Positions 1-64,000 of a DNA stretch of 64,000 bases are shown in pieces (within the stretch, counting starts at the first letter, position 1; the number at the start of each line of letters is the position of its first letter). Position numbers and translations under genes: made by a program. The stretch comes from Lysobacter dokdonensis DS-58. GTDB taxonomy: Bacteria; Pseudomonadota; Gammaproteobacteria; Xanthomonadales; Xanthomonadaceae. Under the pieces are notes generated by a model that was not told the origin of the DNA, did no database searches, and saw only the letters and a program-made list of their open reading frames with translations. The DNA is taken from NCBI RefSeq assembly GCF_000770795.1, contig NZ_JRKJ01000021.1, forward strand, positions 124,001-188,000, given 5' to 3'.

Positions 1-1
1 C

Positions 2-424
2 GACCTGCCGCCCGACTGGCAGGCCGTCGCGCCGTCGAGACTGGCGCAAATGCGCGGCGGATTCACCATTCCCGGCGGCGCCAACATTTCCTTCGGCATC
101 GAACGTGCGGTGTACATCAACGGCACGCTCGTCGTCGAAACGCGGGCGTACGTGCCCGACCTGTCGCGCATCACGACCGACCAGGCGCAGGCGCTCTCGC
201 GCGCGATCGCGCCGCTGGTCGTGCGCAACGGCGCGGGCAACACCGCGTCGGTGTCGCCCGGCGCGGTGGGGACGCTGACCATCGTGCAGAACTCGCTGGA
301 CAACCAGCGCATCGCGGGCATGACGGCGCTGACGGTCGGCGTCGGCTCGCTCGCGCAATTCCAGGCGCTCAACGCCAGCGGCGCGTTGATCGACGCACAG
401 CTTCGACTCGCATCCACCCGCTGA
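2..424 (+). CDS. Small surface-cluster protein, 5' end cut off by window
   Basis: The frame is open from base 2 with no start codon in the window, so the N-terminus lies upstream; the visible part is about 140 residues ending at TGA 422-424. It contains a MRGGF-x-IPGGANISFGIE stretch followed by VYINGTLV, then an Ala/Gly-rich C-terminal half with alternating hydrophobic residues. I recall similar GGF...SFGIER...VYING proteins encoded next to C39 peptidases and FapF-like outer-membrane transporters, but I cannot verify this. It lies 22 bp upstream of the coiled-coil beta-barrel gene on the same strand, so the two are probably co-transcribed and both exported. Function unknown. Confidence 0.7.
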   Translation, partial: DLPPDWQAVAPSRLAQMRGGFTIPGGANISFGIERAVYINGTLVVETRAYVPDLSRITTDQAQALSRAIAPLVVRNGAGNTASVSPGAVGTLTIVQNSLDNQRIAGMTALTVGVGSLAQFQALNASGALIDAQLRLASTR

Positions 425-446
425 TCCACGACAAGGAGGTCGCGCC

Positions 447-1751
447 ATGGCCCGACGTGCATGCAGTCTTCGACGGCTGGCGCTTGCGATGGCGGTGTGT
501 GGCGCGACCGGTGGCGCATGGGCGCAGCAGAAGGCGGAAAGTACGGAAGCGCGCATCGAACGGCTGGAAGCGCAGGTGAAGGCGCAGTCCGCGCGGCTGG
601 ATTCGATGGAGAAGACGCTGATCGAACGCGAGTTCGAGATCGCCGAATTGAAGCAGGCGATCGGGATGGACGACATGCGTGCGCGCGGCACCGCGTCGCA
701 ACCGGCACCACAGGCGCAACCGGCGCAGGCGACGGCGCAGCAATCGCAGCAACGCCAGGCACCGGTGGGACAGGCTCCGCCCGAGGCGGAGAACCCGCCG
801 CAGGTCGCGCAGATCTTCGATCAACCCAGCGTGCTGACGCCGGCGGGCTCGTTCGTCTTCGAGCCTTCGTTGCAGGTGGGCTACTGGGCGAACGACCGCG
901 TCGCGCTCGTCGGCTACTCGGTGATCCCTGCGCTGCTCATCGGCCTGATCGACGTGCGCCAAGTGAAGATCACCAGCGCCACCGCCGCATTCGCCGCGCG
1001 CTGGGGCGTCTCGAAAGGCTTCGAACTCGAAGCGCGCATTCCCTACGTCTACACGAACACCGACACGGTGAGCCGCGAGATATTCACCGGCACGGCGGTG
1101 GATCGCGTGTTCGAAGCCGACGGCAAGGGCATCGGCGATGTCGAACTCACCGGGCGCTATCAGTTCAGTCATTCGGGGCCCGACAAGCCGTTCTACGTGG
1201 GGTGGCTGCGTTACAAGAGCACCACCGGGAGGGATCCGTTCGAAGTGCCGTCCGATTGCGTCACGCGCTGCGTGGGCAACGCCACCGGCACGGGGTTGCC
1301 GCTCGAATTGCCGACGGGCACCGGTTTCCAGTCGCTGCAGGCCGGCGTGACCTGGCTCTATGCGTCGGACCCGGCGGTGTTCTTCGGGAACCTGAGCTAT
1401 CTGCACAACTTCGAGCGCGACAACGTGCAGCGGCAAGTGCTCGGCGGTGCGAAGGAATCGCTGGGGTCGATCGACGTGGGCGATGTGTTCGGGCTCAACG
1501 TCGGCGTCGGTTTGGCGCTGAACGAGAAGGCCTCGATCAGCATCGGCTACGAGCAGAACTTCATCGGCAAGACGCAGCAGAACGGGCAGGACCTGCCGGG
1601 CGCGGTGCGGTTGGTGACGGGGACCTTGCTGCTCGGCGCGAGTTATCGCTTCAGCGACACACGCATGCTCAATGTCTCGCTCGGCGTGGGCACGACCCGG
1701 GATACGCCGGATGTGACGCTCACCGTGCGGACGCCTTTCTCGGTGCGCTGA
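447..1751 (+). CDS. Outer-membrane beta-barrel protein with N-terminal coiled coil (FapF/transporter-like)
   Basis: 434 residues. A signal peptide (about residues 1-26, ending AWAQ) is followed by a charged heptad-rich coiled coil (about 30-72), a Gln/Pro/Ala linker (75-115), and a long C-terminal region of alternating amphipathic strands ending in Ser-Val-Arg. The plan resembles trimeric FapF-type amyloid exporters and the MetA-pathway/phenol-degradation-like barrel family: a periplasmic coiled coil, a plug-like linker and a C-terminal barrel. A strong AAGGAGGT Shine-Dalgarno sits just before ATG 447. It follows the cut-off small gene by 22 bp and precedes a YadA-like gene, so a role in secreting or anchoring surface proteins is inferred. 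Substrate unknown; a plain porin is the alternative. Confidence 0.75.
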   Translation: MARRACSLRRLALAMAVCGATGGAWAQQKAESTEARIERLEAQVKAQSARLDSMEKTLIEREFEIAELKQAIGMDDMRARGTASQPAPQAQPAQATAQQSQQRQAPVGQAPPEAENPPQVAQIFDQPSVLTPAGSFVFEPSLQVGYWANDRVALVGYSVIPALLIGLIDVRQVKITSATAAFAARWGVSKGFELEARIPYVYTNTDTVSREIFTGTAVDRVFEADGKGIGDVELTGRYQFSHSGPDKPFYVGWLRYKSTTGRDPFEVPSDCVTRCVGNATGTGLPLELPTGTGFQSLQAGVTWLYASDPAVFFGNLSYLHNFERDNVQRQVLGGAKESLGSIDVGDVFGLNVGVGLALNEKASISIGYEQNFIGKTQQNGQDLPGAVRLVTGTLLLGASYRFSDTRMLNVSLGVGTTRDTPDVTLTVRTPFSVR

Positions 1752-1903
1752 CGCCTTCGACTGCCGCTTCAACGCGAATCGTCCGCGCCTGATCGGGTTG
1801 CGCGCCGCTATCTGCGCGGTTCGCGCAATGGCCAGCATGAAAGGGCGCGAGCACCAGGGGGATGTCGATCCGCGATGTCCGGTGCCGCGGGGAGAGGGCA
1901 TCG

Positions 1904-3667
1904 ATGCACGTGAAACCAGCGTGGTGGGCGGGCGCGTTGTGCGCGTCGCTGTGGTGGATGGGCATGGCACGGGCGGAAGAGACGTCCGGTGAAGCGGTCG
2001 CGCAGGAAGACGTGCCACCCGACGTGCCCGACGAAATCGCGATCGGCGAAAATAGCGACGCGGCGGGCGAGAAGAGCATCTCGATCGGCGTCTGGAGCCG
2101 CGCCGGCGGCATCGGCTCGCTCGCATTCGGCTACAACGCGATGGCCGACGCCGACGGCGCGCTCGCCTTCGGCAGCGACAGCGCGGCGATGGGGGCGTTG
2201 TCGCTCGCCTTCGGGCAGGGCAGCGTGGCATCGGACGCCGGCGGCATCGCGGTCGGCGGACATGCGCAGGCGCTGGGCCTCTACGGCGTGGCGATCGGAC
2301 AGGAAGCGATCGCGACCAATCCGTTGAGCATCGCCCTCGGGTACCGATCGCTCAACAACGCGATCGGAAGCGTCACCATCGGCGCACATTCCACTGCGAC
2401 GGGCATGGACGCCACGGCCGTGGGCTACGGGTCGAAGGCGACGGGCCTGGGTGCAACGGCATTCGGCAGCGGTTCGTTCTCCGAAGGATTCGAAAGCGTT
2501 GCAGTCGGCGTGGGCAGCTATGGCGTGCGCCAAGGCACGGCCATCGGTGCGTTCACCAGCGCGGGCGATCTGTCCGTCGCGATCGGCGCCCAGGCATGGG
2601 CGAGCATCGTCGCGACCTCGGTCGGCGCGATGTCGGTCGCGACGCTGAGCGGCACCGCCGTCGGCAATTCGTCGCGCGCCATGAAAGAGCGCACGTCGGC
2701 GTTCGGCATGCATGCGAACGCCAACGAGGAACGCACCTCGGCCTTCGGCGCGTACTCGCGCGTGTACAACTACGCGGGTACGACGCTCGGCGCATTCGCG
2801 CAGGTGCATGCCGACAATGCGGTGGCCATCGGCATGGGCTCGTATGCCACGCGCGCGAACACGGTCTCGTTCGGTTCGACCGAAACCTACACCGCGTATG
2901 ACGGCTCGGTGCACGGGCCGATCCTGCGGCAACTCGTGAACGTCGCCGCAGGCACGGAAGCCAACGACGTCGTCATCAAGGCGCAGCTCGATAGCGCCAT
3001 CGCTTCGATCACCGGGCAAGTGGATGGCGGGTTGGGCGGGTTCCAGTCGACGCTCGATGGATTGCACGGGCGCATGGGCGCGCTCGAAGCGGCGTTCGGG
3101 CAAATGCCGGAAACGCCGAAGGGGCCGGATGTCGGCAGCGGCGCCGGCCTCGCGCTCGGGGCGGGCAGCAGCGCCGTCGCCGATGCGGTCGCGATCGGCG
3201 CGGGTGCGGTGGCGGGAGAAGCCGGCACGGTGTCGGTCGGCGCCGCGGGATCGGAAAGCCGCGTCGTGCACGTCGACGACGCACGCGCCGCCACCGATGC
3301 GGTGAACCTGCGCCAGATGCAGGCCACGCAGGCCGCGACGCTCAATGAAGCGCGCGCGTACACCGACCAGTGGGCGCAGGGGCTGACGCAGCGATTCACC
3401 GAAGTCGAAAAGCGCCTCGACCACCAGGACACGCGCATCGACCAAATGGGTGCGATGTCGGCCGCGATGATGAGCATGTCCATCAACGCCGCGCAAAGCC
3501 GCACCGATCGCGGGCGCCTCGCCGCCGGTGCGGGCTGGCAGGGCGGCGAGAACGCCTTGTCCGTCGGCTACGCACGCAACATCGGCGATCGCATCTCGCT
3601 CAGTCTCGGCGGTGCGTTCAGCAATGACGAAAGCAGCGCCGGCATCGGCTTCGGCATCGACCTGTGA
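1904..3667 (+). CDS. YadA-like trimeric autotransporter adhesin
   Basis: 587 residues. ATG 1904 is preferred over the in-frame ATG at 1862: it has GGAGAGGG eight bases upstream and gives a clean signal peptide (MHVKPAWWAGALCASLWWM, cleavage after ARA). The head (about 40-340) is a run of 14-residue YadA-type repeats (AIG/AFG/AVG-x-G-S/A-x-A). A neck-like DAVNLRQM segment comes at about 465, then a coiled-coil stalk with heptads and DHQDTRIDQMG, then a four-strand anchor ending FGIDL. Family knowledge: three copies form one outer-membrane barrel and display the head for adhesion or autoaggregation. The stop overlaps the start region of the S8 peptidase gene, so the two are likely translated together. 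Confidence 0.88.
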   Translation: MHVKPAWWAGALCASLWWMGMARAEETSGEAVAQEDVPPDVPDEIAIGENSDAAGEKSISIGVWSRAGGIGSLAFGYNAMADADGALAFGSDSAAMGALSLAFGQGSVASDAGGIAVGGHAQALGLYGVAIGQEAIATNPLSIALGYRSLNNAIGSVTIGAHSTATGMDATAVGYGSKATGLGATAFGSGSFSEGFESVAVGVGSYGVRQGTAIGAFTSAGDLSVAIGAQAWASIVATSVGAMSVATLSGTAVGNSSRAMKERTSAFGMHANANEERTSAFGAYSRVYNYAGTTLGAFAQVHADNAVAIGMGSYATRANTVSFGSTETYTAYDGSVHGPILRQLVNVAAGTEANDVVIKAQLDSAIASITGQVDGGLGGFQSTLDGLHGRMGALEAAFGQMPETPKGPDVGSGAGLALGAGSSAVADAVAIGAGAVAGEAGTVSVGAAGSESRVVHVDDARAATDAVNLRQMQATQAATLNEARAYTDQWAQGLTQRFTEVEKRLDHQDTRIDQMGAMSAAMMSMSINAAQSRTDRGRLAAGAGWQGGENALSVGYARNIGDRISLSLGGAFSNDESSAGIGFGIDL

Positions 3668-3675
3668 GGATCACC

Positions 3676-5409
3676 ATGCACAAGACCATCATTCGTGCGG
3701 CGCTCGCGTGCGCCGTGCTGGGCACGTCGCTCTCCGCGGTTGCAACCGAGCGCGAGGGACGCATCGTCGTCAAGTTCCGCGACGTCAGCCAAGCACGCAT
3801 GTCGCCGCAGGCGACGTTGCAAGCGCTGGCCGCGCAAGCGCGACCTGTGGTCGCTCTCGCCGACGGCGCGCAGGTGTTGCGCGTTCCGGCGAGCGAGACC
3901 GAGGCGGTGGTTTCGCGCCTGGCCGCGCATCCCGACGTGCAGTACGCGGTGCGCGATGTCGTCGTGCAGGCGTCCGCCGTGGACGATCCTTTCTACAAGG
4001 GCGAAGTCAAACTCTCGAACGGCGTGACGTACAGCCGATTCCAGGCCGATCTCTACGATTCGCGAGGTGGCGTCAATGCGCCGGGCGCCTGGGAGAAGGG
4101 CGCGACGGGCGCGGGCATCGTCGTCGCCGTGCTCGACACGGGCATCGCCGCGCATCCCGACCTCGACGCCAACGTCGTGCCCGGCACGGGTTACGACTTC
4201 ATCACCGATGCCTTCATTTCGGGCCGCGAGTCGGACGGCCGCCAGTCCGGCGGGTGGGACACCGGCGACTGGACCCACGTCTCGCCGTACCTGGGCGCGT
4301 GCAACGCGCGAAAGAGTTCGTGGCACGGCACGCACGTCGCGGGCACGATCGCGGCGGTGACCAACAATGGAATCGGCGTCGCGGGCATGGCGTACGACGC
4401 GAAGCTGTTGCCGGTGCGCGTGCTGGGCCATTGCGGTGGGTGGATGTCCGACGTCGCCGATGCGATCACGTGGGCGTCGGGCGGCACTGTCGAAGGCATT
4501 CCGGCGAACGCAACGCCAGCGGAAGTCATCAATCTCAGCCTGGGTGCGCGCACGGCGTGCATGCCGTACATGCAGGCGGCGATCGACGGCGCCGTCGCGC
4601 GCGGCAGCACGATCGTGGTCGCGGCGGGCAACGACAACGTCGATGTCTCGCAGGCCTCGCCCGCGAACTGCCGCAACGTGATCGCCGTGGGATCGAACGG
4701 ATTGACGGGAAAACGCGCGCGCTATTCGAACCACGGGCTCGGCATCACCATCGCTGCGCCGGGCGGCGGCCAATACGTGAACGACGCGAACGGCGGCGAG
4801 CCGTGGATCCCGAACGGCTTCATCTGGTCGACCGCCAACACCGGTGAGCAGGGCCCGGTCGCGCCGGCGATCGTGGGGAACTCCGGCACGTCGATGGCGG
4901 CGCCGCACGTGGCGGGGATCGTCGCGATGATGCAGGGCGCAGCGCCGACGCCGTACGCGCCCGCGGAAATCCTGTCGCTGATCGTCAACACGTCGCGGCC
5001 GTTCCCGGCGCTGCCCGACCGCCCGCTGGGCGCGGGCGTCGCCGATGCAGGTCTCGCGGTCGCTGCGGCGCTGACGGGACAAGCGCCGCTGCCGGCCCCG
5101 AAGACCTTGCACTCGGGCTACGCGGAGTTGAGTGCGTACGCGAATGCGGGACAGACACGGCACTTCATCGTCGACGTGCCGGAGAACAAGACGCGGCTGA
5201 CGCTACGCAGCTACGGCGGCACGGGCGATGCGGACCTGTACGCACGCATCGGAGCACACGCCTCCACCAGTGCGCACGATGCGAAATCCGAGCGACCGGG
5301 GAACAACGGAATCGTGGTGATCGATGCGCCGGTGGCCGGGCGGTGGTATGTCGCCTTGCATGGGGTGAAGGCGTTCAACGGGGTGCATCTGCGGGCGACC
5401 GTAGAGTAG
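3676..5409 (+). CDS. Secreted S8 (subtilisin-like) serine peptidase with C-terminal PPC domain
   Basis: 577 residues from ATG 3676 (GAGGA five bases upstream); GTG 3664 is an alternative overlapping the adhesin stop. Order: signal peptide (cleavage near SAVA), I9-type inhibitory propeptide (about 25-100), S8 catalytic domain (about 130-465) with Asp154 in VLDTGI, His217 in HGTHVAG and Ser406 in GTSMAAPHVAG, then a bacterial pre-peptidase C-terminal beta domain (about 485-575). This is the layout of secreted proteases of Xanthomonas and Lysobacter. Lying directly behind the adhesin gene, it could process surface proteins or act as an extracellular degradative enzyme. Catalytic residues are all present, so it should be active. 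Confidence 0.93.
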   Translation: MHKTIIRAALACAVLGTSLSAVATEREGRIVVKFRDVSQARMSPQATLQALAAQARPVVALADGAQVLRVPASETEAVVSRLAAHPDVQYAVRDVVVQASAVDDPFYKGEVKLSNGVTYSRFQADLYDSRGGVNAPGAWEKGATGAGIVVAVLDTGIAAHPDLDANVVPGTGYDFITDAFISGRESDGRQSGGWDTGDWTHVSPYLGACNARKSSWHGTHVAGTIAAVTNNGIGVAGMAYDAKLLPVRVLGHCGGWMSDVADAITWASGGTVEGIPANATPAEVINLSLGARTACMPYMQAAIDGAVARGSTIVVAAGNDNVDVSQASPANCRNVIAVGSNGLTGKRARYSNHGLGITIAAPGGGQYVNDANGGEPWIPNGFIWSTANTGEQGPVAPAIVGNSGTSMAAPHVAGIVAMMQGAAPTPYAPAEILSLIVNTSRPFPALPDRPLGAGVADAGLAVAAALTGQAPLPAPKTLHSGYAELSAYANAGQTRHFIVDVPENKTRLTLRSYGGTGDADLYARIGAHASTSAHDAKSERPGNNGIVVIDAPVAGRWYVALHGVKAFNGVHLRATVE

Positions 5410-5420
5410 TCGACCCATGA

Positions 5421-5449
5421 GGTTGCAGGGGGCGTTGCCCCCTGCAACC
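5421..5449. terminator. Bidirectional hairpin between convergent genes
   Basis: A perfect 13-bp stem (GGTTGCAGGGGGC / GCCCCCTGCAACC) with a three-base loop lies between the S8 peptidase stop (5409) and the btuB stop (5456). There is no T-tract on either side, so it may act as an mRNA 3' stabiliser or a weak terminator. Confidence 0.6.
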
Positions 5450-5455
5450 ACGCGG

Positions 5456-7333
5456 TCACTTCGCGGAGTAGCGCACCGTCACCCCGAACTCCCGCCCCGG
5501 CTGCGGGTAATACGCCGCCGTTTCGTAGTCGTGGTCGAACACGTTCGCCACGCGCGCCTGCACGGTCCAGGTGTCAGACACCGTCCACTGCGCACGCAGG
5601 TCGAACGTCGAATACCCGCCGAGTTCCAGCGAGTTCGCGACGTTCTCGAATCGACGGCCCTCCGCCATCCAGGTCGCGCCGAACGAGAAATCACCGAACG
5701 CGCGATCCACGTCCACGCGTCCGCTTTCGCGGGCGCGCCGCGGCAGGATCTTGTCGAAGTTGTCCGTGCTGCGGTTGCGCGGATCGGCGTAGGTCGCAGC
5801 CGCCGAGAGGTTCCAGCCATCGAGCGAGAACCCGCCGGTCAATTCGCCGCCGCGGATGCGCGCTTGATCCAGGTTGTTCGCCATGAAGAGGCTGGAGTCG
5901 TACACGATCAGGTCGTCGATGCGCGTCTGGTAGGCGTGCACGTCCCAGTGCCATGTCTCGCGGCGCTGGCCGATGCCGAGTTCGAACGTGTCGGATTCCT
6001 CCGGCAGCAGGTCGGCGTTGCCGTAGAAGGGGAAGTACAGCTCATTGAACGTCGGCGCCTTGAACGCGGTGCCCGCGTTGGCGGTGACGCGGAAGCCCGC
6101 GCCGAGGTCGACGCCCCACGCGAGGCTGCCCGTCGTGTGCCCGCCGAACTGCTCGTTGTCGTCGCGACGCACGCTCGCCTGCACGTCGTGCTTGCCGAAC
6201 GCGCCCTGGTACTGCGCGAACGCCGCGCGGTTGTGGCGCAGCGCGCCCGCCTCGGGCGAGACCAGCGTGCCGAAGTTGTCGTTCGCGAAGGCCTTGTCGC
6301 GCTGCCAGTCGTAACCGACCGTCGCCAGTTGCCCGTCGGCGACCTTGAAATCCGCCTGGAACGAGGCGGTGTCGCGGCGGCTTTCGAAGAAGTCGGCGAA
6401 CGCGTCGTCGCGTGTCTGCCGCGAACGATCGAGGTTGCTGCCGCCACTCAGCGTGAGCGTCGCCAGGCCCACTTCCCACCGCGCCTTGCCGCCGACCACC
6501 TGCTGCGTCGTGTTGGAGACATCGCCGAGGCCGAACATCGGATCGGCGTCGAATTCGTTGCGGCCTTCGCTGCGCAGCGCATTGACGTCGATCGACAGGC
6601 CATCGACCGGCCGCACGCCTGCGCGCACCGAGATCGCATTGTTTTCGTAGCCATCGGCATCCGGGTCGGGGGTGTCCATGAAGCAGCCCGCGAACTCCGG
6701 CGTCGTCGCGCCGGTGCAGGAGTTGTACCCGTCGGTGGCCTGGTGGCTGTAATCGGCGCCGAACCACGCGCGATCGAAATTGAAATCGACGCCCGCGCTC
6801 AACTCGCGCGCATCGTGCGAGCCCGCGCCGAGCTTGAAGCGCGGACGCACGCCGTTGTCCTGCGGGCGACGCGTGAACACCTGGATGACGCCGCCGATCG
6901 CATCGGAGCCGTAGAGGCTCGAGCGCGGGCCACGCACGATCTCGATCCGCTCGATCAACTCGACCGGCAAGTCCTGCAAAGCGGTGAGGCCCGACGTCGA
7001 CGAACCCACGCGGACGCCGTCGATCAGGAACAGCGTGTGGTCGGATTCGGAGCCGCGCAGGAACAGCGTCGTGAGCTTGCCCGCGCCGCCCTGGTTGACC
7101 AGGTTGATGCCCGCGCGGCCGCGCAGCAGGTCCTGCACGGAGTGCGGTTGCAGGCGTTCGATCTCGTTGCGGTCGATCACTTCGACGGCGGACAGCGATT
7201 CGTCGACGGTCACCGCGGTGCGGGTGCCGGTGACGAGGACTTCGTCGAGCTGCTGCGCATCCTGCGCGCGCGCGATGAAAGGGGAAACGGACAAGGCCAC
7301 CGCGACGGCGGCGGCGAGGGTGTTGCGCGACAT
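5456..7333 (-). CDS. btuB: TonB-dependent vitamin B12 outer-membrane receptor BtuB
   Basis: 625 residues, close to E. coli BtuB (614). ATG 7333 has GGAGAG upstream and gives a signal peptide ending in FIARAQ. A TonB box-like stretch (DEVLVTGTR) follows, then a plug domain with RGPRSSLYGSDAIGGVIQVF and a 22-strand barrel rich in aromatic girdle residues, ending in a C-terminal aromatic/Lys (VTVRYSAK). It takes up cobalamin across the outer membrane using TonB-ExbB-ExbD energy. The upstream cobalamin riboswitch on the same strand fixes the substrate class. No btuCDF transport genes are adjacent. Confidence 0.93.
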   Translation of the reverse strand: MSRNTLAAAVAVALSVSPFIARAQDAQQLDEVLVTGTRTAVTVDESLSAVEVIDRNEIERLQPHSVQDLLRGRAGINLVNQGGAGKLTTLFLRGSESDHTLFLIDGVRVGSSTSGLTALQDLPVELIERIEIVRGPRSSLYGSDAIGGVIQVFTRRPQDNGVRPRFKLGAGSHDARELSAGVDFNFDRAWFGADYSHQATDGYNSCTGATTPEFAGCFMDTPDPDADGYENNAISVRAGVRPVDGLSIDVNALRSEGRNEFDADPMFGLGDVSNTTQQVVGGKARWEVGLATLTLSGGSNLDRSRQTRDDAFADFFESRRDTASFQADFKVADGQLATVGYDWQRDKAFANDNFGTLVSPEAGALRHNRAAFAQYQGAFGKHDVQASVRRDDNEQFGGHTTGSLAWGVDLGAGFRVTANAGTAFKAPTFNELYFPFYGNADLLPEESDTFELGIGQRRETWHWDVHAYQTRIDDLIVYDSSLFMANNLDQARIRGGELTGGFSLDGWNLSAAATYADPRNRSTDNFDKILPRRARESGRVDVDRAFGDFSFGATWMAEGRRFENVANSLELGGYSTFDLRAQWTVSDTWTVQARVANVFDHDYETAAYYPQPGREFGVTVRYSAK

Positions 7334-7464
7334 GGGTCTGCTCTCCGGCGCGCACGCCCGCGCGCCCAGGGTTTCGGCTGGGAAGTCGCGGATGGAAGGG
7401 AGAACAGCGGAAGGCACGTGCGAACGCGCTGCCGCCGCGATGCCCTCCGCATCGCAACCAGTGG

Positions 7465-7665
7465 GCTTCAGGCCGGTCTCCGGGCTCGCTTGCTGGATCG
7501 AAGGAACGATCCGGGCCTTCGCGCCTTCCCGTGCGATGCACAGTGGCGGATGCGTCGGCCTTGCAGGCTTACCGTTGCGGGGGCAGCGCCGGAATGCGAT
7601 CGCGATGGATCGGTCACCGGCTTCCCGTTTCAACCCTTGGACGAACGTCCGCGGGTCACCTCAAG
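7465..7665 (-). promoter_or_regulatory. Cobalamin (adenosylcobalamin) riboswitch controlling btuB
   Basis: On the minus strand the leader contains the conserved B12-box-type core CTGCCCCCGCAACGGTAAG, followed by a GCCACTG element, then CGGGAAGG and AGCCCGGAGACCGGCC, in the standard order and spacing of the cobalamin element. It lies about 130 nt before the btuB start and fills most of the 379-bp gap between btuB and the tfoX-like gene. Family knowledge: B12 binding represses downstream expression. The remainder of the gap shows nothing else I recognise. Confidence 0.95.
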
Positions 7666-7712
7666 CGGCGGTGAGTGTACGCGGGGCGCGGCGGGCGCGG
7701 AAGGACCGCGCG

Positions 7713-8090
7713 TCAGTCGGCTTCGTGGCCGGCGGGCTCGTCGAAGAGGTTGAACGCCGGTGCGGCGTCTTCGGTATCGGCCATCTGCGTGGTCGTGACC
7801 GGCGCGGCCGCGGGGCGATTGCGTGGCGGCGGAAGCAGCGCGATCGCGGCTTCGGCGGCATTGACCAGCTCGCCGCGGCGATCCTCGGGCACGTCCTGCC
7901 AATGGCAGTCGAGCAACGCGCCTTCCAGCGCATAGAGCAGGTTGAGGCTGGGCTTGAAGCCCGCGCGCTTGACGCGCATGAAGGCGTCCACCGCGCCCAC
8001 GGCTTCCAGGTCCTCGCGCGAGCGCAGGCCCACCTGGCGCAGCCACGCGGCGGACTTCGGGCCGATGTTGCGCAGCTTGGCGGTGTTCAA
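7713..8090 (-). CDS. TfoX/Sxy C-terminal-domain protein
   Basis: 125 residues. Residues 1-80 match the TfoX C-terminal domain (LRNIGPKSAAWLRQVGL..., a helix-hairpin-helix-like fold); the last 45 are a Pro/Ala/Thr-rich tail. The N-terminal TfoX domain is absent. The start is TTG 8090, supported by GAGGAG eight bases upstream and a TTGA overlap with the stop of the upstream gene, so translation is probably coupled. Full-length TfoX activates competence genes in Haemophilus and Vibrio. The C-terminal domain alone is common in Xanthomonadaceae and of unclear role, so a competence function should not be assumed. Confidence 0.8.
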   Translation of the reverse strand: MNTAKLRNIGPKSAAWLRQVGLRSREDLEAVGAVDAFMRVKRAGFKPSLNLLYALEGALLDCHWQDVPEDRRGELVNAAEAAIALLPPPRNRPAAAPVTTTQMADTEDAAPAFNLFDEPAGHEAD

Positions 8091-8569
8091 GCCAATGACT
8101 CCTCGAACAGGCGGGCGATGACTTCCAACCCCTGTTGATCTTCAACGTCGAAGCGGGCGGGAACCGGACTATCGAGGTCGAAAACGCCGACGAGCGCGCC
8201 ATCGCGCACCAACGGGACGACCAGTTCCGAACGCGAGGCTGCATCGCACGCGATGTGGCCCGGGAATGCGTGCACGTCTTCGATGCGCTGGGTGGTGCGC
8301 GTGCGCGCCGCCGCGCCGCACACGCCCTTGTCGAGCGGAATGCGCACGCACGCCGGCAGGCCCTGGAAGGGGCCCACGACGAGCTCGGTGCCGTCGAAGA
8401 AGTAGAAGCCCGCCCAATTGAGCTGCGGCAGCGCGTGGTAGACCAGCGCCGAGAGGTTGGCCGCATTGGCGATGCGGTCGCGCTCGCCGTGGAGCAGGGC
8501 GCGCGCCTGTTCGGCGAGCTGGGCGTATTGGTCCGGCTTGCTGCCGGACAGCGTGGAGGCGGTGAACAT
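8087..8569 (-). CDS. msrC: Free methionine-(R)-sulfoxide reductase (GAF-domain fRMsr)
   Basis: 160 residues forming one GAF domain. Cys74, Cys84 and Cys108 keep the 10- and 24-residue spacing of the catalytic/resolving cysteines of E. coli fRMsr (84, 94, 118), within ACVRIPLDKGVCG and HIACDAASRSE. The enzyme reduces free methionine-R-sulfoxide in the cytoplasm with thioredoxin-type reductant. It is the first gene of a leftward pair overlapping the tfoX-like gene by four bases. Confidence 0.9.
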   Translation of the reverse strand: MFTASTLSGSKPDQYAQLAEQARALLHGERDRIANAANLSALVYHALPQLNWAGFYFFDGTELVVGPFQGLPACVRIPLDKGVCGAAARTRTTQRIEDVHAFPGHIACDAASRSELVVPLVRDGALVGVFDLDSPVPARFDVEDQQGLEVIARLFEESLA

Positions 8570-8645
8570 CCCCGGAGTCTAGCAGCGCACCGGCGTTACC
8601 ATGGCGCCGTGGCCGCGACGCTGCGTCGCGGCGGAAGGGGCGCGC

Positions 8646-9392
8646 ATGGATCTGTCGCAACTGCCGGTCGAACAGGGCTTCCGCCTGCGCGGACAGCAGG
8701 TGACGCGGGTGGAAACCTTCGTCGATGCCGCGTTCGCGTTCTCGCTCACGCTGCTGGTGATCTTCTACAACGAGCTGCCCGACACCGTCGCCGAGTTGCG
8801 CGATGCATTGAAGCGCGTGCCCACCTTCGCCGTGTGCTTCCTGTTGCTCAGCCTGTTCTGGACCTCGCACAACCGCTGGAGCCGCCTCTTCGGGCTGGAA
8901 GATGCCAAGTCCACCGTACTGAGCCTGGCATTCGTGCTCGTCGTGCTGGTGTACGTGTATCCGTTGCGCATGGTGACATCCAGCGGATTGTCGCTGCTCA
9001 CCGGTGGCTTCGTGCCGAGCGAGCTGGGCATGGACCGTTCGCAATGGATGCTCGACCTGCAGACGGCGTTCATCGTCTATGGCCTGGGGTTCGGTGTGTT
9101 GTCGTGGTTGCTGTGGCGATTGAACGCGCATGCGTTGCGCCGCGCCGACGATCTGTCGCTCGATGCGCACGAGCGCTTCCATGCGCAGAGCGAAGTCGGT
9201 GTCTATGCGTTGATGACGGCGTGCGCGTTCGGCAGCGTCCTGGTGAGTTTCGCCATGCTCGCCGCGCCCGCGACGTGGTTGAACAACTTCACCGTCGGCC
9301 TGCCGATGTGGCTGTATTCGGTGATGGGCGGGCTGCTGTGGACGTATCGCGCGCGGCGCGGGCGCGTGGCGCCGAAGGCGGCGACGGCGTGA
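8646..9392 (+). CDS. TMEM175/DUF1211-family integral membrane protein
   Basis: 248 residues with five or six predicted membrane helices. The N-terminal RVETFVDAAFAFSLTLLVI matches the R-x-E-x-F-x-D-A signature of the TMEM175-like potassium channel family, and FWTSHNRWSRLFGL follows at the second helix. ATG 8646 is chosen over ATG 8601 because GGAAGGGG lies eight bases upstream. Bacterial members have been reported as K+ channels, but channel activity here is inference. The stop overlaps the GTG start of bioD (GTGA). Confidence 0.7.
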   Translation: MDLSQLPVEQGFRLRGQQVTRVETFVDAAFAFSLTLLVIFYNELPDTVAELRDALKRVPTFAVCFLLLSLFWTSHNRWSRLFGLEDAKSTVLSLAFVLVVLVYVYPLRMVTSSGLSLLTGGFVPSELGMDRSQWMLDLQTAFIVYGLGFGVLSWLLWRLNAHALRRADDLSLDAHERFHAQSEVGVYALMTACAFGSVLVSFAMLAAPATWLNNFTVGLPMWLYSVMGGLLWTYRARRGRVAPKAATA

Positions 9393-10072
9393 ACGGCACA
9401 TCCTTTGCAGGCCTGTTCGTCACCGGGACCGACACCGGCGTCGGCAAGACGCTGGTCAGTGCATCGTTGCTGCACGCCTTGCGCGCACAGGGTGTGCGCG
9501 CATTGGGCATGAAGCCGCTGGCGAGCGGTTGCGAACGGATCGGCGGCGCGTGGCGCAACGAGGATGCCGTCGCGTTGCAACGGGCCGGTACATTCGAAGC
9601 GGCTTACGAAGACATCAATCCGTTCGCGCTCGAGCATCCGCTTGCGCCCGAGTTGGCCGCGCGCGATGCAGGCGTGCACGTCGCGCTGCCACCGATCCTC
9701 GATGCGCACGCACGCCTGGCCGCGCAGGCGCAGTGCGTCGTCGTCGAAGGCGTCGGCGGGTGGATGGCGCCGCTCGCGGCCGACCTGATGCAGGCCGATC
9801 TCGTGCGCGCGCTCGACATTCCCGTCGTGCTTGTCGTCGGCCTGCGGCTGGGTTGCCTGAACCATGCGTATCTCACCGCGCGCGCGATCGCGGCCGATGG
9901 CTGCCGCCTCGCGGGATGGATCGGCACGGCCGTCGATCCGGACATGGCGCGTCGCGACGACAACATCGCGCTGCTCACTGCGCGTTTGCCCGCGCCGTGT
10001 TGGGGCGTGTTGCCCCATGACGCCGCGCCCGATCCGTCCCGATTGTCCCGTTACGTGCACTGGCCGCGCTGA
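9389..10072 (+). CDS. bioD: ATP-dependent dethiobiotin synthetase BioD
   Basis: 227 residues. The N-terminal P-loop GTDTGVGKT (about 11-19) is diagnostic of BioD, followed by a GMKPLASGC substrate segment and VVEGVGGWMAPL, where the family normally has EGAGG. It forms the ureido ring of dethiobiotin from 7,8-diaminopelargonate, CO2 and ATP. GTG 9389 overlaps the preceding stop by four bases; there is no clear Shine-Dalgarno, so translation is probably coupled. bioA/B/F/C/H are not adjacent. Confidence 0.93.
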   Translation: MNGTSFAGLFVTGTDTGVGKTLVSASLLHALRAQGVRALGMKPLASGCERIGGAWRNEDAVALQRAGTFEAAYEDINPFALEHPLAPELAARDAGVHVALPPILDAHARLAAQAQCVVVEGVGGWMAPLAADLMQADLVRALDIPVVLVVGLRLGCLNHAYLTARAIAADGCRLAGWIGTAVDPDMARRDDNIALLTARLPAPCWGVLPHDAAPDPSRLSRYVHWPR

Positions 10073-10164
10073 TCGCGGGCTCGCGTGACCAACGACAGGG
10101 GTTCCGCGCAGGGGGCGGCAAGGTAAACTCCCGCGTACAGAAAACGGAAGAAGAGGCACCGCGC

Positions 10165-11349
10165 ATGGCCCGCAAGCTTGGAAGCAATGGCACGAACGCT
10201 CGCATCGCGGGCGTTCTCGCACTCGCACTGGTCGTCGCCGCCTGCGGCAAGGACGACCCGAATGCGGCCGGTGGCCCGGGCGGGAACATGCCGCCGCCGG
10301 AAGTCGGCGTGGTCGTCGTGCGTCCCTCGTCGGTGCCGCTCGTGAAGGATCTGGTCGGCCGCCTCTCCGCCTATCGCAGCGCCGACGTGCGCGCGCGCGT
10401 GCCCGGCGTGCTGCAGCGTCGCGTGTACGAAGAAGGCAGCGACGTGAAGGAAGGGCAGCTGCTCTTCGTCATCGATCCGGCGCCGTTGCAGGCCGCGCTC
10501 GGCCAGGCCGTCGCATCCGAAGCCTCCGCGCAGGCGAACTACGCGAACGCGCGCGCTGCCGCCGAGCGCGCACGCAACCTCGCGCCGCAGAAGTTCATCT
10601 CGCAGTCCGATCTCGACAACGCGCTTGCCGCCGAGCGTTCGGCGTCGGCCTCGTTGCAGTCGTCGAAGGCCGCAGTCGCCGCCGCGCGCATCAACCTGGG
10701 CTATGCCTCCGTGCGTTCGCCGATCAACGGCCGCGCCGGCAAGCAGCAGGTGACCGAAGGCGCGCTCGTCGGCCAGGCCGATGCGACGCTGCTGACCACC
10801 GTCGACCAGATCGACCAGATGTACGTCGACTTCTCGATGAGCGTCGACGAACTCACCTCGGTGCGCCAGGCCAACACCAGCGGCACGCGCAAGGTGCAGG
10901 TGCTGTTGCCCGACGGCACGCCGTTCAAGCACGACGGCACGCTGGACTTCAGCGCCGACACCGTCGATCCGTCCACGGGTGCCGTCGCATTGCGCGCGCG
11001 CGTGCCGAACCCGGACCACCTGTTGCTGCCGGGCACGTTCGTCACCGTGCGCGCGACGCTCGGTCTGCAGAACAACGCGTACCGCATCCCGGCACTGGCC
11101 GTGCAGCGCGACGTGCAGAGCGCCTACGTGATGGTCGTCGGCAAGGACGGCAAGGTCACGCGCAAGAACATCGTGCCGCAACGCCAGGAAGGCGCCGACT
11201 TCGTGGTCAACACCGGCGTCGCGCCGGGCGACCAGGTGATCGTCTCGGGCCTGCAGCGCGTGCAACCGGGCGCACCGGCCAAGGCCGTGCCGTACGTTCC
11301 GGAAAAGCAGTCCGCCGGTAACGCCCCCGCCGCGCAACCGCAGGGCTGA
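10165..11349 (+). CDS. RND efflux periplasmic adaptor subunit (AcrA/MexE-like lipoprotein)
   Basis: 394 residues. A lipoprotein signal ends in LVVAACGK (lipobox Cys about residue 30). The barrel-sandwich/lipoyl half-motifs (ADVRARVPGVLQRRVYEEGS and INGRAGKQQVTEGALVG) flank an Ala-rich alpha hairpin (about 105-165), followed by beta-barrel and membrane-proximal domains. A purine-rich GAAGAAGAGG lies before the ATG. It links the inner-membrane pump to a TolC-type channel. The pump gene follows after six bases, so they form one operon. Confidence 0.93.
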   Translation: MARKLGSNGTNARIAGVLALALVVAACGKDDPNAAGGPGGNMPPPEVGVVVVRPSSVPLVKDLVGRLSAYRSADVRARVPGVLQRRVYEEGSDVKEGQLLFVIDPAPLQAALGQAVASEASAQANYANARAAAERARNLAPQKFISQSDLDNALAAERSASASLQSSKAAVAAARINLGYASVRSPINGRAGKQQVTEGALVGQADATLLTTVDQIDQMYVDFSMSVDELTSVRQANTSGTRKVQVLLPDGTPFKHDGTLDFSADTVDPSTGAVALRARVPNPDHLLLPGTFVTVRATLGLQNNAYRIPALAVQRDVQSAYVMVVGKDGKVTRKNIVPQRQEGADFVVNTGVAPGDQVIVSGLQRVQPGAPAKAVPYVPEKQSAGNAPAAQPQG

Positions 11350-11355
11350 CCGACC

Positions 11356-14300
11356 ATGTCCCGTTATTTCATCAACCACCCGGTTTTCGCCTGGGTCATC
11401 GCGATCATGATCGTGATCGCCGGCGGCCTGGCGATCCGCGGGCTGGGCGTGGAGTCGTACCCGAACATCGCGCCGCCGCAGGTGGGCGTCAACGCGTTCT
11501 ATCCGGGCGCGAGCGCCGAGACGGTGGAACGCGCGGTGACGCAGATCATCGAGCAGCAGCTGACCGGCATCGACAACCTCGATTACTTCAGCGCCTCGTC
11601 CGGTTCCGACGGCAGTGCGTCGATCAACCTGACGTTCAAGCCCGGCACCGACCCCGACACCGCGCAGATGCAGGTGCAGAACAAGGTGTCGCAGGCGCAG
11701 CCGCGCTTGCCCGAGGACGTGGTGCAGCAAGGCATCACGGTGTCGAAGTCCAACAGCGGCTTCCTGCTCGTCGTCGCGCTGAAGTCCAGCGACCCGGCGA
11801 TCGGCCGCGACGAACTCTCCGACCTGCTCGCCTCCAACGTCCTCGACCAGATCGCGCGCGTGCCCGGCGTCGGCAGCACGCAGCTGTTCGGCGGCCAGTA
11901 CGCGATGAACATCTGGCTCAACCCGGACAAGCTGCATGCGTACGGATTGTCGGCGACGGACGTGCTGGCCGCCGTGCGCGGGCAGAACGTGCAGTTCTCC
12001 GCCGGCCAGGTCGGCGGCGAGCCGTCGCCCGACACGCAGATGTTCACCGCGCCGGTCTCGGCCGAAGGCCGCTTCTCGCATCCGGAAGAGTTCGAACAGA
12101 TCCTGCTGCGCACCACGCAGGGCGGTTCGGCGGTGCGCCTGAAGGATGTCGCGCGCATCGAAGTCTCCGGTGAAGCGCACGGTTTCGACCTGAAGTGGAA
12201 CGACCAGGCGGCCGCCGGTTTCGCCGTCATGCTCGGCCCGGGCGAGAACGCGCTCGCCGTGGCCGCGGCGGTGAAGGCGCGCATGGCGCAGCTGCAGCCG
12301 AGCTTCCCGAAGGGCGTGGAGTGGTTCTCGCCCTACGACACGTCGGACTTCGTGCGCATCTCGGTCGACGAGGTCATCAAGACGCTCGTCGAAGCGATGA
12401 TCCTCGTGTTCCTGGTGATGCTGCTGTTCCTGCAGAACCTGCGCGCCACGCTGATCCCGACGCTCGTCATCCCCGTCGCGCTGCTCGGCACGTTCCTCGG
12501 CATGTACGTGCTCGGCTTCACGATCAACCAGTTGAGTCTGTTCGGCATGGTGCTGGCGATCGGCATCGTGGTGGACGACGCGATCGTGGTGATCGAGAAC
12601 GTCGAACGCATCATGACCGAGGAAGGCCTGTCGCCGAAGGAAGCCACGCGCAAGGCGATGCACCAGATCACCGGCGCGGTCATCGCGATCACGATCGTGC
12701 TGGCGGCGGTGTTCATCCCCAGCGCGCTGCAGGCCGGTTCGGCGGGCGCGGTGTACAAGCAGTTCGCGCTGACGATCGCGATGGCGATGCTGTTCTCCGC
12801 GTTCCTCGCGCTGGGCTTCACGCCCGCGCTGTGCGCCAGCCTGCTCAAGCCGAGCACGCACCATGAAAGCCGCAATCCGATCTTCCGCGCGTTCAACCAT
12901 TTCTACGGGAAGATGGCCAGCACCTACGTCGGCCACATCGGCAGCGCAGTGCGCCATGCGCCGCGGTGGATGGTCGTCTTCCTTGGTCTCGCGGTCGCGT
13001 GCGGCGTGTTGTTCTGGCGCATGCCCGGCAGCTTCCTGCCGGAAGAAGACCAGGGCTATGCACTGGCGATCGTGCAGTTGCCGCCGGGTTCGACGCTGCG
13101 TCGCACGAACGAGGTGTTCGACAAGATGCGCACGGTGGTGTCGAAGCAGGACGGCTTCGACGGCATGATGCAGGTGTCGGGTTTCAGCTTCATCGGCCAG
13201 GGCGAGAACGTCGGCATGGCGTTCATCAAGCTCAAGCCATGGGACGATCGCAAGGTCACCGCGACGCAGTTCATCGAGAAGGTCAACGGCGAGCTGTACC
13301 CGATCCGCGATGCGCAGATCTTCGTGATCAACCTGCCGACGGTGCAGGGGCTGGGCCAGTTCGGCGGCTTCGACATGTATCTGCAGGACCGCGCGGGGCA
13401 GGGGCGCGATGCGCTCAATGCCGCGATGGGGACGTTGCTCGGACAGGCGGGGCAGGACAAATCGCTCGTCGGCGTGCGCCCCAACTCGCTCGCGCCCTCG
13501 CCGCAGTTGAAGCTCGACGTGGACCGCGTGCAGGCCGAGGCGATGGGCCTGTCGGTCGGCGACATCTACACGACGATCCAGCTGATGCTGGCGCCGGTGT
13601 ACGTCAACGACTTCGTGCAGGGCGGGCGCGTCAAGCGCGTGCACATGCAGGCGGACGCGCCGTACCGCACGGGGCCCGAATCGCTGGCGCATTTCTATAC
13701 GCCGTCGACGGAAGAGCAGGAGAACGGCCTGCCGACGATGATCCCGCTCACCAACGTGGTGAAGTCCAAGTGGGAAGTCGCCGAGCCCACGCTCACGCGC
13801 TACAACGGCTTCGCGGCGGTGGAAATCGTGGGCTCGCAGGCGCCGGGACACAGCTCGGGCGAAGCGATGAACGCGATGCAGAAGATCGTCGAGACGCAAT
13901 TGCCGCCGGGCTTCGGTTACGACTGGGCGGGCCAGTCGCACCAGGAAATCCTCTCCGGCAGCCAGACCACGATGCTGATGGTGCTGTCGATCGTCGTGGT
14001 GTTCCTGTGCCTGGCCGCGTTGTACGAAAGCTGGTCGGTGCCGGTGGCGGTGTTGCTCGTCGTGCCGGTCGGCGTGCTCGGCGCGGTCTGCCTGTCGATG
14101 ATGCGCGGCCTGCCGAACGACATCTACTTCAAGATCGGCCTGATCACGGTCATCGGCCTGGCGGCGAAGAACGCGATCCTGATCGTCGAGTTCGCGATCC
14201 AGGAGCGCAACGAAGGCAAGCCACTCGGCGTGGCGGTGGTGGAAGCGGCCAAGCTGCGACTGCGCCCGATCCTGATGACGTCGTTGGCGTTCATCATGGG

Positions 14301-14499
14301 CGTGTTGCCGCTGGCGATTTCCTCCGGCGCCGGCGCGAATGCGCGCCACGCGATCGGCACGGGCGTCATCGGCGGCATGCTCGCCGCGACGTTCCTCGGC
14401 CTGCTGTTCATCCCGGTGTTCTACGCGATCGTGCGCCGGGTGCTCGGCGACAAGATGGACGAGCCGCCGAAGATCACGCAGCACCTCGACGACGTCTGA
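11356..14499 (+). CDS. RND multidrug efflux permease (HAE-1, AcrB/MexF-like)
   Basis: 1047 residues, the usual AcrB length. The N-terminal MSRYFINHPVFAWVIAIMI starts TM1, followed by two large periplasmic loops and twelve membrane helices. TM4 carries the proton-relay Asp pair in GIVVDDAIVVIENVERIM. It exports hydrophobic drugs, detergents or dyes using the proton gradient. It forms an operon with the adaptor; no outer-membrane factor or TetR/LysR regulator is adjacent, so a TolC from elsewhere must serve. A strong terminator follows. Substrates cannot be read from sequence. Confidence 0.95.
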   Translation: MSRYFINHPVFAWVIAIMIVIAGGLAIRGLGVESYPNIAPPQVGVNAFYPGASAETVERAVTQIIEQQLTGIDNLDYFSASSGSDGSASINLTFKPGTDPDTAQMQVQNKVSQAQPRLPEDVVQQGITVSKSNSGFLLVVALKSSDPAIGRDELSDLLASNVLDQIARVPGVGSTQLFGGQYAMNIWLNPDKLHAYGLSATDVLAAVRGQNVQFSAGQVGGEPSPDTQMFTAPVSAEGRFSHPEEFEQILLRTTQGGSAVRLKDVARIEVSGEAHGFDLKWNDQAAAGFAVMLGPGENALAVAAAVKARMAQLQPSFPKGVEWFSPYDTSDFVRISVDEVIKTLVEAMILVFLVMLLFLQNLRATLIPTLVIPVALLGTFLGMYVLGFTINQLSLFGMVLAIGIVVDDAIVVIENVERIMTEEGLSPKEATRKAMHQITGAVIAITIVLAAVFIPSALQAGSAGAVYKQFALTIAMAMLFSAFLALGFTPALCASLLKPSTHHESRNPIFRAFNHFYGKMASTYVGHIGSAVRHAPRWMVVFLGLAVACGVLFWRMPGSFLPEEDQGYALAIVQLPPGSTLRRTNEVFDKMRTVVSKQDGFDGMMQVSGFSFIGQGENVGMAFIKLKPWDDRKVTATQFIEKVNGELYPIRDAQIFVINLPTVQGLGQFGGFDMYLQDRAGQGRDALNAAMGTLLGQAGQDKSLVGVRPNSLAPSPQLKLDVDRVQAEAMGLSVGDIYTTIQLMLAPVYVNDFVQGGRVKRVHMQADAPYRTGPESLAHFYTPSTEEQENGLPTMIPLTNVVKSKWEVAEPTLTRYNGFAAVEIVGSQAPGHSSGEAMNAMQKIVETQLPPGFGYDWAGQSHQEILSGSQTTMLMVLSIVVVFLCLAALYESWSVPVAVLLVVPVGVLGAVCLSMMRGLPNDIYFKIGLITVIGLAAKNAILIVEFAIQERNEGKPLGVAVVEAAKLRLRPILMTSLAFIMGVLPLAISSGAGANARHAIGTGVIGGMLAATFLGLLFIPVFYAIVRRVLGDKMDEPPKITQHLDDV

Positions 14500-14511
14500 T
14501 CGACGCAAGCG

Positions 14512-14541
14512 AAAAGCCCCGGCAATGCCGGGGCTTTTTTT
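14512..14541. terminator. Rho-independent terminator
   Basis: AAAAGCCCCGG-caat-CCGGGGCTTTTTTT: an 11-bp GC stem with A- and T-tracts on both flanks, lying between convergent genes (RND permease and the leftward membrane protein). It should work in both directions. Confidence 0.93.
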
Positions 14542-14544
14542 CGC

Positions 14545-15459
14545 TCAGTGGCGCGCGGCCACGTTCGGCGCCTGCAGTCGCGGCCGCATGCGATGCACGC
14601 TGACGGCGAGTGACCACACCACGATCAGCAGCACCAGGCCGAGGCCGAAGTGCGCGCCGTCGTTGGTGGCACGCTCGATGAAGATATCGTCCATCGTCAG
14701 CAGCCAGCCGAGCACCATGATCCACGCGATGGTTTGCGCTAGTTCGATGCCGTGCGTGGCCCGCGACCAGCGGCCCTTGGCGAGCACCCAACCCATCAGC
14801 GCCAGGTGCGCGAGCCACAACACGACGATGGGCCACGCGCGCGTGCGCAGGAAATCCGGATCGAAGGCGAAGATGCGCGGGAAGGGCGCCGGCAACTGCG
14901 CGACGATCCACGGCATCGCGATCATCATCGTCACGGCGATCGCCACGCCCACCAGGCCGAACGCCATCGCGGCGCGATTGACGCGCTCGCTGTCCACATC
15001 GCGCGGCGACCATGCCGGGGCGGCGGTCCGCCACTGGCGGATCCACGCGGCGATCAGCGCCATCATCGACATGAAGCCCGGCCACCAGAACGCACCCAGG
15101 CCCCAGCTCAGCCACCACGCGGTGAGCGATTGGCCTTCGGCTACGCGCGGCAGCGTCAGCGCCCATTGCAGCGCAATGCCGCCCAGCGACAGCCACGCGA
15201 ACTGGCGCGTCTGCTCCGCCGGAATGATCACGAACCCGGGCGCGCGATAACGCGCGGCGATGTCGGCCGGCAGGCCGAATTCGCGCAGCATCGCAAGCAC
15301 CATGGCGTCGTCGGCAGGCTTCCCGGCCGCCTCGGCGCGTTCGTCGAGCATTTCGGACAGCAACGCGCGCAGCTCGAAACCGATGTCGTTGCGTTCCTTC
15401 AGTGGCACGCGACGGATGACGTCGGCCACGTAGGACTCGATGGTGTCGTTCGGGTTCAT
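14545..15459 (-). CDS. HAAS/DUF1700-type multi-pass membrane protein, PadR partner
   Basis: 304 residues. The N-terminal soluble domain (MNPNDTIESYVADVIRRVP..., about 1-75) resembles the HAAS/DUF1700 helical domain that is usually encoded next to PadR regulators; about six membrane helices follow. ATG 15459 overlaps the padR stop by four bases (ATGA), so the pair is translationally coupled. Typical role: a membrane sensor or effector controlled by the adjacent regulator; no specific function is known. Confidence 0.78.
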   Translation of the reverse strand: MNPNDTIESYVADVIRRVPLKERNDIGFELRALLSEMLDERAEAAGKPADDAMVLAMLREFGLPADIAARYRAPGFVIIPAEQTRQFAWLSLGGIALQWALTLPRVAEGQSLTAWWLSWGLGAFWWPGFMSMMALIAAWIRQWRTAAPAWSPRDVDSERVNRAAMAFGLVGVAIAVTMMIAMPWIVAQLPAPFPRIFAFDPDFLRTRAWPIVVLWLAHLALMGWVLAKGRWSRATHGIELAQTIAWIMVLGWLLTMDDIFIERATNDGAHFGLGLVLLIVVWSLAVSVHRMRPRLQAPNVAARH

Positions 15460-15797
15460 TTGCCGCTCCCAATCAGGCCAGCCATGGTGTGCACGAGCGC
15501 GTTCCAGGTGCCGGTCAATTCGGCGAGCAACGCCTCGCCTGCGTCGTTCAATCGGTAATAGCGGCGGGGCGGGCCGTCCTCGATCCGCCATTCCGACGCG
15601 AGTACGCCCTGCGATTCCAGCCGTCGCAGCAGCGGATAGAGCGTGCCTTCCTCGATGGGCATGCCGCGCTGGGCCAGCGCCTGCCGCAGCGAGTAGCCGT
15701 ATTGCACCTCGCGCAATTGCGAGAGCACGGCGAGCACGAGGGCGCCGCGGCGGAGTTCGCCTTCCAGCTTCGGTGCGGGGTTCTCTCGGACGTCCAC
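15456..15797 (-). CDS. PadR-family transcriptional regulator
   Basis: 113 residues from GTG 15797, which has AAGGCGG upstream. ATG 15833 would extend it by 12 residues but lacks a ribosome site and lies inside the palindrome described next. Winged-helix PadR features: GALVLAVLSQL, YGYSLRQAL, EEGTLYPLLRRLESQG, then the wing PPRRYYRLND. PadR proteins are one-component repressors that bind palindromes upstream of their own operon and are released by ligands. The downstream membrane gene is the likely co-regulated partner. Confidence 0.9.
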   Translation of the reverse strand: MDVRENPAPKLEGELRRGALVLAVLSQLREVQYGYSLRQALAQRGMPIEEGTLYPLLRRLESQGVLASEWRIEDGPPRRYYRLNDAGEALLAELTGTWNALVHTMAGLIGSGK

Positions 15798-15816
15798 GGT
15801 ATGCCGCCTTGTGACT

Positions 15817-15842
15817 TGTGGCGCACGGTACATTGCGCCACA
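15817..15842 (-). promoter_or_regulatory. Perfect 9-bp inverted repeat, candidate PadR operator
   Basis: TGTGGCGCA-N8-TGCGCCACA lies 20 bp upstream of the padR GTG start. The spacer carries GTAC/ATGT-like bases as in PadR ATGT...ACAT operators. Its position over the likely promoter/leader fits negative autoregulation; this is inferred from position and symmetry. Confidence 0.6.
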
Positions 15843-15857
15843 CAGTACGTCAATACA

Positions 15858-15886
15858 AAAAAGCCTCCCCCGTTGAGGGGAGGCTC
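15858..15886 (-). terminator. Rho-independent terminator of the phasin gene
   Basis: On the minus strand GCCTCCCC-tcaacg-GGGGAGGC is followed by TTTTTTG. It lies 38 bp beyond the phasin stop and before the PadR promoter region. A second GC hairpin (CCCCCGCC/GGCGGGGG, about 15899-15916) sits between it and the stop codon. Confidence 0.9.
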
Positions 15887-15923
15887 TTTGCTTCGTCACC
15901 CCCGCCGAGGCGGGGGATGGCGA

Positions 15924-16307
15924 TTACTTCTGCTTGGTCGCCTGGGCAACCTTGTCCGACACGTCCTTCGCCTGCGCTTCGAACTGCGCCTTGGCGATCT
16001 GGCCGATGGCTTCGTTCGTCTTCAGCGTGCGGCCGACGACGTCCTGGCCCGTGGCGATCGAACGCTCGACGGTCTCGCGGGCGACCTGCAGGCCCTTCGG
16101 CCACACGGCCTTGAGCTGCTCGGGATTGCGGACTTCGGCGACTTCGCCGAGGAACGCGAAGGTGGCGGTGGCGCCGGCTTCGAGGGCGGCCAGCTGCAGG
16201 CCGAAGACCTGGGTGGCGTTGTCGATGGCGAGGCGGTTGATCTGGGCCGCGGTGTCCGCGAACTGGCGCGAGGCGGCGGCGAACTGCTCGTTGATCTGCT
16301 GGTACAT
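15924..16307 (-). CDS. Phasin-family protein
   Basis: 127 residues, almost wholly amphipathic helix. The opening YQQINEQFAAASRQFADTAAQ, mid LAALEAGATATFAFLGEV and the Lys/Gln tail match Phasin_2/granule-associated proteins. ATG 16307 has GGAG upstream. Phasins coat polyhydroxyalkanoate granules. Many Xanthomonadaceae carry phasin-like genes without a PHA synthase nearby, and none is seen here, so a chaperone-like or stress role is possible. Single-gene transcript with its own terminator. Confidence 0.85.
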   Translation of the reverse strand: MYQQINEQFAAASRQFADTAAQINRLAIDNATQVFGLQLAALEAGATATFAFLGEVAEVRNPEQLKAVWPKGLQVARETVERSIATGQDVVGRTLKTNEAIGQIAKAQFEAQAKDVSDKVAQATKQK

Positions 16308-16523
16308 GGCAGGACTCCACGGTGGGTCCACCCGACGGGATTGCCGGATGGTGCGGTGCAGCATAGTCCGCTCAATGTTGCACTGCAACAACCGTTCGTC
16401 GCCTCGTTCGGCCAACGGTAATCTGCGTGAAATCAGCCGGTTACGCCAAGCCCGGCCATTCACGCGGTTCCCACCCGCCCGGCGCGACGCTGCAAGGCCC
16501 ACCGGTAGTCGGAGTTCGCGGTC

Positions 16524-17426
16524 ATGGCAGCGCGCCCCATCTGGAACGGCACCCTCTCGTTCGGCCTGCTCAACATCCCGATCGCGCTGATGACCGGCGA
16601 GAAGCGCAACGAGCTGCACTTCCGGATGATGGACGGACGCAACAAGGCGCCGGTGAAGTACGAGCGCGTCAACGCCGAGACGGGCGAGGAAGTGCCGTAC
16701 AAGGAAATCGTCAAGGCCTACGAATACTCCAAGGGCAACTACGTCGTCCTCGAACCGGAGGACATCGCCGAGGCGGCGAGCGAGAACCGCGAAGTCATCG
16801 ACATCGAAGCCTTCGTCGACCGCGAACAGATCGGCCCGCGTTACCTGGAGAAGCCCTACGTGCTCGTCCCCGGCAAGAAGGCCGAGAAGGGCTACGTGCT
16901 GCTGCGCGAAGTGCTGAAGAAGACCAACAAGGTCGGCATCGGCCGCGTGGTGATCCGCACGAAGGAATACCTGGGAATGGTCGTGCCCGAGGGCGATGCG
17001 CTCGCGCTGATCCTGATCCGCTTCCCCGAGGAGATCGTGCCCGTCGAGGAATACAACATCCCCGAAGGCAATGCGAGCAAGTGGCACGTCACGCCGAAGG
17101 AAATGGAAATGGCGACGACGCTCCTCGAATCGATGGCGACCGAATTCAATCCCGATGACTACAAGGACGAGTTCAAGGAACGCCTAAGCGCCGCGATCAA
17201 GAAGCGCATGAAGCAGAAGGGCGCGACGACGTCGGTCGAGGAAGAAGAGACGGCCGCGCCGGAAGCCACGACGAACGTCGTCGACTTCATGTCGCTGCTC
17301 AAGAAGAGCCTGGAAAGCAAGGGCGACGCGCCGCGCAAGGCCGCGCCCGTGCGCAAGGCCGCGAAGAAACCCGCGACCAAGAAAGCGCCGCCGGCGAAAT
17401 CGACGAAGGCCAAGAAGAGCGCCTGA
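16524..17426 (+). CDS. ku: Non-homologous end-joining DNA-end-binding protein Ku
   Basis: 300 residues. The Ku core (about 1-250) begins MAARPIWNGTLSFGLLNIPI and contains the ring-forming beta barrel; the last 45 residues are Lys/Ala/Pro-rich (KKPATKKAPPAKSTKAKK), the DNA-sliding or LigD-contact tail of many bacterial Ku proteins. It forms a homodimer ring on double-strand ends and recruits LigD. The polymerase gene begins three bases after the stop, so both are in one operon. The 216-bp gap upstream, divergent from phasin, should hold the promoter but shows no clear one. Confidence 0.95.
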   Translation: MAARPIWNGTLSFGLLNIPIALMTGEKRNELHFRMMDGRNKAPVKYERVNAETGEEVPYKEIVKAYEYSKGNYVVLEPEDIAEAASENREVIDIEAFVDREQIGPRYLEKPYVLVPGKKAEKGYVLLREVLKKTNKVGIGRVVIRTKEYLGMVVPEGDALALILIRFPEEIVPVEEYNIPEGNASKWHVTPKEMEMATTLLESMATEFNPDDYKDEFKERLSAAIKKRMKQKGATTSVEEEETAAPEATTNVVDFMSLLKKSLESKGDAPRKAAPVRKAAKKPATKKAPPAKSTKAKKSA

Positions 17427-17429
17427 CGG

Positions 17430-18299
17430 GTGGCCGCGCGCAAGCAGGCGCTGCCCACGCTGTCTTCGCCCGATCGCGTCGTCTATCCGGACGCCGGCAT
17501 CACCAAGCGCCAGGTGTTCGATTACTACGGCGCGGTCGCCGCGCGCTTGCTGGAGGATTCCGGGCAGCGGCTGATGTCGGTCGTGCGTTGCCCCGATGGC
17601 ATCGCTGGCGAGCGCTTTTTCCAGAAACACCTCGGGCCTGCGTTCGGCAAGGCCGTGCATCGCATCGAGATCGCCGAGAACGACGGCAAGCGCGCGGAGT
17701 ACGCCTGGCTCGACGATCTCGCGGGCGTGTTGTCGCTCGCGCAGATGAATGTCATCGAATTCCATCCGTGGGCCTCGAAGGTCACGACGCTCGAGAAACC
17801 CGACCGTCTCATCTTCGACCTCGATCCGGACCCGGGCATCGGCTGGCCGAAGATCAAGGCCGCCGCGCGCGAACTGCGCGATGCGCTCGTCGAACTCGGC
17901 CTGACGTCGTTCCCGCGCCTGAGCGGCGGGAAGGGCGTGCATCTCGTCGTCCCGATCGCAAAGCGGTATTCCTGGGACCAGGGGCGTGATTTCTGCGACT
18001 GGTTCGCGCACGAGATGGAGCGCCGCCAGCCGGCGCGTTACGTCGCCACGATGAGCAAGGCCAAGCGCGAGGGCCGCATCTTCATCGACTGGTTGCGCAA
18101 CGGACGCGGCGCGACCGCGGTGTCGAGCTTCTCGCTGCGCGCGCGTCCCGGCGCGCCGGTCGCGATGCCGGTGACCTGGGACGAGTTCGCCGGCGTGCGC
18201 GCGCCGGATCGGTTCAAGTTGAAGGATGCGGTGAGGCGCATCGACGCGCCGATCTGGGATCTCGCGAGCGCGGGAAGCCAGAAGCTGCCGAAGGTCTAG
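17430..18299 (+). CDS. ligD: Stand-alone LigD polymerase/primase (POL) domain protein
   Basis: 289 residues, just the archaeo-eukaryotic primase-like POL domain. Catalytic DLDPD (metal-binding Asp pair), SGGKGVHLVVP and WLRNGRGATAVSSFSLRARPG are all present. There is no ATP ligase or 3'-phosphoesterase domain. Family knowledge: the domain fills ends with ribonucleotides and aligns breaks with Ku. GTG 17430 lies three bases after ku, making a two-gene NHEJ operon. The ligase must be encoded elsewhere. It ends three bases before a convergent kinase gene. Confidence 0.92.
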   Translation: MAARKQALPTLSSPDRVVYPDAGITKRQVFDYYGAVAARLLEDSGQRLMSVVRCPDGIAGERFFQKHLGPAFGKAVHRIEIAENDGKRAEYAWLDDLAGVLSLAQMNVIEFHPWASKVTTLEKPDRLIFDLDPDPGIGWPKIKAAARELRDALVELGLTSFPRLSGGKGVHLVVPIAKRYSWDQGRDFCDWFAHEMERRQPARYVATMSKAKREGRIFIDWLRNGRGATAVSSFSLRARPGAPVAMPVTWDEFAGVRAPDRFKLKDAVRRIDAPIWDLASAGSQKLPKV

Positions 18300-18302
18300 C
18301 CG

Positions 18303-18965
18303 TCAGGCCACCGGCAACTCGCAACGGATGCGTTGCGACGCGCCGTCGCCCGGGCCTTCGATGACGATCGAACCGGCGTGCCCTTCGGCGATCGCCTTCG
18401 CGATCAGCAACCGCAATCCAAGCCCTTCGTCGGGCGGAGGAACCTGTGGCGCTTCGAGCAGTTGCGTCCGCAACGCCTCATCGACGACCGCGCCGTTGTC
18501 GGCGAACACGACCACCACCGACGCGTCGTTCGCCGTGACGTCCACGCGCGCGCCCTGCGCATCGCGCGCGAGGGTCTGCTCGAGCAACGTGCGGAACATC
18601 TGCGCCAAACGCGAGGAGTCGCCGAGGATCTTCATCTCCGCCGCGCCATCACTGTAATGCGGATCGATGGTGCATCCGTGCACCGAACCGACGGCCATGT
18701 CGACGATGCCGCCGATCTCGAGCCGCTCGCTGCGATCCACCAGCCGGCGTTGCTGCGCGCGCGCCCAATCGTCGAGTTCGTCGACCATCCGCGCCATGCG
18801 CTGCGACTGCCGCACGACGATGTCGGCCAGCTCCCTCGAGTTCGAACCGCCCGGATCGGTGCGCAGCAGATACGCGGCGGTCTGCAACGAGGACAGCGGG
18901 CTGCGCAGATCATGCGCGAGTCGGTTGAACCACGGATTCGCGCGCTGGGGATCGTCGTTGGCCAT
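18303..18965 (-). CDS. Small cytoplasmic histidine-kinase-like protein with degenerate ATPase
   Basis: 220 residues, no membrane segment. A HisKA-like dimerisation domain with His18 in LAHDLRSPLSSLQ, then an HATPase-like region. The N-box Asn is replaced (LLEQTLARD where LLxNAxK is usual) and the G1 box is altered (FADNGAVV); a GLGLRLL G2-like motif remains. It may bind ATP poorly and act as a phosphotransfer or regulatory partner. The start overlaps the stop of the upstream hybrid kinase (TGATG), and it is last in a leftward signalling operon. Confidence 0.75.
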   Translation of the reverse strand: MANDDPQRANPWFNRLAHDLRSPLSSLQTAAYLLRTDPGGSNSRELADIVVRQSQRMARMVDELDDWARAQQRRLVDRSERLEIGGIVDMAVGSVHGCTIDPHYSDGAAEMKILGDSSRLAQMFRTLLEQTLARDAQGARVDVTANDASVVVVFADNGAVVDEALRTQLLEAPQVPPPDEGLGLRLLIAKAIAEGHAGSIVIEGPGDGASQRIRCELPVA

Positions 18966-20667
18966 CACACCACCCGGGAAACGGATTCGTCGCAGATGCT
19001 GCGCACGATGTCGAGGTCCGGCGGCTTGACCAGGTGATGGTCGAAGCCCGCTTCGGCCGTGCGCCTGCGGTCGTCGGGTTGCCCCCAACCGGTGACGGCG
19101 ACCAGCACGCGGCGGTCGCCGCCGGGTTGCGCGCGCAATTGCCGCGCGAGTTCGTAACCGCTGAGGCTCGGCATGCCGATGTCGAGGAACACCAGGTCCG
19201 GATCGAAGCGCTGCACTTCCGCGCCCGCCTCATGCGGGTCGTAGAGGCGGGTGACTTCGTGGCCGAGGATCTCCAGCATCATCGCGAGCGTGTCGGCGGC
19301 GTCGCGGTTGTCGTCGAGCACCAGGATGCGGCGCGCGCGGCCGGATGCCTGTCGCGCAGGCGGCGCGACCGCGGGTGCATGGGCAGGCTCGACGACCGTT
19401 TCCCTCAGCGGCAAGGTCACGATGAACACGCTGCCGTGCCCGAGGCCCGGGCTTTCGCACCGGATCGAACCGCCGTGCATCTCGACGAGCTGCTTGACCA
19501 GCGTCAGGCCGATGCCCAGGCCACCGCGCGCGCGCTCGATCGAGGTATCGACCTGCGCGAACAACTCGAACACCTCCTCGATCTGCTGCGGCGTCAGGCC
19601 GATGCCGCGATCGTGCACGCTGACGGTGACGAACTGCCCGTCGCGATGCGCGACCAGTTCGATCGCGCGGCCGGCATCGGAATACTTCGCCGCGTTGCTC
19701 AGCAGGTTGGAGAACACCTGCGACAGCCGCTCGCCGTCGGCGAGCATCGGCAGCGGCATTTCCGGCAACGCCAGTTGCAGGGGATGCGCGCCGGCTTCGA
19801 GGACGGGAGAGGCGGTTTCGATCGCCGCGTGCAGGATCTGTTGCAGCGTGGTCGGCTCGGGTTTCAGCACGAGCTTGCCGCGGCTGATGCGTGCGACGTC
19901 CAGCAAGTCGTCGATCAGGCGCACCAGCAGACCGAGCTGGCGCTCCATCATGTCCTGGAACGGGTCGTCGCTGCCGGTGAGCTTGCGGATGCTCACCGCG
20001 TTGCGCAGCGGCGCCAGCGGGTTGCGCAATTCGTGCGCGAGCGTGGCGAGGAATTCATCCTTGCGCCGGTCGAGCTCGCGCAGCTGCATCTCGGCACGCA
20101 CGCGCTCGCCGATCTGCGATTGCAGGTCCACGTTGCGCTGTGCCAGTTCCACGTTCGCTAGGCGCAGCGACTCGTTGAGCATCTCCAGCTCGCGCGCCTT
20201 CTCGGTGCGCAGCGCTTCGTTGGCGGCGGCCAGGCGTTCGTTGGCGAGCTGCAATTCGCGGCGCTTGCGGAACAACTCCGCCAGCACGACCACCTTCGAA
20301 CGCAGGATCTCCGGGATCACCGGCACCATCACGTAGTCGACGGCGCCGAGCTTGTAACCGCGCATGCGGTCCAGGTCGGAGACGTTGACGGCCGTGACGA
20401 AGATGATCGGCGTGCGCTCGAAGCGCGGATGCTGGTGGATCAGGCTCGCGGTCTCGAAGCCGTCCATGCCCGGCATGTTGACGTCGAGCAGGATCACCGC
20501 GAACTCGTCCTGCATCAGCTTCTGCAGCGCCTCGGGCCCCGAGCTGGCGTCCACGAGCCGCTCGCCGAGCGGCTCGAGAATCGCGCGGTACGTCAGCAAC
20601 CGTCCCGGCTGGTCGTCGACCAGCAGGATGTTGACCGGCGTATGCCCGGGGGAGAGCGGCAAGGGGG

Positions 20668-20683
<16 letters not shown>
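18965..20683 (-). CDS. REC-HisKA-HATPase-REC hybrid histidine kinase
   Basis: 572 residues, soluble. An N-terminal receiver (about 15-135, ILLVDDQPGR... LLDVNMPGMDG) is followed by a long coiled coil (about 140-215), HisKA with LAHELRNPLAPL, HATPase with SNLLSNAAKYS, DRGIGL and GGLGIGLTLV, and a C-terminal receiver (LVFLDIGMPSLSG). ATG 20683 has GGGAG upstream and overlaps the preceding giant kinase by 16 bases. The receiver-first plan suggests input by phosphorelay rather than a ligand, probably from the giant kinase encoded upstream. Confidence 0.88.
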
Positions 20684-26166
<5,483 letters not shown>

Positions 26167-26247
26167 TGAACCTCCGGTGCCCGTCCCCACGGGCAAACTG
26201 GTGCGGACGCTATCTTTCCGACGGTAGGGGCCATGTGAAGGCGCCCT

Positions 26248-26793
26248 TCACTGGGCCGGCGGCAATGCCCAGCGGAAGGTCCATCCTCCGTCGGTGCGGT
26301 GCGCTGACACGCGCAACTCGGGCACGTTCGATTCGGCCAGCGCGATGGCGATGGGGCCCGGCGACGCCAGGCCATGCGCTTCGCAGGCCAACCCCCCGTC
26401 CATCCACAGGCGGAACGCGCGCGCGCCCAGCGCCTGGCTTTCGACGGCGACCACGCACAGGGCCTGGCGCAACAGGCCGGGCACGGGTGCGGTGTCTTCG
26501 CCGTCGAGGGCGACTTCGAGATCGCCGCCGGCGTGCTGCAGGCGTTCGCGCAGGACGAGCGCGGCGGTCGACAGGCTCTCGTCGGTCGGCATGTGCGCGA
26601 GCACGCCGTTGCCCCGTTCGACGGCCGCTTCGATCCGCGCGATGCACGCGAGGGTGCGCGCGGGCTCATCGACGAGCTTGCGCGCGGCATAGGCATTCAT
26701 CTGGACGGCGTTCAAGACGTTGCGCAGGTCATGCACGCCATCGCGCAGCGAGTGCGGGGGCGCGTTGTTTTCAAGGGGGGTCGGATCGGACAC
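26248..26793 (-). CDS. Histidine-kinase-like (DHp-type) protein, first gene of signalling operon
   Basis: 181 residues from GTG 26793 (AGAGG upstream; ATG 26832 is an alternative). Residues about 15-75 resemble a kinase dimerisation/phospho-acceptor domain (VHDLRNVLNAVQMNA), with a conserved-looking His followed by DLRN. The C-terminal half has alternating beta segments but no recognisable N-, G1- or G2-box, so no ATPase is evident. It lies 81 bp upstream of the giant kinase on the same strand. It could be a phosphotransfer partner; the call is tentative. Confidence 0.55.
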   Translation of the reverse strand: MSDPTPLENNAPPHSLRDGVHDLRNVLNAVQMNAYAARKLVDEPARTLACIARIEAAVERGNGVLAHMPTDESLSTAALVLRERLQHAGGDLEVALDGEDTAPVPGLLRQALCVVAVESQALGARAFRLWMDGGLACEAHGLASPGPIAIALAESNVPELRVSAHRTDGGWTFRWALPPAQ

Positions 26794-26937
26794 GGCGTTG
26801 CCTCTCGCCGAACAGCGCGCACTCTTGCTCATCGGGTGTGGAACCGGCGTGAGGCGGGACCTCATCGGCGCGTAACCGCGCCGGCCGTACTTTCACGTAT
26901 GCGGAGTCCAGCCACACGCGAATGCAGGAGAAGTGGG

Positions 26938-27816
26938 ATGAACCATCGAGACCGCGATCAGCAGGGCCGCCACGGCGGCCGTGAAGACGACACCCGTTCC
27001 AACCGCGGGCAACGCGATACGTACGCACCGCAACCGCGCTGGTTGCAGCAGGACCGCGAGAGCCAGCATCGCGACGATCAACGCCGCTGGAGCGGCGGGC
27101 GCGACGACGACAACATCGGCGGCAGCCAGTACGGCGGCAACGAATACGGCTACGGCGGCAGCGGCCGCGGCAGCTACGCCGGCTCCGGCGAGGAATGGGG
27201 CGAGAACGAACAGGGCTACGGCCGCCGCGGTGCGATGACCAACCGCGATTTCGGCGGACGCGATTACGGCCAGCGCGACCAGCCGCGCATGCGCGAGGAA
27301 CGCGACATGCAGCAGCGTGGCTTCAGCGGCCCGAGCCGTTGGGACGAGGAAGAGTTCAATGAAAATCACGGGCGCTTCGACAGCTTCCGCGTCGGTACCG
27401 GCATGGGCGTCGGCCCGACCGGCGGCGCGGGCGGGGATTACGGGCGCGAACGCGAATTCGGTCACAGCTACGGCTCGGCCTCGGGCTACGGCAGCCGCGC
27501 GGGTTGGGACCTGGGCACGCACCAGCGCGACACCAGTGTCGGTGCACCGCGCCAATCGTTCCGCGGCATGGGCCCGAGCCACTACAAGCGCGCCGACGAT
27601 CGCATCCGCGACGACATCTACGAGCGTCTGACCGACGACCATCACATCGATGCGCGATCGATCATGGTCGACGTCAACGAAGGCAACGTCACGTTGAGCG
27701 GCACCGTCACCGAACGCCGCATGCGCTACGCGGCCGAGGACCTCGTCGAACGCATCGGCGGCGTGTCGAACATCAACAACCAGTTGCGCGTGCAGTCGGA
27801 CGACAAGCAGGGCTGA
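26938..27816 (+). CDS. BON-domain protein with long Gly/Arg/Asp-rich disordered N-terminus
   Basis: 292 residues. Residues 1-215 are low-complexity, rich in Arg, Asp, Gln, Gly and Tyr (GGNEYGYGGSGRGSYAG), with no secretion signal. Residues about 222-288 are one BON domain (DDRIRDDIYERLTDDHHID... GNVTLSGTV). BON domains bind phospholipids or bridge to the envelope in osmotically induced proteins such as OsmY, but the lack of a signal peptide suggests a cytoplasmic protein. GGAG lies before ATG 26938. Proteins of this SWFGD/BON type are common in stress-gene neighbourhoods. Confidence 0.82.
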   Translation: MNHRDRDQQGRHGGREDDTRSNRGQRDTYAPQPRWLQQDRESQHRDDQRRWSGGRDDDNIGGSQYGGNEYGYGGSGRGSYAGSGEEWGENEQGYGRRGAMTNRDFGGRDYGQRDQPRMREERDMQQRGFSGPSRWDEEEFNENHGRFDSFRVGTGMGVGPTGGAGGDYGREREFGHSYGSASGYGSRAGWDLGTHQRDTSVGAPRQSFRGMGPSHYKRADDRIRDDIYERLTDDHHIDARSIMVDVNEGNVTLSGTVTERRMRYAAEDLVERIGGVSNINNQLRVQSDDKQG

Positions 27817-27818
27817 GA

Positions 27819-29210
27819 TCAACCCTCGTCGTCGTCCTCCACCATCACCGCCCCGCGCTCCCGCGCCAGTCGATTGCGGATCGTGCGGGCGGTGATGCCG
27901 AGGGCAGCCGCCGCTCGCCGGCGGTTGTTGCCGTAGTGCTGCAAGGTCTTGCGCAGGATCCGCCGCTCCATTTCCTCGAACGACGTACCGATGGTGAATG
28001 TGATGGTGTGCGAGGACTCGTCGGCCGCCGCCGGCGGGAACGCCTGCGGCGCGATTCGCACGACACCGTCCTCGGCGAGGATGTAGGCGCGCTGCACGGC
28101 GTTGCGCAACTCACGGATGTTGCCCGGCCACGGCGATCGCGCGATCGCGTCGATCGCGTCGGGCGAGAACGCGTGGCGCGTGGTGCCGCGAGCGTTGAGT
28201 TCGGCAAGGAACGCGTTGGCCAGGCGCACGGCGTCGCCTTCGCGTTCGCGCAGCGGGGCGACGGGAATGTCGAACCCGCTGAGCCGGTAATAGAGGTCTT
28301 CACGCAACCGGCCGCTGGTCACGGCTTCGCGCGGATCGCGGTTGGTCGCCGACACGATGCGCACTTCGACTGCCAGGTCGGCATGCCCGCCGACGCGCCG
28401 GAAGCACCCGAAGTCGAGCACGCGCAGCAAATGCGTCTGCAGCGCGGGCGCCATCTCGGTGATCTCATCGAGGAACAACGTGCCGTGCGCGGCTTGTTCG
28501 AGGAAGCCCATGTGCCGCGAGACCGCACCGGTGAAGCTGCCCTTCTCGTGGCCGAACAATTGACTGGCCAGCAACTCGCCGGCGACCGCGCCGCAGTTCA
28601 CCGCGACGAACGGACCGGAGCGGCCGCTCGCTGCGTGGATCGCGCGGGCGACCAATTCCTTGCCCACGCCACTCTCGCCATGCACGAGCACCGCGGCGTC
28701 GGTCGGCGCCACCTTCTCGATCATCCGGCACACCGACTGGAAGTTGCGCGAGCCGCCGACCATGCCGTGGTTCGGCGATGCCGAAACCGGCGGCGGCATC
28801 CGTCGATCGGTGGCCGCGGCCTGCAGCAGTTCGCGCAGGCGTTCCGGACAGATGGGCTTGACCAGGTAATCGACGACGGAGTTGCGCAACGACGTCAATG
28901 CCGATTCCACCGAAGGACGCCCGGTGACGATCACCGCGCGCGTGCGATCGGCATCGATGCCCTGCAACAGTTCCAGGCCGTTGCCGTCGGGCAGGTCGAG
29001 ATCGACGAGCGCGAGATCGTAGTCGCGCTGGCGCATGCGCTGCGCCGCCTGGCCGAGTTCGCTCGCGATGGTGATTTCGAAACCCTGCAGTCGCGCGACT
29101 TCCGCGGCGGCGTGCACGAAGCCGACATCGTCGTCGACGATGAGCAACGTAGGTGCGCGAATCGCAGTGGTTTCAGTCGTCGCTTTCTCGGACGACAGGG
29201 GGGCTTCCAT
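27819..29210 (-). CDS. NtrC-family sigma-54-dependent response regulator
   Basis: 463 residues. Receiver (about 20-135) with phospho-Asp70 in LVDLDLPDGNG; AAA+ domain (about 150-385) with Walker A GESGVGKE, sigma-54-contact loop GSFTGA in place of GAFTGA, Walker B GTLFLDEI and arginine-finger region; a Fis-type HTH at the C-terminus (RRAAAALGITARTIRNRL). It activates sigma-54 promoters when phosphorylated. No cognate kinase is adjacent, so it is an orphan. It is divergent from the DUF4142 lipoprotein gene and convergent with the BON gene (two bases apart). Confidence 0.93.
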   Translation of the reverse strand: MEAPLSSEKATTETTAIRAPTLLIVDDDVGFVHAAAEVARLQGFEITIASELGQAAQRMRQRDYDLALVDLDLPDGNGLELLQGIDADRTRAVIVTGRPSVESALTSLRNSVVDYLVKPICPERLRELLQAAATDRRMPPPVSASPNHGMVGGSRNFQSVCRMIEKVAPTDAAVLVHGESGVGKELVARAIHAASGRSGPFVAVNCGAVAGELLASQLFGHEKGSFTGAVSRHMGFLEQAAHGTLFLDEITEMAPALQTHLLRVLDFGCFRRVGGHADLAVEVRIVSATNRDPREAVTSGRLREDLYYRLSGFDIPVAPLREREGDAVRLANAFLAELNARGTTRHAFSPDAIDAIARSPWPGNIRELRNAVQRAYILAEDGVVRIAPQAFPPAAADESSHTITFTIGTSFEEMERRILRKTLQHYGNNRRRAAAALGITARTIRNRLARERGAVMVEDDDEG

Positions 29211-29375
29211 GTCTGGCTCGGCGCGGGGGACGTTGGCGGTTTACTCCGCAGTAAGGGAAAGATGGGTGAAGGCCGAGCCACATTTTTCCGGAACCGGAAG
29301 AACTTTCCGGCCGCTTATGGTCGAGGCACGGTGATTGCGTGAATACACATGTCCCCCGACGGCAGGAGCCACGCA

Positions 29376-30023
29376 ATGCGTCTTCACATCCATCACAAAT
29401 ACCTGTGGTTGCTCATCGCGATCGCCGCGGCGACGAGCGGTTGCGACCGCCGCAAGCAGGGGGAGAGCGGCGACATGTCGCCCAGCACCGGCGAGACCGC
29501 GCCGGATACCGTCAGCGACAAGGCGAGCGGCACGGCATCCACCTCGACGGTGGCGTCGGCATCGACGATCGCGCCGGCGGCACCGAGTGCGGCGTCGCCT
29601 GGCGCGGCGCAATTGAACGCGGGGGACATCAGCTTCCTCAACGCCGTGACCCGTGACAACGAAAAGGAGATCGCTACCACCGAACTCGGCATGTCGCGCG
29701 GCAATGCCAAAAACAAGGAGCTTTCGCGCATGTTGAACGGTGACCACGTCGCCCTGCGCGATGAAGTGCGCGCACTCGCGCCGAGCCTGCCGACGCCGGA
29801 GGAAGGCACCGCGCCCAAGGAGCTATCGGACTTGCAGGGCGAAGCATTCGACGGACGCCTCATCGCCACGCTGCGTGCGCAGCACGAAGAGGCGATCCGG
29901 ATGTTCACCTTCGCCAGCGAGGACCGCACGCTCAGCGCGCCCGTGCGCACGCTCGCCACCGACACCCTTCCGAAATTGAAGGCCCACCTGTCGGCCGTCC
30001 AGGCCGCGGGAACGGCGGAATAG
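29376..30023 (+). CDS. DUF4142 lipoprotein
   Basis: 215 residues. The N-terminal signal ends in the lipobox ATSGC (Cys about 23), followed by a Ser/Thr/Ala-rich linker (about 30-75), then a helical DUF4142 domain (about 78-210: GDISFLNAVTRDNEKEIATTELG ... LKAHLSAVQ). Ferritin-like helical bundles of this family are predicted to be periplasmic and are common in stress clusters. ATG 29376 is chosen for GGAG upstream and the lipoprotein signal. It precedes a KGG gene by 101 bp. Confidence 0.85.
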   Translation: MRLHIHHKYLWLLIAIAAATSGCDRRKQGESGDMSPSTGETAPDTVSDKASGTASTSTVASASTIAPAAPSAASPGAAQLNAGDISFLNAVTRDNEKEIATTELGMSRGNAKNKELSRMLNGDHVALRDEVRALAPSLPTPEEGTAPKELSDLQGEAFDGRLIATLRAQHEEAIRMFTFASEDRTLSAPVRTLATDTLPKLKAHLSAVQAAGTAE

Positions 30024-30124
30024 GTTTCCGCTCCGGCCCAAGCGTTCCGCATCGCCCGGATGAATGGCCCGGGTTGTGCATCTGTAGAGCTGTTCGATCC
30101 CCCGTGAACGTGAAGGAGTACATC

Positions 30125-30421
30125 ATGGCAACAAGAGGAACCGGCACCAGCAATCGCGGATTCGCATCGATGGATCCGGAGAAGCAGCGCGCCATCGCCG
30201 CGCAGGGCGGTCGTGCGGCGCATGCGCAGGGCGTGGCCCACGAGTTCGATTCCGACGAAGCCCGCGCCGCCGGGCGCAAGGGCGGTCAGGCCCGCAGCAG
30301 CCGCAGCGCCGCCGCGCGCGCGGTGAGCCTGGCCAACGCCGATCGTGACATCCAGGAGCCCCCGCCAGTCAGCCCGATGCATGCCATCTCGGATGTCTGG
30401 CCCAGGGGTGGACACCTCTGA
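30125..30421 (+). CDS. KGG-motif stress protein (YciG/GsiB-like)
   Basis: 98 residues, hydrophilic and probably disordered. It carries the stress-protein repeats FASMDPEKQRAIAAQGGRAAH and GRKGGQARS (the second being the KGG motif). A clear AAGGAG precedes ATG 30125. Homologues are induced by general stress or stationary phase. A GC hairpin lies just after the stop. Confidence 0.85.
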   Translation: MATRGTGTSNRGFASMDPEKQRAIAAQGGRAAHAQGVAHEFDSDEARAAGRKGGQARSSRSAAARAVSLANADRDIQEPPPVSPMHAISDVWPRGGHL

Positions 30422-30426
30422 CGAGA

Positions 30427-30454
30427 CGGGCGGCGACCGTGGTGTCGCCGCCCG
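30427..30454. terminator. Hairpin terminator between convergent genes
   Basis: CGGGCGGCGAC-cgtggt-GTCGCCGCCCG, an 11-bp perfect stem between the KGG gene and the corA-like gene. Only a short T-poor tail follows, so termination may be weak. Confidence 0.7.
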
Positions 30455-30462
30455 CGCTGTTG

Positions 30463-31476
30463 TTACTTCCACCAGCCGCGCAGGCGCCCCAGCCCGATCG
30501 CGGCGACGACGAAGCCGCCCATCGCACCGACCGCGATCCAGAATCCGCGCGTGCCGGTGCCGAAGAAGCGCGCCTCGAAATTCATGCCCAGCACGCCGGC
30601 GATGACGGCGAGCGTGCCGAGCAGCACCGTCACGAACGTCAGCAGCCGGATCGTGTCATTCGTACGTTGCGTCAACCGCGTGTCGAGCAGGTCGAAGCTC
30701 CCGGCCACCAGGTCGCGCGCGCTTTCCACTGCATCCATGGTGCGCTCGTAGCGGTCGCTGACCGCACGGAAGCGACGCTGCACGAGATCGTCCTGTTCGG
30801 GCCGGAAGTCCGGCCGGCGCAGCGCATCGAACAATTCGCGATGCGCGCCGAGCAACTGGCGGAAACGCGATGCCGCACGACGCAGGTTGCCCAGTTCGGC
30901 GTCGTAGCCTTCCTTGACCTTGCCGCGGAACATCTCGACTTCCATCTGGTCGAGTCGCATCTCGAAGGCATCCAGCGCGGCGTAATACGCCGTCAACATG
31001 CGATCGAGCAGCGCGATGGCGAAAGTGTCGGCGTCTAGATCGCCGATGTGCGAGGCCGGGTCGTGGTGCGCGACGACCTTGTCGAGGAAGGCGATCGGTT
31101 CGCGATGCGCGGTGAACACCACGTTGCGCCCGACCACCAGCAGCCACGGCGCGCCGTGCAGCGTGCCGTCGGCCTCGTTCCAGCGTGGTGCGACGGCGCG
31201 CACGGCGTACCAGCCCTTGCGCATGACCAATGCATCGGACGTCGCATCCATCAGCGGTGCGACCAGGTGCGGTTCCAGCCCCACCTCGCGCATCAGCGCT
31301 TCGGTCGCCTCGCGCCCGTCCGCCGTGATGTCGATCCAGGCGAGTTCTTCGTTCGTCAGTTTCCCGAAGTCCAGGCCGCGCGGATCCTCCACGGGCCGAT
31401 CCTCGCCGTTCGCGTCGAACAGCAGGGCGCGGACCGACGGTGCGCGGTCGTCGTGCGAGGGAGCCCATTCATTCAT
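30463..31476 (-). CDS. CorA/ZntB-family divalent-cation transporter
   Basis: 337 residues from ATG 31476. A large cytoplasmic alpha/beta and helical domain (about 1-275) is followed by two C-terminal membrane helices with the signature GMN in GVLGMNFEARFF at the end of the first. The post-GMN loop lacks the MPEL of CorA Mg channels and is closer to ZntB-type members. It functions as a homopentamer. Metal specificity cannot be fixed from sequence. It is divergent from the RES gene (82-bp gap). Confidence 0.85.
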   Translation of the reverse strand: MNEWAPSHDDRAPSVRALLFDANGEDRPVEDPRGLDFGKLTNEELAWIDITADGREATEALMREVGLEPHLVAPLMDATSDALVMRKGWYAVRAVAPRWNEADGTLHGAPWLLVVGRNVVFTAHREPIAFLDKVVAHHDPASHIGDLDADTFAIALLDRMLTAYYAALDAFEMRLDQMEVEMFRGKVKEGYDAELGNLRRAASRFRQLLGAHRELFDALRRPDFRPEQDDLVQRRFRAVSDRYERTMDAVESARDLVAGSFDLLDTRLTQRTNDTIRLLTFVTVLLGTLAVIAGVLGMNFEARFFGTGTRGFWIAVGAMGGFVVAAIGLGRLRGWWK

Positions 31477-31558
31477 GCATCGCTTGTAGCAGCCGGCCGT
31501 AAAGGCGGGGTCAATTGGGTTCACGCGCGAACAACGCCCATCGAACGACGCTAGCCCC

Positions 31559-32155
31559 ATGACGACCAAGGCCGAAGAAAAAGCGCTCGACAAGTCCATC
31601 GCCGATACCTTCCCCGCGAGCGACCCGCCGTCGCAGTCGCAGCCGGTGACCGCGACGCCGACACAGCCGCAGGTGGCGTTGCGTCACACCGGCATCGACG
31701 GCGACGAGCTGCATGTGTATCGCGTGATCGAACCGCGCAAGGCGTCCGAGCCGTTCTCCGGGTCCGGCGCGGACGCGGGCGGGCGTTGGACGTCGCCGCG
31801 CACGCCCGGTGTGTATGCGTCGCTCTCGCCTGCCACGGCGATGCTCGAATACCTGGTGCACCTGGAAGGCGAAACGCCGGACGAGTTGCTGCTCGCGCAG
31901 GCGACGGTGCCGGTGGCCAACGTGCTTGCGCAACTCGACCTGCCGAGCGACTGGAAGGAACGCCCGTATCGCGACACCACGCGGCAGATCGGCGACAAGT
32001 GGGCGAAGGCGCAGGATTCGCTCGCGCTGCGCGTGCCGAGCGCGGTGTGCGACGGTGAGTGCAACATCCTGCTCAATCCGCAACACCCGGATTTCGCCAA
32101 ATTGCGGCTGGACCACCTGACGCCGCTGAAGCTCGATCCCCGCCTGCGCATCTGA
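31559..32155 (+). CDS. RES-domain protein with N-terminal DTFPASDPPS motif
   Basis: 198 residues. Residues 8-24 contain ALDKSIADTFPASDPPS, a short motif I recall from small proteobacterial proteins of unknown role. Residues about 50-185 are a RES domain: YRV near the start, GGRWTSP, GVYASLSPATAMLEYLVH, and a C-terminal S...LNPQHPD. Family knowledge: RES proteins of type II toxin-antitoxin pairs degrade NAD+. The R-x(n)-RW...Y...E signature residues are present. No Xre/MbcA (DUF2384) antitoxin gene is adjacent, so it is either solitary or not a toxin. Confidence 0.78.
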   Translation: MTTKAEEKALDKSIADTFPASDPPSQSQPVTATPTQPQVALRHTGIDGDELHVYRVIEPRKASEPFSGSGADAGGRWTSPRTPGVYASLSPATAMLEYLVHLEGETPDELLLAQATVPVANVLAQLDLPSDWKERPYRDTTRQIGDKWAKAQDSLALRVPSAVCDGECNILLNPQHPDFAKLRLDHLTPLKLDPRLRI

Positions 32156-32212
32156 CGCGGCCCGCAATCGCGACGACATCCGCGATGCGGAGTTCGTCCT
32201 GCAGCTGCCGGC

Positions 32213-32569
32213 TCAGTTGCCGCGGTAACGGCAACCGGACGTGCAGGTTTCGTTGACCACGATTTCCGACAGCTGCGGCAGCGCCGGCTTCAGGCGCGTC
32301 CAGATCCACTTGGCGAGGACTTCGCTCGTCGGGTTCTCGAGGCCGTCGATGTCATTCAGGTAGTGATGGTCAAGCTGGTCGTACAGCGGGCGGAAGGCCG
32401 ACTTGATGTCGGCGAAATCCATCACCCAGCCGGTGTCCGCGCCGGGCTCGCCGGAGACGTGGATCTCCACGCGGAACGAATGCCCGTGCAACCGCGCGCA
32501 CTTGTGGCCCGGCGGGACGTTCGGCAGCCGGTGTGCGGCTTCCAGCGTGAAGGATTTGAAGATGTCCAT
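32213..32569 (-). CDS. queD: 6-carboxytetrahydropterin synthase QueD
   Basis: 118 residues (E. coli QueD 121). Zinc ligands are His13 in EAAHRL and the pair in LHGHSF, with catalytic Cys24 upstream of them; [13 protein letters not shown] carries the family's substrate Glu region. It converts dihydroneopterin triphosphate to 6-carboxytetrahydropterin, the first step to queuosine/7-deazaguanine. Other que genes are not adjacent. Convergent with the RES gene. Confidence 0.93.
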
Positions 32570-32682
32570 GCCGCGATTCTAATCGCCTCCGCAAAATCCC
32601 GGTGGATCGCTGCGTAGAACTACGGACGCGCCCGGCGGCGCGGGCCGCCATCCTGCGGATCGAACCCAACGGGAGTGCGTCC

Positions 32683-33696
32683 ATGCGCCTGGTCCTGCCT
32701 GTGTTGCTGGCATTCGCGGTCGCGGCCTCGGCCCAGGAAGGCGGGGCGCCGGTCACAGCGGAGAACTTCGGCCGCGCGGCGACCGACATCGCCTTCGCCA
32801 ATGCCGTGCAGCACGGCGGATTCGGCAAGTTCGACCACAACCGCGCACTCACACCCCTCGACAAGCAACTGGTCGTGCGGCAGAACCGCGACACGTTGTA
32901 TTCGGCCGCGGTCTTCGACCTCGATGCCGGACCGGTGACGGTCACGCTGCCGGACGTCGGCAAACGCTTCCTGTCCATGCAGGTGTTCGACGAAGACCAG
33001 TACACATACCAAGTGGCCTACGCACCGGGGCGCTACACGTTCACGCGCGACAAGATCGGCTCGCGCTACGTGATGGTCGCGCTGCGCATCCTGGTGAATC
33101 CGGAGGACGCAGCGGACCTTGGCGCGGTGCATGCGCTGCAGGACGCGACGAAGGTCGAGCAGCCCGGCGGCCCGGGCACATTCGACGTGCCGAAGTGGAG
33201 CATGGCCGACATCGCGAAGATCACCGACGCGCTCACCGTGCTCGGCGATACGTTGCCCGACAAGAACCGCATGTTCGGCAAGAAATCCGAAGTCGACCCC
33301 GTGCGTCGCCTCATCGGTGTCGCAACCGCGTGGGGCGGCAATCCGGAGAAGGACGCGACCTACCTCAACTTCACGCCGGCGAAGAACGACGGAAAGACGG
33401 TGTACACGTTGAACGTGAAGGACGTGCCGGTCGACGGATTCTGGTCGGTCACCGTGTACGACGCGAAAGGGTTCTTCCAGCCCAATCCGCAGAATGCGTA
33501 TTCGTTCAACAACCTCACCGCGAAAAAATCGCCCGACGGATCGATCGCGATCCGATTCGGCGGCTGCGATGGCAGCGCACCGAATTGCCTGCCGATCACG
33601 CCGGGGTGGAATTACCTGGTGCGGTTGTATCGACCGCACGCGGAAGTCCTGGACGGAAAATGGAAGTTCCCGGACGCCGTGCCCGTGCAGGGATGA
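32683..33696 (+). CDS. Exported DUF1254/DUF1214 protein
   Basis: 337 residues from ATG 32683 with a signal peptide ending ASAQ. The DUF1254 part (about 30-130: NRDTLYSAAVFDLDAGPVTV, FLSMQVFDEDQYTY) and the C-terminal DUF1214 part (about 230-335: DGFWSVTVYDAKGFFQPNP, ITPGWNYLVRLYRPHAEVLDG) are both complete. The family is widespread, periplasmic and of unknown function. Its stop abuts the stop of the convergent YceI gene. Confidence 0.85.
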   Translation: MRLVLPVLLAFAVAASAQEGGAPVTAENFGRAATDIAFANAVQHGGFGKFDHNRALTPLDKQLVVRQNRDTLYSAAVFDLDAGPVTVTLPDVGKRFLSMQVFDEDQYTYQVAYAPGRYTFTRDKIGSRYVMVALRILVNPEDAADLGAVHALQDATKVEQPGGPGTFDVPKWSMADIAKITDALTVLGDTLPDKNRMFGKKSEVDPVRRLIGVATAWGGNPEKDATYLNFTPAKNDGKTVYTLNVKDVPVDGFWSVTVYDAKGFFQPNPQNAYSFNNLTAKKSPDGSIAIRFGGCDGSAPNCLPITPGWNYLVRLYRPHAEVLDGKWKFPDAVPVQG

Positions 33697-34293
33697 TCAT
33701 TCGGCCGCGACCGCCTCCACCTGGATGCGTAGCGCGACCGTCATGTCGAATCCGTAATCCTTGCCCGCGTCGATGCCGAACTGCGAGCGGTCGATCGTCG
33801 CTTCGGCATCGGCGCCGAACCAGTCGCGCTTGTTCATCGGATGCGGCATGCACTTGAAGCGCGTGATGCGCAGTTCGACCGGGCGCGTGACGCCGTGCAG
33901 CGTGAGCTCGCCCAGCACGGTGGCCGGCTTGCCGCCTTCGAACTTCGCGAACTTGCCGCGGTAGATCGCCTTGGGGAACTTCGCGGCATCGAACATCTCC
34001 GGCTTGAGCGCCTCGCTGTTCAACAGGTCCAGGCCGTAATCGATGCTGTCGATGTCGATCGTGATTTCCACCGAGCCGGTGCCCGCCGTCTTGTCGACGG
34101 CCACCGTGCCGGAGGTGCGATTGAACTTGCCGCGCCAGTGCGACAGGCCCATGTGGTCGGCCTCGAACGACGGATAGGTGTGCTGCGGGTCGATTTCGTA
34201 GGTCACTTCGGCGGCGGAGGCGAGCGGCGGGTCCATCGCCGCGGCGGCGATGAGCAGGCTGGCGGCGAGCAGGGAAGCGGTCTGGTGGCGCAT
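33697..34293 (-). CDS. YceI-family periplasmic lipid-binding-like protein
   Basis: 198 residues from ATG 34293, with a signal peptide ending ASAAE. The YceI fold follows: YEIDPQHTYPSFEADHMG, LSHWRGKFNRTSG, LKPEMFDAAKFP and GELTLHGVTRPVEL are family landmarks. These lipocalin-like barrels bind isoprenoids in the periplasm and respond to pH or osmotic stress in some species. It lies 80 bp downstream of the KdpE-like regulator on the same strand and could be its co-transcribed target. Confidence 0.93.
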   Translation of the reverse strand: MRHQTASLLAASLLIAAAAMDPPLASAAEVTYEIDPQHTYPSFEADHMGLSHWRGKFNRTSGTVAVDKTAGTGSVEITIDIDSIDYGLDLLNSEALKPEMFDAAKFPKAIYRGKFAKFEGGKPATVLGELTLHGVTRPVELRITRFKCMPHPMNKRDWFGADAEATIDRSQFGIDAGKDYGFDMTVALRIQVEAVAAE

Positions 34294-34373
34294 GGCGCGG
34301 CCTCGTGGAGGTGGGGTGTGTCCCATTCGACGAGCGAAGGCGGCGGGAATCGACATCGCCCCGCGGAAACCGA

Positions 34374-35108
34374 TCATTCCGTGCGGACGAGCCCCTCCGG
34401 CGCCCCGGCCAGGGCGTCGCCGTCGATCCGCAGTCGGAGGCCGACGCCGGGTTCGGTGAGGATCCACCGAGGCGCGGTCGCGTCGTCGCCGAGCTTCTGG
34501 CGCAACTTGGCCACCAGGATGCGCAGATAGTGCGTGTCCTGTTCGTAGGTCGGTCCCCACAATTCCCGCAGCAGGCGCGACTGCGTGACGACGACGCCGG
34601 CGTTGCGCGCGAGCACCGCCAGCAATGCGTACTCCTTGGGCGTCAACGTCACGGGCGTGTTGCCGAGCGCGACGATGCGGTTGGCCAGGTCGATGCGCAG
34701 ATACCCGTCGTCGAGGTAGGCGCGCTGCGCGACGGGATGCCGGGAGCGCAGGTTCGCGCGGATCCGCGCAAGCAGCTCCTGCACGCCGAACGGCTTGGTC
34801 ACGTAGTCGTCGGCGCCGCCGTCGAGCGCGGCGACCTTCTCGGACTCCTCCGCACGCACGCTCAACGCGATGACAGGGGTGGAGGCGTCGCGTCGGATAT
34901 GCGCGAGGACATCCAGCCCGCTCACATCGGGCAAGCCGATGTCGAGCAGCACCAGCGAAGCGCCGCGCTGCGCGAAGGACTCGAGCCCCTGGCGGCCGGT
35001 CGCAGCGGAATCGACCGTGTAACCGTGCGAGCGCAGCACGCGCGTGAGGAACGCGCGCAGTTCCGGCTCGTCGTCGATGACGAGGATGTTCTGCGGACGC
35101 TCGCTCAT
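34374..35108 (-). CDS. OmpR/KdpE-family response regulator
   Basis: 244 residues. Receiver (about 1-120) with phospho-Asp in LVLLDIGLPDVSG and GADDYVTKPF; winged-helix output (about 135-235) with LTPKEYALLAVLARNAG and DTHYLRILVAKLRQKL, the latter very KdpE-like. Its start overlaps the kinase stop by four bases. No kdpFABC genes are in the window, so the target is not established despite the similarity. Confidence 0.9.
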   Translation of the reverse strand: MSERPQNILVIDDEPELRAFLTRVLRSHGYTVDSAATGRQGLESFAQRGASLVLLDIGLPDVSGLDVLAHIRRDASTPVIALSVRAEESEKVAALDGGADDYVTKPFGVQELLARIRANLRSRHPVAQRAYLDDGYLRIDLANRIVALGNTPVTLTPKEYALLAVLARNAGVVVTQSRLLRELWGPTYEQDTHYLRILVAKLRQKLGDDATAPRWILTEPGVGLRLRIDGDALAGAPEGLVRTE

Positions 35109-35887
35109 CGCGCGCCCTTCCGCACTGCCTCCTGCATCGGCAACGTCAACACCACGCGCGTGCCGACGCGGCCGCATTCCGGCGCGCAGGCGGTGACGTC
35201 GCCGCCGTGCGCGCGCAGGATGCCGCGACTGATTGCAAGGCCGAGTCCGGAGCCGGCGCGACCGAGCGACTGGGGATCGTCGCTGACGAACATGCCGAAC
35301 ACATGCTCGCGCTGGTCCGGGGCGATGCCGGGTCCTGCATCGGTCACGTCGATCCGCGTGTTCGCCGCTGCGTCCTGCGCGATGCGCAGTTCGACCGGCG
35401 TATTCGGCGGCGAGAATTTGACGGCGTTGTCCAGCACGTTCAACACGGCCTGCTCGACGAACGGCCCGTTCGCGTGCACCGGACGCAGCGGCGATGCGAT
35501 GTCGATGCGCACGCGCGCTTCGTCGCGATAGCGACGCAGGCGTTCGACCGCCGAACCGACGATCTCGTCGATCCCGATCCAGTCGCATGCAAGGCGCGCG
35601 CTTCCACCCACGAAAAGGCGCGTCGCGCTGAAAAGCCCTTGCACGTATTCGTCCATCCGCACGCACTCGCGACGGATCGCGCGCAGGTACGCATGCCGGT
35701 CGTCGTCGGCCAGGTGCACGAACGAGTCGTGCAACACCTCCGACGCGCCGAGGATGACGGACAGCGGATTGCGCAGGTCGTGCGATACCGAGGCCAGCAA
35801 CGCCGACGGCAATGCGAGCGCATCGGCCACGACGCCATGCGTCGCCGCTTGCGCGTGCTGCATCTGGTTGTGCGTTGCGTTCTGCAT
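35105..35887 (-). CDS. Soluble KdpD-C-terminus-like histidine kinase
   Basis: 260 residues, no membrane helices or sensor domain. HisKA with ASVSHDLRNPLSVILGA (about 32-50), HATPase with LNVLDNAVKFSPP, DAGPGI and GSGLGLAISRGI. It corresponds to the catalytic end of KdpD, without the KdpD/USP/DUF4118 input parts. First gene of a leftward operon with the KdpE-like regulator, and divergent from the KaiC-like gene across 179 bp. An inferred trimmed KdpDE-type system with an unknown signal. Confidence 0.88.
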   Translation of the reverse strand: MQNATHNQMQHAQAATHGVVADALALPSALLASVSHDLRNPLSVILGASEVLHDSFVHLADDDRHAYLRAIRRECVRMDEYVQGLFSATRLFVGGSARLACDWIGIDEIVGSAVERLRRYRDEARVRIDIASPLRPVHANGPFVEQAVLNVLDNAVKFSPPNTPVELRIAQDAAANTRIDVTDAGPGIAPDQREHVFGMFVSDDPQSLGRAGSGLGLAISRGILRAHGGDVTACAPECGRVGTRVVLTLPMQEAVRKGAR

Positions 35888-36066
35888 TCGTGTGGTCGCT
35901 TCCCGTTCTCCGAGGGGCGCGGATTTTTTAGCGGGGTGCGACTGACCCGCAACCGAACGACCTGAATTTTTACGTCATCTTTACGCGATTTCACGCGCTC
36001 TCGACTTCACGTTGGCAACTGGTTCGTGAAGACTGGTCGACCGTGACATGACGCCAGGGGACGGCA

Positions 36067-37572
36067 GTGCATGCACACCCGCCACAAGGCGCAAGACTCA
36101 TGATCGCGACACCCATCGGCACCGGCATCGCCGGGCTCGACACCGTGCTCGGCGGTGGCTACACACCCCGCCGTCTTTATCTCATCGAAGGCTTGCCGGG
36201 CTCGGGCAAGACGACACTCGCAATGCAATTCCTCATGGCCGGGCGCGACCTGGGGGAGCGCGTGTTGTACGTGTCGTTGTCGGAAACCGAGCAGGAACTG
36301 CGCGAGATGGCGTCCTCGCACGGCTGGACGCTCGACGGCGTCTCCCTGTACGAGCCGCTCGCCAACGCAGAGCGCATGTCGAGCGATGCGCAGTACACGA
36401 TGTTCCATCCCTCCGAGGTCGAGCTCGCCGATACCACGCAACGCATCCTGCGGCACATCGAGGAATTCCGCCCGGACCGCCTCGTGTTCGATTCGCTTGG
36501 CGAGCTGCGGCTGCTGTCGGGATCGCCGCTGCGGTATCGCCGGCAGGTGCTCGCGCTCAAGCAGTACTTTTCCGAACTGGCGTGCACGACGTTGCTGCTC
36601 GACGACATCGGGCCGGCCGACCAGGGCATGCACGTGCACACCATCGTGCACGGCGTGCTGCGGCTGCAGGCGGTGGACGCGGCCTTCGGCGGCGACAGGC
36701 GACGCCTGCGCGTGGGCAAGTTCCGCGGACGGCGGTTCATCGGCGGGTACCACGACTATCGGATCGAGACCGGCGGCCTGCTGGTCTTCCCGCGACTGGT
36801 CGCATCCGACTACCGCCGCGAGGCGCCGCAGGATCGCATCGGCACCGGGATGGCGCAGCTCGACACCCTGTTCGGCGGCGGCCTCTCGCGCGGGACGAGC
36901 ACGCTGCTGATCGGCGCGGCCGGCACGGGCAAATCGTCGCTGGCGACGCTGATCGCGTGCGCGGCGGCCGACCGCGGCGAGCGCACGGCGATCTTCGCCT
37001 TCGACGAGAGCGTGCGCGCCTTCATCACGCGTTCGGAAGGGTTGGGGTTTCCCGTCGTGCAGCGCATGGAGGAAGGATTGATATCGCTGCGTGCGATCGA
37101 TCCGGCGGAGCTGTCCTCGGGCGAGTTCACGCAGGTGATCCGGGACGCGGTCGAACGCGACGAGGTCCGCGTGGTCGTGATCGACAGCCTCAACGGCTAT
37201 CTCAACGCAATGCCGGGCGAACAGCACATGCTGTTGCAGTTGCACGACCTGCTCGCGTACCTGGGCTCGCTGGGGATCATCACGCTCCTGGTCAGTGCGC
37301 AACTCGGCCTGATCGGCACGATGAGCAACCGCGTGGACGTGAGCTACCTCGCCGATGGCGTCGTGCTGTTGCGTTACTACGAGGCGGAAGGCGAAGTCCG
37401 CCAGGCCATTTCGGTGCTCAAGCAGCGCACGGGCGAGCACGAGCGGACGATCCGGCCGTTCCGGATGTCCTCGCGCGGCTTCGAGATCGGCGAGCCCCTG
37501 CGCGAACTGCGCGGCGTGCTCACCGGCGTCCCGCAGGAGCGCACGCCGGCGCCGGACACGCTGCGGCGCTGA
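36067..37572 (+). CDS. KaiC-like double RecA-domain ATPase
   Basis: 501 residues from GTG 36067 (AGGGGA five bases upstream; ATG 36100 is an alternative). Two tandem KaiC domains: Walker A1 GLPGSGKTT (Lys48) and Walker A2 GAAGTGKSS (Lys289), with Walker-B-like LVFDS and VVVIDS. The paired catalytic Glu of cyanobacterial KaiC are altered (LSETE, FDESV), and no Ser-Thr autophosphorylation pair is evident near DVSYLADGVVLL. No KaiA/KaiB is present. KaiC-like proteins beside sensor kinases occur in many proteobacteria. Two kinase genes follow at once (gap three bases). Confidence 0.88.
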   Translation: MHAHPPQGARLMIATPIGTGIAGLDTVLGGGYTPRRLYLIEGLPGSGKTTLAMQFLMAGRDLGERVLYVSLSETEQELREMASSHGWTLDGVSLYEPLANAERMSSDAQYTMFHPSEVELADTTQRILRHIEEFRPDRLVFDSLGELRLLSGSPLRYRRQVLALKQYFSELACTTLLLDDIGPADQGMHVHTIVHGVLRLQAVDAAFGGDRRRLRVGKFRGRRFIGGYHDYRIETGGLLVFPRLVASDYRREAPQDRIGTGMAQLDTLFGGGLSRGTSTLLIGAAGTGKSSLATLIACAAADRGERTAIFAFDESVRAFITRSEGLGFPVVQRMEEGLISLRAIDPAELSSGEFTQVIRDAVERDEVRVVVIDSLNGYLNAMPGEQHMLLQLHDLLAYLGSLGIITLLVSAQLGLIGTMSNRVDVSYLADGVVLLRYYEAEGEVRQAISVLKQRTGEHERTIRPFRMSSRGFEIGEPLRELRGVLTGVPQERTPAPDTLRR

Positions 37573-37575
37573 TCG

Positions 37576-39153
37576 ATGCAGACGATCGAGGCCAGCGAAC
37601 GGGGCGACGATTCCGGGCTGCGGATCCTGTTGTTGCTGCCCACGCAGCGCGATACGCAGTTGGCGGCGCGCGTCCTGCGCGAAGAGGGCATGGCCGCGAC
37701 CGAATGCAGGGATGACGATGCATTGCGCGATGCGTTGCGCGAGCCGGCCGGCGCGGTGTTCATCGCGGAGGAATGGTTGACCCATGGCGCGCACGCATTC
37801 CTGGCCGACATCCTCGCGCGCCAGCCGGCGTGGTCTGACCTGCCCGTCGTCGTGGTGGCGCGCAGCAACAGCGATTCTGTGCAACTGGCGCGCTTGCTCG
37901 ACACGCTCGGCAATGCCTCCATGCTGGAACGCCCGGCACGCGTGGCGGCGCTCACCAGCGCGGCGCGCACGGCCTTGCGCGCCAGGCAACGCCAGTACCA
38001 GATCCGCGCGCAATTGGAGGATCTCGAACGCGCGCGGGCCGAGCTCGACGCCGCCGCGCGTCGCAAGGACGAGTTTCTCGCGATGCTCGGCCACGAGCTG
38101 CGAAACCCGCTGGCGCCGATCCGCAACGCCATCGAAGTGTTGCTCCGCGAAGAGCAGCAGCCGCGTTCGCGCACGATGCTCGGGATGATGCGGCGCCAGG
38201 TGGACCACATGGTGCGCCTGGTGGAAGACCTGGTGGACGTCGCACGCCTGACGCAGGGGACCATCGAACTGCGATTGCAGCCGACGTCCATTCCCGAAGT
38301 GCTGCAGTCGGCGATCGCGCTGAGCCGTCCGCTCGTCGAATCGGGCGGCCACGCGCTGGACATCGACATCCCCGAGGATGCCCTGCTGGCGATGGCCGAT
38401 TCCACCCGCCTGTCGCAGGTGTTCAGCAACCTCCTCAACAATGCGGCCAAGTATTCCTCGCCCAACGGCGCGATCCGGCTCTCGTTGTTGCGCGACGGCA
38501 ACGAGGCGGTGGTGCGCGTGGCCGACCGCGGGATCGGGATCGAGCCGGCGATGTTGCCGCGCATCTTCGAGTTGTTCACGCAGGGCCGCCATCTGCCGCA
38601 TCACGCGCGGGGCGGCCTCGGAATCGGGTTGACGCTGGTGCGCAGCCTGGTGCGGATGCACAACGGCGTGATCGAAGCGCGCAGCGACGGTCCCGGGCAG
38701 GGTTCCGAATTCACGGTGCGGCTGCCCTTGTTGCGCAACGCCGTCGCGCGCAACCCGGTGCGCGCGCCAGACCTCACGGTGCCCGGCGCCTTGCGCGTGC
38801 TGGTCGTCGACGACAATGTCGATGCCGCTGAAACGATGGGCTTGCTGCTGGGCGTGCTCGGTGTCGAACACGCGATCGCCTTCGACGGAGCCGATGCATT
38901 GCGACGGGTGGACGGCGCGGCGCCCGATGCCGTGCTGCTCGACCTGGGGATGCCGGGCATGGATGGGTTCGAAGTCGCGCGGCGCATTCGCGCGCGACAT
39001 CCCGAGGTCGCCCTGGTTGCGTTGACGGGGTGGAGCCAGGCCGAGGACGTCGCGCGCACGCGGGCGGCCGGTTTCTCCGAACACCTGAGCAAGCCCGTGA
39101 GCCCGGCCGCGTTGACCGCGCTGCTCCGGCGCCTGCGTGCGAAGGGCGCGTGA
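37576..39153 (+). CDS. Hybrid histidine kinase: pseudo-receiver, HisKA, HATPase, REC
   Basis: 525 residues, soluble. An N-terminal receiver-like fold (about 14-130) lacks the phospho-Asp (GAVFIAEEWL in its place). Then comes a coiled coil, HisKA LGHELRNPLAPI, HATPase (NNAAKYSS, DRGIGI, GGLGIGLTLV) and a C-terminal receiver (VLLDLGMPGMDG). It starts three bases after the KaiC-like gene, so the pseudo-receiver is a plausible docking site for KaiC, comparable in concept to SasA/CikA input domains (inference). Confidence 0.88.
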   Translation: MQTIEASERGDDSGLRILLLLPTQRDTQLAARVLREEGMAATECRDDDALRDALREPAGAVFIAEEWLTHGAHAFLADILARQPAWSDLPVVVVARSNSDSVQLARLLDTLGNASMLERPARVAALTSAARTALRARQRQYQIRAQLEDLERARAELDAAARRKDEFLAMLGHELRNPLAPIRNAIEVLLREEQQPRSRTMLGMMRRQVDHMVRLVEDLVDVARLTQGTIELRLQPTSIPEVLQSAIALSRPLVESGGHALDIDIPEDALLAMADSTRLSQVFSNLLNNAAKYSSPNGAIRLSLLRDGNEAVVRVADRGIGIEPAMLPRIFELFTQGRHLPHHARGGLGIGLTLVRSLVRMHNGVIEARSDGPGQGSEFTVRLPLLRNAVARNPVRAPDLTVPGALRVLVVDDNVDAAETMGLLLGVLGVEHAIAFDGADALRRVDGAAPDAVLLDLGMPGMDGFEVARRIRARHPEVALVALTGWSQAEDVARTRAAGFSEHLSKPVSPAALTALLRRLRAKGA

Positions 39154-39209
39154 ACGCGCGATTGCGCGATATCGACAGGCGTCACGTACGCTTGGGTAGC
39201 ATTGGACGC

Positions 39210-40448
39210 ATGTCCACGCAGCCACGGCCGCCGGCACTGGAGATCATCGAGATCGTGCGACAGCTTGCGTCGTGCGATGCGGTGGAGGATGTCGTGCGCG
39301 TGCTCGCCGTTTCGACGCGGCAGCACGTCGGCGCCGACGGCGTGTCGGTGGTGATGCGCGACGGCGATCGCGCGCGCTACCTCGAGGAAGACGCCATCGG
39401 TGCGTTGTGGAAGGGGCAGGACTTCCCGGCCGACGCATGCATCTCCGGTTGGGCGATGAAGCACGGCGAGCAGGTCGTCGTTCCCGACACGCGTGAAGAC
39501 GCACGCATCCCGCAAACCCTGTACGAAGCCACTTTCGTCCGTAGCCTGGTCATGACGCCGATCGAATGCGCGGGCGAGGTGATCGGCGCGCTCGGTGCCT
39601 ATTGGTCGCGGCCGCGCACGCCATCGCGCGAGGAATGCGCGACGCTCGATGCGATCGCGAATTCCGCGGCGCTCGCGCTCGTCAACGTGCGGCTGCTCGC
39701 GGAGATCAAGCTGGACGAGCATCGCAAGGAACGGTTCCTCGACGGGCTCGCCAACGAACTCGGCGCGCTTGTCGGCCCGTTGCGCACGTCCCTGCACACG
39801 CAGCGGCATTCGACCGACGACGCGGCGCTGCGTCGCGCGGGCGAGGTGATCGTGCAACAACTCGCGGGCCACGCGCGATTGATCGATCACCTGCGCGACA
39901 CGAGTGCGCTCCTGTCCGGCAAGGACGACCCCGCGTTCTGGCCGATCGACCTGTCCGATCCGATCGCGCGCGCTGTGGAGGAACGTCGCGGCGCGGCCAC
40001 CGCGGCGGACGTCGACCTCGACCTGCGCAAACCGTCGACGCCCCTGCCGGTGCTCGGTGACGAACACCGCCTCACGCAGGCGATCGGGCACGTGCTCGAC
40101 AACAGCCTGCGTTTCACACCGCCGGGCGGGCGGATCACGGTCGCGGCCGCCGTCATCGGTTCGTGCGTGGTCGTGGAGATCGTCGACACCGGCGTGGGGA
40201 TTTCGCGACAGGTGCTGCCGCATCTGTTCGAACCGTTCTATCGCCCCGAACACGAGCCGGAGAACAGCGCATCGGGCCTGGGCCTCGGCCTGAGCCTGGT
40301 GGCGCGCATCGCGCGCACGCACGGCGGCACCGCGAGCATCCAGAGCGAAGGCGCGGGGCACGGCACGCGGGTGACGTTGCGGATCCCGTTGCTCGACCTG
40401 CGCGAGACCGCGCCGGTGCGCGCATCGCGGGCGCCGTCGCCGGGTTGA
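39210..40448 (+). CDS. GAF-domain histidine-kinase-like protein lacking the phospho-acceptor His
   Basis: 412 residues from ATG 39210 (GTG 39150, overlapping the previous stop, is an alternative). A GAF domain (about 12-160) is followed by a dimerisation helix in which Asn182 stands where the HisKA His should be (FLDGLANELGALVGPL). The HATPase keeps its boxes (LDNSLRFTPPGG, DTGVGI, GLGLGLSLVARIARTHGG). It can probably bind ATP but not autophosphorylate in the usual way. Third gene of the KaiC-like operon; a terminator follows. Confidence 0.85.
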   Translation: MSTQPRPPALEIIEIVRQLASCDAVEDVVRVLAVSTRQHVGADGVSVVMRDGDRARYLEEDAIGALWKGQDFPADACISGWAMKHGEQVVVPDTREDARIPQTLYEATFVRSLVMTPIECAGEVIGALGAYWSRPRTPSREECATLDAIANSAALALVNVRLLAEIKLDEHRKERFLDGLANELGALVGPLRTSLHTQRHSTDDAALRRAGEVIVQQLAGHARLIDHLRDTSALLSGKDDPAFWPIDLSDPIARAVEERRGAATAADVDLDLRKPSTPLPVLGDEHRLTQAIGHVLDNSLRFTPPGGRITVAAAVIGSCVVVEIVDTGVGISRQVLPHLFEPFYRPEHEPENSASGLGLGLSLVARIARTHGGTASIQSEGAGHGTRVTLRIPLLDLRETAPVRASRAPSPG

Positions 40449-40466
40449 TGGTCCGCCGAAAATGCG

Positions 40467-40491
40467 AAAGGCCCGCGCAACGGCGGGCCTT
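40467..40491. terminator. Bidirectional terminator
   Basis: AAGGCCCGC-gcaac-GCGGGCCTT lies between the KaiC operon and the leftward tRNA gene; it can end both transcripts. Confidence 0.8.
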
Positions 40492-40498
40492 CGACGAG

Positions 40499-40575
40499 TG
40501 GTGGCTATGGGTGGACTCGAACCACCGACCCCAGCATTATGAGTGCTGTGCTCTAACCGGCTGAGCTACATAGCC
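40499..40575 (-). tRNA. tRNA-Met (CAT), elongator type
   Basis: 77 nt on the minus strand. The 7-bp acceptor stem GGCTATG/CATAGCC, D-arm with AGCTCAGCCGGTTAGAGC, anticodon loop CTCATAA (anticodon CAT, 40539-40541), T-arm GGTGG-TTCGAGT-CCACC and an encoded CCA end all fold normally. The 5' GG...CC pairing rather than an initiator C1xA72 mismatch points to elongator Met. tRNA-Ile2 (lysidine-modified CAT) is the less likely alternative. Confidence 0.95.
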
Positions 40576-40589
40576 ACGGAGAGCCGCGA

Positions 40590-40619
40590 ATTATTCCCGT
40601 CCCGGGGTCGTCGCGTCAA
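40590..40619 (-). promoter_or_regulatory. Sigma-70 promoter of tRNA-Met
   Basis: On the minus strand TTGACG (40614-40619), 18 bp, then AATAAT (40590-40595), about 15 bp before the tRNA 5' end. Near-consensus and well placed. Confidence 0.8.
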
Positions 40620-40704
40620 TGCTCGCGCACGTTCACCAAGGTCCGCTTGTGGGGGCGGCGGGGGCGTGGCAGAGTCGGTCGTAGTGCATTTCGGAGTCCG
40701 CATC

Positions 40705-41310
40705 GTGATCGATCCGGACGGTTATCGCCCCAACGTGGGCATCGTGCTCATGCATCCGGATGGTCGGGTGTTCTGGGCGCGGCGTGTCCACCGCGATGGG
40801 TGGCAGTTCCCGCAAGGCGGGATGAACACCGACGAGACGCCGCTCGAGGCCATGTACCGCGAGCTGCGCGAGGAGACCGGCTTGTTGCCGGACCATGTCG
40901 CGGTCCTCGGGGTCACGCCGGGTTGGCTGCGCTATCGGCTGCCCCAACGGGCCATCCGCCGCAACGACAAGCTGGTCTGCATCGGGCAGAAGCAGGTCTG
41001 GTATCTGCTGCAGTTCACCGGTGAGGAAACCGACCTGTGCCTGGACGGCACCGAGAAACCTGAATTCGACCATTGGCGTTGGGTCGACTTCTGGTATCCG
41101 GTGGAGCACGTCGTGAACTTCAAGCGCAGCGTGTACGCCAGCGCCCTGGGGCACCTGGCCCCGTTCGCGCGGCAGGTCGCGGGCGCGCTCGCCGTCCCGC
41201 ACCCCAGCAAGGACCAGCGGCCGGACCTGGGCCTCCACAACCGGCAGCGGCCGCGCCGCCGCGTGGTGGCGGGTGAACGGAGCGGGGGCTCCTCACCGGA
41301 AAGCAATTGA
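40705..41310 (+). CDS. rppH: RNA pyrophosphohydrolase RppH (Nudix)
   Basis: 201 residues. GTG 40705 gives the conserved start (V)[14 protein letters not shown], with GGAG eight bases upstream. The Nudix box is intact in [20 protein letters not shown] (about 38-57); WQFPQGG and [14 protein letters not shown] are RppH landmarks. It removes 5'-pyrophosphate from mRNA to start RNase E decay. The C-terminal 40 residues are an Arg/Pro-rich tail. The final codons overlap the Fur-box-like site of the next gene. Confidence 0.93.
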
Positions 41311-41324
41311 CAACGATTCGCATT
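41307..41324. promoter_or_regulatory. Fur-box-like site overlapping a TTGACA element upstream of bfd
   Basis: The minus-strand sequence AATGCGAATCGTTGTC (41309-41324) matches 13 of 16 bases of the AATGAGAATCATTCTC type of Fur box. It overlaps a perfect -35 hexamer TTGACA (41307-41312) facing bfd. A good -10 is not obvious. Placement 45-60 bp before a Bfd gene fits iron repression. Confidence 0.6.
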
Positions 41325-41368
41325 CGTGGGGAAATGGCCACGTCGTCCCGGCCTGCGGTTCCTCCCCC

Positions 41369-41575
41369 ATGTTCGTCTGCATCTGCCATGGCATCACCGA
41401 CAGCACGATCCGCGAAGCCGCGGAAAACGGCTGCACGAGCGTGACCGAGCTGACGATGCGCACCGGCGCCGGTTCGACCTGTGGTTCCTGCATGGACATG
41501 GCGGCCGACCTGCTCGCCCGCCACGCGCCCGCCGAGCCGGGCTTCGCCGAACTGCCGGTGCTCCAGGCCGCTTGA
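41369..41575 (+). CDS. bfd: Bacterioferritin-associated ferredoxin Bfd
   Basis: 68 residues. [2Fe-2S] ligands Cys4, Cys6, Cys38 and Cys41 (MFVCICHGI and STCGSCMDM) give the Bfd CxC...CxxC pattern. It donates electrons to bacterioferritin to release iron when iron is scarce. bfr follows 122 bp downstream on the same strand, and a Fur-box-like site precedes it, so regulation opposite to bfr is expected. Confidence 0.92.
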   Translation: MFVCICHGITDSTIREAAENGCTSVTELTMRTGAGSTCGSCMDMAADLLARHAPAEPGFAELPVLQAA

Positions 41576-41697
41576 GGCGGCACCTTCGATCGACCCTCCC
41601 CAACGCGGGCGCGGTGCGTTGATGCAAACGCATCGCGTTTCGTCGTGCCCGGCGCGGGCGCGCTAGCATCCGCGCATTCGACGCACGGAGCACGATC

Positions 41698-42168
41698 ATG
41701 AAGGGCGACCCCAAGGTCATCGAACATCTCAACCGGGCGCTCTACAACGAGCTGACCGCGATCAACCAGTACTTCCTGCACGCCAAGATGCTGAAGAACT
41801 GGGGCCTGAAGGAACTGGCCGAGCACGAGTACAAGGAATCGATCGACGAGATGAAGCACGCCGATCGCCTGGCCGAGCGCATCCTGTTCCTCGAAGGGCT
41901 GCCGAACTTCCAGGCGCTGGGCAAGCTGCGCATCGGCGAGAACCCGCGCGAAGTGTTGCAGGCCGATCTGGCGCTGGAGCTGGAAGCGCTGCCGACGCTG
42001 CGCGATGCGATCAGCTACTGCGAGAGCATCCGCGATTCGGTCAGCCGGCGCTTGTTCACCGACATCCTCGATTCGGAAGAAGAGCACATCGACTGGATCG
42101 AGACGCAGCTGGCGTTGATCGATCGCCTCGGTGAGGCGAATTACTTGCTCACGAAGATCGAAGAGTAA
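41698..42168 (+). CDS. bfr: Bacterioferritin
   Basis: 156 residues (usual 155-160). Ferroxidase ligands Glu18, Glu51, His54, Glu94, Glu127 and His130 and the haem-ligand Met52 are all in place. It is a 24-mer shell storing Fe(III) and detoxifying iron and peroxide. CGGAG lies before ATG 41698. Paired with bfd; it ends nine bases from a convergent kinase stop. Confidence 0.95.
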
Positions 42169-42177
42169 GTCGCGCCG

Positions 42178-44652
42178 TCAGACTTCCGCCGTGCGGCGTT
42201 TGCGCAGCCTGAGCTGCAGCGCCGCGCGCGCCCGTTCGAATTCGTCCGTCAACATCGCTACCGCCACCGCAGGGCGGTCGAGCGTTTCCATGCGTGCGCC
42301 CAGTTCGATGCGCTTGGCGGCGGCCGACAACGCCATCGCACCCAGGTTCGCGCTCGAGGATTTCAGCGAGTGCGCGGCTTCGCGCAGCGCATTGAAGTCC
42401 GGCGCGAGCGCCGCGCGTTCGAGCTGCGAGAGCAGGTGCGGGGCGTCTTCGAGGAACACCTGCACGATGCGCGAGGCGTCCGCGCCGATGACGGCGTAGA
42501 GCTCGTCGAGCGCACCGTCGTCGATGATCGGGTCCGCGACTGCGGTCTGCATCTGGATCTCCGGTTGCGGCTGCGGCGGCGGCGGAGCGACGGGCGGCTT
42601 GCGCGGCGCGACGGGCATGTCGGAGGACTCCACGGTCGGCATCGCGAACGACGGCGGCCGCGCGGGCGACGGCGCGACGGGCGGCACGGGCGGCGCACTC
42701 GGCGCGCCTTGTCCGGGGGCCGCCACCCCCGGCATCGACATCCCCGCATCCGCAAACGCGGCCGCCGACGGCGCGCGCGCACGCGGTGCTTCCTGCAGCC
42801 AGCGGCGCAGGCAGTGTTCGAGCTGCCCGCGCGTCACGGGCTTGGCGAGGTAATCGTCCATGCCCGCGTCGAGGCAACGCTGGCGGTCGCCGGCCATCGC
42901 ATTCGCCGTCATCGCGACGATCGGCAGGTGCGGGCCAGAGGAATCGTTCGCTTCGATCTCGCGCCATTTCGCCGCGGCGCTGTAGCCGTCGAGCACCGGC
43001 ATCTGGCAGTCCATCAACACCAGGTCGTAATTGCCGTCGCGCATGCGCAGCAGCGCGGCTTCGCCGTTGGTCGCGGTGTCGCACTCCAGGCCCAGCACGC
43101 TCAGCAGGCGCTGCGCGACGAGCAGGTTGACCGGGTTGTCTTCGACCAGCAGCACGCGCGCCTGCCAGTGCTTGGCGGGCTTGTCGGTTTCCTTCGCCTT
43201 GCGTTCTTCCGTCGTGTCGCCGCGCGTGGCCCGCTGCGCGAGCGCGGCGCGCAATTCGGCGTCGGGCGCCTGGCGCGGCAGCAACGTCGCGCCCGTGTGC
43301 AGTTCCTGCGGCACTTCGTCGTCGGAATACAGATAGACCAGGCGCACGTCGCCGAAGCTTGCATGCCGGCCGACGTTGCGATGCAACGCGATCGCCGTGT
43401 TGCGCATGCTGCCCAGGTCGGCGAGCACCACGCCGTAGGTCCACGGCGGGCCCTGCGTCGCGGCCGCGCGCAGGCGGTCGAGCGCTTCCTGCGTGGTCTC
43501 CACCGTCGTGACGCGCAGGCCCCAGTTGGGCAGCAACATGCTCAGGCGCGTGCGCAGGCGCGCATCGGACGTCAGCAGCAACAGGCGCTGGCCACTGAGA
43601 TCGGCTTCGCGCGTCGGCATGTCGCCGAGCACCTTGAGCAGCGGCACTTCGAAATGGAACGTCGCGCCGTGCCCCGGCTCGGACTGCACGCCGATCTTGC
43701 CGCCCATCAGGTCGACGATGCGATGGCAGATCGCTAGGCCGAGGCCCGTGCCGCCGTACAGGCGCGTCGTCGACGCATCGGCCTGCGTGAAGGCATGGAA
43801 CAGGCGCGACTGCGCATCGGTTGCGATGCCGATGCCCGTGTCGCGCACTTCGAAACGCAACTGGTGCTGGCTGGTGGTTTCGCCCACGCGGCGCACGCTG
43901 ACCGAAATCGCGCCGCGCTCGGTGAACTTGACCGCGTTGCTGATCAGGTTGGTCAGCACCTGGCGCAGGCGCACCGGATCGCCGCGCACGGGCAGGCGCA
44001 CGCTCGGATCCAGGTGCAGGTGCAGCCGCAGGCCCTTGGATTCTGCCGGGCGCTCCATCAGCTGCATCACCGCTTCGAGCAGGTCGCGCAGGTTGAACGT
44101 CGTGGTTTCCAGTTCGAGCTTGTTCGCTTCGAGCTTGGAGTAGTCGAGGATGTCGTCGACGATGCGCAGCAGCGACTGCGACGAGGTGTAGGCGGTGCGT
44201 ACCAGTTCGTGCTGGTCGGGCAGCAGGCGCGCGTGCAGCAGCAGGTCGAGCATCGGCACGATGCCGTTGAGCGGCGTGCGGATTTCGTGGCTCATCGTGG
44301 CGAGGAATTCGCCCTTGGCCAGCACCGCGGATTCGGCCGCCTGCTTGGCCTTGGTCAATTGCTGTTCGAGTTCGTGGTGGCGCTGGATCTCGCGCTGCAG
44401 CTGGTCCACCTGCGAGCGGTCCTTCAGCGCCTTCTCCTCGATCGCCTCCATCTGCTTGTCGCGGCGATGCAGCACGTACACCACCGCCATCAGCGCGATC
44501 AGCGCGGTGAGCACGAACAGGATCGCGGCGAATTGCCACGGCCCTTCGAACCCGCCGGCTTCCAATGCGAGCGAGACCGCCGCCCCGGCGGCCGCGCCCA
44601 GCGCCAGCCACCGCATCGTGAGCCAGCGACTCGTCCCCTGGCCGTCTGCCAT
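42178..44652 (-). CDS. Membrane hybrid histidine kinase with REC and HPt domains (BarA-like)
   Basis: 824 residues from ATG 44652. Two membrane helices (about 13-33 and 37-60) with almost no periplasmic loop, coiled coil (70-110), HisKA MSHEIRTPLNGIV, HATPase (SNAVKFTERG, DTGIGI, GGTGLGLAICHRI), a receiver-like pseudo domain (about 365-490), a true receiver (LVLMDCQMPVLDG), a long Pro/Ala linker, and an HPt domain (AAHSLKSSSANLGA) at the end. It is a complete phosphorelay in one chain. The start overlaps the stop of the upstream REC-GGDEF-EAL gene (TGATG), coupling them. Confidence 0.9.
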   Translation of the reverse strand: MADGQGTSRWLTMRWLALGAAAGAAVSLALEAGGFEGPWQFAAILFVLTALIALMAVVYVLHRRDKQMEAIEEKALKDRSQVDQLQREIQRHHELEQQLTKAKQAAESAVLAKGEFLATMSHEIRTPLNGIVPMLDLLLHARLLPDQHELVRTAYTSSQSLLRIVDDILDYSKLEANKLELETTTFNLRDLLEAVMQLMERPAESKGLRLHLHLDPSVRLPVRGDPVRLRQVLTNLISNAVKFTERGAISVSVRRVGETTSQHQLRFEVRDTGIGIATDAQSRLFHAFTQADASTTRLYGGTGLGLAICHRIVDLMGGKIGVQSEPGHGATFHFEVPLLKVLGDMPTREADLSGQRLLLLTSDARLRTRLSMLLPNWGLRVTTVETTQEALDRLRAAATQGPPWTYGVVLADLGSMRNTAIALHRNVGRHASFGDVRLVYLYSDDEVPQELHTGATLLPRQAPDAELRAALAQRATRGDTTEERKAKETDKPAKHWQARVLLVEDNPVNLLVAQRLLSVLGLECDTATNGEAALLRMRDGNYDLVLMDCQMPVLDGYSAAAKWREIEANDSSGPHLPIVAMTANAMAGDRQRCLDAGMDDYLAKPVTRGQLEHCLRRWLQEAPRARAPSAAAFADAGMSMPGVAAPGQGAPSAPPVPPVAPSPARPPSFAMPTVESSDMPVAPRKPPVAPPPPQPQPEIQMQTAVADPIIDDGALDELYAVIGADASRIVQVFLEDAPHLLSQLERAALAPDFNALREAAHSLKSSSANLGAMALSAAAKRIELGARMETLDRPAVAVAMLTDEFERARAALQLRLRKRRTAEV

Positions 44653-46820
44653 CAGAGCACCGCGTTCTTGAAGTCGAAGTCGAGCTCGCTCGCCGCCTGC
44701 TGGACGAGGTTGCCCTGGATGAAGTCGATGCCGCTCATCCACAACGTCGCCGCGGCTTGCGGGTCCTCGACGCTGTGGCCGATCACCTGCAGGCCCTGGC
44801 GATGCGCGCGGTCGATCGAGGTGCGCATCGCATCACGCAGCGCGCCGCCGTCGGCGTGCGCATACCGCGCCGACAGGCGGATGTAACCGAGCGGCAATTG
44901 CGAGAGCAGCGAATCGGCGTCCGGCGAATGCTCGTACTGGCTCAGGCAGAACTGCACGCCCACCGGCACGAGCTGGTCGCAGAACTGCTTGAGCGTCACC
45001 GCGTGGATCAACGCATCGGCCAGGCGGATGTCGATGACCAGCGACGGGCCTTCGAGCCCGCGCACGGCGATGGCGGAGGCGAGCCAGTCGGCGTACGCAT
45101 CGCGCGCCAGCGTGCGCGAGGACTGCGGCACGAACAGGCGCACCGGGCGGCTTTGCGCGCGGCGTTGCTGCAGTACGTCGAGCGCGCGTTCGAGCACCCA
45201 GCGGTCGATGTCGTGGATCATCCCGGCCTGTTCGGCGGCGGGGATGATCTCCGCGGCGTTGTGCAGCGTGCCGTCGGCCGCGTTCATGCGCAGCAGCGTC
45301 TGGTATTGCGCCTCGTCGCCGCCGGCGACGGCGACGATCGGCTGGTAGATCAATTCGAATCGGTCGTCGGCCAGCGCGTCGCGCAGGTAATCGGACAGAT
45401 CGCTCGGCTGGCCGTGGTCCGGCGGCTCGAACGCGAAGATGCCCAGCGCCTGGGAACGCGCGTGGCGCGAGGCTTGTTCGGCGGCTTCCAGCGCACCGCC
45501 CGCATCGGTGAACCCGTGGCGGAGCGCGGCGTAGCCGACGGTGACGCGCAGCTTGATCGTGTGCCCGTCGACGTCGAACGCTTTCTGGTTCAGCCCGTCG
45601 CGCCACACGCGCGCCTGGCGGTCGAGCGCGAGGTCTTCGAGTTTCGGCGTGTAGACCAGGAACGAATGGTCGTTCAACCGCGTCGCCGGATGCACGCCGG
45701 CCAGTTCGCCGAGGCGGCGGCCGGCTTCGGTCATCAGGCGTTCGAGCGCGGCGTAGCCGAAGCGTTCGCGCAACGTCGAGGTGCCTTCGATTTCGATGAA
45801 GTACACGCCGCCGGCGGTGGCCGGCAACGCGGAGCTCAATTGTTGCAACAACACCGGGCGCGCCATCAGGCCCGTCGCCGGGTGGCGGCTGGCTTCGGTC
45901 ATGCGCTGCTTGCCGAGCGCGCGGGCACGCTTGACGCGGCTTTCGATGGCGGCGATGAGGTGCCGCGGGCGAATGGGCTTCTGCAGGAAGTCGTCGGCGC
46001 CCACTTCGAGCACCTGGTACTGCATTTCCGGATCCGGATCGCCGGTGAGGAAGACGATGGGCGTGTGCAGGAACGATTCGTGCGCGCGGATCATCGTCGT
46101 CAGTTCGGTGCCCGACATTCCCGGCATGTGCAGGTCCATCAGCACCAGGTCGGGCTTGATGCGCTGCATCGTGTCGAGCACGTCCTTCGATTCGGCCGCG
46201 ACGACCGCTTCGATGCCCGCGCCGTTCAATACGCCCTCGGCGAACATCGCCTGCGCGCGGTCGTCTTCGACGATCAGCACGCGATACGGCGGTTCGTCGC
46301 CGGTTCCCAGCGGGGGCAGGGGGACGCCGTCCGGCGACGTGGCCGCCGCCGCGGCCACGGGTTCGGACGATTCGCCATCGCTCGCGCTGGTGGTGTCCTG
46401 TGCGCCGTCCGCCGGCGGTGCGTCTTCGCTCCACCGCCGCCAGTAGCCTTGCGGCGGCGTTTCGGCGCGCGATGCGGGCGTGTCGTCGACGCTCTTGGAG
46501 GCGTTGGGCAATTGCAGCAACAGGTTCTCGGCGACCGAGATCAGTTGCGCGGTGGAGGCCGCATCGGGCATGTGCTGCGCGATGCGCGCCGACGAGATCT
46601 GCCCGTGCAACTGCGCGAGCATGCCCGCCCAGCGCTGGTCGATCTGCACCGCCTGCGCGTGGAGCCGGTCGACTTCGTGCGCGATCTGTTCGAACGAGCC
46701 GTGGTCCCAGCCCTGCGCGCGACGGTTGCGAAGATGTTGCGCAAGGCCGTCCACGCCACCGCGGAACTGCGACAGCGGATCGTTCGACGCCTGTTGGCGT
46801 TTCGGTTTCGTGGCGGGCAT
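44652..46820 (-). CDS. REC-GGDEF-EAL protein with degenerate catalytic motifs (c-di-GMP effector-like)
   Basis: 722 residues, soluble. A helical N-terminus (about 15-115), Ala/Pro linker, receiver (about 178-295, LVLMDLHMPGMSG), degenerate GGDEF domain (LNDHSF at 382-387 in place of GGDEF) and EAL domain in which Gln507 replaces the catalytic Glu (YQTLLRM). This suggests it binds but does not make or break c-di-GMP, as in Xanthomonas/Pseudomonas FimX, though the FimX PAS domain is not seen. GGGGGAG precedes the ATG. It is translationally coupled to the hybrid kinase downstream, which may phosphorylate its receiver. Confidence 0.87.
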   Translation of the reverse strand: MPATKPKRQQASNDPLSQFRGGVDGLAQHLRNRRAQGWDHGSFEQIAHEVDRLHAQAVQIDQRWAGMLAQLHGQISSARIAQHMPDAASTAQLISVAENLLLQLPNASKSVDDTPASRAETPPQGYWRRWSEDAPPADGAQDTTSASDGESSEPVAAAAATSPDGVPLPPLGTGDEPPYRVLIVEDDRAQAMFAEGVLNGAGIEAVVAAESKDVLDTMQRIKPDLVLMDLHMPGMSGTELTTMIRAHESFLHTPIVFLTGDPDPEMQYQVLEVGADDFLQKPIRPRHLIAAIESRVKRARALGKQRMTEASRHPATGLMARPVLLQQLSSALPATAGGVYFIEIEGTSTLRERFGYAALERLMTEAGRRLGELAGVHPATRLNDHSFLVYTPKLEDLALDRQARVWRDGLNQKAFDVDGHTIKLRVTVGYAALRHGFTDAGGALEAAEQASRHARSQALGIFAFEPPDHGQPSDLSDYLRDALADDRFELIYQPIVAVAGGDEAQYQTLLRMNAADGTLHNAAEIIPAAEQAGMIHDIDRWVLERALDVLQQRRAQSRPVRLFVPQSSRTLARDAYADWLASAIAVRGLEGPSLVIDIRLADALIHAVTLKQFCDQLVPVGVQFCLSQYEHSPDADSLLSQLPLGYIRLSARYAHADGGALRDAMRTSIDRAHRQGLQVIGHSVEDPQAAATLWMSGIDFIQGNLVQQAASELDFDFKNAVL

Positions 46821-46927
46821 CGGCTCCCCCGGCGTGTTGCCGCCATTATCCCCTGCTCCCCATCAAGGAGAGAGCACGGAATAGGGGCGAGTTCCCGGCC
46901 AGCCGCTTCGAAGGCGTGACGCGAGCC

Positions 46928-47533
46928 TCATTGCGGCACATTGGTGGTGGCAGGCACGGTACGCGGGCCGAACAGCGCGCGCCGGAGGCGCCGCCACACC
47001 CACCACACCGCGGCGGCCATCGCGACACTGATGGCGATGACGATCGCCAGTGCGATCCACGGGTGCGCGAACGCCAGCGCGAGCCCGCCGACGACGGCCG
47101 CATCCTCCGTGACCGACGCGCTCCAGTTGCTCACCGGCTCGGGGGATGTATTCAGCAACGCGCGGCTGCCGGCCTTCAGCACGTGGCTGGTCAGCGCGAC
47201 GCCGGCGCCCGTCGCGAGCATGCCTGCGCCGAGGTTGCCGTCGGGCGACAGGGTCGCGGCGGCGAGGAAGGCGCCGACCGGCACGCGCAACACCGTATGC
47301 AGCAGGTCCCAGCCCGAGTCGACCCCCGGAATCTTGTCGGCGAAGAACTCGGCGGCGGCGAGCAGGCCGGAGGTGCCGAGGACCCAGGGCGACGTGGTGA
47401 CCTCGAGCGCGGCGGGCAGATCGAGCCAGCCCATCGCGCCGGCGACGCCCACCCCGAACACCGTGAGATACACGCGGATGCCCGCGAGCCACGCCAGCAG
47501 GATCCCGATCGCGAAAAGGTGCGCTTCGGACAT
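46928..47533 (-). CDS. DUF4126 integral membrane protein
   Basis: 201 residues with five or six hydrophobic segments. Landmarks: ILLAWLAGIRVYLTVFGVG, FFADKIPGVDSGWDLLHT and the C-terminal WWVWRRLRRALFG, typical of DUF4126. ATG 47533 has GGAGGAA upstream. Function unknown. It is divergent from the DUF6776 gene and stands alone on its strand. Confidence 0.85.
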   Translation of the reverse strand: MSEAHLFAIGILLAWLAGIRVYLTVFGVGVAGAMGWLDLPAALEVTTSPWVLGTSGLLAAAEFFADKIPGVDSGWDLLHTVLRVPVGAFLAAATLSPDGNLGAGMLATGAGVALTSHVLKAGSRALLNTSPEPVSNWSASVTEDAAVVGGLALAFAHPWIALAIVIAISVAMAAAVWWVWRRLRRALFGPRTVPATTNVPQ

Positions 47534-47622
47534 GGCAGGTTCCTCCATCGGCCGTTCGGCAAAGGCCTTACACTCGCCGCCCGAGTATAGGCACGGTCCC
47601 CGTGTCGTTTTGCTGAGCGCGA

Positions 47623-48354
47623 ATGGAGCCCACCCCCAACCGCCCGAAATTCGAGATCGTCCCCCGCGAGGGCCGCGGCCGCGTGCCGGCCTGGGGCTGG
47701 CCCGCGGGCGCGCTCGTCGTGGGCCTGCTGCTCGGCGGCGGCCTGGCCTGGTGGCTGGCCAGGCCGGATTCGGGCTCCCCGGAAGCCCGCATCGCCGATA
47801 GCGACCGTCGCCTGAAGACCACGCAGGCGCAGGTCGCCGAACTCGAACAACGCGTCTCCACGCTCACCCGTTCCGACCAGATCAGCCGCGACGCCAACCG
47901 CGACGTGCAGGCGATGCTCGCCGACAAGGACGAGCAGATCGCGAGCCTGCGCGCGGATGTAGCCTTCTATGAACGCTTCGTCGGCAGCGGCGCCGAACGC
48001 AAGGGCCTGACGGTGCATTCGGCGGAATTCGCGCGCGAAGCCGGCGGCAGCTGGCGTTACCAGGTCGTGCTGACGCAAAGCCTCAATCGCGGCGCCGTGA
48101 GCCAGGGCGAAATGCGGTTCGACGTCGAAGGCGTGCGGGAGGGCCGCCTGACGACGGTGAAGTGGGACGAGATGCAACAAAAGCCCGGCGCGCCGGGGCA
48201 ACAATACGAATTCCGCTATTTCCAGCGGCTCGGCGGCAGCATCGTGTTGCCCGCCGGTTTCACCCCGCAGCGCGTCAAGGTCGCGCTGCGCGGCAAGGGC
48301 GCGAACGTCGACACGGCGCTCGCGTGGACATCGATGGCGATACCTGGGGAATGA
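47623..48354 (+). CDS. DUF6776-family single-pass membrane protein
   Basis: 243 residues. One N-terminal membrane helix (about 26-46, WPAGALVVGLLLGGGLAWW), then a coiled coil (about 55-112) and a beta-rich periplasmic domain (about 120-240). The bactofilin gene starts four bases after the stop. This pairing recurs in related genomes as I remember them, so a joint role in cell-envelope shape or polar assembly is plausible but inferred. Confidence 0.8.
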   Translation: MEPTPNRPKFEIVPREGRGRVPAWGWPAGALVVGLLLGGGLAWWLARPDSGSPEARIADSDRRLKTTQAQVAELEQRVSTLTRSDQISRDANRDVQAMLADKDEQIASLRADVAFYERFVGSGAERKGLTVHSAEFAREAGGSWRYQVVLTQSLNRGAVSQGEMRFDVEGVREGRLTTVKWDEMQQKPGAPGQQYEFRYFQRLGGSIVLPAGFTPQRVKVALRGKGANVDTALAWTSMAIPGE

Positions 48355-48358
48355 AGGG

Positions 48359-48778
48359 ATGTTCAAGAATTCGCAAACCAAGCCTGCCTCGCGCGACGGC
48401 CAGGCCGTCGACACGCTGATCGGCCCGCAGGTCACCATCCGCGGCGACATCGAGTTCAGCGGCGGGTTGTATGTCGAAGGCCGCATCGTCGGCCGCGTCA
48501 CCGCCACCGAAGGCACGCAGGCCGTGCTGATGCTGTCCGAGCAGGGCGTGATCGAAGGGGAAATCCGCGCGCCGGTCGTGATGATCGACGGCCGCCTGGA
48601 GGGCGACGTCCACGCCGCCGAGCGCATCGAACTGGCCGCCCGCGCCCGCGTGCAGGGCAACGTCCACTACCGTACGGTGGAAATGCACGCTGGCGCGCAG
48701 CTCACGGGCCGCCTGGTCCACGCCGACGCCAACGCCGCCACCGTCCTCGACGGCCCGCAGCTCGTCGCCGTCGCCTGA
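48359..48778 (+). CDS. Bactofilin (polymer-forming cytoskeletal protein)
   Basis: 139 residues: a short disordered N-tail, then a right-handed beta-helix of short repeats ([57 protein letters not shown]), typical of bactofilins. It self-assembles into nonpolar filaments without nucleotide and positions envelope enzymes. It is translated right after the DUF6776 membrane protein, its probable anchor. A GC hairpin follows at about 48797-48822. Confidence 0.92.
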
Positions 48779-48796
48779 CCGGCATGCCGGTGTTCC

Positions 48797-48822
48797 ACGG
48801 CGCCGCTTGATTGCGGCGCCGT
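48797..48822. terminator. GC hairpin between bactofilin and erpA
   Basis: ACGGCGCCGC-ttgatt-GCGGCGCCGT, a 10-bp perfect stem with no downstream T-run. A partial terminator or processing site; it lies 20 bp before the erpA start. Confidence 0.45.
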
Positions 48823-48842
48823 TGGCCCGCATCTTGTCCCGC

Positions 48843-49208
48843 ATGGAATTGATCGAATCCCCCACCTGGCAGCAGCTGGACGCCCCGCTGCAGTTTTCGC
48901 CGGCCGCCGCCGCCAAGGTGCGCGAGCTCATCGCCGAGGAAGGCAACGCCGACCTCAAGCTGCGCGTGTACATCCAGGGCGGCGGTTGCTCGGGGTTCCA
49001 GTACGGGTTCGAGTTCGACGAATCGCGCGGCGAGGATGACGTCGCCGTGGAAACCGACGGCGTGACGCTGCTGGTCGATCCGTTGAGCCTGCAATACCTG
49101 ATGGGTGCGGAAGTCGACTACAGCGAAAGCCTGCAGGGCGCGCAGTTCGTCATCCGCAATCCCAACGCCAAGACGACGTGCGGCTGCGGCAGCAGCTTCA
49201 CGATGTGA
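48843..49208 (+). CDS. erpA: Iron-sulfur cluster insertion protein ErpA
   Basis: 121 residues. A-type carrier with three cluster-binding Cys: one in [11 protein letters not shown] and two in TTCGCGSSF. It delivers [4Fe-4S]/[2Fe-2S] clusters to apo-proteins such as IspG/IspH. ATG 48843 fits the N-terminal [13 protein letters not shown]. The stop overlaps the GTG of nudC. Confidence 0.93.
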
Positions 49209-50113
49209 CCGGGCCGGTTTCGCCCTTCGCATTCGTCGACGGCGCGCTCGATCGCGCCGACCATCTCCGCGACGACCCCGACACCCTCGCCACCCTCTGG
49301 CCGCAGGCGCGCGTCGTCGTGCTCGAAGACGACGGCCGTGCATTCGCCGGCGATGACACCCGGTTGTTCGCGCCCGATGGCGCGGCGATCGGGGGCGGGC
49401 CCGGCACTGCGATTTTCCTCGGCATGCGCGATGGACAAGCGTGGTTCGCGCAAGCGGCGCGGCGTCTGTCGATCGACGCGCCCGCTCGCATCGACCTGCG
49501 CAGCGCGGCGACGCAATGGAACGCCTTCGACGCCACCGTGTTCGCGCAAGCGCGCGCGATGCTGCATTGGCATACGCGCCACGCGTTCTGCGGCGTGTGC
49601 GGAGGCGAACTCGCCTTCGTGCGCGCCGGCTGGCTCGGCCAGTGCGCGCGCTGCGGCAGCGAGCATTACCCGCGCACCGACCAGGCGATCATCGCGGCGG
49701 TCAGCGATGGCCAACGGTTGTTGCTCGGCCGCCAGCGCAACTGGCCGCCGCGGCGCTGGTCGGTGATCGCCGGGTTCGTCGAACCGGGCGAATCGCTCGA
49801 ACAGACCGTCGCGCGCGAAGTGCTGGAGGAAACCGGCGTGCGCGTGCTGCGCTGCCGCTATGTCGCCTCGCAGCCGTGGCCGTTCCCCGGCTCGCTGATG
49901 CTCGGTTTCCTCGCGGAGGCCGGGCCCGACGTCCCCGTGGTGGGTGACGAGCTCGACGACGCGCGCTGGTTCGACGCCGACACCATCCGCGCGGGCCTTG
50001 CGCGCGATTGGTCGGTGGGGCCGGAGGAAGACGAGGGCGGCATCGCGCTGTCCGCACCGATTTCCATCGCCCGTTGGCTGATCGAGTCCTGGTTGGCATC
50101 CGTCACGCGCTGA
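49205..50113 (+). CDS. nudC: NAD+ diphosphatase / RNA deNADding enzyme NudC
   Basis: 302 residues from GTG 49205 (GTGA overlap with erpA; GTG 49178 would overlap further). An N-terminal NUDIX-like domain, a zinc ribbon (FCGVCGG ... [13 protein letters not shown]), a Nudix box in [20 protein letters not shown], and the NudC-specific SQPWPFPGS. It hydrolyses NAD(H) to NMN(H) and AMP and removes NAD caps from RNA. Confidence 0.93.
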
Positions 50114-50186
50114 ATGCGCACGGGATGATTCCGTATCATGCCGCCGACGGGTCGCCCGTCGCGGTCCCGATCCTCCGAGGATGTCG

Positions 50187-51101
50187 ATGTCCATCACGCT
50201 GATCGCCGTCGTCATCGCGCTCGTCGTCGGCCATTCGATGCCGGCACTGGTGGCGTTGCGTCGCTACGACTGGTTCATCCGTTGGCTCGAGTGGCTCGCC
50301 GCGCAGCTCGGCGACAGCCCGTCGTGGCGCGGCGCGGGCGGGATGCTGTTCGCCATCGGCCCGCCGCTGCTGCTCATCGCGCTGCTGCAGATCGCGTTGC
50401 GCGGGGACTTCTATGGGTTCCCGGCGTTCGTCTTCGCGCTGGCCGCATTGTTCTATGCATGGGGGCCGCGCGACCTCGACCACGACGTCGAGGCGGTGGT
50501 GAACGCCGCCGACCCGGTGGCCCGCCGCGAAGCTGCCGCGCGGCTGTTCCCCGAACGCGACGCCGCGGCGCTGGACGGAGGCTCGCTGGTCGAAGCCGTG
50601 TTCCGCTGCGCGTTGTGGCGCTGGTTCGGCGTGTTGTTCTGGTTCCTGTTGCTCGGTGCGTTCGGCGCGCTGCTGTATCGCCTGGTGTCGCTGTGCGCGC
50701 AGGGCGAGGCGCAGAAGCGGTTGCCCGAAGGCGCCTCGCAGGCGGCGCGCACCTTGCTGGCGTTCCTCGACTGGCCCGTCGCGCAATTGATGACGCTCTC
50801 GCTCGCGCTGGTCGGCAACTTCGACAGCGTGTTCGCCGCATGGAAGGGCGCCGGCGGCGCGGGGTATACGGGCGACACGCGGTTCCTCGCCGCCGCGGCG
50901 CGCGCCAGCGTGCGCAGCGAGCTGGCGGACGAAGCCCTCGACGACATCGACACCGAGTACGTCGCCGATGGCGGTGTCGCCGTCGCGCGCGGCGTGCCCG
51001 GGCTGCCGGAACTGCGCGATGCCATGAGCCTGGTGTGGCGCATCCTGCTGCTGTGGCTGGCGGTGCTGGCGTTGTTCGTCATCGCCGGCTGGGTGGCCTG
51101 A
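50187..51101 (+). CDS. ampE: AmpE-like membrane protein
   Basis: 304 residues with four main membrane segments. FYAWGPRDLDHDVEAVV near residue 90 is the AmpE/CobD-like signature. ATG 50187 is preferred to ATG 50181 because GAGGA then lies five bases upstream. E. coli AmpE is an inner-membrane protein linked to beta-lactamase induction, but ampD is not adjacent here, so the role is uncertain. A terminator follows directly. Confidence 0.82.
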   Translation: MSITLIAVVIALVVGHSMPALVALRRYDWFIRWLEWLAAQLGDSPSWRGAGGMLFAIGPPLLLIALLQIALRGDFYGFPAFVFALAALFYAWGPRDLDHDVEAVVNAADPVARREAAARLFPERDAAALDGGSLVEAVFRCALWRWFGVLFWFLLLGAFGALLYRLVSLCAQGEAQKRLPEGASQAARTLLAFLDWPVAQLMTLSLALVGNFDSVFAAWKGAGGAGYTGDTRFLAAAARASVRSELADEALDDIDTEYVADGGVAVARGVPGLPELRDAMSLVWRILLLWLAVLALFVIAGWVA

Positions 51102-51124
51102 CGCCCGCAACGGGCGTCGCTTTT
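51100..51124 (+). terminator. Rho-independent terminator after ampE
   Basis: GACGCCCG-caa-CGGGCGTC followed by GCTTTT, starting within the ampE stop codon; it also lies at the 3' end of the convergent Xre gene. Confidence 0.8.
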
Positions 51125-51519
51125 CAGCGTTTGCGCTTCTGTTCGGATTCGCGCAGGTGCTCGATCAGTTCGCGCACGAGCTTGCGCGCCTTCGGCGGCA
51201 ATGCGATGAACGCATCGATGGCGTGTTGATCCATCGCCGGAATGCGGAATTCGACGCGCGTCTCGCGAACGCGGGAAGACGCCTGCACCCCGTACTGCAA
51301 CTCGGTAGGCGTGATGCGGACCAGTTGCGCCAACGCAATGAGATTGCGTTGGCGCGGCATGCTCTTTCCGTGCAGCCAACGAGAAACAGCTTGAGGCGTC
51401 GTGGGATCTCCCCCATGGCGCGTCAAGTGGAAGCAGATCTCGGACGGACTTTCCCGATAACCAGCGACTTTCAGCGCGTTGCGCAGTCGTTCGCCGAACA
51501 GGGCCTGTTCGCTTTTCAT
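51124..51519 (-). CDS. Xre-family helix-turn-helix regulator
   Basis: 131 residues from ATG 51519. N-terminal HTH (about 5-70) with TTPQAVSRWLHGKSMPRQRN as recognition segment; the C-terminal helical tail (ALPPKARKLVRELIEHLRES) is probably for dimerisation. It resembles small phage-type or chromosomal Xre repressors. It is divergent from an unrecognised gene across 90 bp that includes an AT-richer stretch (about 51556-51585), a candidate operator. Target unknown. Confidence 0.83.
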   Translation of the reverse strand: MKSEQALFGERLRNALKVAGYRESPSEICFHLTRHGGDPTTPQAVSRWLHGKSMPRQRNLIALAQLVRITPTELQYGVQASSRVRETRVEFRIPAMDQHAIDAFIALPPKARKLVRELIEHLRESEQKRKR

Positions 51520-51609
51520 GGCGCCGACGTTAGGCGGCGCGGTGCAAACGCCCTGCAATTATCGCGTTACCCTCGTTTAACCAATCCGGTTCATGGCAGG
51601 CATTTCGCG

Positions 51610-52572
51610 ATGGCCACCTCCCTTCTCGAACGGCTGCCGCGCCTGGTCGTACACGGGCGCCGGCAGGCACAACGGCTCATGGAGTCCACCACCGGACGGA
51701 ACCGCGAACGCGCGGTGCCGTTGGAAGTCGTCGTCGCGCCCGACGACCCCGTGTCCGAGGGCCGCGTGCGCCGCCTGGTGTGCGGCGCGCCGGCACTCTG
51801 CGTCGCCGCGTTGATCGCCGAGCTGCGCCAGGGCGATGGCGCGCCGCTCGACCGCGTTGTCCTCGACCTGCACCCGGCCGGCGATGACGACACCCATGCG
51901 CTCGCGGCGCGCCTGGCGCGCTGGGCGCCGTGCATCGCGCTCTTGCGCAAGCTCGCGCCGGAGGCCGTGTTCGTTCCACAGTTCCCGGAGGGCGAACGCG
52001 GCCCGCTGCAATTGGTGTTCGATGCGTTCGGCTGGCCTGCAACGATGCGCGAAACGGCGGCGCGCGACACCACCACCTTGCTGCTCGCAGACGATGCCAC
52101 GCGATTGACAGCGCTCGCGCGGCCGCACGCCGCCTGGATCGCCTGCGTGCGCGATGCCGCCGGGTGCGCTGCATTGCGCAGAAACCTCCTGCTCCGCGGC
52201 GACACGTCGTTCTGCATCGAGGAGGTCGGCGCGACGCCCGCGGAGTGGACGCGCCGCAACGCGGCCGCGCAACCGGTCAAGGCGATGCACGCCGCGCTCG
52301 CGGCGTTCGGCGCGAAAGCGCTCGCCTCGCCCGCGGTGTGCACGACACCAGCCGGGCGGCGTCGTGCGGGCGGCGACGTGCTGCTCGGGGAAACCCTGCG
52401 TGACGGCGTTCGCTCCCTCGTGTGGGTGGACGCCCCGGACCGCCGCACGGGCGAAGCCACGCTCAGTCGCGCGGTCACCCGTCGCGAGGTCAGCCACTAT
52501 CCGCACGTGACCATCCTGGGATGGCACTTCGCGCCGACGCTGTCGCAACAGCTCGCCACGCGGGCGGATTAG
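51610..52572 (+). CDS. Unrecognised protein, 320 residues
   Basis: Not recognised. It reads as alternating alpha/beta with many Ala, Arg, Thr and no signal peptide or membrane segment. LEVVVAPDDPVSEGRVRRLV and VSHYPHVTILGWHFAPT are the most distinctive stretches; several Cys are present but not in a metal-binding spacing. Codon usage matches neighbours. It is divergent from the Xre gene and followed three bases later by a second unknown gene, so the two probably form an operon. Confidence 0.6.
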   Translation: MATSLLERLPRLVVHGRRQAQRLMESTTGRNRERAVPLEVVVAPDDPVSEGRVRRLVCGAPALCVAALIAELRQGDGAPLDRVVLDLHPAGDDDTHALAARLARWAPCIALLRKLAPEAVFVPQFPEGERGPLQLVFDAFGWPATMRETAARDTTTLLLADDATRLTALARPHAAWIACVRDAAGCAALRRNLLLRGDTSFCIEEVGATPAEWTRRNAAAQPVKAMHAALAAFGAKALASPAVCTTPAGRRRAGGDVLLGETLRDGVRSLVWVDAPDRRTGEATLSRAVTRREVSHYPHVTILGWHFAPTLSQQLATRAD

Positions 52573-52575
52573 CAG

Positions 52576-53028
52576 GTGGACGTGCGCGGCATTCGATGCC
52601 TTCCGCGCGGGGAACGCGGTCCCGCACTGCGGGTCGATCCGCGCGGCTTCACCCCCATCGAGGGCCTATCGCGTGCGTGGGTGGATCGCGAACGCTCGCG
52701 CAGCGCCCCCGAGGTCGAGTGGCTCATCGTGCAGCTCGGCGACGGCGAGCAGATCGTCGATTGGTCCGTCGACCCCGCGCACGATGGCGAGGTCTTCCGC
52801 GGCGCATGGCATGCATTGCGCGACGCGCATTCCGGCGTGCGCATCGCTCGCATGCGGATGCCATGGCAGGCGGCGCCTCGCCGCGTCTGCGTGCGCGCCA
52901 TCGATGCACAGGGCCGCGCAAGCGAGCTGCGCTTCGTCGCCGATGCGGGCGCGACGCCGGGACCGCCGCACGCCCATGCCGTTCCGGCGCGCGCGCGGGG
53001 ATGCGCGCAGGTCGAGGCGCTCTGCTAG
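52576..53028 (+). CDS. Unrecognised small protein, possible Ig-like beta domain
   Basis: 150 residues from GTG 52576, three bases after the preceding stop. VEWLIVQLGDGEQIVDWSVD and RRVCVRAIDAQGRASELRF resemble strands of an Ig/FN3-like fold. No signal peptide or membrane helix. The N- and C-terminal 30 residues are Arg/Ala-rich and probably flexible. Function unknown; coding status is supported by tight spacing and codon bias only. Confidence 0.5.
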   Translation: MDVRGIRCLPRGERGPALRVDPRGFTPIEGLSRAWVDRERSRSAPEVEWLIVQLGDGEQIVDWSVDPAHDGEVFRGAWHALRDAHSGVRIARMRMPWQAAPRRVCVRAIDAQGRASELRFVADAGATPGPPHAHAVPARARGCAQVEALC

Positions 53029-53061
53029 GCTCCGCGCGAACCCCCGCGGCGGCCGCATTCG

Positions 53062-54921
53062 ATGGCGCACAACCAGTTCGAACTCCTCCGGCAGCGGCGC
53101 TTCCTGCCGTTCTTCGCGACCCAATCGCTCGGCGCCTTCAACGACAACGTTTTCCGGCAGGCCATCATCGGCCTGCTGTTCTTCATGGGCGTGGCCAGCG
53201 ACGAGCGCAGTTTCTATACCAACCTGGCGCCCGCGATCTTCATCCTGCCGTATTTCCTGTTCAGCGCGACGGCCGGGCAGATCGCGGAGAAGCTCGAGAA
53301 GTCGCGACTGATCCGCATCACGACGATGATGGAAATCGCCATCATGTCGCTGGCTGCGGTCGGCTTCCTGATGCAGAACATGGTGGTGCTGCTCATCGCG
53401 CTGTTTTCGACGGGCGTGCAGTCCGCGCTGTTCGGCCCGGTGAAGTATTCGATCCTGCCCTCTGTGCTCAAGCCCGAGGAACTCACCGGCGGCAATGGCC
53501 TGGTCGAGATGGGCACGTCGGTGTCGATCCTCGTCGGCATGCTGCTCGGCGGGATGATCTTCCAGGTTGCCGGCGACAACGGGCCGATGGTCGCTGCAGT
53601 GTCGGTGATCCTCTTCGCGATCGCGGGCAATCTCGTCAGCCGCGCAATCCCGCCGACCGATGCCGCCGCACCGGACCTGAAGGTCGGCTGGAACCCCATT
53701 CCCGAATCCATCCGCGTCCTGCGACTGGTGCGCAAGCAGGTCGCGGTGCGCAACTCGGTGCTGGGCGTGTCGTGGTTCTGGTTCGTCGGCACGATGCTCA
53801 CCGCGCAGTTGCCGACCTACGGGGACGAGAACCTCGGCGGCGACGTGTCGACGTACACCGTCCTGCTCGCGGTGTTCTCGATCGCGACGGGCGTTGGCTC
53901 GGTGCTCTGCGAAAAACTTTCAGCGCGCACGGTGGAGATCGGCCTCGTCCCGCTCGGCGCGTTCGGCATGAGCGCGTTCCTCTTCGTCCTGGCGTTGTGG
54001 CTGCCGGAAGCGGGTGCGACGTACACCCACGGCTTGGTGCACACCATCGTCGCGCTCAGCGGCATCGGCCTGTTCGCCGGCTTCTACGTCGTGCCGTTGT
54101 TCGCGCTGATCCAGAGCCGCACGCCGAAGCGCGAACTCTCGCGCGTGATCGCGGGCATGAACATCCAGAACGCGGGCTTCATCGTGCTCGCCGCGGTGCT
54201 GGGCATCGTCGGCCTCCAATACCTGCACTGGACGATCCCGCAGCTGTTCCTGGCGCTGGCGATCGCTAATACGCTGGTGGCGCTCTGGATATTCACCGTC
54301 GTTCCCGAATTCCTGATGCGCTTCCTCAGCTGGGTGCTGGTGCGCACGCTGTACCGCCTGCGCGTGCACGGCATCGAAGCCCACGTGCCCGACGAGGGCC
54401 CTGCGCTGCTGGTGTGCAACCACGTCAGCTACATGGACGCGCTGATCCTGTCGGCGACGATCCCGCGCCCGGTGCGCTTCGTCATGTACTGGAAGATCTT
54501 CAACATCCCGGTGATGCGCTGGATCTTCCGCACCGCCAAGGCGATTCCCATCGCCGGCGCGCGCGAAAACCCGGAGCTGATGCAACGCGCCTTCGACGAA
54601 ATCGACGCCGCCCTGGCCAAAGGCGAAATCGTCGGCATCTTCCCGGAAGGTGCGTTGACCCACGACGGCCAGATCGCCGCGTTCAAATCGGGCGTCGAGA
54701 AGATCCTGCAACGCCGCGAAGTCCCCGTCGTCCCGATGGCCCTGCGCGGCATGTGGACCAGCATGTGGAGCAAACGCGACGGCCGCCTGAAACGCATGCG
54801 CGTCCCGCGCCGGTTCCGCGCGCACGTCGAGGTGATCGCGTCGACGCAGATCGAAGGCCAGATCGCCACCGCCGAGTTGCTGGAAGCGAAGGTGCGTGAA
54901 TTGCGAGGCGATGCTGCGTAG
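53062..54921 (+). CDS. MFS lysophospholipid-transporter-like / PlsC acyltransferase fusion
   Basis: 619 residues. Residues about 10-410 are a 12-helix MFS transporter of LplT type (FFATQSLGAFNDNVFRQAI opening, FGPVKYSILP). Residues about 430-610 are a PlsC/LPLAT acyltransferase with the HX4D motif in CNHVSYMDAL and FPEGALT. This is the LplT-Aas arrangement without the C-terminal acyl-ACP synthetase of Aas. Likely role: bringing lysophospholipids inward and re-acylating them. Monocistronic by spacing. Confidence 0.9.
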   Translation: MAHNQFELLRQRRFLPFFATQSLGAFNDNVFRQAIIGLLFFMGVASDERSFYTNLAPAIFILPYFLFSATAGQIAEKLEKSRLIRITTMMEIAIMSLAAVGFLMQNMVVLLIALFSTGVQSALFGPVKYSILPSVLKPEELTGGNGLVEMGTSVSILVGMLLGGMIFQVAGDNGPMVAAVSVILFAIAGNLVSRAIPPTDAAAPDLKVGWNPIPESIRVLRLVRKQVAVRNSVLGVSWFWFVGTMLTAQLPTYGDENLGGDVSTYTVLLAVFSIATGVGSVLCEKLSARTVEIGLVPLGAFGMSAFLFVLALWLPEAGATYTHGLVHTIVALSGIGLFAGFYVVPLFALIQSRTPKRELSRVIAGMNIQNAGFIVLAAVLGIVGLQYLHWTIPQLFLALAIANTLVALWIFTVVPEFLMRFLSWVLVRTLYRLRVHGIEAHVPDEGPALLVCNHVSYMDALILSATIPRPVRFVMYWKIFNIPVMRWIFRTAKAIPIAGARENPELMQRAFDEIDAALAKGEIVGIFPEGALTHDGQIAAFKSGVEKILQRREVPVVPMALRGMWTSMWSKRDGRLKRMRVPRRFRAHVEVIASTQIEGQIATAELLEAKVRELRGDAA

Positions 54922-54980
54922 CTGCTGACCGGGTTTCAGTGGCAAGCACGGAAAAACCGCCTATCGGGCGCCGGCTCGAC

Positions 54981-54999
54981 ATATGCACGATGTGCATAT
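54981..54999. promoter_or_regulatory. Perfect inverted repeat abutting the brnT start, candidate BrnA operator
   Basis: ATATGCAC-gat-GTGCATAT ends at the base before ATG 55000. It is AT-rich against a GC-rich background, occupies the place of a Shine-Dalgarno, and is the expected position for BrnA autorepression. Confidence 0.7.
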
Positions 55000-55257
55000 A
55001 TGGTCACGTTCGATCCCCGCAAGGCAAAGGCGAACCGGAAGAAGCACGGCGTCGCCTTTTCGGACGCCCGGCTAGCGCTAGATGATCCGCTCGGCCTCAC
55101 CCGGGAGGATTGGTCCGAAGGCGAGCAGCGGTTCGTCACGCTCGGCGTCGCCGTCGGTTCGATCCTGGTCGTCACATGGACGGAGCGTCACAACCAGATC
55201 CGCATCATCTCAGCGCGCAAGGCGAGCGCAGGCGAAGCAAAACACTATGGCAACTGA
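55000..55257 (+). CDS. brnT: BrnT-family ribonuclease toxin
   Basis: 85 residues, DUF497/BrnT fold: FDPRKAKANRKKHGVAFSDA at the start, then WTERHNQIRIISARKAS near the end, with the family's conserved Arg/His/Arg surface. BrnT cleaves RNA and stops growth until BrnA neutralises it. No Shine-Dalgarno is visible because the operator repeat precedes the ATG, so leaderless translation is possible. brnA overlaps the end by 11 bases. Confidence 0.9.
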   Translation: MVTFDPRKAKANRKKHGVAFSDARLALDDPLGLTREDWSEGEQRFVTLGVAVGSILVVTWTERHNQIRIISARKASAGEAKHYGN

Positions 55258-55594
55258 CATCGACTTCTCGGACGCGCGACGCGGCGCCGCACTCCCGGCC
55301 CCGAAGGGCAAGACGCGCATTACCATCTATATCGACGACGACGTTCTGGATGCATTCCGGGATCGAGCCGAAGCGGAAGGGCGTGGCTACCAGACCGCCA
55401 TCAATGAGGCATTGCGGCGTTCGATTGCGACCGGTGCTTCGAAGCACGAGGCCTTGCTTGCTCGATTGCAGGACGCCATTGCGGGCGTCCTGGAAGGCGT
55501 CAAGATCATGGAGGCGACAAAGCCGCGCACGATCGCGAAACGCGTACCGCGCGGTCGGACGGTGTCCAAGGGCATCAAGCCGAAGAAGCGCTGA
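55247..55594 (+). CDS. brnA: BrnA-family antitoxin
   Basis: 115 residues. TRITIYIDDDVLDAFRDRAE (about 25-44) and YQTAINEALRRSI form the ribbon-helix-helix DNA-binding domain of BrnA; a helical segment and a basic tail follow (RVPRGRTVSKGIKPKKR). It binds BrnT and represses the operon through the upstream palindrome (inference). The C-terminal 45 residues are longer than I recall as typical. It ends 18 bp from convergent purD. Confidence 0.88.
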   Translation: MATDIDFSDARRGAALPAPKGKTRITIYIDDDVLDAFRDRAEAEGRGYQTAINEALRRSIATGASKHEALLARLQDAIAGVLEGVKIMEATKPRTIAKRVPRGRTVSKGIKPKKR

Positions 55595-55612
55595 TCCAGC
55601 GGCCAGGGGCAT

Positions 55613-56905
55613 TCACCCCTCGCCACGCTCCCGCGCGATCGCCCGCCAGCCGATGTCGTGGCGGTGGAATTCGCCGGTCCACGAGATGCCGGCGATTTCC
55701 GCGTACGCGCGTTGTTGCGCTTCCGCGACCGTTTCGCCCAGCGCGCAGACGCACAGGACGCGGCCGCCGGAGGTCACGATGTGTTCGCCTTCGACGCGCG
55801 TTCCCGCGTGGAAGACCTTCGTGTCCTCGACGTCGGGAGCGTCGATGGAGTTGATGATGTCGCCCAGGCGCGGCGTGCCGGGATAGTTTTCGGCAGCCAT
55901 GACGACGCCGAGCGACTTGCGCGCGTCCCAGTCGGCCTGCGTGGTCGACAATGTGCCGTCGATCGCCGCTTCGACCAACGCCACCAGGTCCGAGCGCAGG
56001 CGCAGCATCACCGGTTGCGTTTCCGGGTCGCCGAAGCGCACGTTGAACTCGATGACCTTCGGCGCGCCGCTCTTGTCGATCATCAGGCCCGCGTAGAGGA
56101 AACCGGTGAACGGCGCGCCGTCGGCCGCCATGCCGCGCACGGTCGGCTCGACCACTTCGCGCATGACGCGCGCATGCACCTCGGGCGTGACCACCGGCGC
56201 GGGCGAGTAGGCGCCCATGCCGCCGGTGTTGGGGCCGGTATCGCCGTCGCGTACGCGCTTGTGGTCCTGCGAGGTCGCCATCGGCAACGCGTGCATGCCG
56301 TCGACCATCGAGATGAAGCTGGCTTCCTCGCCTTCGAGGAATTCCTCGATCACCACGCGCGCGCCGGCGGCGCCGAACGCGTCGCCGGAGAGCATGTCTT
56401 CGATCGCATGTTCGGCTTCAGCCAGCGTCATCGCCACGATCACGCCCTTGCCCGCGGCCAGGCCGTCGGCCTTCACGACGATGGGCGCGCCCTTCGAACG
56501 CACGTAGGCGAGCGCCTCGTCGACCTTGGTGTGCACCGCGTAATGCGCGGTGGGAATGCCGTGGCGCGCGAGGAACTCCTTCGCGAACGCCTTGCTGCCT
56601 TCGAGCTGCGCGGCCGCGGCGGTGGGCCCGAAGACGCGATGGCCCGCAGCGCGGAACCGATCGACCACGCCCGCAACCAACGGTTGCTCGGGACCGACGA
56701 CGGTCAATGCCACGCCTTCGCGTTCGACCAGCGCCAGCAAGCCCTCGATGTCCTTCGCGTCCACGCCGACGTTGCGGCACTTGGCTTCCGTCGCCGTCCC
56801 CGCGTTGCCCGGCGCGACCAGCACTTCGGTCGCGCGCGGCGATTGCGCGAGCTTCCACGCCAGCGCGTGCTCGCGACCGCCGGAACCGATGACGAGGATC
56901 TTCAT
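55613..56905 (-). CDS. purD: Phosphoribosylamine-glycine ligase PurD
   Basis: 430 residues. ATP-grasp enzyme starting [48 protein letters not shown] and [18 protein letters not shown] are its landmarks. It joins glycine to phosphoribosylamine (second step of purine synthesis). AGGAG precedes ATG 56905. It lies 28 bp downstream of purH in the same leftward operon. Confidence 0.96.
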
Positions 56906-56933
56906 GCGTTGCTCCTGGCGATGGGGGCGCGGA

Positions 56934-58511
56934 TCAGTGGCGGAAGTGGCGGATGCCGGTGAACACCATCGCGATGTCGTGCTCGTCCGCGGCGGCGATG
57001 ACTTCGTTGTCGCGCATCGAACCGCCCGGTTGGATGACCGTGCGGATGCCGGCGGCGGCCGCGGCGTCGATGCCGTCGCGGAAGGGGAAGAATGCATCGG
57101 AGGCCATCGCCGAGCCCGGTACCACGAGCCCGGCTTCCTCGGCCTTGAGCGCGGCGATCTTCGCCGACACCACGCGGCTCATCTGGCCGGCGCCGATGCC
57201 GATCGTGCGGCCGTCGCGCGCGTAGACGATCGCGTTGGACTTCACGTACTTCGCCACGCGCCAGGCGAACAGCAGGTCTTCGAGCTCCTTCGGCGTCGGC
57301 GCACGCTTGGAAACGACCTTCAATTCGTCGCGTGTCACTTCGCGGATGTCGCTGGTCTGCATCAGCAGGCCCGAGCCGACGCGCTTGACGTCGGCGTTGT
57401 TGCGGCCTTCGCCGTGCGGGATGCGCAGCACGCGCACGTTGGCTTTCTTGCGCGCGTAGTCCAGCGCGGCGGCGTCGTATTCCGGCGCGATGAGCACTTC
57501 GACGAACTGGCGGTCGAGGATGGCCTTCGCCGTGGCCCCATCAAGCGTGCGGTTGAACGCGATGATGCCGCCGAAGGCGGAGGTCGGGTCCGTCGCGTAA
57601 GCCAGCTCATAGGCCGCGCCGACATCGGCCGCTTCGGCCACGCCGCACGGATTGGCGTGCTTGACGACCACGCACGCCGGATTCTCGAACTGGCGCACGC
57701 ATTCCCACGCAGCATCCGCATCGGCGAGGTTGTTGAACGACAACTCCTTGCCCTGCAACTGCGTGAACGTCGCCAACGTGCCCGGCACCGGCCACAGGTC
57801 GCGGTAGAACGCGGCCTGCTGGTGCGGGTTCTCGCCGTAGCGCAGGTCCATCACCTTCACGAAGTTGCTGTTCTGCTGCGCGGGGAAGTGCGAGCGCGTG
57901 CCGTCTTCGTTGATCGACGAGAGGTAATCGCTGATGCAGGCGTCGTACTGGGCGACGCGATTGAACGCGGCCACCGACATCGCGAAACGCGTACGCGCCG
58001 ACAGCGCACCGCCGTTGCCGTTCAACTCGTCGACCAGCGCCGCGTACTGCGCCGGATCCGTCGCCACCGCCACGCGCGCGAAGTTCTTCGCCGCCGAACG
58101 CAGCATCGCCGGCCCGCCGATGTCGATGTTCTCCACGATGTCGTCCATCGTGCTGTTCGGGTCGATGGCGACCTTCTCGAACGGATAGAGATTCAGCACC
58201 AGCAGGTCGATCGGTGCGATGCCGTGCTGCCGCATGACCGCCTCGTCGATGCCGCTGCGGCCGAGCAGGCCGCCATGCACCAGCGGATGCAGCGTCTTGA
58301 CGCGGCCGTCCATCATTTCGGGGAACTGCGTCAGTTCGCTGACGTCGCGCACGCGCAGGCCCGCATCGCGCAGCGCCTTCGAGGTGCCGCCGGTGGACAC
58401 CAGCTCGACATCCAGCGCGGCGAGCGCGCGGGCGAGTTCGACCAGGCCGGTCTTGTCGGAAACGGAAAGCAGGGCCCGGCGGATCTTCACCGGCGAAAGG
58501 GTCGACGACAT
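56934..58511 (-). CDS. purH: Bifunctional AICAR transformylase / IMP cyclohydrolase PurH
   Basis: 525 residues from ATG 58511 (ATG 58541 is an in-frame alternative). The N-terminal cyclohydrolase ([38 protein letters not shown]) is followed by the transformylase ([36 protein letters not shown]). It performs the last two steps to IMP. purHD is the standard gammaproteobacterial order. It is divergent from the ynb-like operon across 142 bp. Confidence 0.95.
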
Positions 58512-58653
58512 GGCGGGGGCCGCGGGCGTGGGGAGCGCCATTCTAACGGGGCCGCCGAGCCGGTGGCCTGCATGGCGCGGCCTGCCAAGGTGTCGTAACG
58601 TGCGCGCAGGCCGGGGAGGGGACCCGGCGCCGCAGGCCAGGGGAGTGGCGCGC

Positions 58654-59265
58654 GTGGCTTCGATCTATGCGTTGAAGGGGCGTTTCCAGGACCTGTTGCG
58701 CCCGTTGGTCCGCAAGTTGCACGCGATCGGGGCGACCGCCAACCAGGTGACCGTCGCCGCGGCGGTGCTGTCGCTGGCCGTGGCCGCGCTAGTGTGGTGG
58801 CGCGCGGGCACGCAGCCTGCGGTGTTCGCGCTGCTGCCGGCGTGGCTGTTCGTGCGCATGGCGATGAACGCCATCGACGGCATGCTCGCGCGCGAGTTCG
58901 GCCAGCAATCGCGGCTGGGCGCCTACCTCAACGAACTGAGCGATGTCATCGCCGACGCGGCGCTGTATCTCAGCCTGCTTGCGGTTCCGGGCATCGCGGC
59001 ATGGCCGTTGCTGCTGTTCGCCGGGCTGGCCTTCCTCACCGAATACGCCGGCGTGCTCGGCACGATGGTGCGCGCGTCGCGCCGTTACGACGGCCCGATG
59101 GGCAAGAGCGACCGCGCCTTCGTCGTCGGCCTGCTGGGCCTGCTTCTGTCGTTCGAACTGATCGACGCGCGCATCGTGCAGTGGGTGGTCCTGATCGCCG
59201 CGGCGCTGTGCATCGTCACCACCGTGCGCCGCATCCGCGGCGGCCTCAAGGAGCAGACGGCTTGA
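58654..59265 (+). CDS. ynbA: CDP-alcohol phosphatidyltransferase, YnbA-like
   Basis: 203 residues with about six membrane helices. GTG 58654 has GGGGAG eight bases upstream. The family signature reads NAIDGMLAR-x8-GAYLNELSD: Asn72 and Asn93 occupy the first and third Asp positions of the usual D-x2-DG-x2-AR-x8-G-x3-D-x3-D, while Asp75 and Asp97 are kept. These enzymes move a phosphatidyl group from CDP-diacylglycerol to an alcohol. The best match I recall is E. coli YnbA, of unknown acceptor. First gene of an overlapping six-gene operon. Confidence 0.85.
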
Positions 59266-61037
59266 AATCCCAGGATTTCCGCGCACACGAAGAGCGCGCG
59301 TTCACCACGTTCGACGACACACAATTGTTCTACCGCCACTGGCCCGCGACGCAGGACGGCGCGCGCCGCGCGATCGTGCTGCTGCATCGCGGCCATGAAC
59401 ACTCCGGCCGCGTGATGCACCTGGCCGACGAACTCGGCCTGCCCGGCCACGAGATTTTCGCCTGGGACGCGCGCGGCAACGGGCGCTCGCCCGGCACGCG
59501 CGGCGATGCCCCGGGGTTCGAGGCGCTGGTCCGCGATCTGGACACGTTCATCCGGCACATCGGCGAAGAGCATGGCATCGCGGCGGAGAACATCGCGGTG
59601 GTCGCGCAGAGCGTCGGCGCGGTCGTCGCGGCGACGTGGGTGCATGACTATGCGCCGCGCCTGCGCGCGCTCGTGCTGGCGTCGCCGGCCTTCAAGGTGA
59701 AGTTGTACGTGCCCTTCGCTCGCCCCGGCCTGCGCCTGATGCACAAGCTGCGTGGCAACTTCTTCGTGAACTCGTACGTCAAGCCGCAGTGGCTGACGCA
59801 CGACGCCGGGCGTGTGGCGAGCTACGCCGCCGATCCGCTGATCACGCGGCCGATTTCCGTGCGCGTGCTGCTGGGCTTGTACGACACCGCCGAGCGCATC
59901 GTCGCCGATTCGCAGGCCATCACCGTACCGACGCAATTGCTCGTGTCGGGCGCGGACTTCGTCGTGCATCGCGGCCCGCAGGATCGCTTCTACGAAGGCC
60001 TGGGATCGCCGATCAAGGAACGCCACCTGCTGCCGGGGTTCTTCCACGACACACTCGGCGAGCGCGACCGCGCGCCTGCCATCGCGAAGATCCGCAGCTT
60101 CATCGAAGCGCGCTTCGCGGAAGCCTGGTCGCGTCCGGACCTGCGCGACGCGCATCGCCGCGGCCCGACCTTCGAGGAATCCGAACGCCTCGCCTGGCCG
60201 CCCGAACGCTGGAGCCTGGCAGACCTGCGCTGGCGCTTCACGCGTGCGTCGCTTCGGTTCGGCGGCACGTTGTCGGAAGGCGTGAAACTCGGCCTGGACA
60301 CGGGCTTCGACTCGGGGAGCACGCTCGACTACGTGTATCGCAACCAGGCGCGCGGCCGGACGTTCCTCGGCCGCATGATCGACCGCAACTACATCGATGC
60401 GATCGGCTGGCGCGGGATCCGCGTGCGTCGCGAGCACCTGCACGCGCTGATCGGCGAAGCGATGCGGCGCCTGCGCGTGGATGGGCAAGCGGTGCATGCG
60501 ATGGACATCGCCGCAGGGCACGGCCGTTATGCGCTGGAAGCACTGACCGGTAGCGCAGGCGGCGGCGGACGCGCCGACAGCATCCTGCTGCGCGATTACA
60601 GCGACATCAACGTCGCGCAGGGCCGTGCGCTGATCGCGCAACTTGGCGCACAGGACATCGCGCGTTTCGAGCAGGCCGATGCGTTCGATCGCGCGTCGCT
60701 CGCCGGCGTCTCACCCCGACCGACGCTCGCCATCGTGTCGGGCCTGTACGAACTGTTCCCCGACAACGACGCGGTGTTCCGTTCGCTGCAGGGGATCGCC
60801 GACGCGGTGCCGCCCGGCGGGTATCTCGCCTATACCGGGCAGCCGTGGCATCCGCAGCTCGAATTCATCGCGCGTGCGTTGACGAGCCATCGTGGTGGAG
60901 CGTCCTGGGTCATGCGCCGCCGCACGCAGCAGGAAATGGACGAGCTCGTGCGTGCCGCCGGCTTCGAGAAGGTGGACCAGCGCATCGACCCGTGGGGCAT
61001 CTTCACCGTCTCGCTCGCGCGGCGGGTCGGCGCGTGA
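59262..61037 (+). CDS. ynbC: Alpha/beta-hydrolase-methyltransferase fusion, YnbC-like
   Basis: 591 residues (E. coli YnbC 585 as I recall). Start TTG 59262, supported by AAGGAG eight bases upstream and a TTGA overlap with ynbA. Residues about 10-290 are a monoacylglycerol-lipase-type hydrolase (LLHRGHEHSGRV, FAWDARGNGRSPG, nucleophile Ser117 in AQSVGA, a non-canonical elbow with Ala in place of the first Gly). Residues about 390-590 are a SAM-dependent methyltransferase-like domain (MDIAAGHGRYALEAL; LRDYSDINVAQG). It may trim an acyl chain from, and methylate, the lipid made by this operon (inference). Confidence 0.85.
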   Translation: MKSQDFRAHEERAFTTFDDTQLFYRHWPATQDGARRAIVLLHRGHEHSGRVMHLADELGLPGHEIFAWDARGNGRSPGTRGDAPGFEALVRDLDTFIRHIGEEHGIAAENIAVVAQSVGAVVAATWVHDYAPRLRALVLASPAFKVKLYVPFARPGLRLMHKLRGNFFVNSYVKPQWLTHDAGRVASYAADPLITRPISVRVLLGLYDTAERIVADSQAITVPTQLLVSGADFVVHRGPQDRFYEGLGSPIKERHLLPGFFHDTLGERDRAPAIAKIRSFIEARFAEAWSRPDLRDAHRRGPTFEESERLAWPPERWSLADLRWRFTRASLRFGGTLSEGVKLGLDTGFDSGSTLDYVYRNQARGRTFLGRMIDRNYIDAIGWRGIRVRREHLHALIGEAMRRLRVDGQAVHAMDIAAGHGRYALEALTGSAGGGGRADSILLRDYSDINVAQGRALIAQLGAQDIARFEQADAFDRASLAGVSPRPTLAIVSGLYELFPDNDAVFRSLQGIADAVPPGGYLAYTGQPWHPQLEFIARALTSHRGGASWVMRRRTQQEMDELVRAAGFEKVDQRIDPWGIFTVSLARRVGA

Positions 61038-62320
61038 CAACAGGCTCGCGCCCGTGGCGGCGCGCGCTCGCGTGGCTGTCGCTGCTCGGGCCGCTGTTTT
61101 TCGCGAGCTACGGGTTCGCCAACGCGATGGCAGCACGCGCGACCGACGTGCGCAGCATCGTCTTCGCGTGGGAGTCGCACGTGCCGTTCCTCGCGTGGAC
61201 GATCGTCCCGTACTGGTCGATCGACTTCTTCTACGCCGCCTCGTTGTTCACGTGCCGCGACAAGCGCGAAGTCGACACGCATGCATTGCGTCTGCTGACC
61301 GCACAGGTCGTGTCGGTCGCGTGTTTCCTGATTTGGCCGCTGCGCTTCGCCTTCACGCGCCCGGAGACCGACGGGCTGTTCGGCTGGATGTTCGACGTGT
61401 TGCTGGGGTTCGACAAGCCATTCAACCAGGCGCCGTCGCTGCACATCGTGCTGCTCGTGATCCTGTGGGTGCGCTACGGGACGCTCGCGCGCGGCGCGTG
61501 GCGCTGGTTGCTGCATGCGTGGTTCGCATTGATCGGCGTATCGGTCCTGACGACGTTCCAGCATCACTTCATCGACATTCCCACCGGCGCGCTCGCGGGG
61601 TGGGTCTGCGTGTGGTTGTGGCCGGCCGAAGGGCGCGCGCCCTGGCGCGGCGCGGCGTGGGCGCGCGATGCGAAGCGGTGGCGGCTCTGCGCTGCGTACG
61701 CGGCCGGTGCGCTCGCGTGCACCGCGCTCGCGGTGTGGCTGCGTGGGGTCGCGTGGTGGTTGCTGTGGCCCGCGGTCTCGCTGTCGCTCGTCGCGCTCAA
61801 CTATTCGGTGCTCGGCGCTGCGGGCTTCCAGAAGTCGACGTCCGACGGGCGGCTGTCGATGGCATCGCGCTGGTTGTTCGCGCCGTATCTGACCGCTGCG
61901 TGGATCAACTCGCGCTGGTGGACCCGCGCCGCCCCGCGCCCGGTGCATGTCGCGGACGACGTGTGGCTCGGTCGGTTGCCGGGACGCGGCGAGCGCGATG
62001 GGTTCGACGTGGTGGTCGATGTCAGCGCGGAACTGTCGATGCCCGCTGCGCGCCCCACCGACGTATTCCGGCCGATGCTTGATCTCGTCGTGCCGGAAGC
62101 GGCGCAGCTGAAGGGTGTGGCGCGTGATATCGAAGCGGCGCGCGTGCGTGGTCGCGTGCTGGTCTGCTGCGCGCTGGGTTACTCGCGCAGCGCAGCGTCG
62201 ATCGCCGCGTGGTTGGTCGACAGCGGGCGCGCGGCATCGGCGTCGGTGGCAATCGAACGCGTCCGCGCGGCGCGCCCGCAGATCGTGCTCGGGCACGCAC
62301 ATCAACGGGTGATCGCGTGA
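61034..62320 (+). CDS. ynbD: PAP2-type membrane phosphatase / dual-specificity phosphatase fusion, YnbD-like
   Basis: 428 residues (E. coli YnbD 430 as I recall), GTG 61034 in a GTGA overlap with ynbC. The N-terminal part (about 10-320) has seven or eight membrane helices with PAP2 motifs PSLH (His137) and HHFIDIPTG (His178, Asp181). The C-terminal part (about 325-428) is a protein-tyrosine/dual-specificity phosphatase with Cys379-x5-Arg385 (CALGYSR). Phosphatases of the second type include PTPMT1, which dephosphorylates phosphatidylglycerophosphate, so this fusion probably removes phosphate from the operon's phospholipid intermediate. Confidence 0.87.
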   Translation: MTTGSRPWRRALAWLSLLGPLFFASYGFANAMAARATDVRSIVFAWESHVPFLAWTIVPYWSIDFFYAASLFTCRDKREVDTHALRLLTAQVVSVACFLIWPLRFAFTRPETDGLFGWMFDVLLGFDKPFNQAPSLHIVLLVILWVRYGTLARGAWRWLLHAWFALIGVSVLTTFQHHFIDIPTGALAGWVCVWLWPAEGRAPWRGAAWARDAKRWRLCAAYAAGALACTALAVWLRGVAWWLLWPAVSLSLVALNYSVLGAAGFQKSTSDGRLSMASRWLFAPYLTAAWINSRWWTRAAPRPVHVADDVWLGRLPGRGERDGFDVVVDVSAELSMPAARPTDVFRPMLDLVVPEAAQLKGVARDIEAARVRGRVLVCCALGYSRSAASIAAWLVDSGRAASASVAIERVRAARPQIVLGHAHQRVIA

Positions 62321-62760
62321 CCGCGCCGATGGACTTGCGCGTGATGGGGACGTTGCTGCGGCAGGGGCGCCGGGTCGATGCGTGTTCGGGTGGGGTCGCG
62401 TTCGTCGCGGTTGCATGGCTGGTGGCGATGACGTTCGCAACGGCCGATGTCACGGTCGTCGCGTGCCTGGTCGCGAGCCTCGGGTTCGCCGCATGGCGTG
62501 CGTGGCTGGGGGTGCGCATCGCGTTCGATGCCGGGCTGTTCCTCGCTGCCGCCGATGCGGGCACGCCAGGGCAGGCCGCGGAGGCGCTCGATCGCAGCCT
62601 GATCGCACTGCGCTTGGTCGCACCGGAACGCGCCGGCCGCGATTGGCCTGCGCGATGGCAAGGGGCGCGCGCCCTGATGCGCACCCATTTCATCGCCGCC
62701 ACATGCCAGTGCGCGGTCTTCGCGGTCGCGCTCGCGGTCGCCGTGTCGAAGGGAACCTGA
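62317..62760 (+). CDS. Small two-helix membrane protein in the ynb-like operon
   Basis: 147 residues from GTG 62317 (GTGA overlap with ynbD; ATG 62329 is the alternative). Two N-terminal hydrophobic segments (about 24-65), a central helical Ala/Leu-rich part, and a third hydrophobic segment at the C-terminus. No family recognised. The translational overlap with its neighbour implies a function in the same pathway, perhaps as a subunit or chaperone for a membrane enzyme. Confidence 0.65.
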   Translation: MTAPMDLRVMGTLLRQGRRVDACSGGVAFVAVAWLVAMTFATADVTVVACLVASLGFAAWRAWLGVRIAFDAGLFLAAADAGTPGQAAEALDRSLIALRLVAPERAGRDWPARWQGARALMRTHFIAATCQCAVFAVALAVAVSKGT

Positions 62761-62764
62761 TCGC

Positions 62765-63391
62765 ATGTTCGCAGGGATGCTCGCCGCGGGATTCCGCTTC
62801 GCGATTCGCGCCATCACCGGCGCGCGCGCGATCTGGCGCGCGCCGCCGTCGCGCGAGTTGTGCGTGTACTACGGCAACCACTCCAGCCACGGCGATTTCG
62901 TGCTGCTGTGGTCGGCGTTGCCGCCCGCGCTGCGCGGCACGGTGCGGCCGGTGGCGGGCGCGGATTACTGGAACCGCGGCGCGCTGCGGCGTTACATCAT
63001 CCGCGCGGTGTTCAACGGCGTGCTGATCGACCGCGATGCCGCGCAGCGCACGCACGACCCCATCGATACGTTGTGCGAAGCGATCGACGGCGGGCATTCG
63101 CTGATCCTCTTCCCGGAAGGCACGCGCAACCCGGGCGACGGGCTGCTGCCCTTCAAGAGCGGCCTGTACCACCTGGCGCGCAAGCGGGCGGAAGTGGACT
63201 TCGTGCCGGTGTGGCTGGAAAACCTGGCGCGCGTGATGCCGAAGGGGAAGATCCTGCCGCTGCCCTTGTTGTGCACCGCGACCTTCGGCGAGCCGCTGCG
63301 GTTGCGCGACCACGAAGAAAAACAAGCGTTCCTCGACCGCGCGCGCGATGCGTTGCTCGCGCTCGCCCCCCGCAACGGATCGACGCCATGA
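62765..63391 (+). CDS. PlsC-like 1-acylglycerol-phosphate acyltransferase
   Basis: 208 residues. HX4D motif His39-Asp44 in GNHSSHGDF, FPEGTR about 116-121, followed by LPFKSGLYHLA, as in LPLAT family members. It transfers acyl groups to lysophosphatidate or a related lipid. It starts four bases after the small membrane gene and overlaps the cytidylyltransferase start (ATGA). E. coli ynbABCD lacks this gene as I recall. Confidence 0.9.
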   Translation: MFAGMLAAGFRFAIRAITGARAIWRAPPSRELCVYYGNHSSHGDFVLLWSALPPALRGTVRPVAGADYWNRGALRRYIIRAVFNGVLIDRDAAQRTHDPIDTLCEAIDGGHSLILFPEGTRNPGDGLLPFKSGLYHLARKRAEVDFVPVWLENLARVMPKGKILPLPLLCTATFGEPLRLRDHEEKQAFLDRARDALLALAPRNGSTP

Positions 63392-64000
63392 TCGAGTTCC
63401 TGCGCCAATGGCCGCAGACGGTGCTGCTGTTCGGCGGCATCTTCGCGGTCCTGATCCTCGCCACCGCCATCGCCGAGGCGCTGCGCTGGCGCACGCGCGG
63501 GCGGCCGAACACGGTGGTGGACAATCTCGTCGCACGCATCCGCGCATGGTGGGTGATGGCGGCGGTGATGGCCGCGGCCTTCTGGCTCGGGCGCACCGGG
63601 ATGATCGTGCTGTTCGCGCTCGTCTCGTTGTTCGCGCTGCGCGAGTTCATCACGCTGACGCCGACGCGCCGCAACGATTACTGGGCGCTTGCGGTCGCGT
63701 TCTATCTCGTCTTGCCGGGACAGTACTGGCTGGTCTACACCGACTGGTACGGCATGTACACGCTCCTGATCCCCGTGTACGCCTTCCTGCTGCTGCCGAT
63801 CCTGTCCACGCACGGCGGCGACACCACGGCGTTCCTGGAGCGCACCTCGAAGGTGCAGTGGGGCCTGATGATCTGCGTGTTCTGCATCTCGCACGTGCCG
63901 GCGCTGCTGAACCTGCACATCCCCGGTTTCGAAGGACGCAACCTGCTGCTGATCGCGTTCCTGGTGATCGTCGTGCAGTCCTCGGACGTGTTGCAGTACC
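63388..64000 (+). CDS. ynbB: Phosphatidate cytidylyltransferase (CdsA-like, YnbB-like), 3' end beyond window
   Basis: 204 codons are visible from ATG 63388, open to the window end. Many membrane helices: LLFGGIFAVLILATAIAEAL, WWVMAAVMAAAFWLGR, LVSLFALREFITLTPTRRND (ALREF-x-TL is a CdsA-type landmark), then VVQSSDVLQY entering the C-terminal catalytic signature, which is cut off. It makes CDP-diacylglycerol from phosphatidate and CTP, the donor for the YnbA-like transferase five genes upstream. Confidence 0.85.
   Translation, partial: MIEFLRQWPQTVLLFGGIFAVLILATAIAEALRWRTRGRPNTVVDNLVARIRAWWVMAAVMAAAFWLGRTGMIVLFALVSLFALREFITLTPTRRNDYWALAVAFYLVLPGQYWLVYTDWYGMYTLLIPVYAFLLLPILSTHGGDTTAFLERTSKVQWGLMICVFCISHVPALLNLHIPGFEGRNLLLIAFLVIVVQSSDVLQY

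Follow-up and report, generated by a model that had tools for sequence, protein, structure and literature searches.

Does the six-gene operon at the 3' end of the 64,000-nucleotide stretch of Lysobacter dokdonensis DS-58 DNA analyzed here (the window) encode a phospholipid pathway of its own, apart from housekeeping PG/PE synthesis, and if so, what might it make? All six genes lie on the + strand. The first three encode a YnbA-type protein with a CDP-alcohol transferase fold and a non-canonical motif (g1, 58654-59265, GTG start, 203 aa), a YnbC-type fusion of an alpha/beta hydrolase and a Methyltransf_20 domain (g2, 59262-61037, TTG start, 591 aa) and a YnbD-type fusion of a PAP2-like membrane domain and a dual-specificity phosphatase (g3, 61034-62320, GTG start, 428 aa). 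They are followed by a small membrane protein with two hydrophobic segments (g4, 62317-62760, GTG start, 147 aa), a PlsC-family acyltransferase with the motifs NHSSHGD and FPEGTRN (g5, 62765-63391, ATG start, 208 aa) and a YnbB-type CDP-diglyceride synthase (g6, from 63388, 316 aa). The window ends within g6 at 64000; read from locus L005 (L005:7388-8338), the gene continues to 64338. The coordinates and junction sequences bear out the six genes and four 4-bp overlaps reported in the initial annotation (TTGA, GTGA, GTGA, and ATGA), the fifth junction, g4/g5, being a gap of 4 nt.

The operon is divergent from purH/purD (gene names assigned by eye), and a minus-strand gene is convergent with its 3' end. 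An MFS-PlsC fusion with an LplT/Aas-type likeness is located 3.7 kb upstream. The operon leader folds no better than shuffled sequences (z 0.66) and does not contain the ANGGA motif that is present in 56/93 leaders of the set, and a PADLOC search with the six proteins gave no match.

Relationship to E. coli ynbABCD and Pseudomonas arc1

When the proteins were compared with those of E. coli K-12, orthologs of all four Ynb proteins were found together in the window operon (g1-YnbA, 45% identity; g6-YnbB, 39% over 301 aa; g2-YnbC, 57%; g3-YnbD, 38%). The E. coli cluster differs in its order, A-B-C-D, and in having neither PlsC nor the small membrane protein. The same genome carries elsewhere another CdsA-type gene and three CDP-alcohol transferases whose motif is canonical; g6 aligns over its full length with YnbB and with CdsA only in the C-terminal part, and a BLAST comparison of g1 at 1e-3 matched neither PgsA nor Pss of this genome. 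With g1 and g6 closer to the Ynb proteins than to PgsA, Pss or CdsA, and with a conserved neighborhood (see below), the proposed separation from the housekeeping route is supported.

The view that ynbABCD is uncharacterized is out of date: there are published E. coli experiments on YnbB (PMC6362211) and on YnbD (PMC7413402), and the six-gene cluster fits arc1 of Pseudomonas aeruginosa (PMC8926400). According to the latter work, arc1A-F (PA2541-PA2536) comprises six genes, five of them lipid-related, and belongs to a Gac/Rsm-induced defense against type VI attack. Like arc1, the window operon has six genes, five of which are phospholipid-related, with an acyltransferase in fifth and a cytidylyltransferase in sixth position (PA2537 is annotated as an acyltransferase and PA2536 as a phosphatidate cytidylyltransferase); this likeness is one of descriptions, not of sequences. 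The link thus comes from gene number, gene order and two annotations, and the order of the window is found in most of the Pseudomonas loci that were fetched. Since the cluster fits the published arc1, it is of a known kind. The Lysobacter genome encodes an Arc3A-family protein and a member of the CsrA family, and a search of it for the type VI sheath gave no match. No such operon appears in the accessible part of the Brucella BvrR paper. In the part of the open-license PMC literature covered, ynbABCD of E. coli, with its side route to MPIase and its unexplained PAP2 protein, and the Pseudomonas arc1 defense form separate threads, which are joined here; the term 'ynb' is absent from the main text of the arc1 paper (PMC8926400).

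Domain architecture and the conserved gene core

The fusion architectures reported previously stand for g2 and for the phosphatase half of g3, whereas the PAP2 half of g3 stays below threshold. In g2, Pfam detects Hydrolase_4 (233.9 bits) and Methyltransf_20 (492.2 bits). Its N-terminal domain, with the residues S117, D232, and H262, is similar to monoacylglycerol lipase and, to a weaker degree, to lysophospholipase L2; when the PDB was searched with a profile of the entire fusion (E 0.001), all matches were alpha/beta hydrolases, and the 50 listed of 1990 Foldseek matches are all alpha/beta hydrolases. In g3, DSPc scores 36.8 bits (cut-off 33.5), with C379 and R385 as phosphatase residues, and PAP2_3 scores 18 bits, below its cut-off of 27. 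The PAP2 reading is nevertheless suggested by the invariant PSLH and HHxxD motifs and by the ortholog YnbD, which PMC7413402 regards as a putative PAP2 protein. Plain hydropathy, which is too crude for this purpose, gave different segments for g3 and YnbD, one of them within the phosphatase domain, and the sides on which the domains lie are assumed. The small protein g4 belongs to no Pfam or NCBIfam family, while g5 and g6 match Acyltransferase (63.8 bits) and CTP_transf_1 (233.5 bits), respectively. For the catalytic residues of g2, g3, g5, and g6, conservation is 97% or more across 82-87 sequences.

The survey of gene order found the neighborhood conserved, with the full order YnbA-YnbC-YnbD-small protein-PlsC-YnbB in 71/96 fetched loci, including that of the window; this fraction is biased to close relatives, as 80 of the loci are the best 80 of 503 confirmed matches, and the 96 loci include two duplicates (L094 of L023, and L114 of L021), leaving 94 distinct. 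Because the identical order is kept in other genera, a chance arrangement can be excluded. The distribution is patchy, the operon being present in 5/39 relatives and 0/4 congeners.

A wider sample of 398 Pseudomonadota genomes yielded 70 YnbB-type loci in 69 genomes, of which 59 loci were examined; the other 11 comprise the loci of G640, G681, and G782, one of the two in G764 (its second copy), and those of 7/23 genomes in which no transferase was detected. PlsC adjoins the YnbB-type CdsA at 58 of the 59 loci, and a YnbA-type gene is found at 51. At distant loci, 'PlsC' denotes a hit (down to E 1e-29) of a profile derived from closely related sequences, so that any member of the PlsC family may be meant. 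The pairing of PlsC and YnbB adds weight to the suggestion that the operon would supply its own phosphatidate. With YnbA matches taken down to E 1e-11, the 37 genomes with a strong YnbA have an adjacent YnbB-type gene in 33 cases, PlsC in 32, YnbC in 27, and YnbD in 25. Among the 11 next-best YnbA matches (clade 2), YnbB-type and PlsC genes occur at 10, and a YnbB-type gene was found in 46/47 genomes with either YnbA clade. Fisher's test gave p 1e-41, a value that ignores relatedness and leaves out eight transferases found later. L028 carries a degenerate second transferase that lies below threshold and outside the 10/10 count.

No YnbA-type gene is near 8/16 PlsC-YnbB pairs; YnbB-type genes stand without PlsC at the complete loci of E. 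coli (L006), L116, L119, and L121, and at the truncated locus L122; L117 has YnbC, YnbD, and the small protein, with the core absent nearby. YnbC, YnbD, and the small protein, whose weakly detected gene may be undercounted, look like an accessory block to a PlsC/YnbB core. The survey revises the original picture of the operon in that the hydrolase-methyltransferase and the phosphatase look accessory rather than core. A core of YnbA, YnbB, and YnbC, considered from the first distant loci, gave way to PlsC and YnbB in the wider sample. The genes flanking stand-alone PlsC-YnbB(-YnbA) loci looked varied (names by eye) and gave no hint of which head group is used.

The atypical active site of the YnbA-type transferase

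By Pfam domain (CDP-OH_P_transf, 36.5 bits, cut-off 22) and by fold (Foldseek), g1 belongs to the CDP-alcohol phosphatidyltransferases. Instead of the canonical DxxDGxxAR...GxxxDxxxD, it has NxxDGxxAR...GxxxNxxxD, in 87/87 aligned rows, so that two metal-binding aspartates, D1 and D3, are replaced by asparagine. The extended pattern R-x3-N-x2-D-G...N-E-x2-D is present in all 94 YnbA copies of the fetched loci (92 distinct), and one further copy, in G672, has alanine at D1. In g1 the residues concerned are R68, N72, D75, N93, E94, D97, and D101.

The AlphaFold model of g1 (pLDDT 92.6) has PI-phosphate synthases (PIPS) as its closest structures, and the nearest NCBIfam families are archaetidylinositol-phosphate synthase (75.8 bits), PIPS (42.3), and PgsA (28.5), all below their cut-offs. 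With the PI-phosphate/archaetidylinositol-phosphate synthase branch g1 shares the fold (TMq 0.68-0.77 to PIPS entries), D2 and D4, the AR pair, and the pocket arginines R154 and R193. It differs in the asparagines at D1 and D3, in an arginine at D1-4 and a glutamate at D3+1, and in scores under the curated cut-offs (42.3 of 170 bits for NF045883 and 75.8 of 180 for NF040950). Inositol was considered as the head group and rejected, since the genome has no match to the inositol-phosphate synthase family; E. coli is not among the control genomes that match this family.

Candidate pathway and alternatives

We consider it probable that the arc1/ynb-type operon, judged from its sequence, encodes an accessory, inducible set of enzymes dedicated to a phospholipid outside the housekeeping PG/PE routes and serving envelope defense. 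From the enzyme families, PlsC (g5) would acylate lysophosphatidate to phosphatidate, g6 would convert this to CDP-diacylglycerol (CDP-DAG), and g1 would transfer the phosphatidyl group to an acceptor. As g1 retains the arginines that form the phosphate pocket in PI-phosphate synthases, this acceptor is probably an alcohol that is anionic or carries a phosphate. PlsC, YnbB, and YnbA would then be the minimal gene set for the product. More speculatively, the dual-specificity phosphatase of g3, assumed to be cytoplasmic, could remove a head-group phosphate and the PAP2-like domain act on another lipid phosphate; g2 might remove an acyl chain and/or methylate the lipid or an intermediate, and g4 may serve to keep the proteins in one assembly. 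If the analogy with arc1 applies, synthesis of the lipid would follow envelope damage by rivals. Several observations weigh against this reading: the two missing aspartates of g1, the loci at which PlsC or a YnbA-type gene is absent, the failure of YnbB and YnbD to replace housekeeping enzymes (see below), the patchy distribution of the operon, and, in the window genome, the negative search for the type VI sheath and the leader lacking ANGGA.

Among the alternatives, an inducible second PG synthesis, in which g5, g6, g1, and g3 stand for PlsC, CdsA, PgsA, and PGP phosphatase and replace PG lost to attack, fares best, though we regard it as unlikely. Four arc1 genes are homologous to PG-synthesis enzymes according to the authors (PMC8926400), and the genome's own PgsA elsewhere would make this a duplicate route. 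Against it, g1 obtains better scores as an inositol-phosphate synthase than as a PgsA and is without D1 and D3, and complementation results in the literature speak against an ordinary PG route: YnbD could replace neither the PGP nor the C55-PP phosphatases of E. coli (PMC7413402), which contradicts a PGP-phosphatase role for this protein, and YnbB did not rescue loss of CdsA (PMC6362211, data not shown there). The present reading offers a testable reason for the failure of YnbB overproduction to replace CdsA, namely that the CDP-DAG of YnbB may be meant for YnbA.

Rather less likely is lysophospholipid clearance or acyl remodeling, with g2 stripping damaged lipids of acyl chains, g5 reloading them, and the backbone being recycled by the CDP-DAG enzymes. 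The lipase-like N-terminal domain of g2 and the upstream MFS-PlsC fusion would suit such a role, as would the phospholipase toxins among the threats in the arc work, where one of the Arc1 genes exceeded the threshold set for defense against Tle3. The same source, however, attributes phospholipase-specific defense to Arc3 and reports no single-toxin mutation that relieved the Arc1 defect. Moreover, YnbC is absent from 10/37 strong-YnbA genomes and PlsC and YnbB stay in 8 of these 10, so that synthesis, not clearance, looks to be the core.

A pyrophosphate-linked glycolipid, made from the CDP-DAG of YnbB and a sugar 1-phosphate by YnbA or YnbB itself, seems improbable. In PMC6362211, YnbB overproduction raised MPIase, and in the authors' model CdsA/YnbB make its precursor, GlcNAc-PP-DAG; a phosphate nucleophile could also suit the rebuilt metal site. 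Nevertheless, MPIase was unaltered in a ynbB deletion, the authors give the step to CdsA/YnbB with YnbA unnamed in the text searched, and PlsC, the methyltransferase, and the hydrolase would be left unexplained.

Equally doubtful is a pseudoenzyme role for YnbA, binding CDP-DAG to steer or sense rather than transfer: g1 could be inactive because two of the four motif aspartates are missing and mutation at any motif aspartate reduces or abolishes activity in MjPSS (extra Mg partly rescues some), but the aligned members of three divergent subgroups share D2, D4, D101, the arginine pocket, and, at D3+1, a Glu/Asp, which suggests that catalysis is retained by a rebuilt site. Tentatively, and with less confidence than in the accessory line as such, we propose that YnbA and two further subgroups might constitute a separate branch of the CDP-alcohol transferases that is catalytically active, its first metal site being rebuilt with Asn, Asn, and Arg where metal ligands would be and with a Glu/Asp displaced by one position; together with the usual partners PlsC and YnbB, YnbA could make a phospholipid undescribed in bacteria, for defense, and the E. 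coli version would have lost PlsC. The comparison thereby pinpoints residues of the active site on which the classing of YnbA as a new type of enzyme depends.

Operon layout and relation to the Ynb proteins

The six genes all lie on the plus strand and comprise a YnbA-type transferase (g1, 58654-59265), a YnbC-type fusion (g2, 59262-61037), a YnbD-type fusion (g3, 61034-62320), a small membrane protein (g4, 62317-62760), PlsC (g5, 62765-63391) and a YnbB-type CdsA (g6, 63388-64338). The window stops inside g6, and the remainder, read from the same contig, completes the gene to 64338. Contig coordinates and a reading of the junctions confirm the six-gene operon of the initial annotation with its four 4-bp overlaps; the fifth junction is a 4-nt gap. 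By gene names assigned by eye, purH/purD point away from the operon on its upstream side, and the following minus-strand gene converges on it. Pfam and NCBIfam bear out the family calls made earlier, with one exception: the g3 PAP2 domain stays under its curated cut-off. At least 97% of 82-87 aligned rows keep the g2 triad (S117, D232, H262) and SAM motif; the same holds for g3 residues H137, H177/H178, D181, C379 and R385, for the HX4D motif in g5 and for the g6 CdsA signature. We take the roles of these residues from their families, and the membrane side faced by each g3 domain is assumed.

Comparison with E. coli K-12 (NC_000913) bears out the proposed ynbABCD likeness: g1, g2, g3 and g6 match YnbA, YnbC, YnbD and YnbB (45, 57, 38 and 39% identity, respectively). 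The alignment of g6 spans 301 residues with YnbB vs the C-terminal 119 only with E. coli CdsA, and at E 1e-3 g1 matches none of the housekeeping PgsA and Pss enzymes. Outside the operon, the genome carries a further CdsA-type gene and three CDP-alcohol transferases whose motif is canonical. A better alignment with housekeeping PgsA/PssA/CdsA, which would have spoken against the proposal, is thus not what we see.

Partner genes and gene order

In an evenly drawn sample of 398 Pseudomonadota genomes, a strong YnbA was found in 37 and the full YnbC-type fusion in 27 (the G776 copy with a stop codon), all within these 37. Beside the 37 strong YnbA genes stood YnbB-type (33), PlsC (32), YnbC (27), YnbD (25) and small-protein (25) genes. 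Writing A, B, C, D for the Ynb genes, s for the small protein and P for PlsC, the ten genomes with YnbA and without YnbC comprised eight with A-B-P or A-P-B cassettes, one whose fragment is broken and carries a stop codon, and one whose YnbA stands isolated. The 11 next-best YnbA-like matches (clade 2) had B and P adjacent at 10, and a full YnbC was absent near all 11. YnbB-type CdsA occurred in 69 of the 398 genomes, including 46 of the 47 with the YnbA clade or clade 2; among the 23 others, PlsC was adjacent at all 16 loci fetched, eight of which carried a clade-2 transferase overlooked by the search. Over the 59 of 70 YnbB-type loci covered, PlsC adjoins at 58 (all but the broken fragment) and a YnbA-type gene lies nearby at 51. 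These counts make PlsC plus YnbB the core, which a YnbA-type transferase usually joins, and the C-D-s block an add-on to it, with L006 (E. coli), L116, L117, L119, L121 and L122 as exceptions. The dedicated phospholipid line put forward in the initial annotation is supported at gene level; its chemistry, still putative, is partly revised.

We also compared 96 loci (94 distinct): the best 80 of 503 matches to the g2/YnbC fusion, five loci from relatives, nine from a class sample, the window and E. coli. The neighbourhood is conserved, with A-C-D-s-P-B in 71/96 loci (window included) in this set weighted to best-matching fusion loci. An extra transferase stood between s and P in ten, A-B-C-D was seen in E. 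coli and one other, and A-B-P-C-D and A-B-C in one each. A YnbB-type gene lacked an adjoining PlsC in E. coli, L116, L119, L121 and the truncated L122; L117 had the C-D-s block but none of YnbA, YnbB and PlsC. Hosts named among the loci listed include Lysobacter, Xanthomonas, Stenotrophomonas, Luteimonas, Pseudomonas, Cupriavidus, a Rhodocyclaceae MAG and an Acidobacteria MAG. Near the window genome the operon is patchy, PF12147 being present in 6/40 genomes (own included) and in 0/4 congeners.

At the A-B-P locus L178, the neighbours, which we recognised by eye, are presumably azoR and hrpA; both also come after ynbD in E. coli, suggesting that PlsC may have been lost in the E. coli lineage. 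In the operon copies of L188 (G776) and L180 (G500), in-frame stop codons interrupt the fusion or transferase frames, which may reflect either decay in certain lineages or errors in the sequence. A same-family relative (L181:4606-10551) has a cassette of clade-2 transferase, PlsC and YnbB near a hydrolase like the N-half of YnbC only. In some Lysobacter/Xanthomonas loci (L014, L016, L018, L025 and others), two additional genes lie between the small gene and PlsC: one for a membrane protein of the TIGR04222 family (scores from L016 and L018), the other CDP-alcohol transferase-like with a motif altered in a similar way.

The atypical YnbA transferase

In the CDP-alcohol transferase motif DxxDGxxAR...GxxxDxxxD, the aspartates (D1-D4) are described as binding two metal ions, the last being the presumed base (PMC6506517). 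D1 and D3 are invariantly asparagine (N72, N93) in the alignment of g1 and 86 relatives; position D1-4 is likewise always Arg (R68) and position D3+1 always Glu (E94). This R/N/N/E pattern occurs in all 94 YnbA copies (92 distinct) of the 96-locus set, in 36/37 strong YnbA of the 398-genome sample (the isolated copy has Ala at D1) and in 10/11 clade-2 members (one with Asp in place of Glu). The additional transferase of extended operons has R, N/S, N/S, D/E in 10/10 scored, and these positions read A, D, D, P/S in 4/4 controls (own PgsA, two own Pss-type enzymes, E. coli PgsA).

As reported for MjPSS, Ser/Asn replacements cut or abolish activity, and extra Mg partly rescues some (PMC8633023); a pseudoenzyme is a possible reading of YnbA. 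In PI-phosphate synthase (PIPS), R155 and R195 bind a sulfate whose position is read as the site of the acceptor phosphate (PMC6506517). These align with R154 and R193 of g1, whose equivalents occur in 22/22 aligned members of three subgroups and in neither PgsA. The AlphaFold model of g1 (pLDDT 92.6) has PI-phosphate synthases as its nearest structures. The residue following D4, demonstrated as critical in PIPS (R94; PMC6506517), is Val in YnbA, whereas the other two subgroups have Arg as in PIPS. We infer that YnbA would be catalytically active, its metal site rebuilt and its acceptor anionic.

Published ynb and arc1 work

The operon belongs to a known kind whose chemistry is unsolved in the parts of the literature available to us. 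ynbA is reportedly activated by BglJ-RcsB. In the published portions consulted, E. coli YnbB cannot substitute for CdsA but raises MPIase, which a ynbB deletion leaves unchanged (PMC6362211); ynbB came up as a hit in an ECA-PG screen, yet was dispensable for ECA-PG (PMC8609368); YnbD cannot substitute for C55-PP or PGP phosphatases (PMC7413402); and a ynbC insertion raised polyphosphate, in one background only (PMC2435150).

The Gac/Rsm-induced cluster arc1A-F (PA2541-PA2536) of P. aeruginosa has five lipid-related genes of six, and deletion of the strongest hit in the cluster leaves cells less fit when they face type VI attack; no single toxin mutation relieved the Arc1 defect, the authors leaving a specific effector possible, and the available passages assign no reaction to Arc1 (PMC8926400). 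PA2537, annotated as an acyltransferase (PMC2246019), and PA2536, as a phosphatidate cytidylyltransferase (PMC8190622), correspond to the fifth and sixth positions of our operon, a likeness by annotation and order. The literature searched contained neither the equation of ynb with arc1, nor the PlsC-YnbB core, nor the R/N/N/E transferase branch. The window genome has an Arc3A-family protein and CsrA, and no match to a T6SS sheath. ANGGA (RsmA/CsrA-like) stands at most 20 nt from the start in 56/93 first-gene leaders (e.g. Pseudomonas L046, L066, L086), a raw count without chance level and with start codons set by a simple rule; it is absent from the leader of the window operon.

Near the operon, an MFS and PlsC acyltransferase fusion (53062-54918, plus strand), with acyl-ACP phospholipid O-acyltransferase and LplT as best NCBIfam matches, both under cut-off, is possibly a lysophospholipid import/repair protein.
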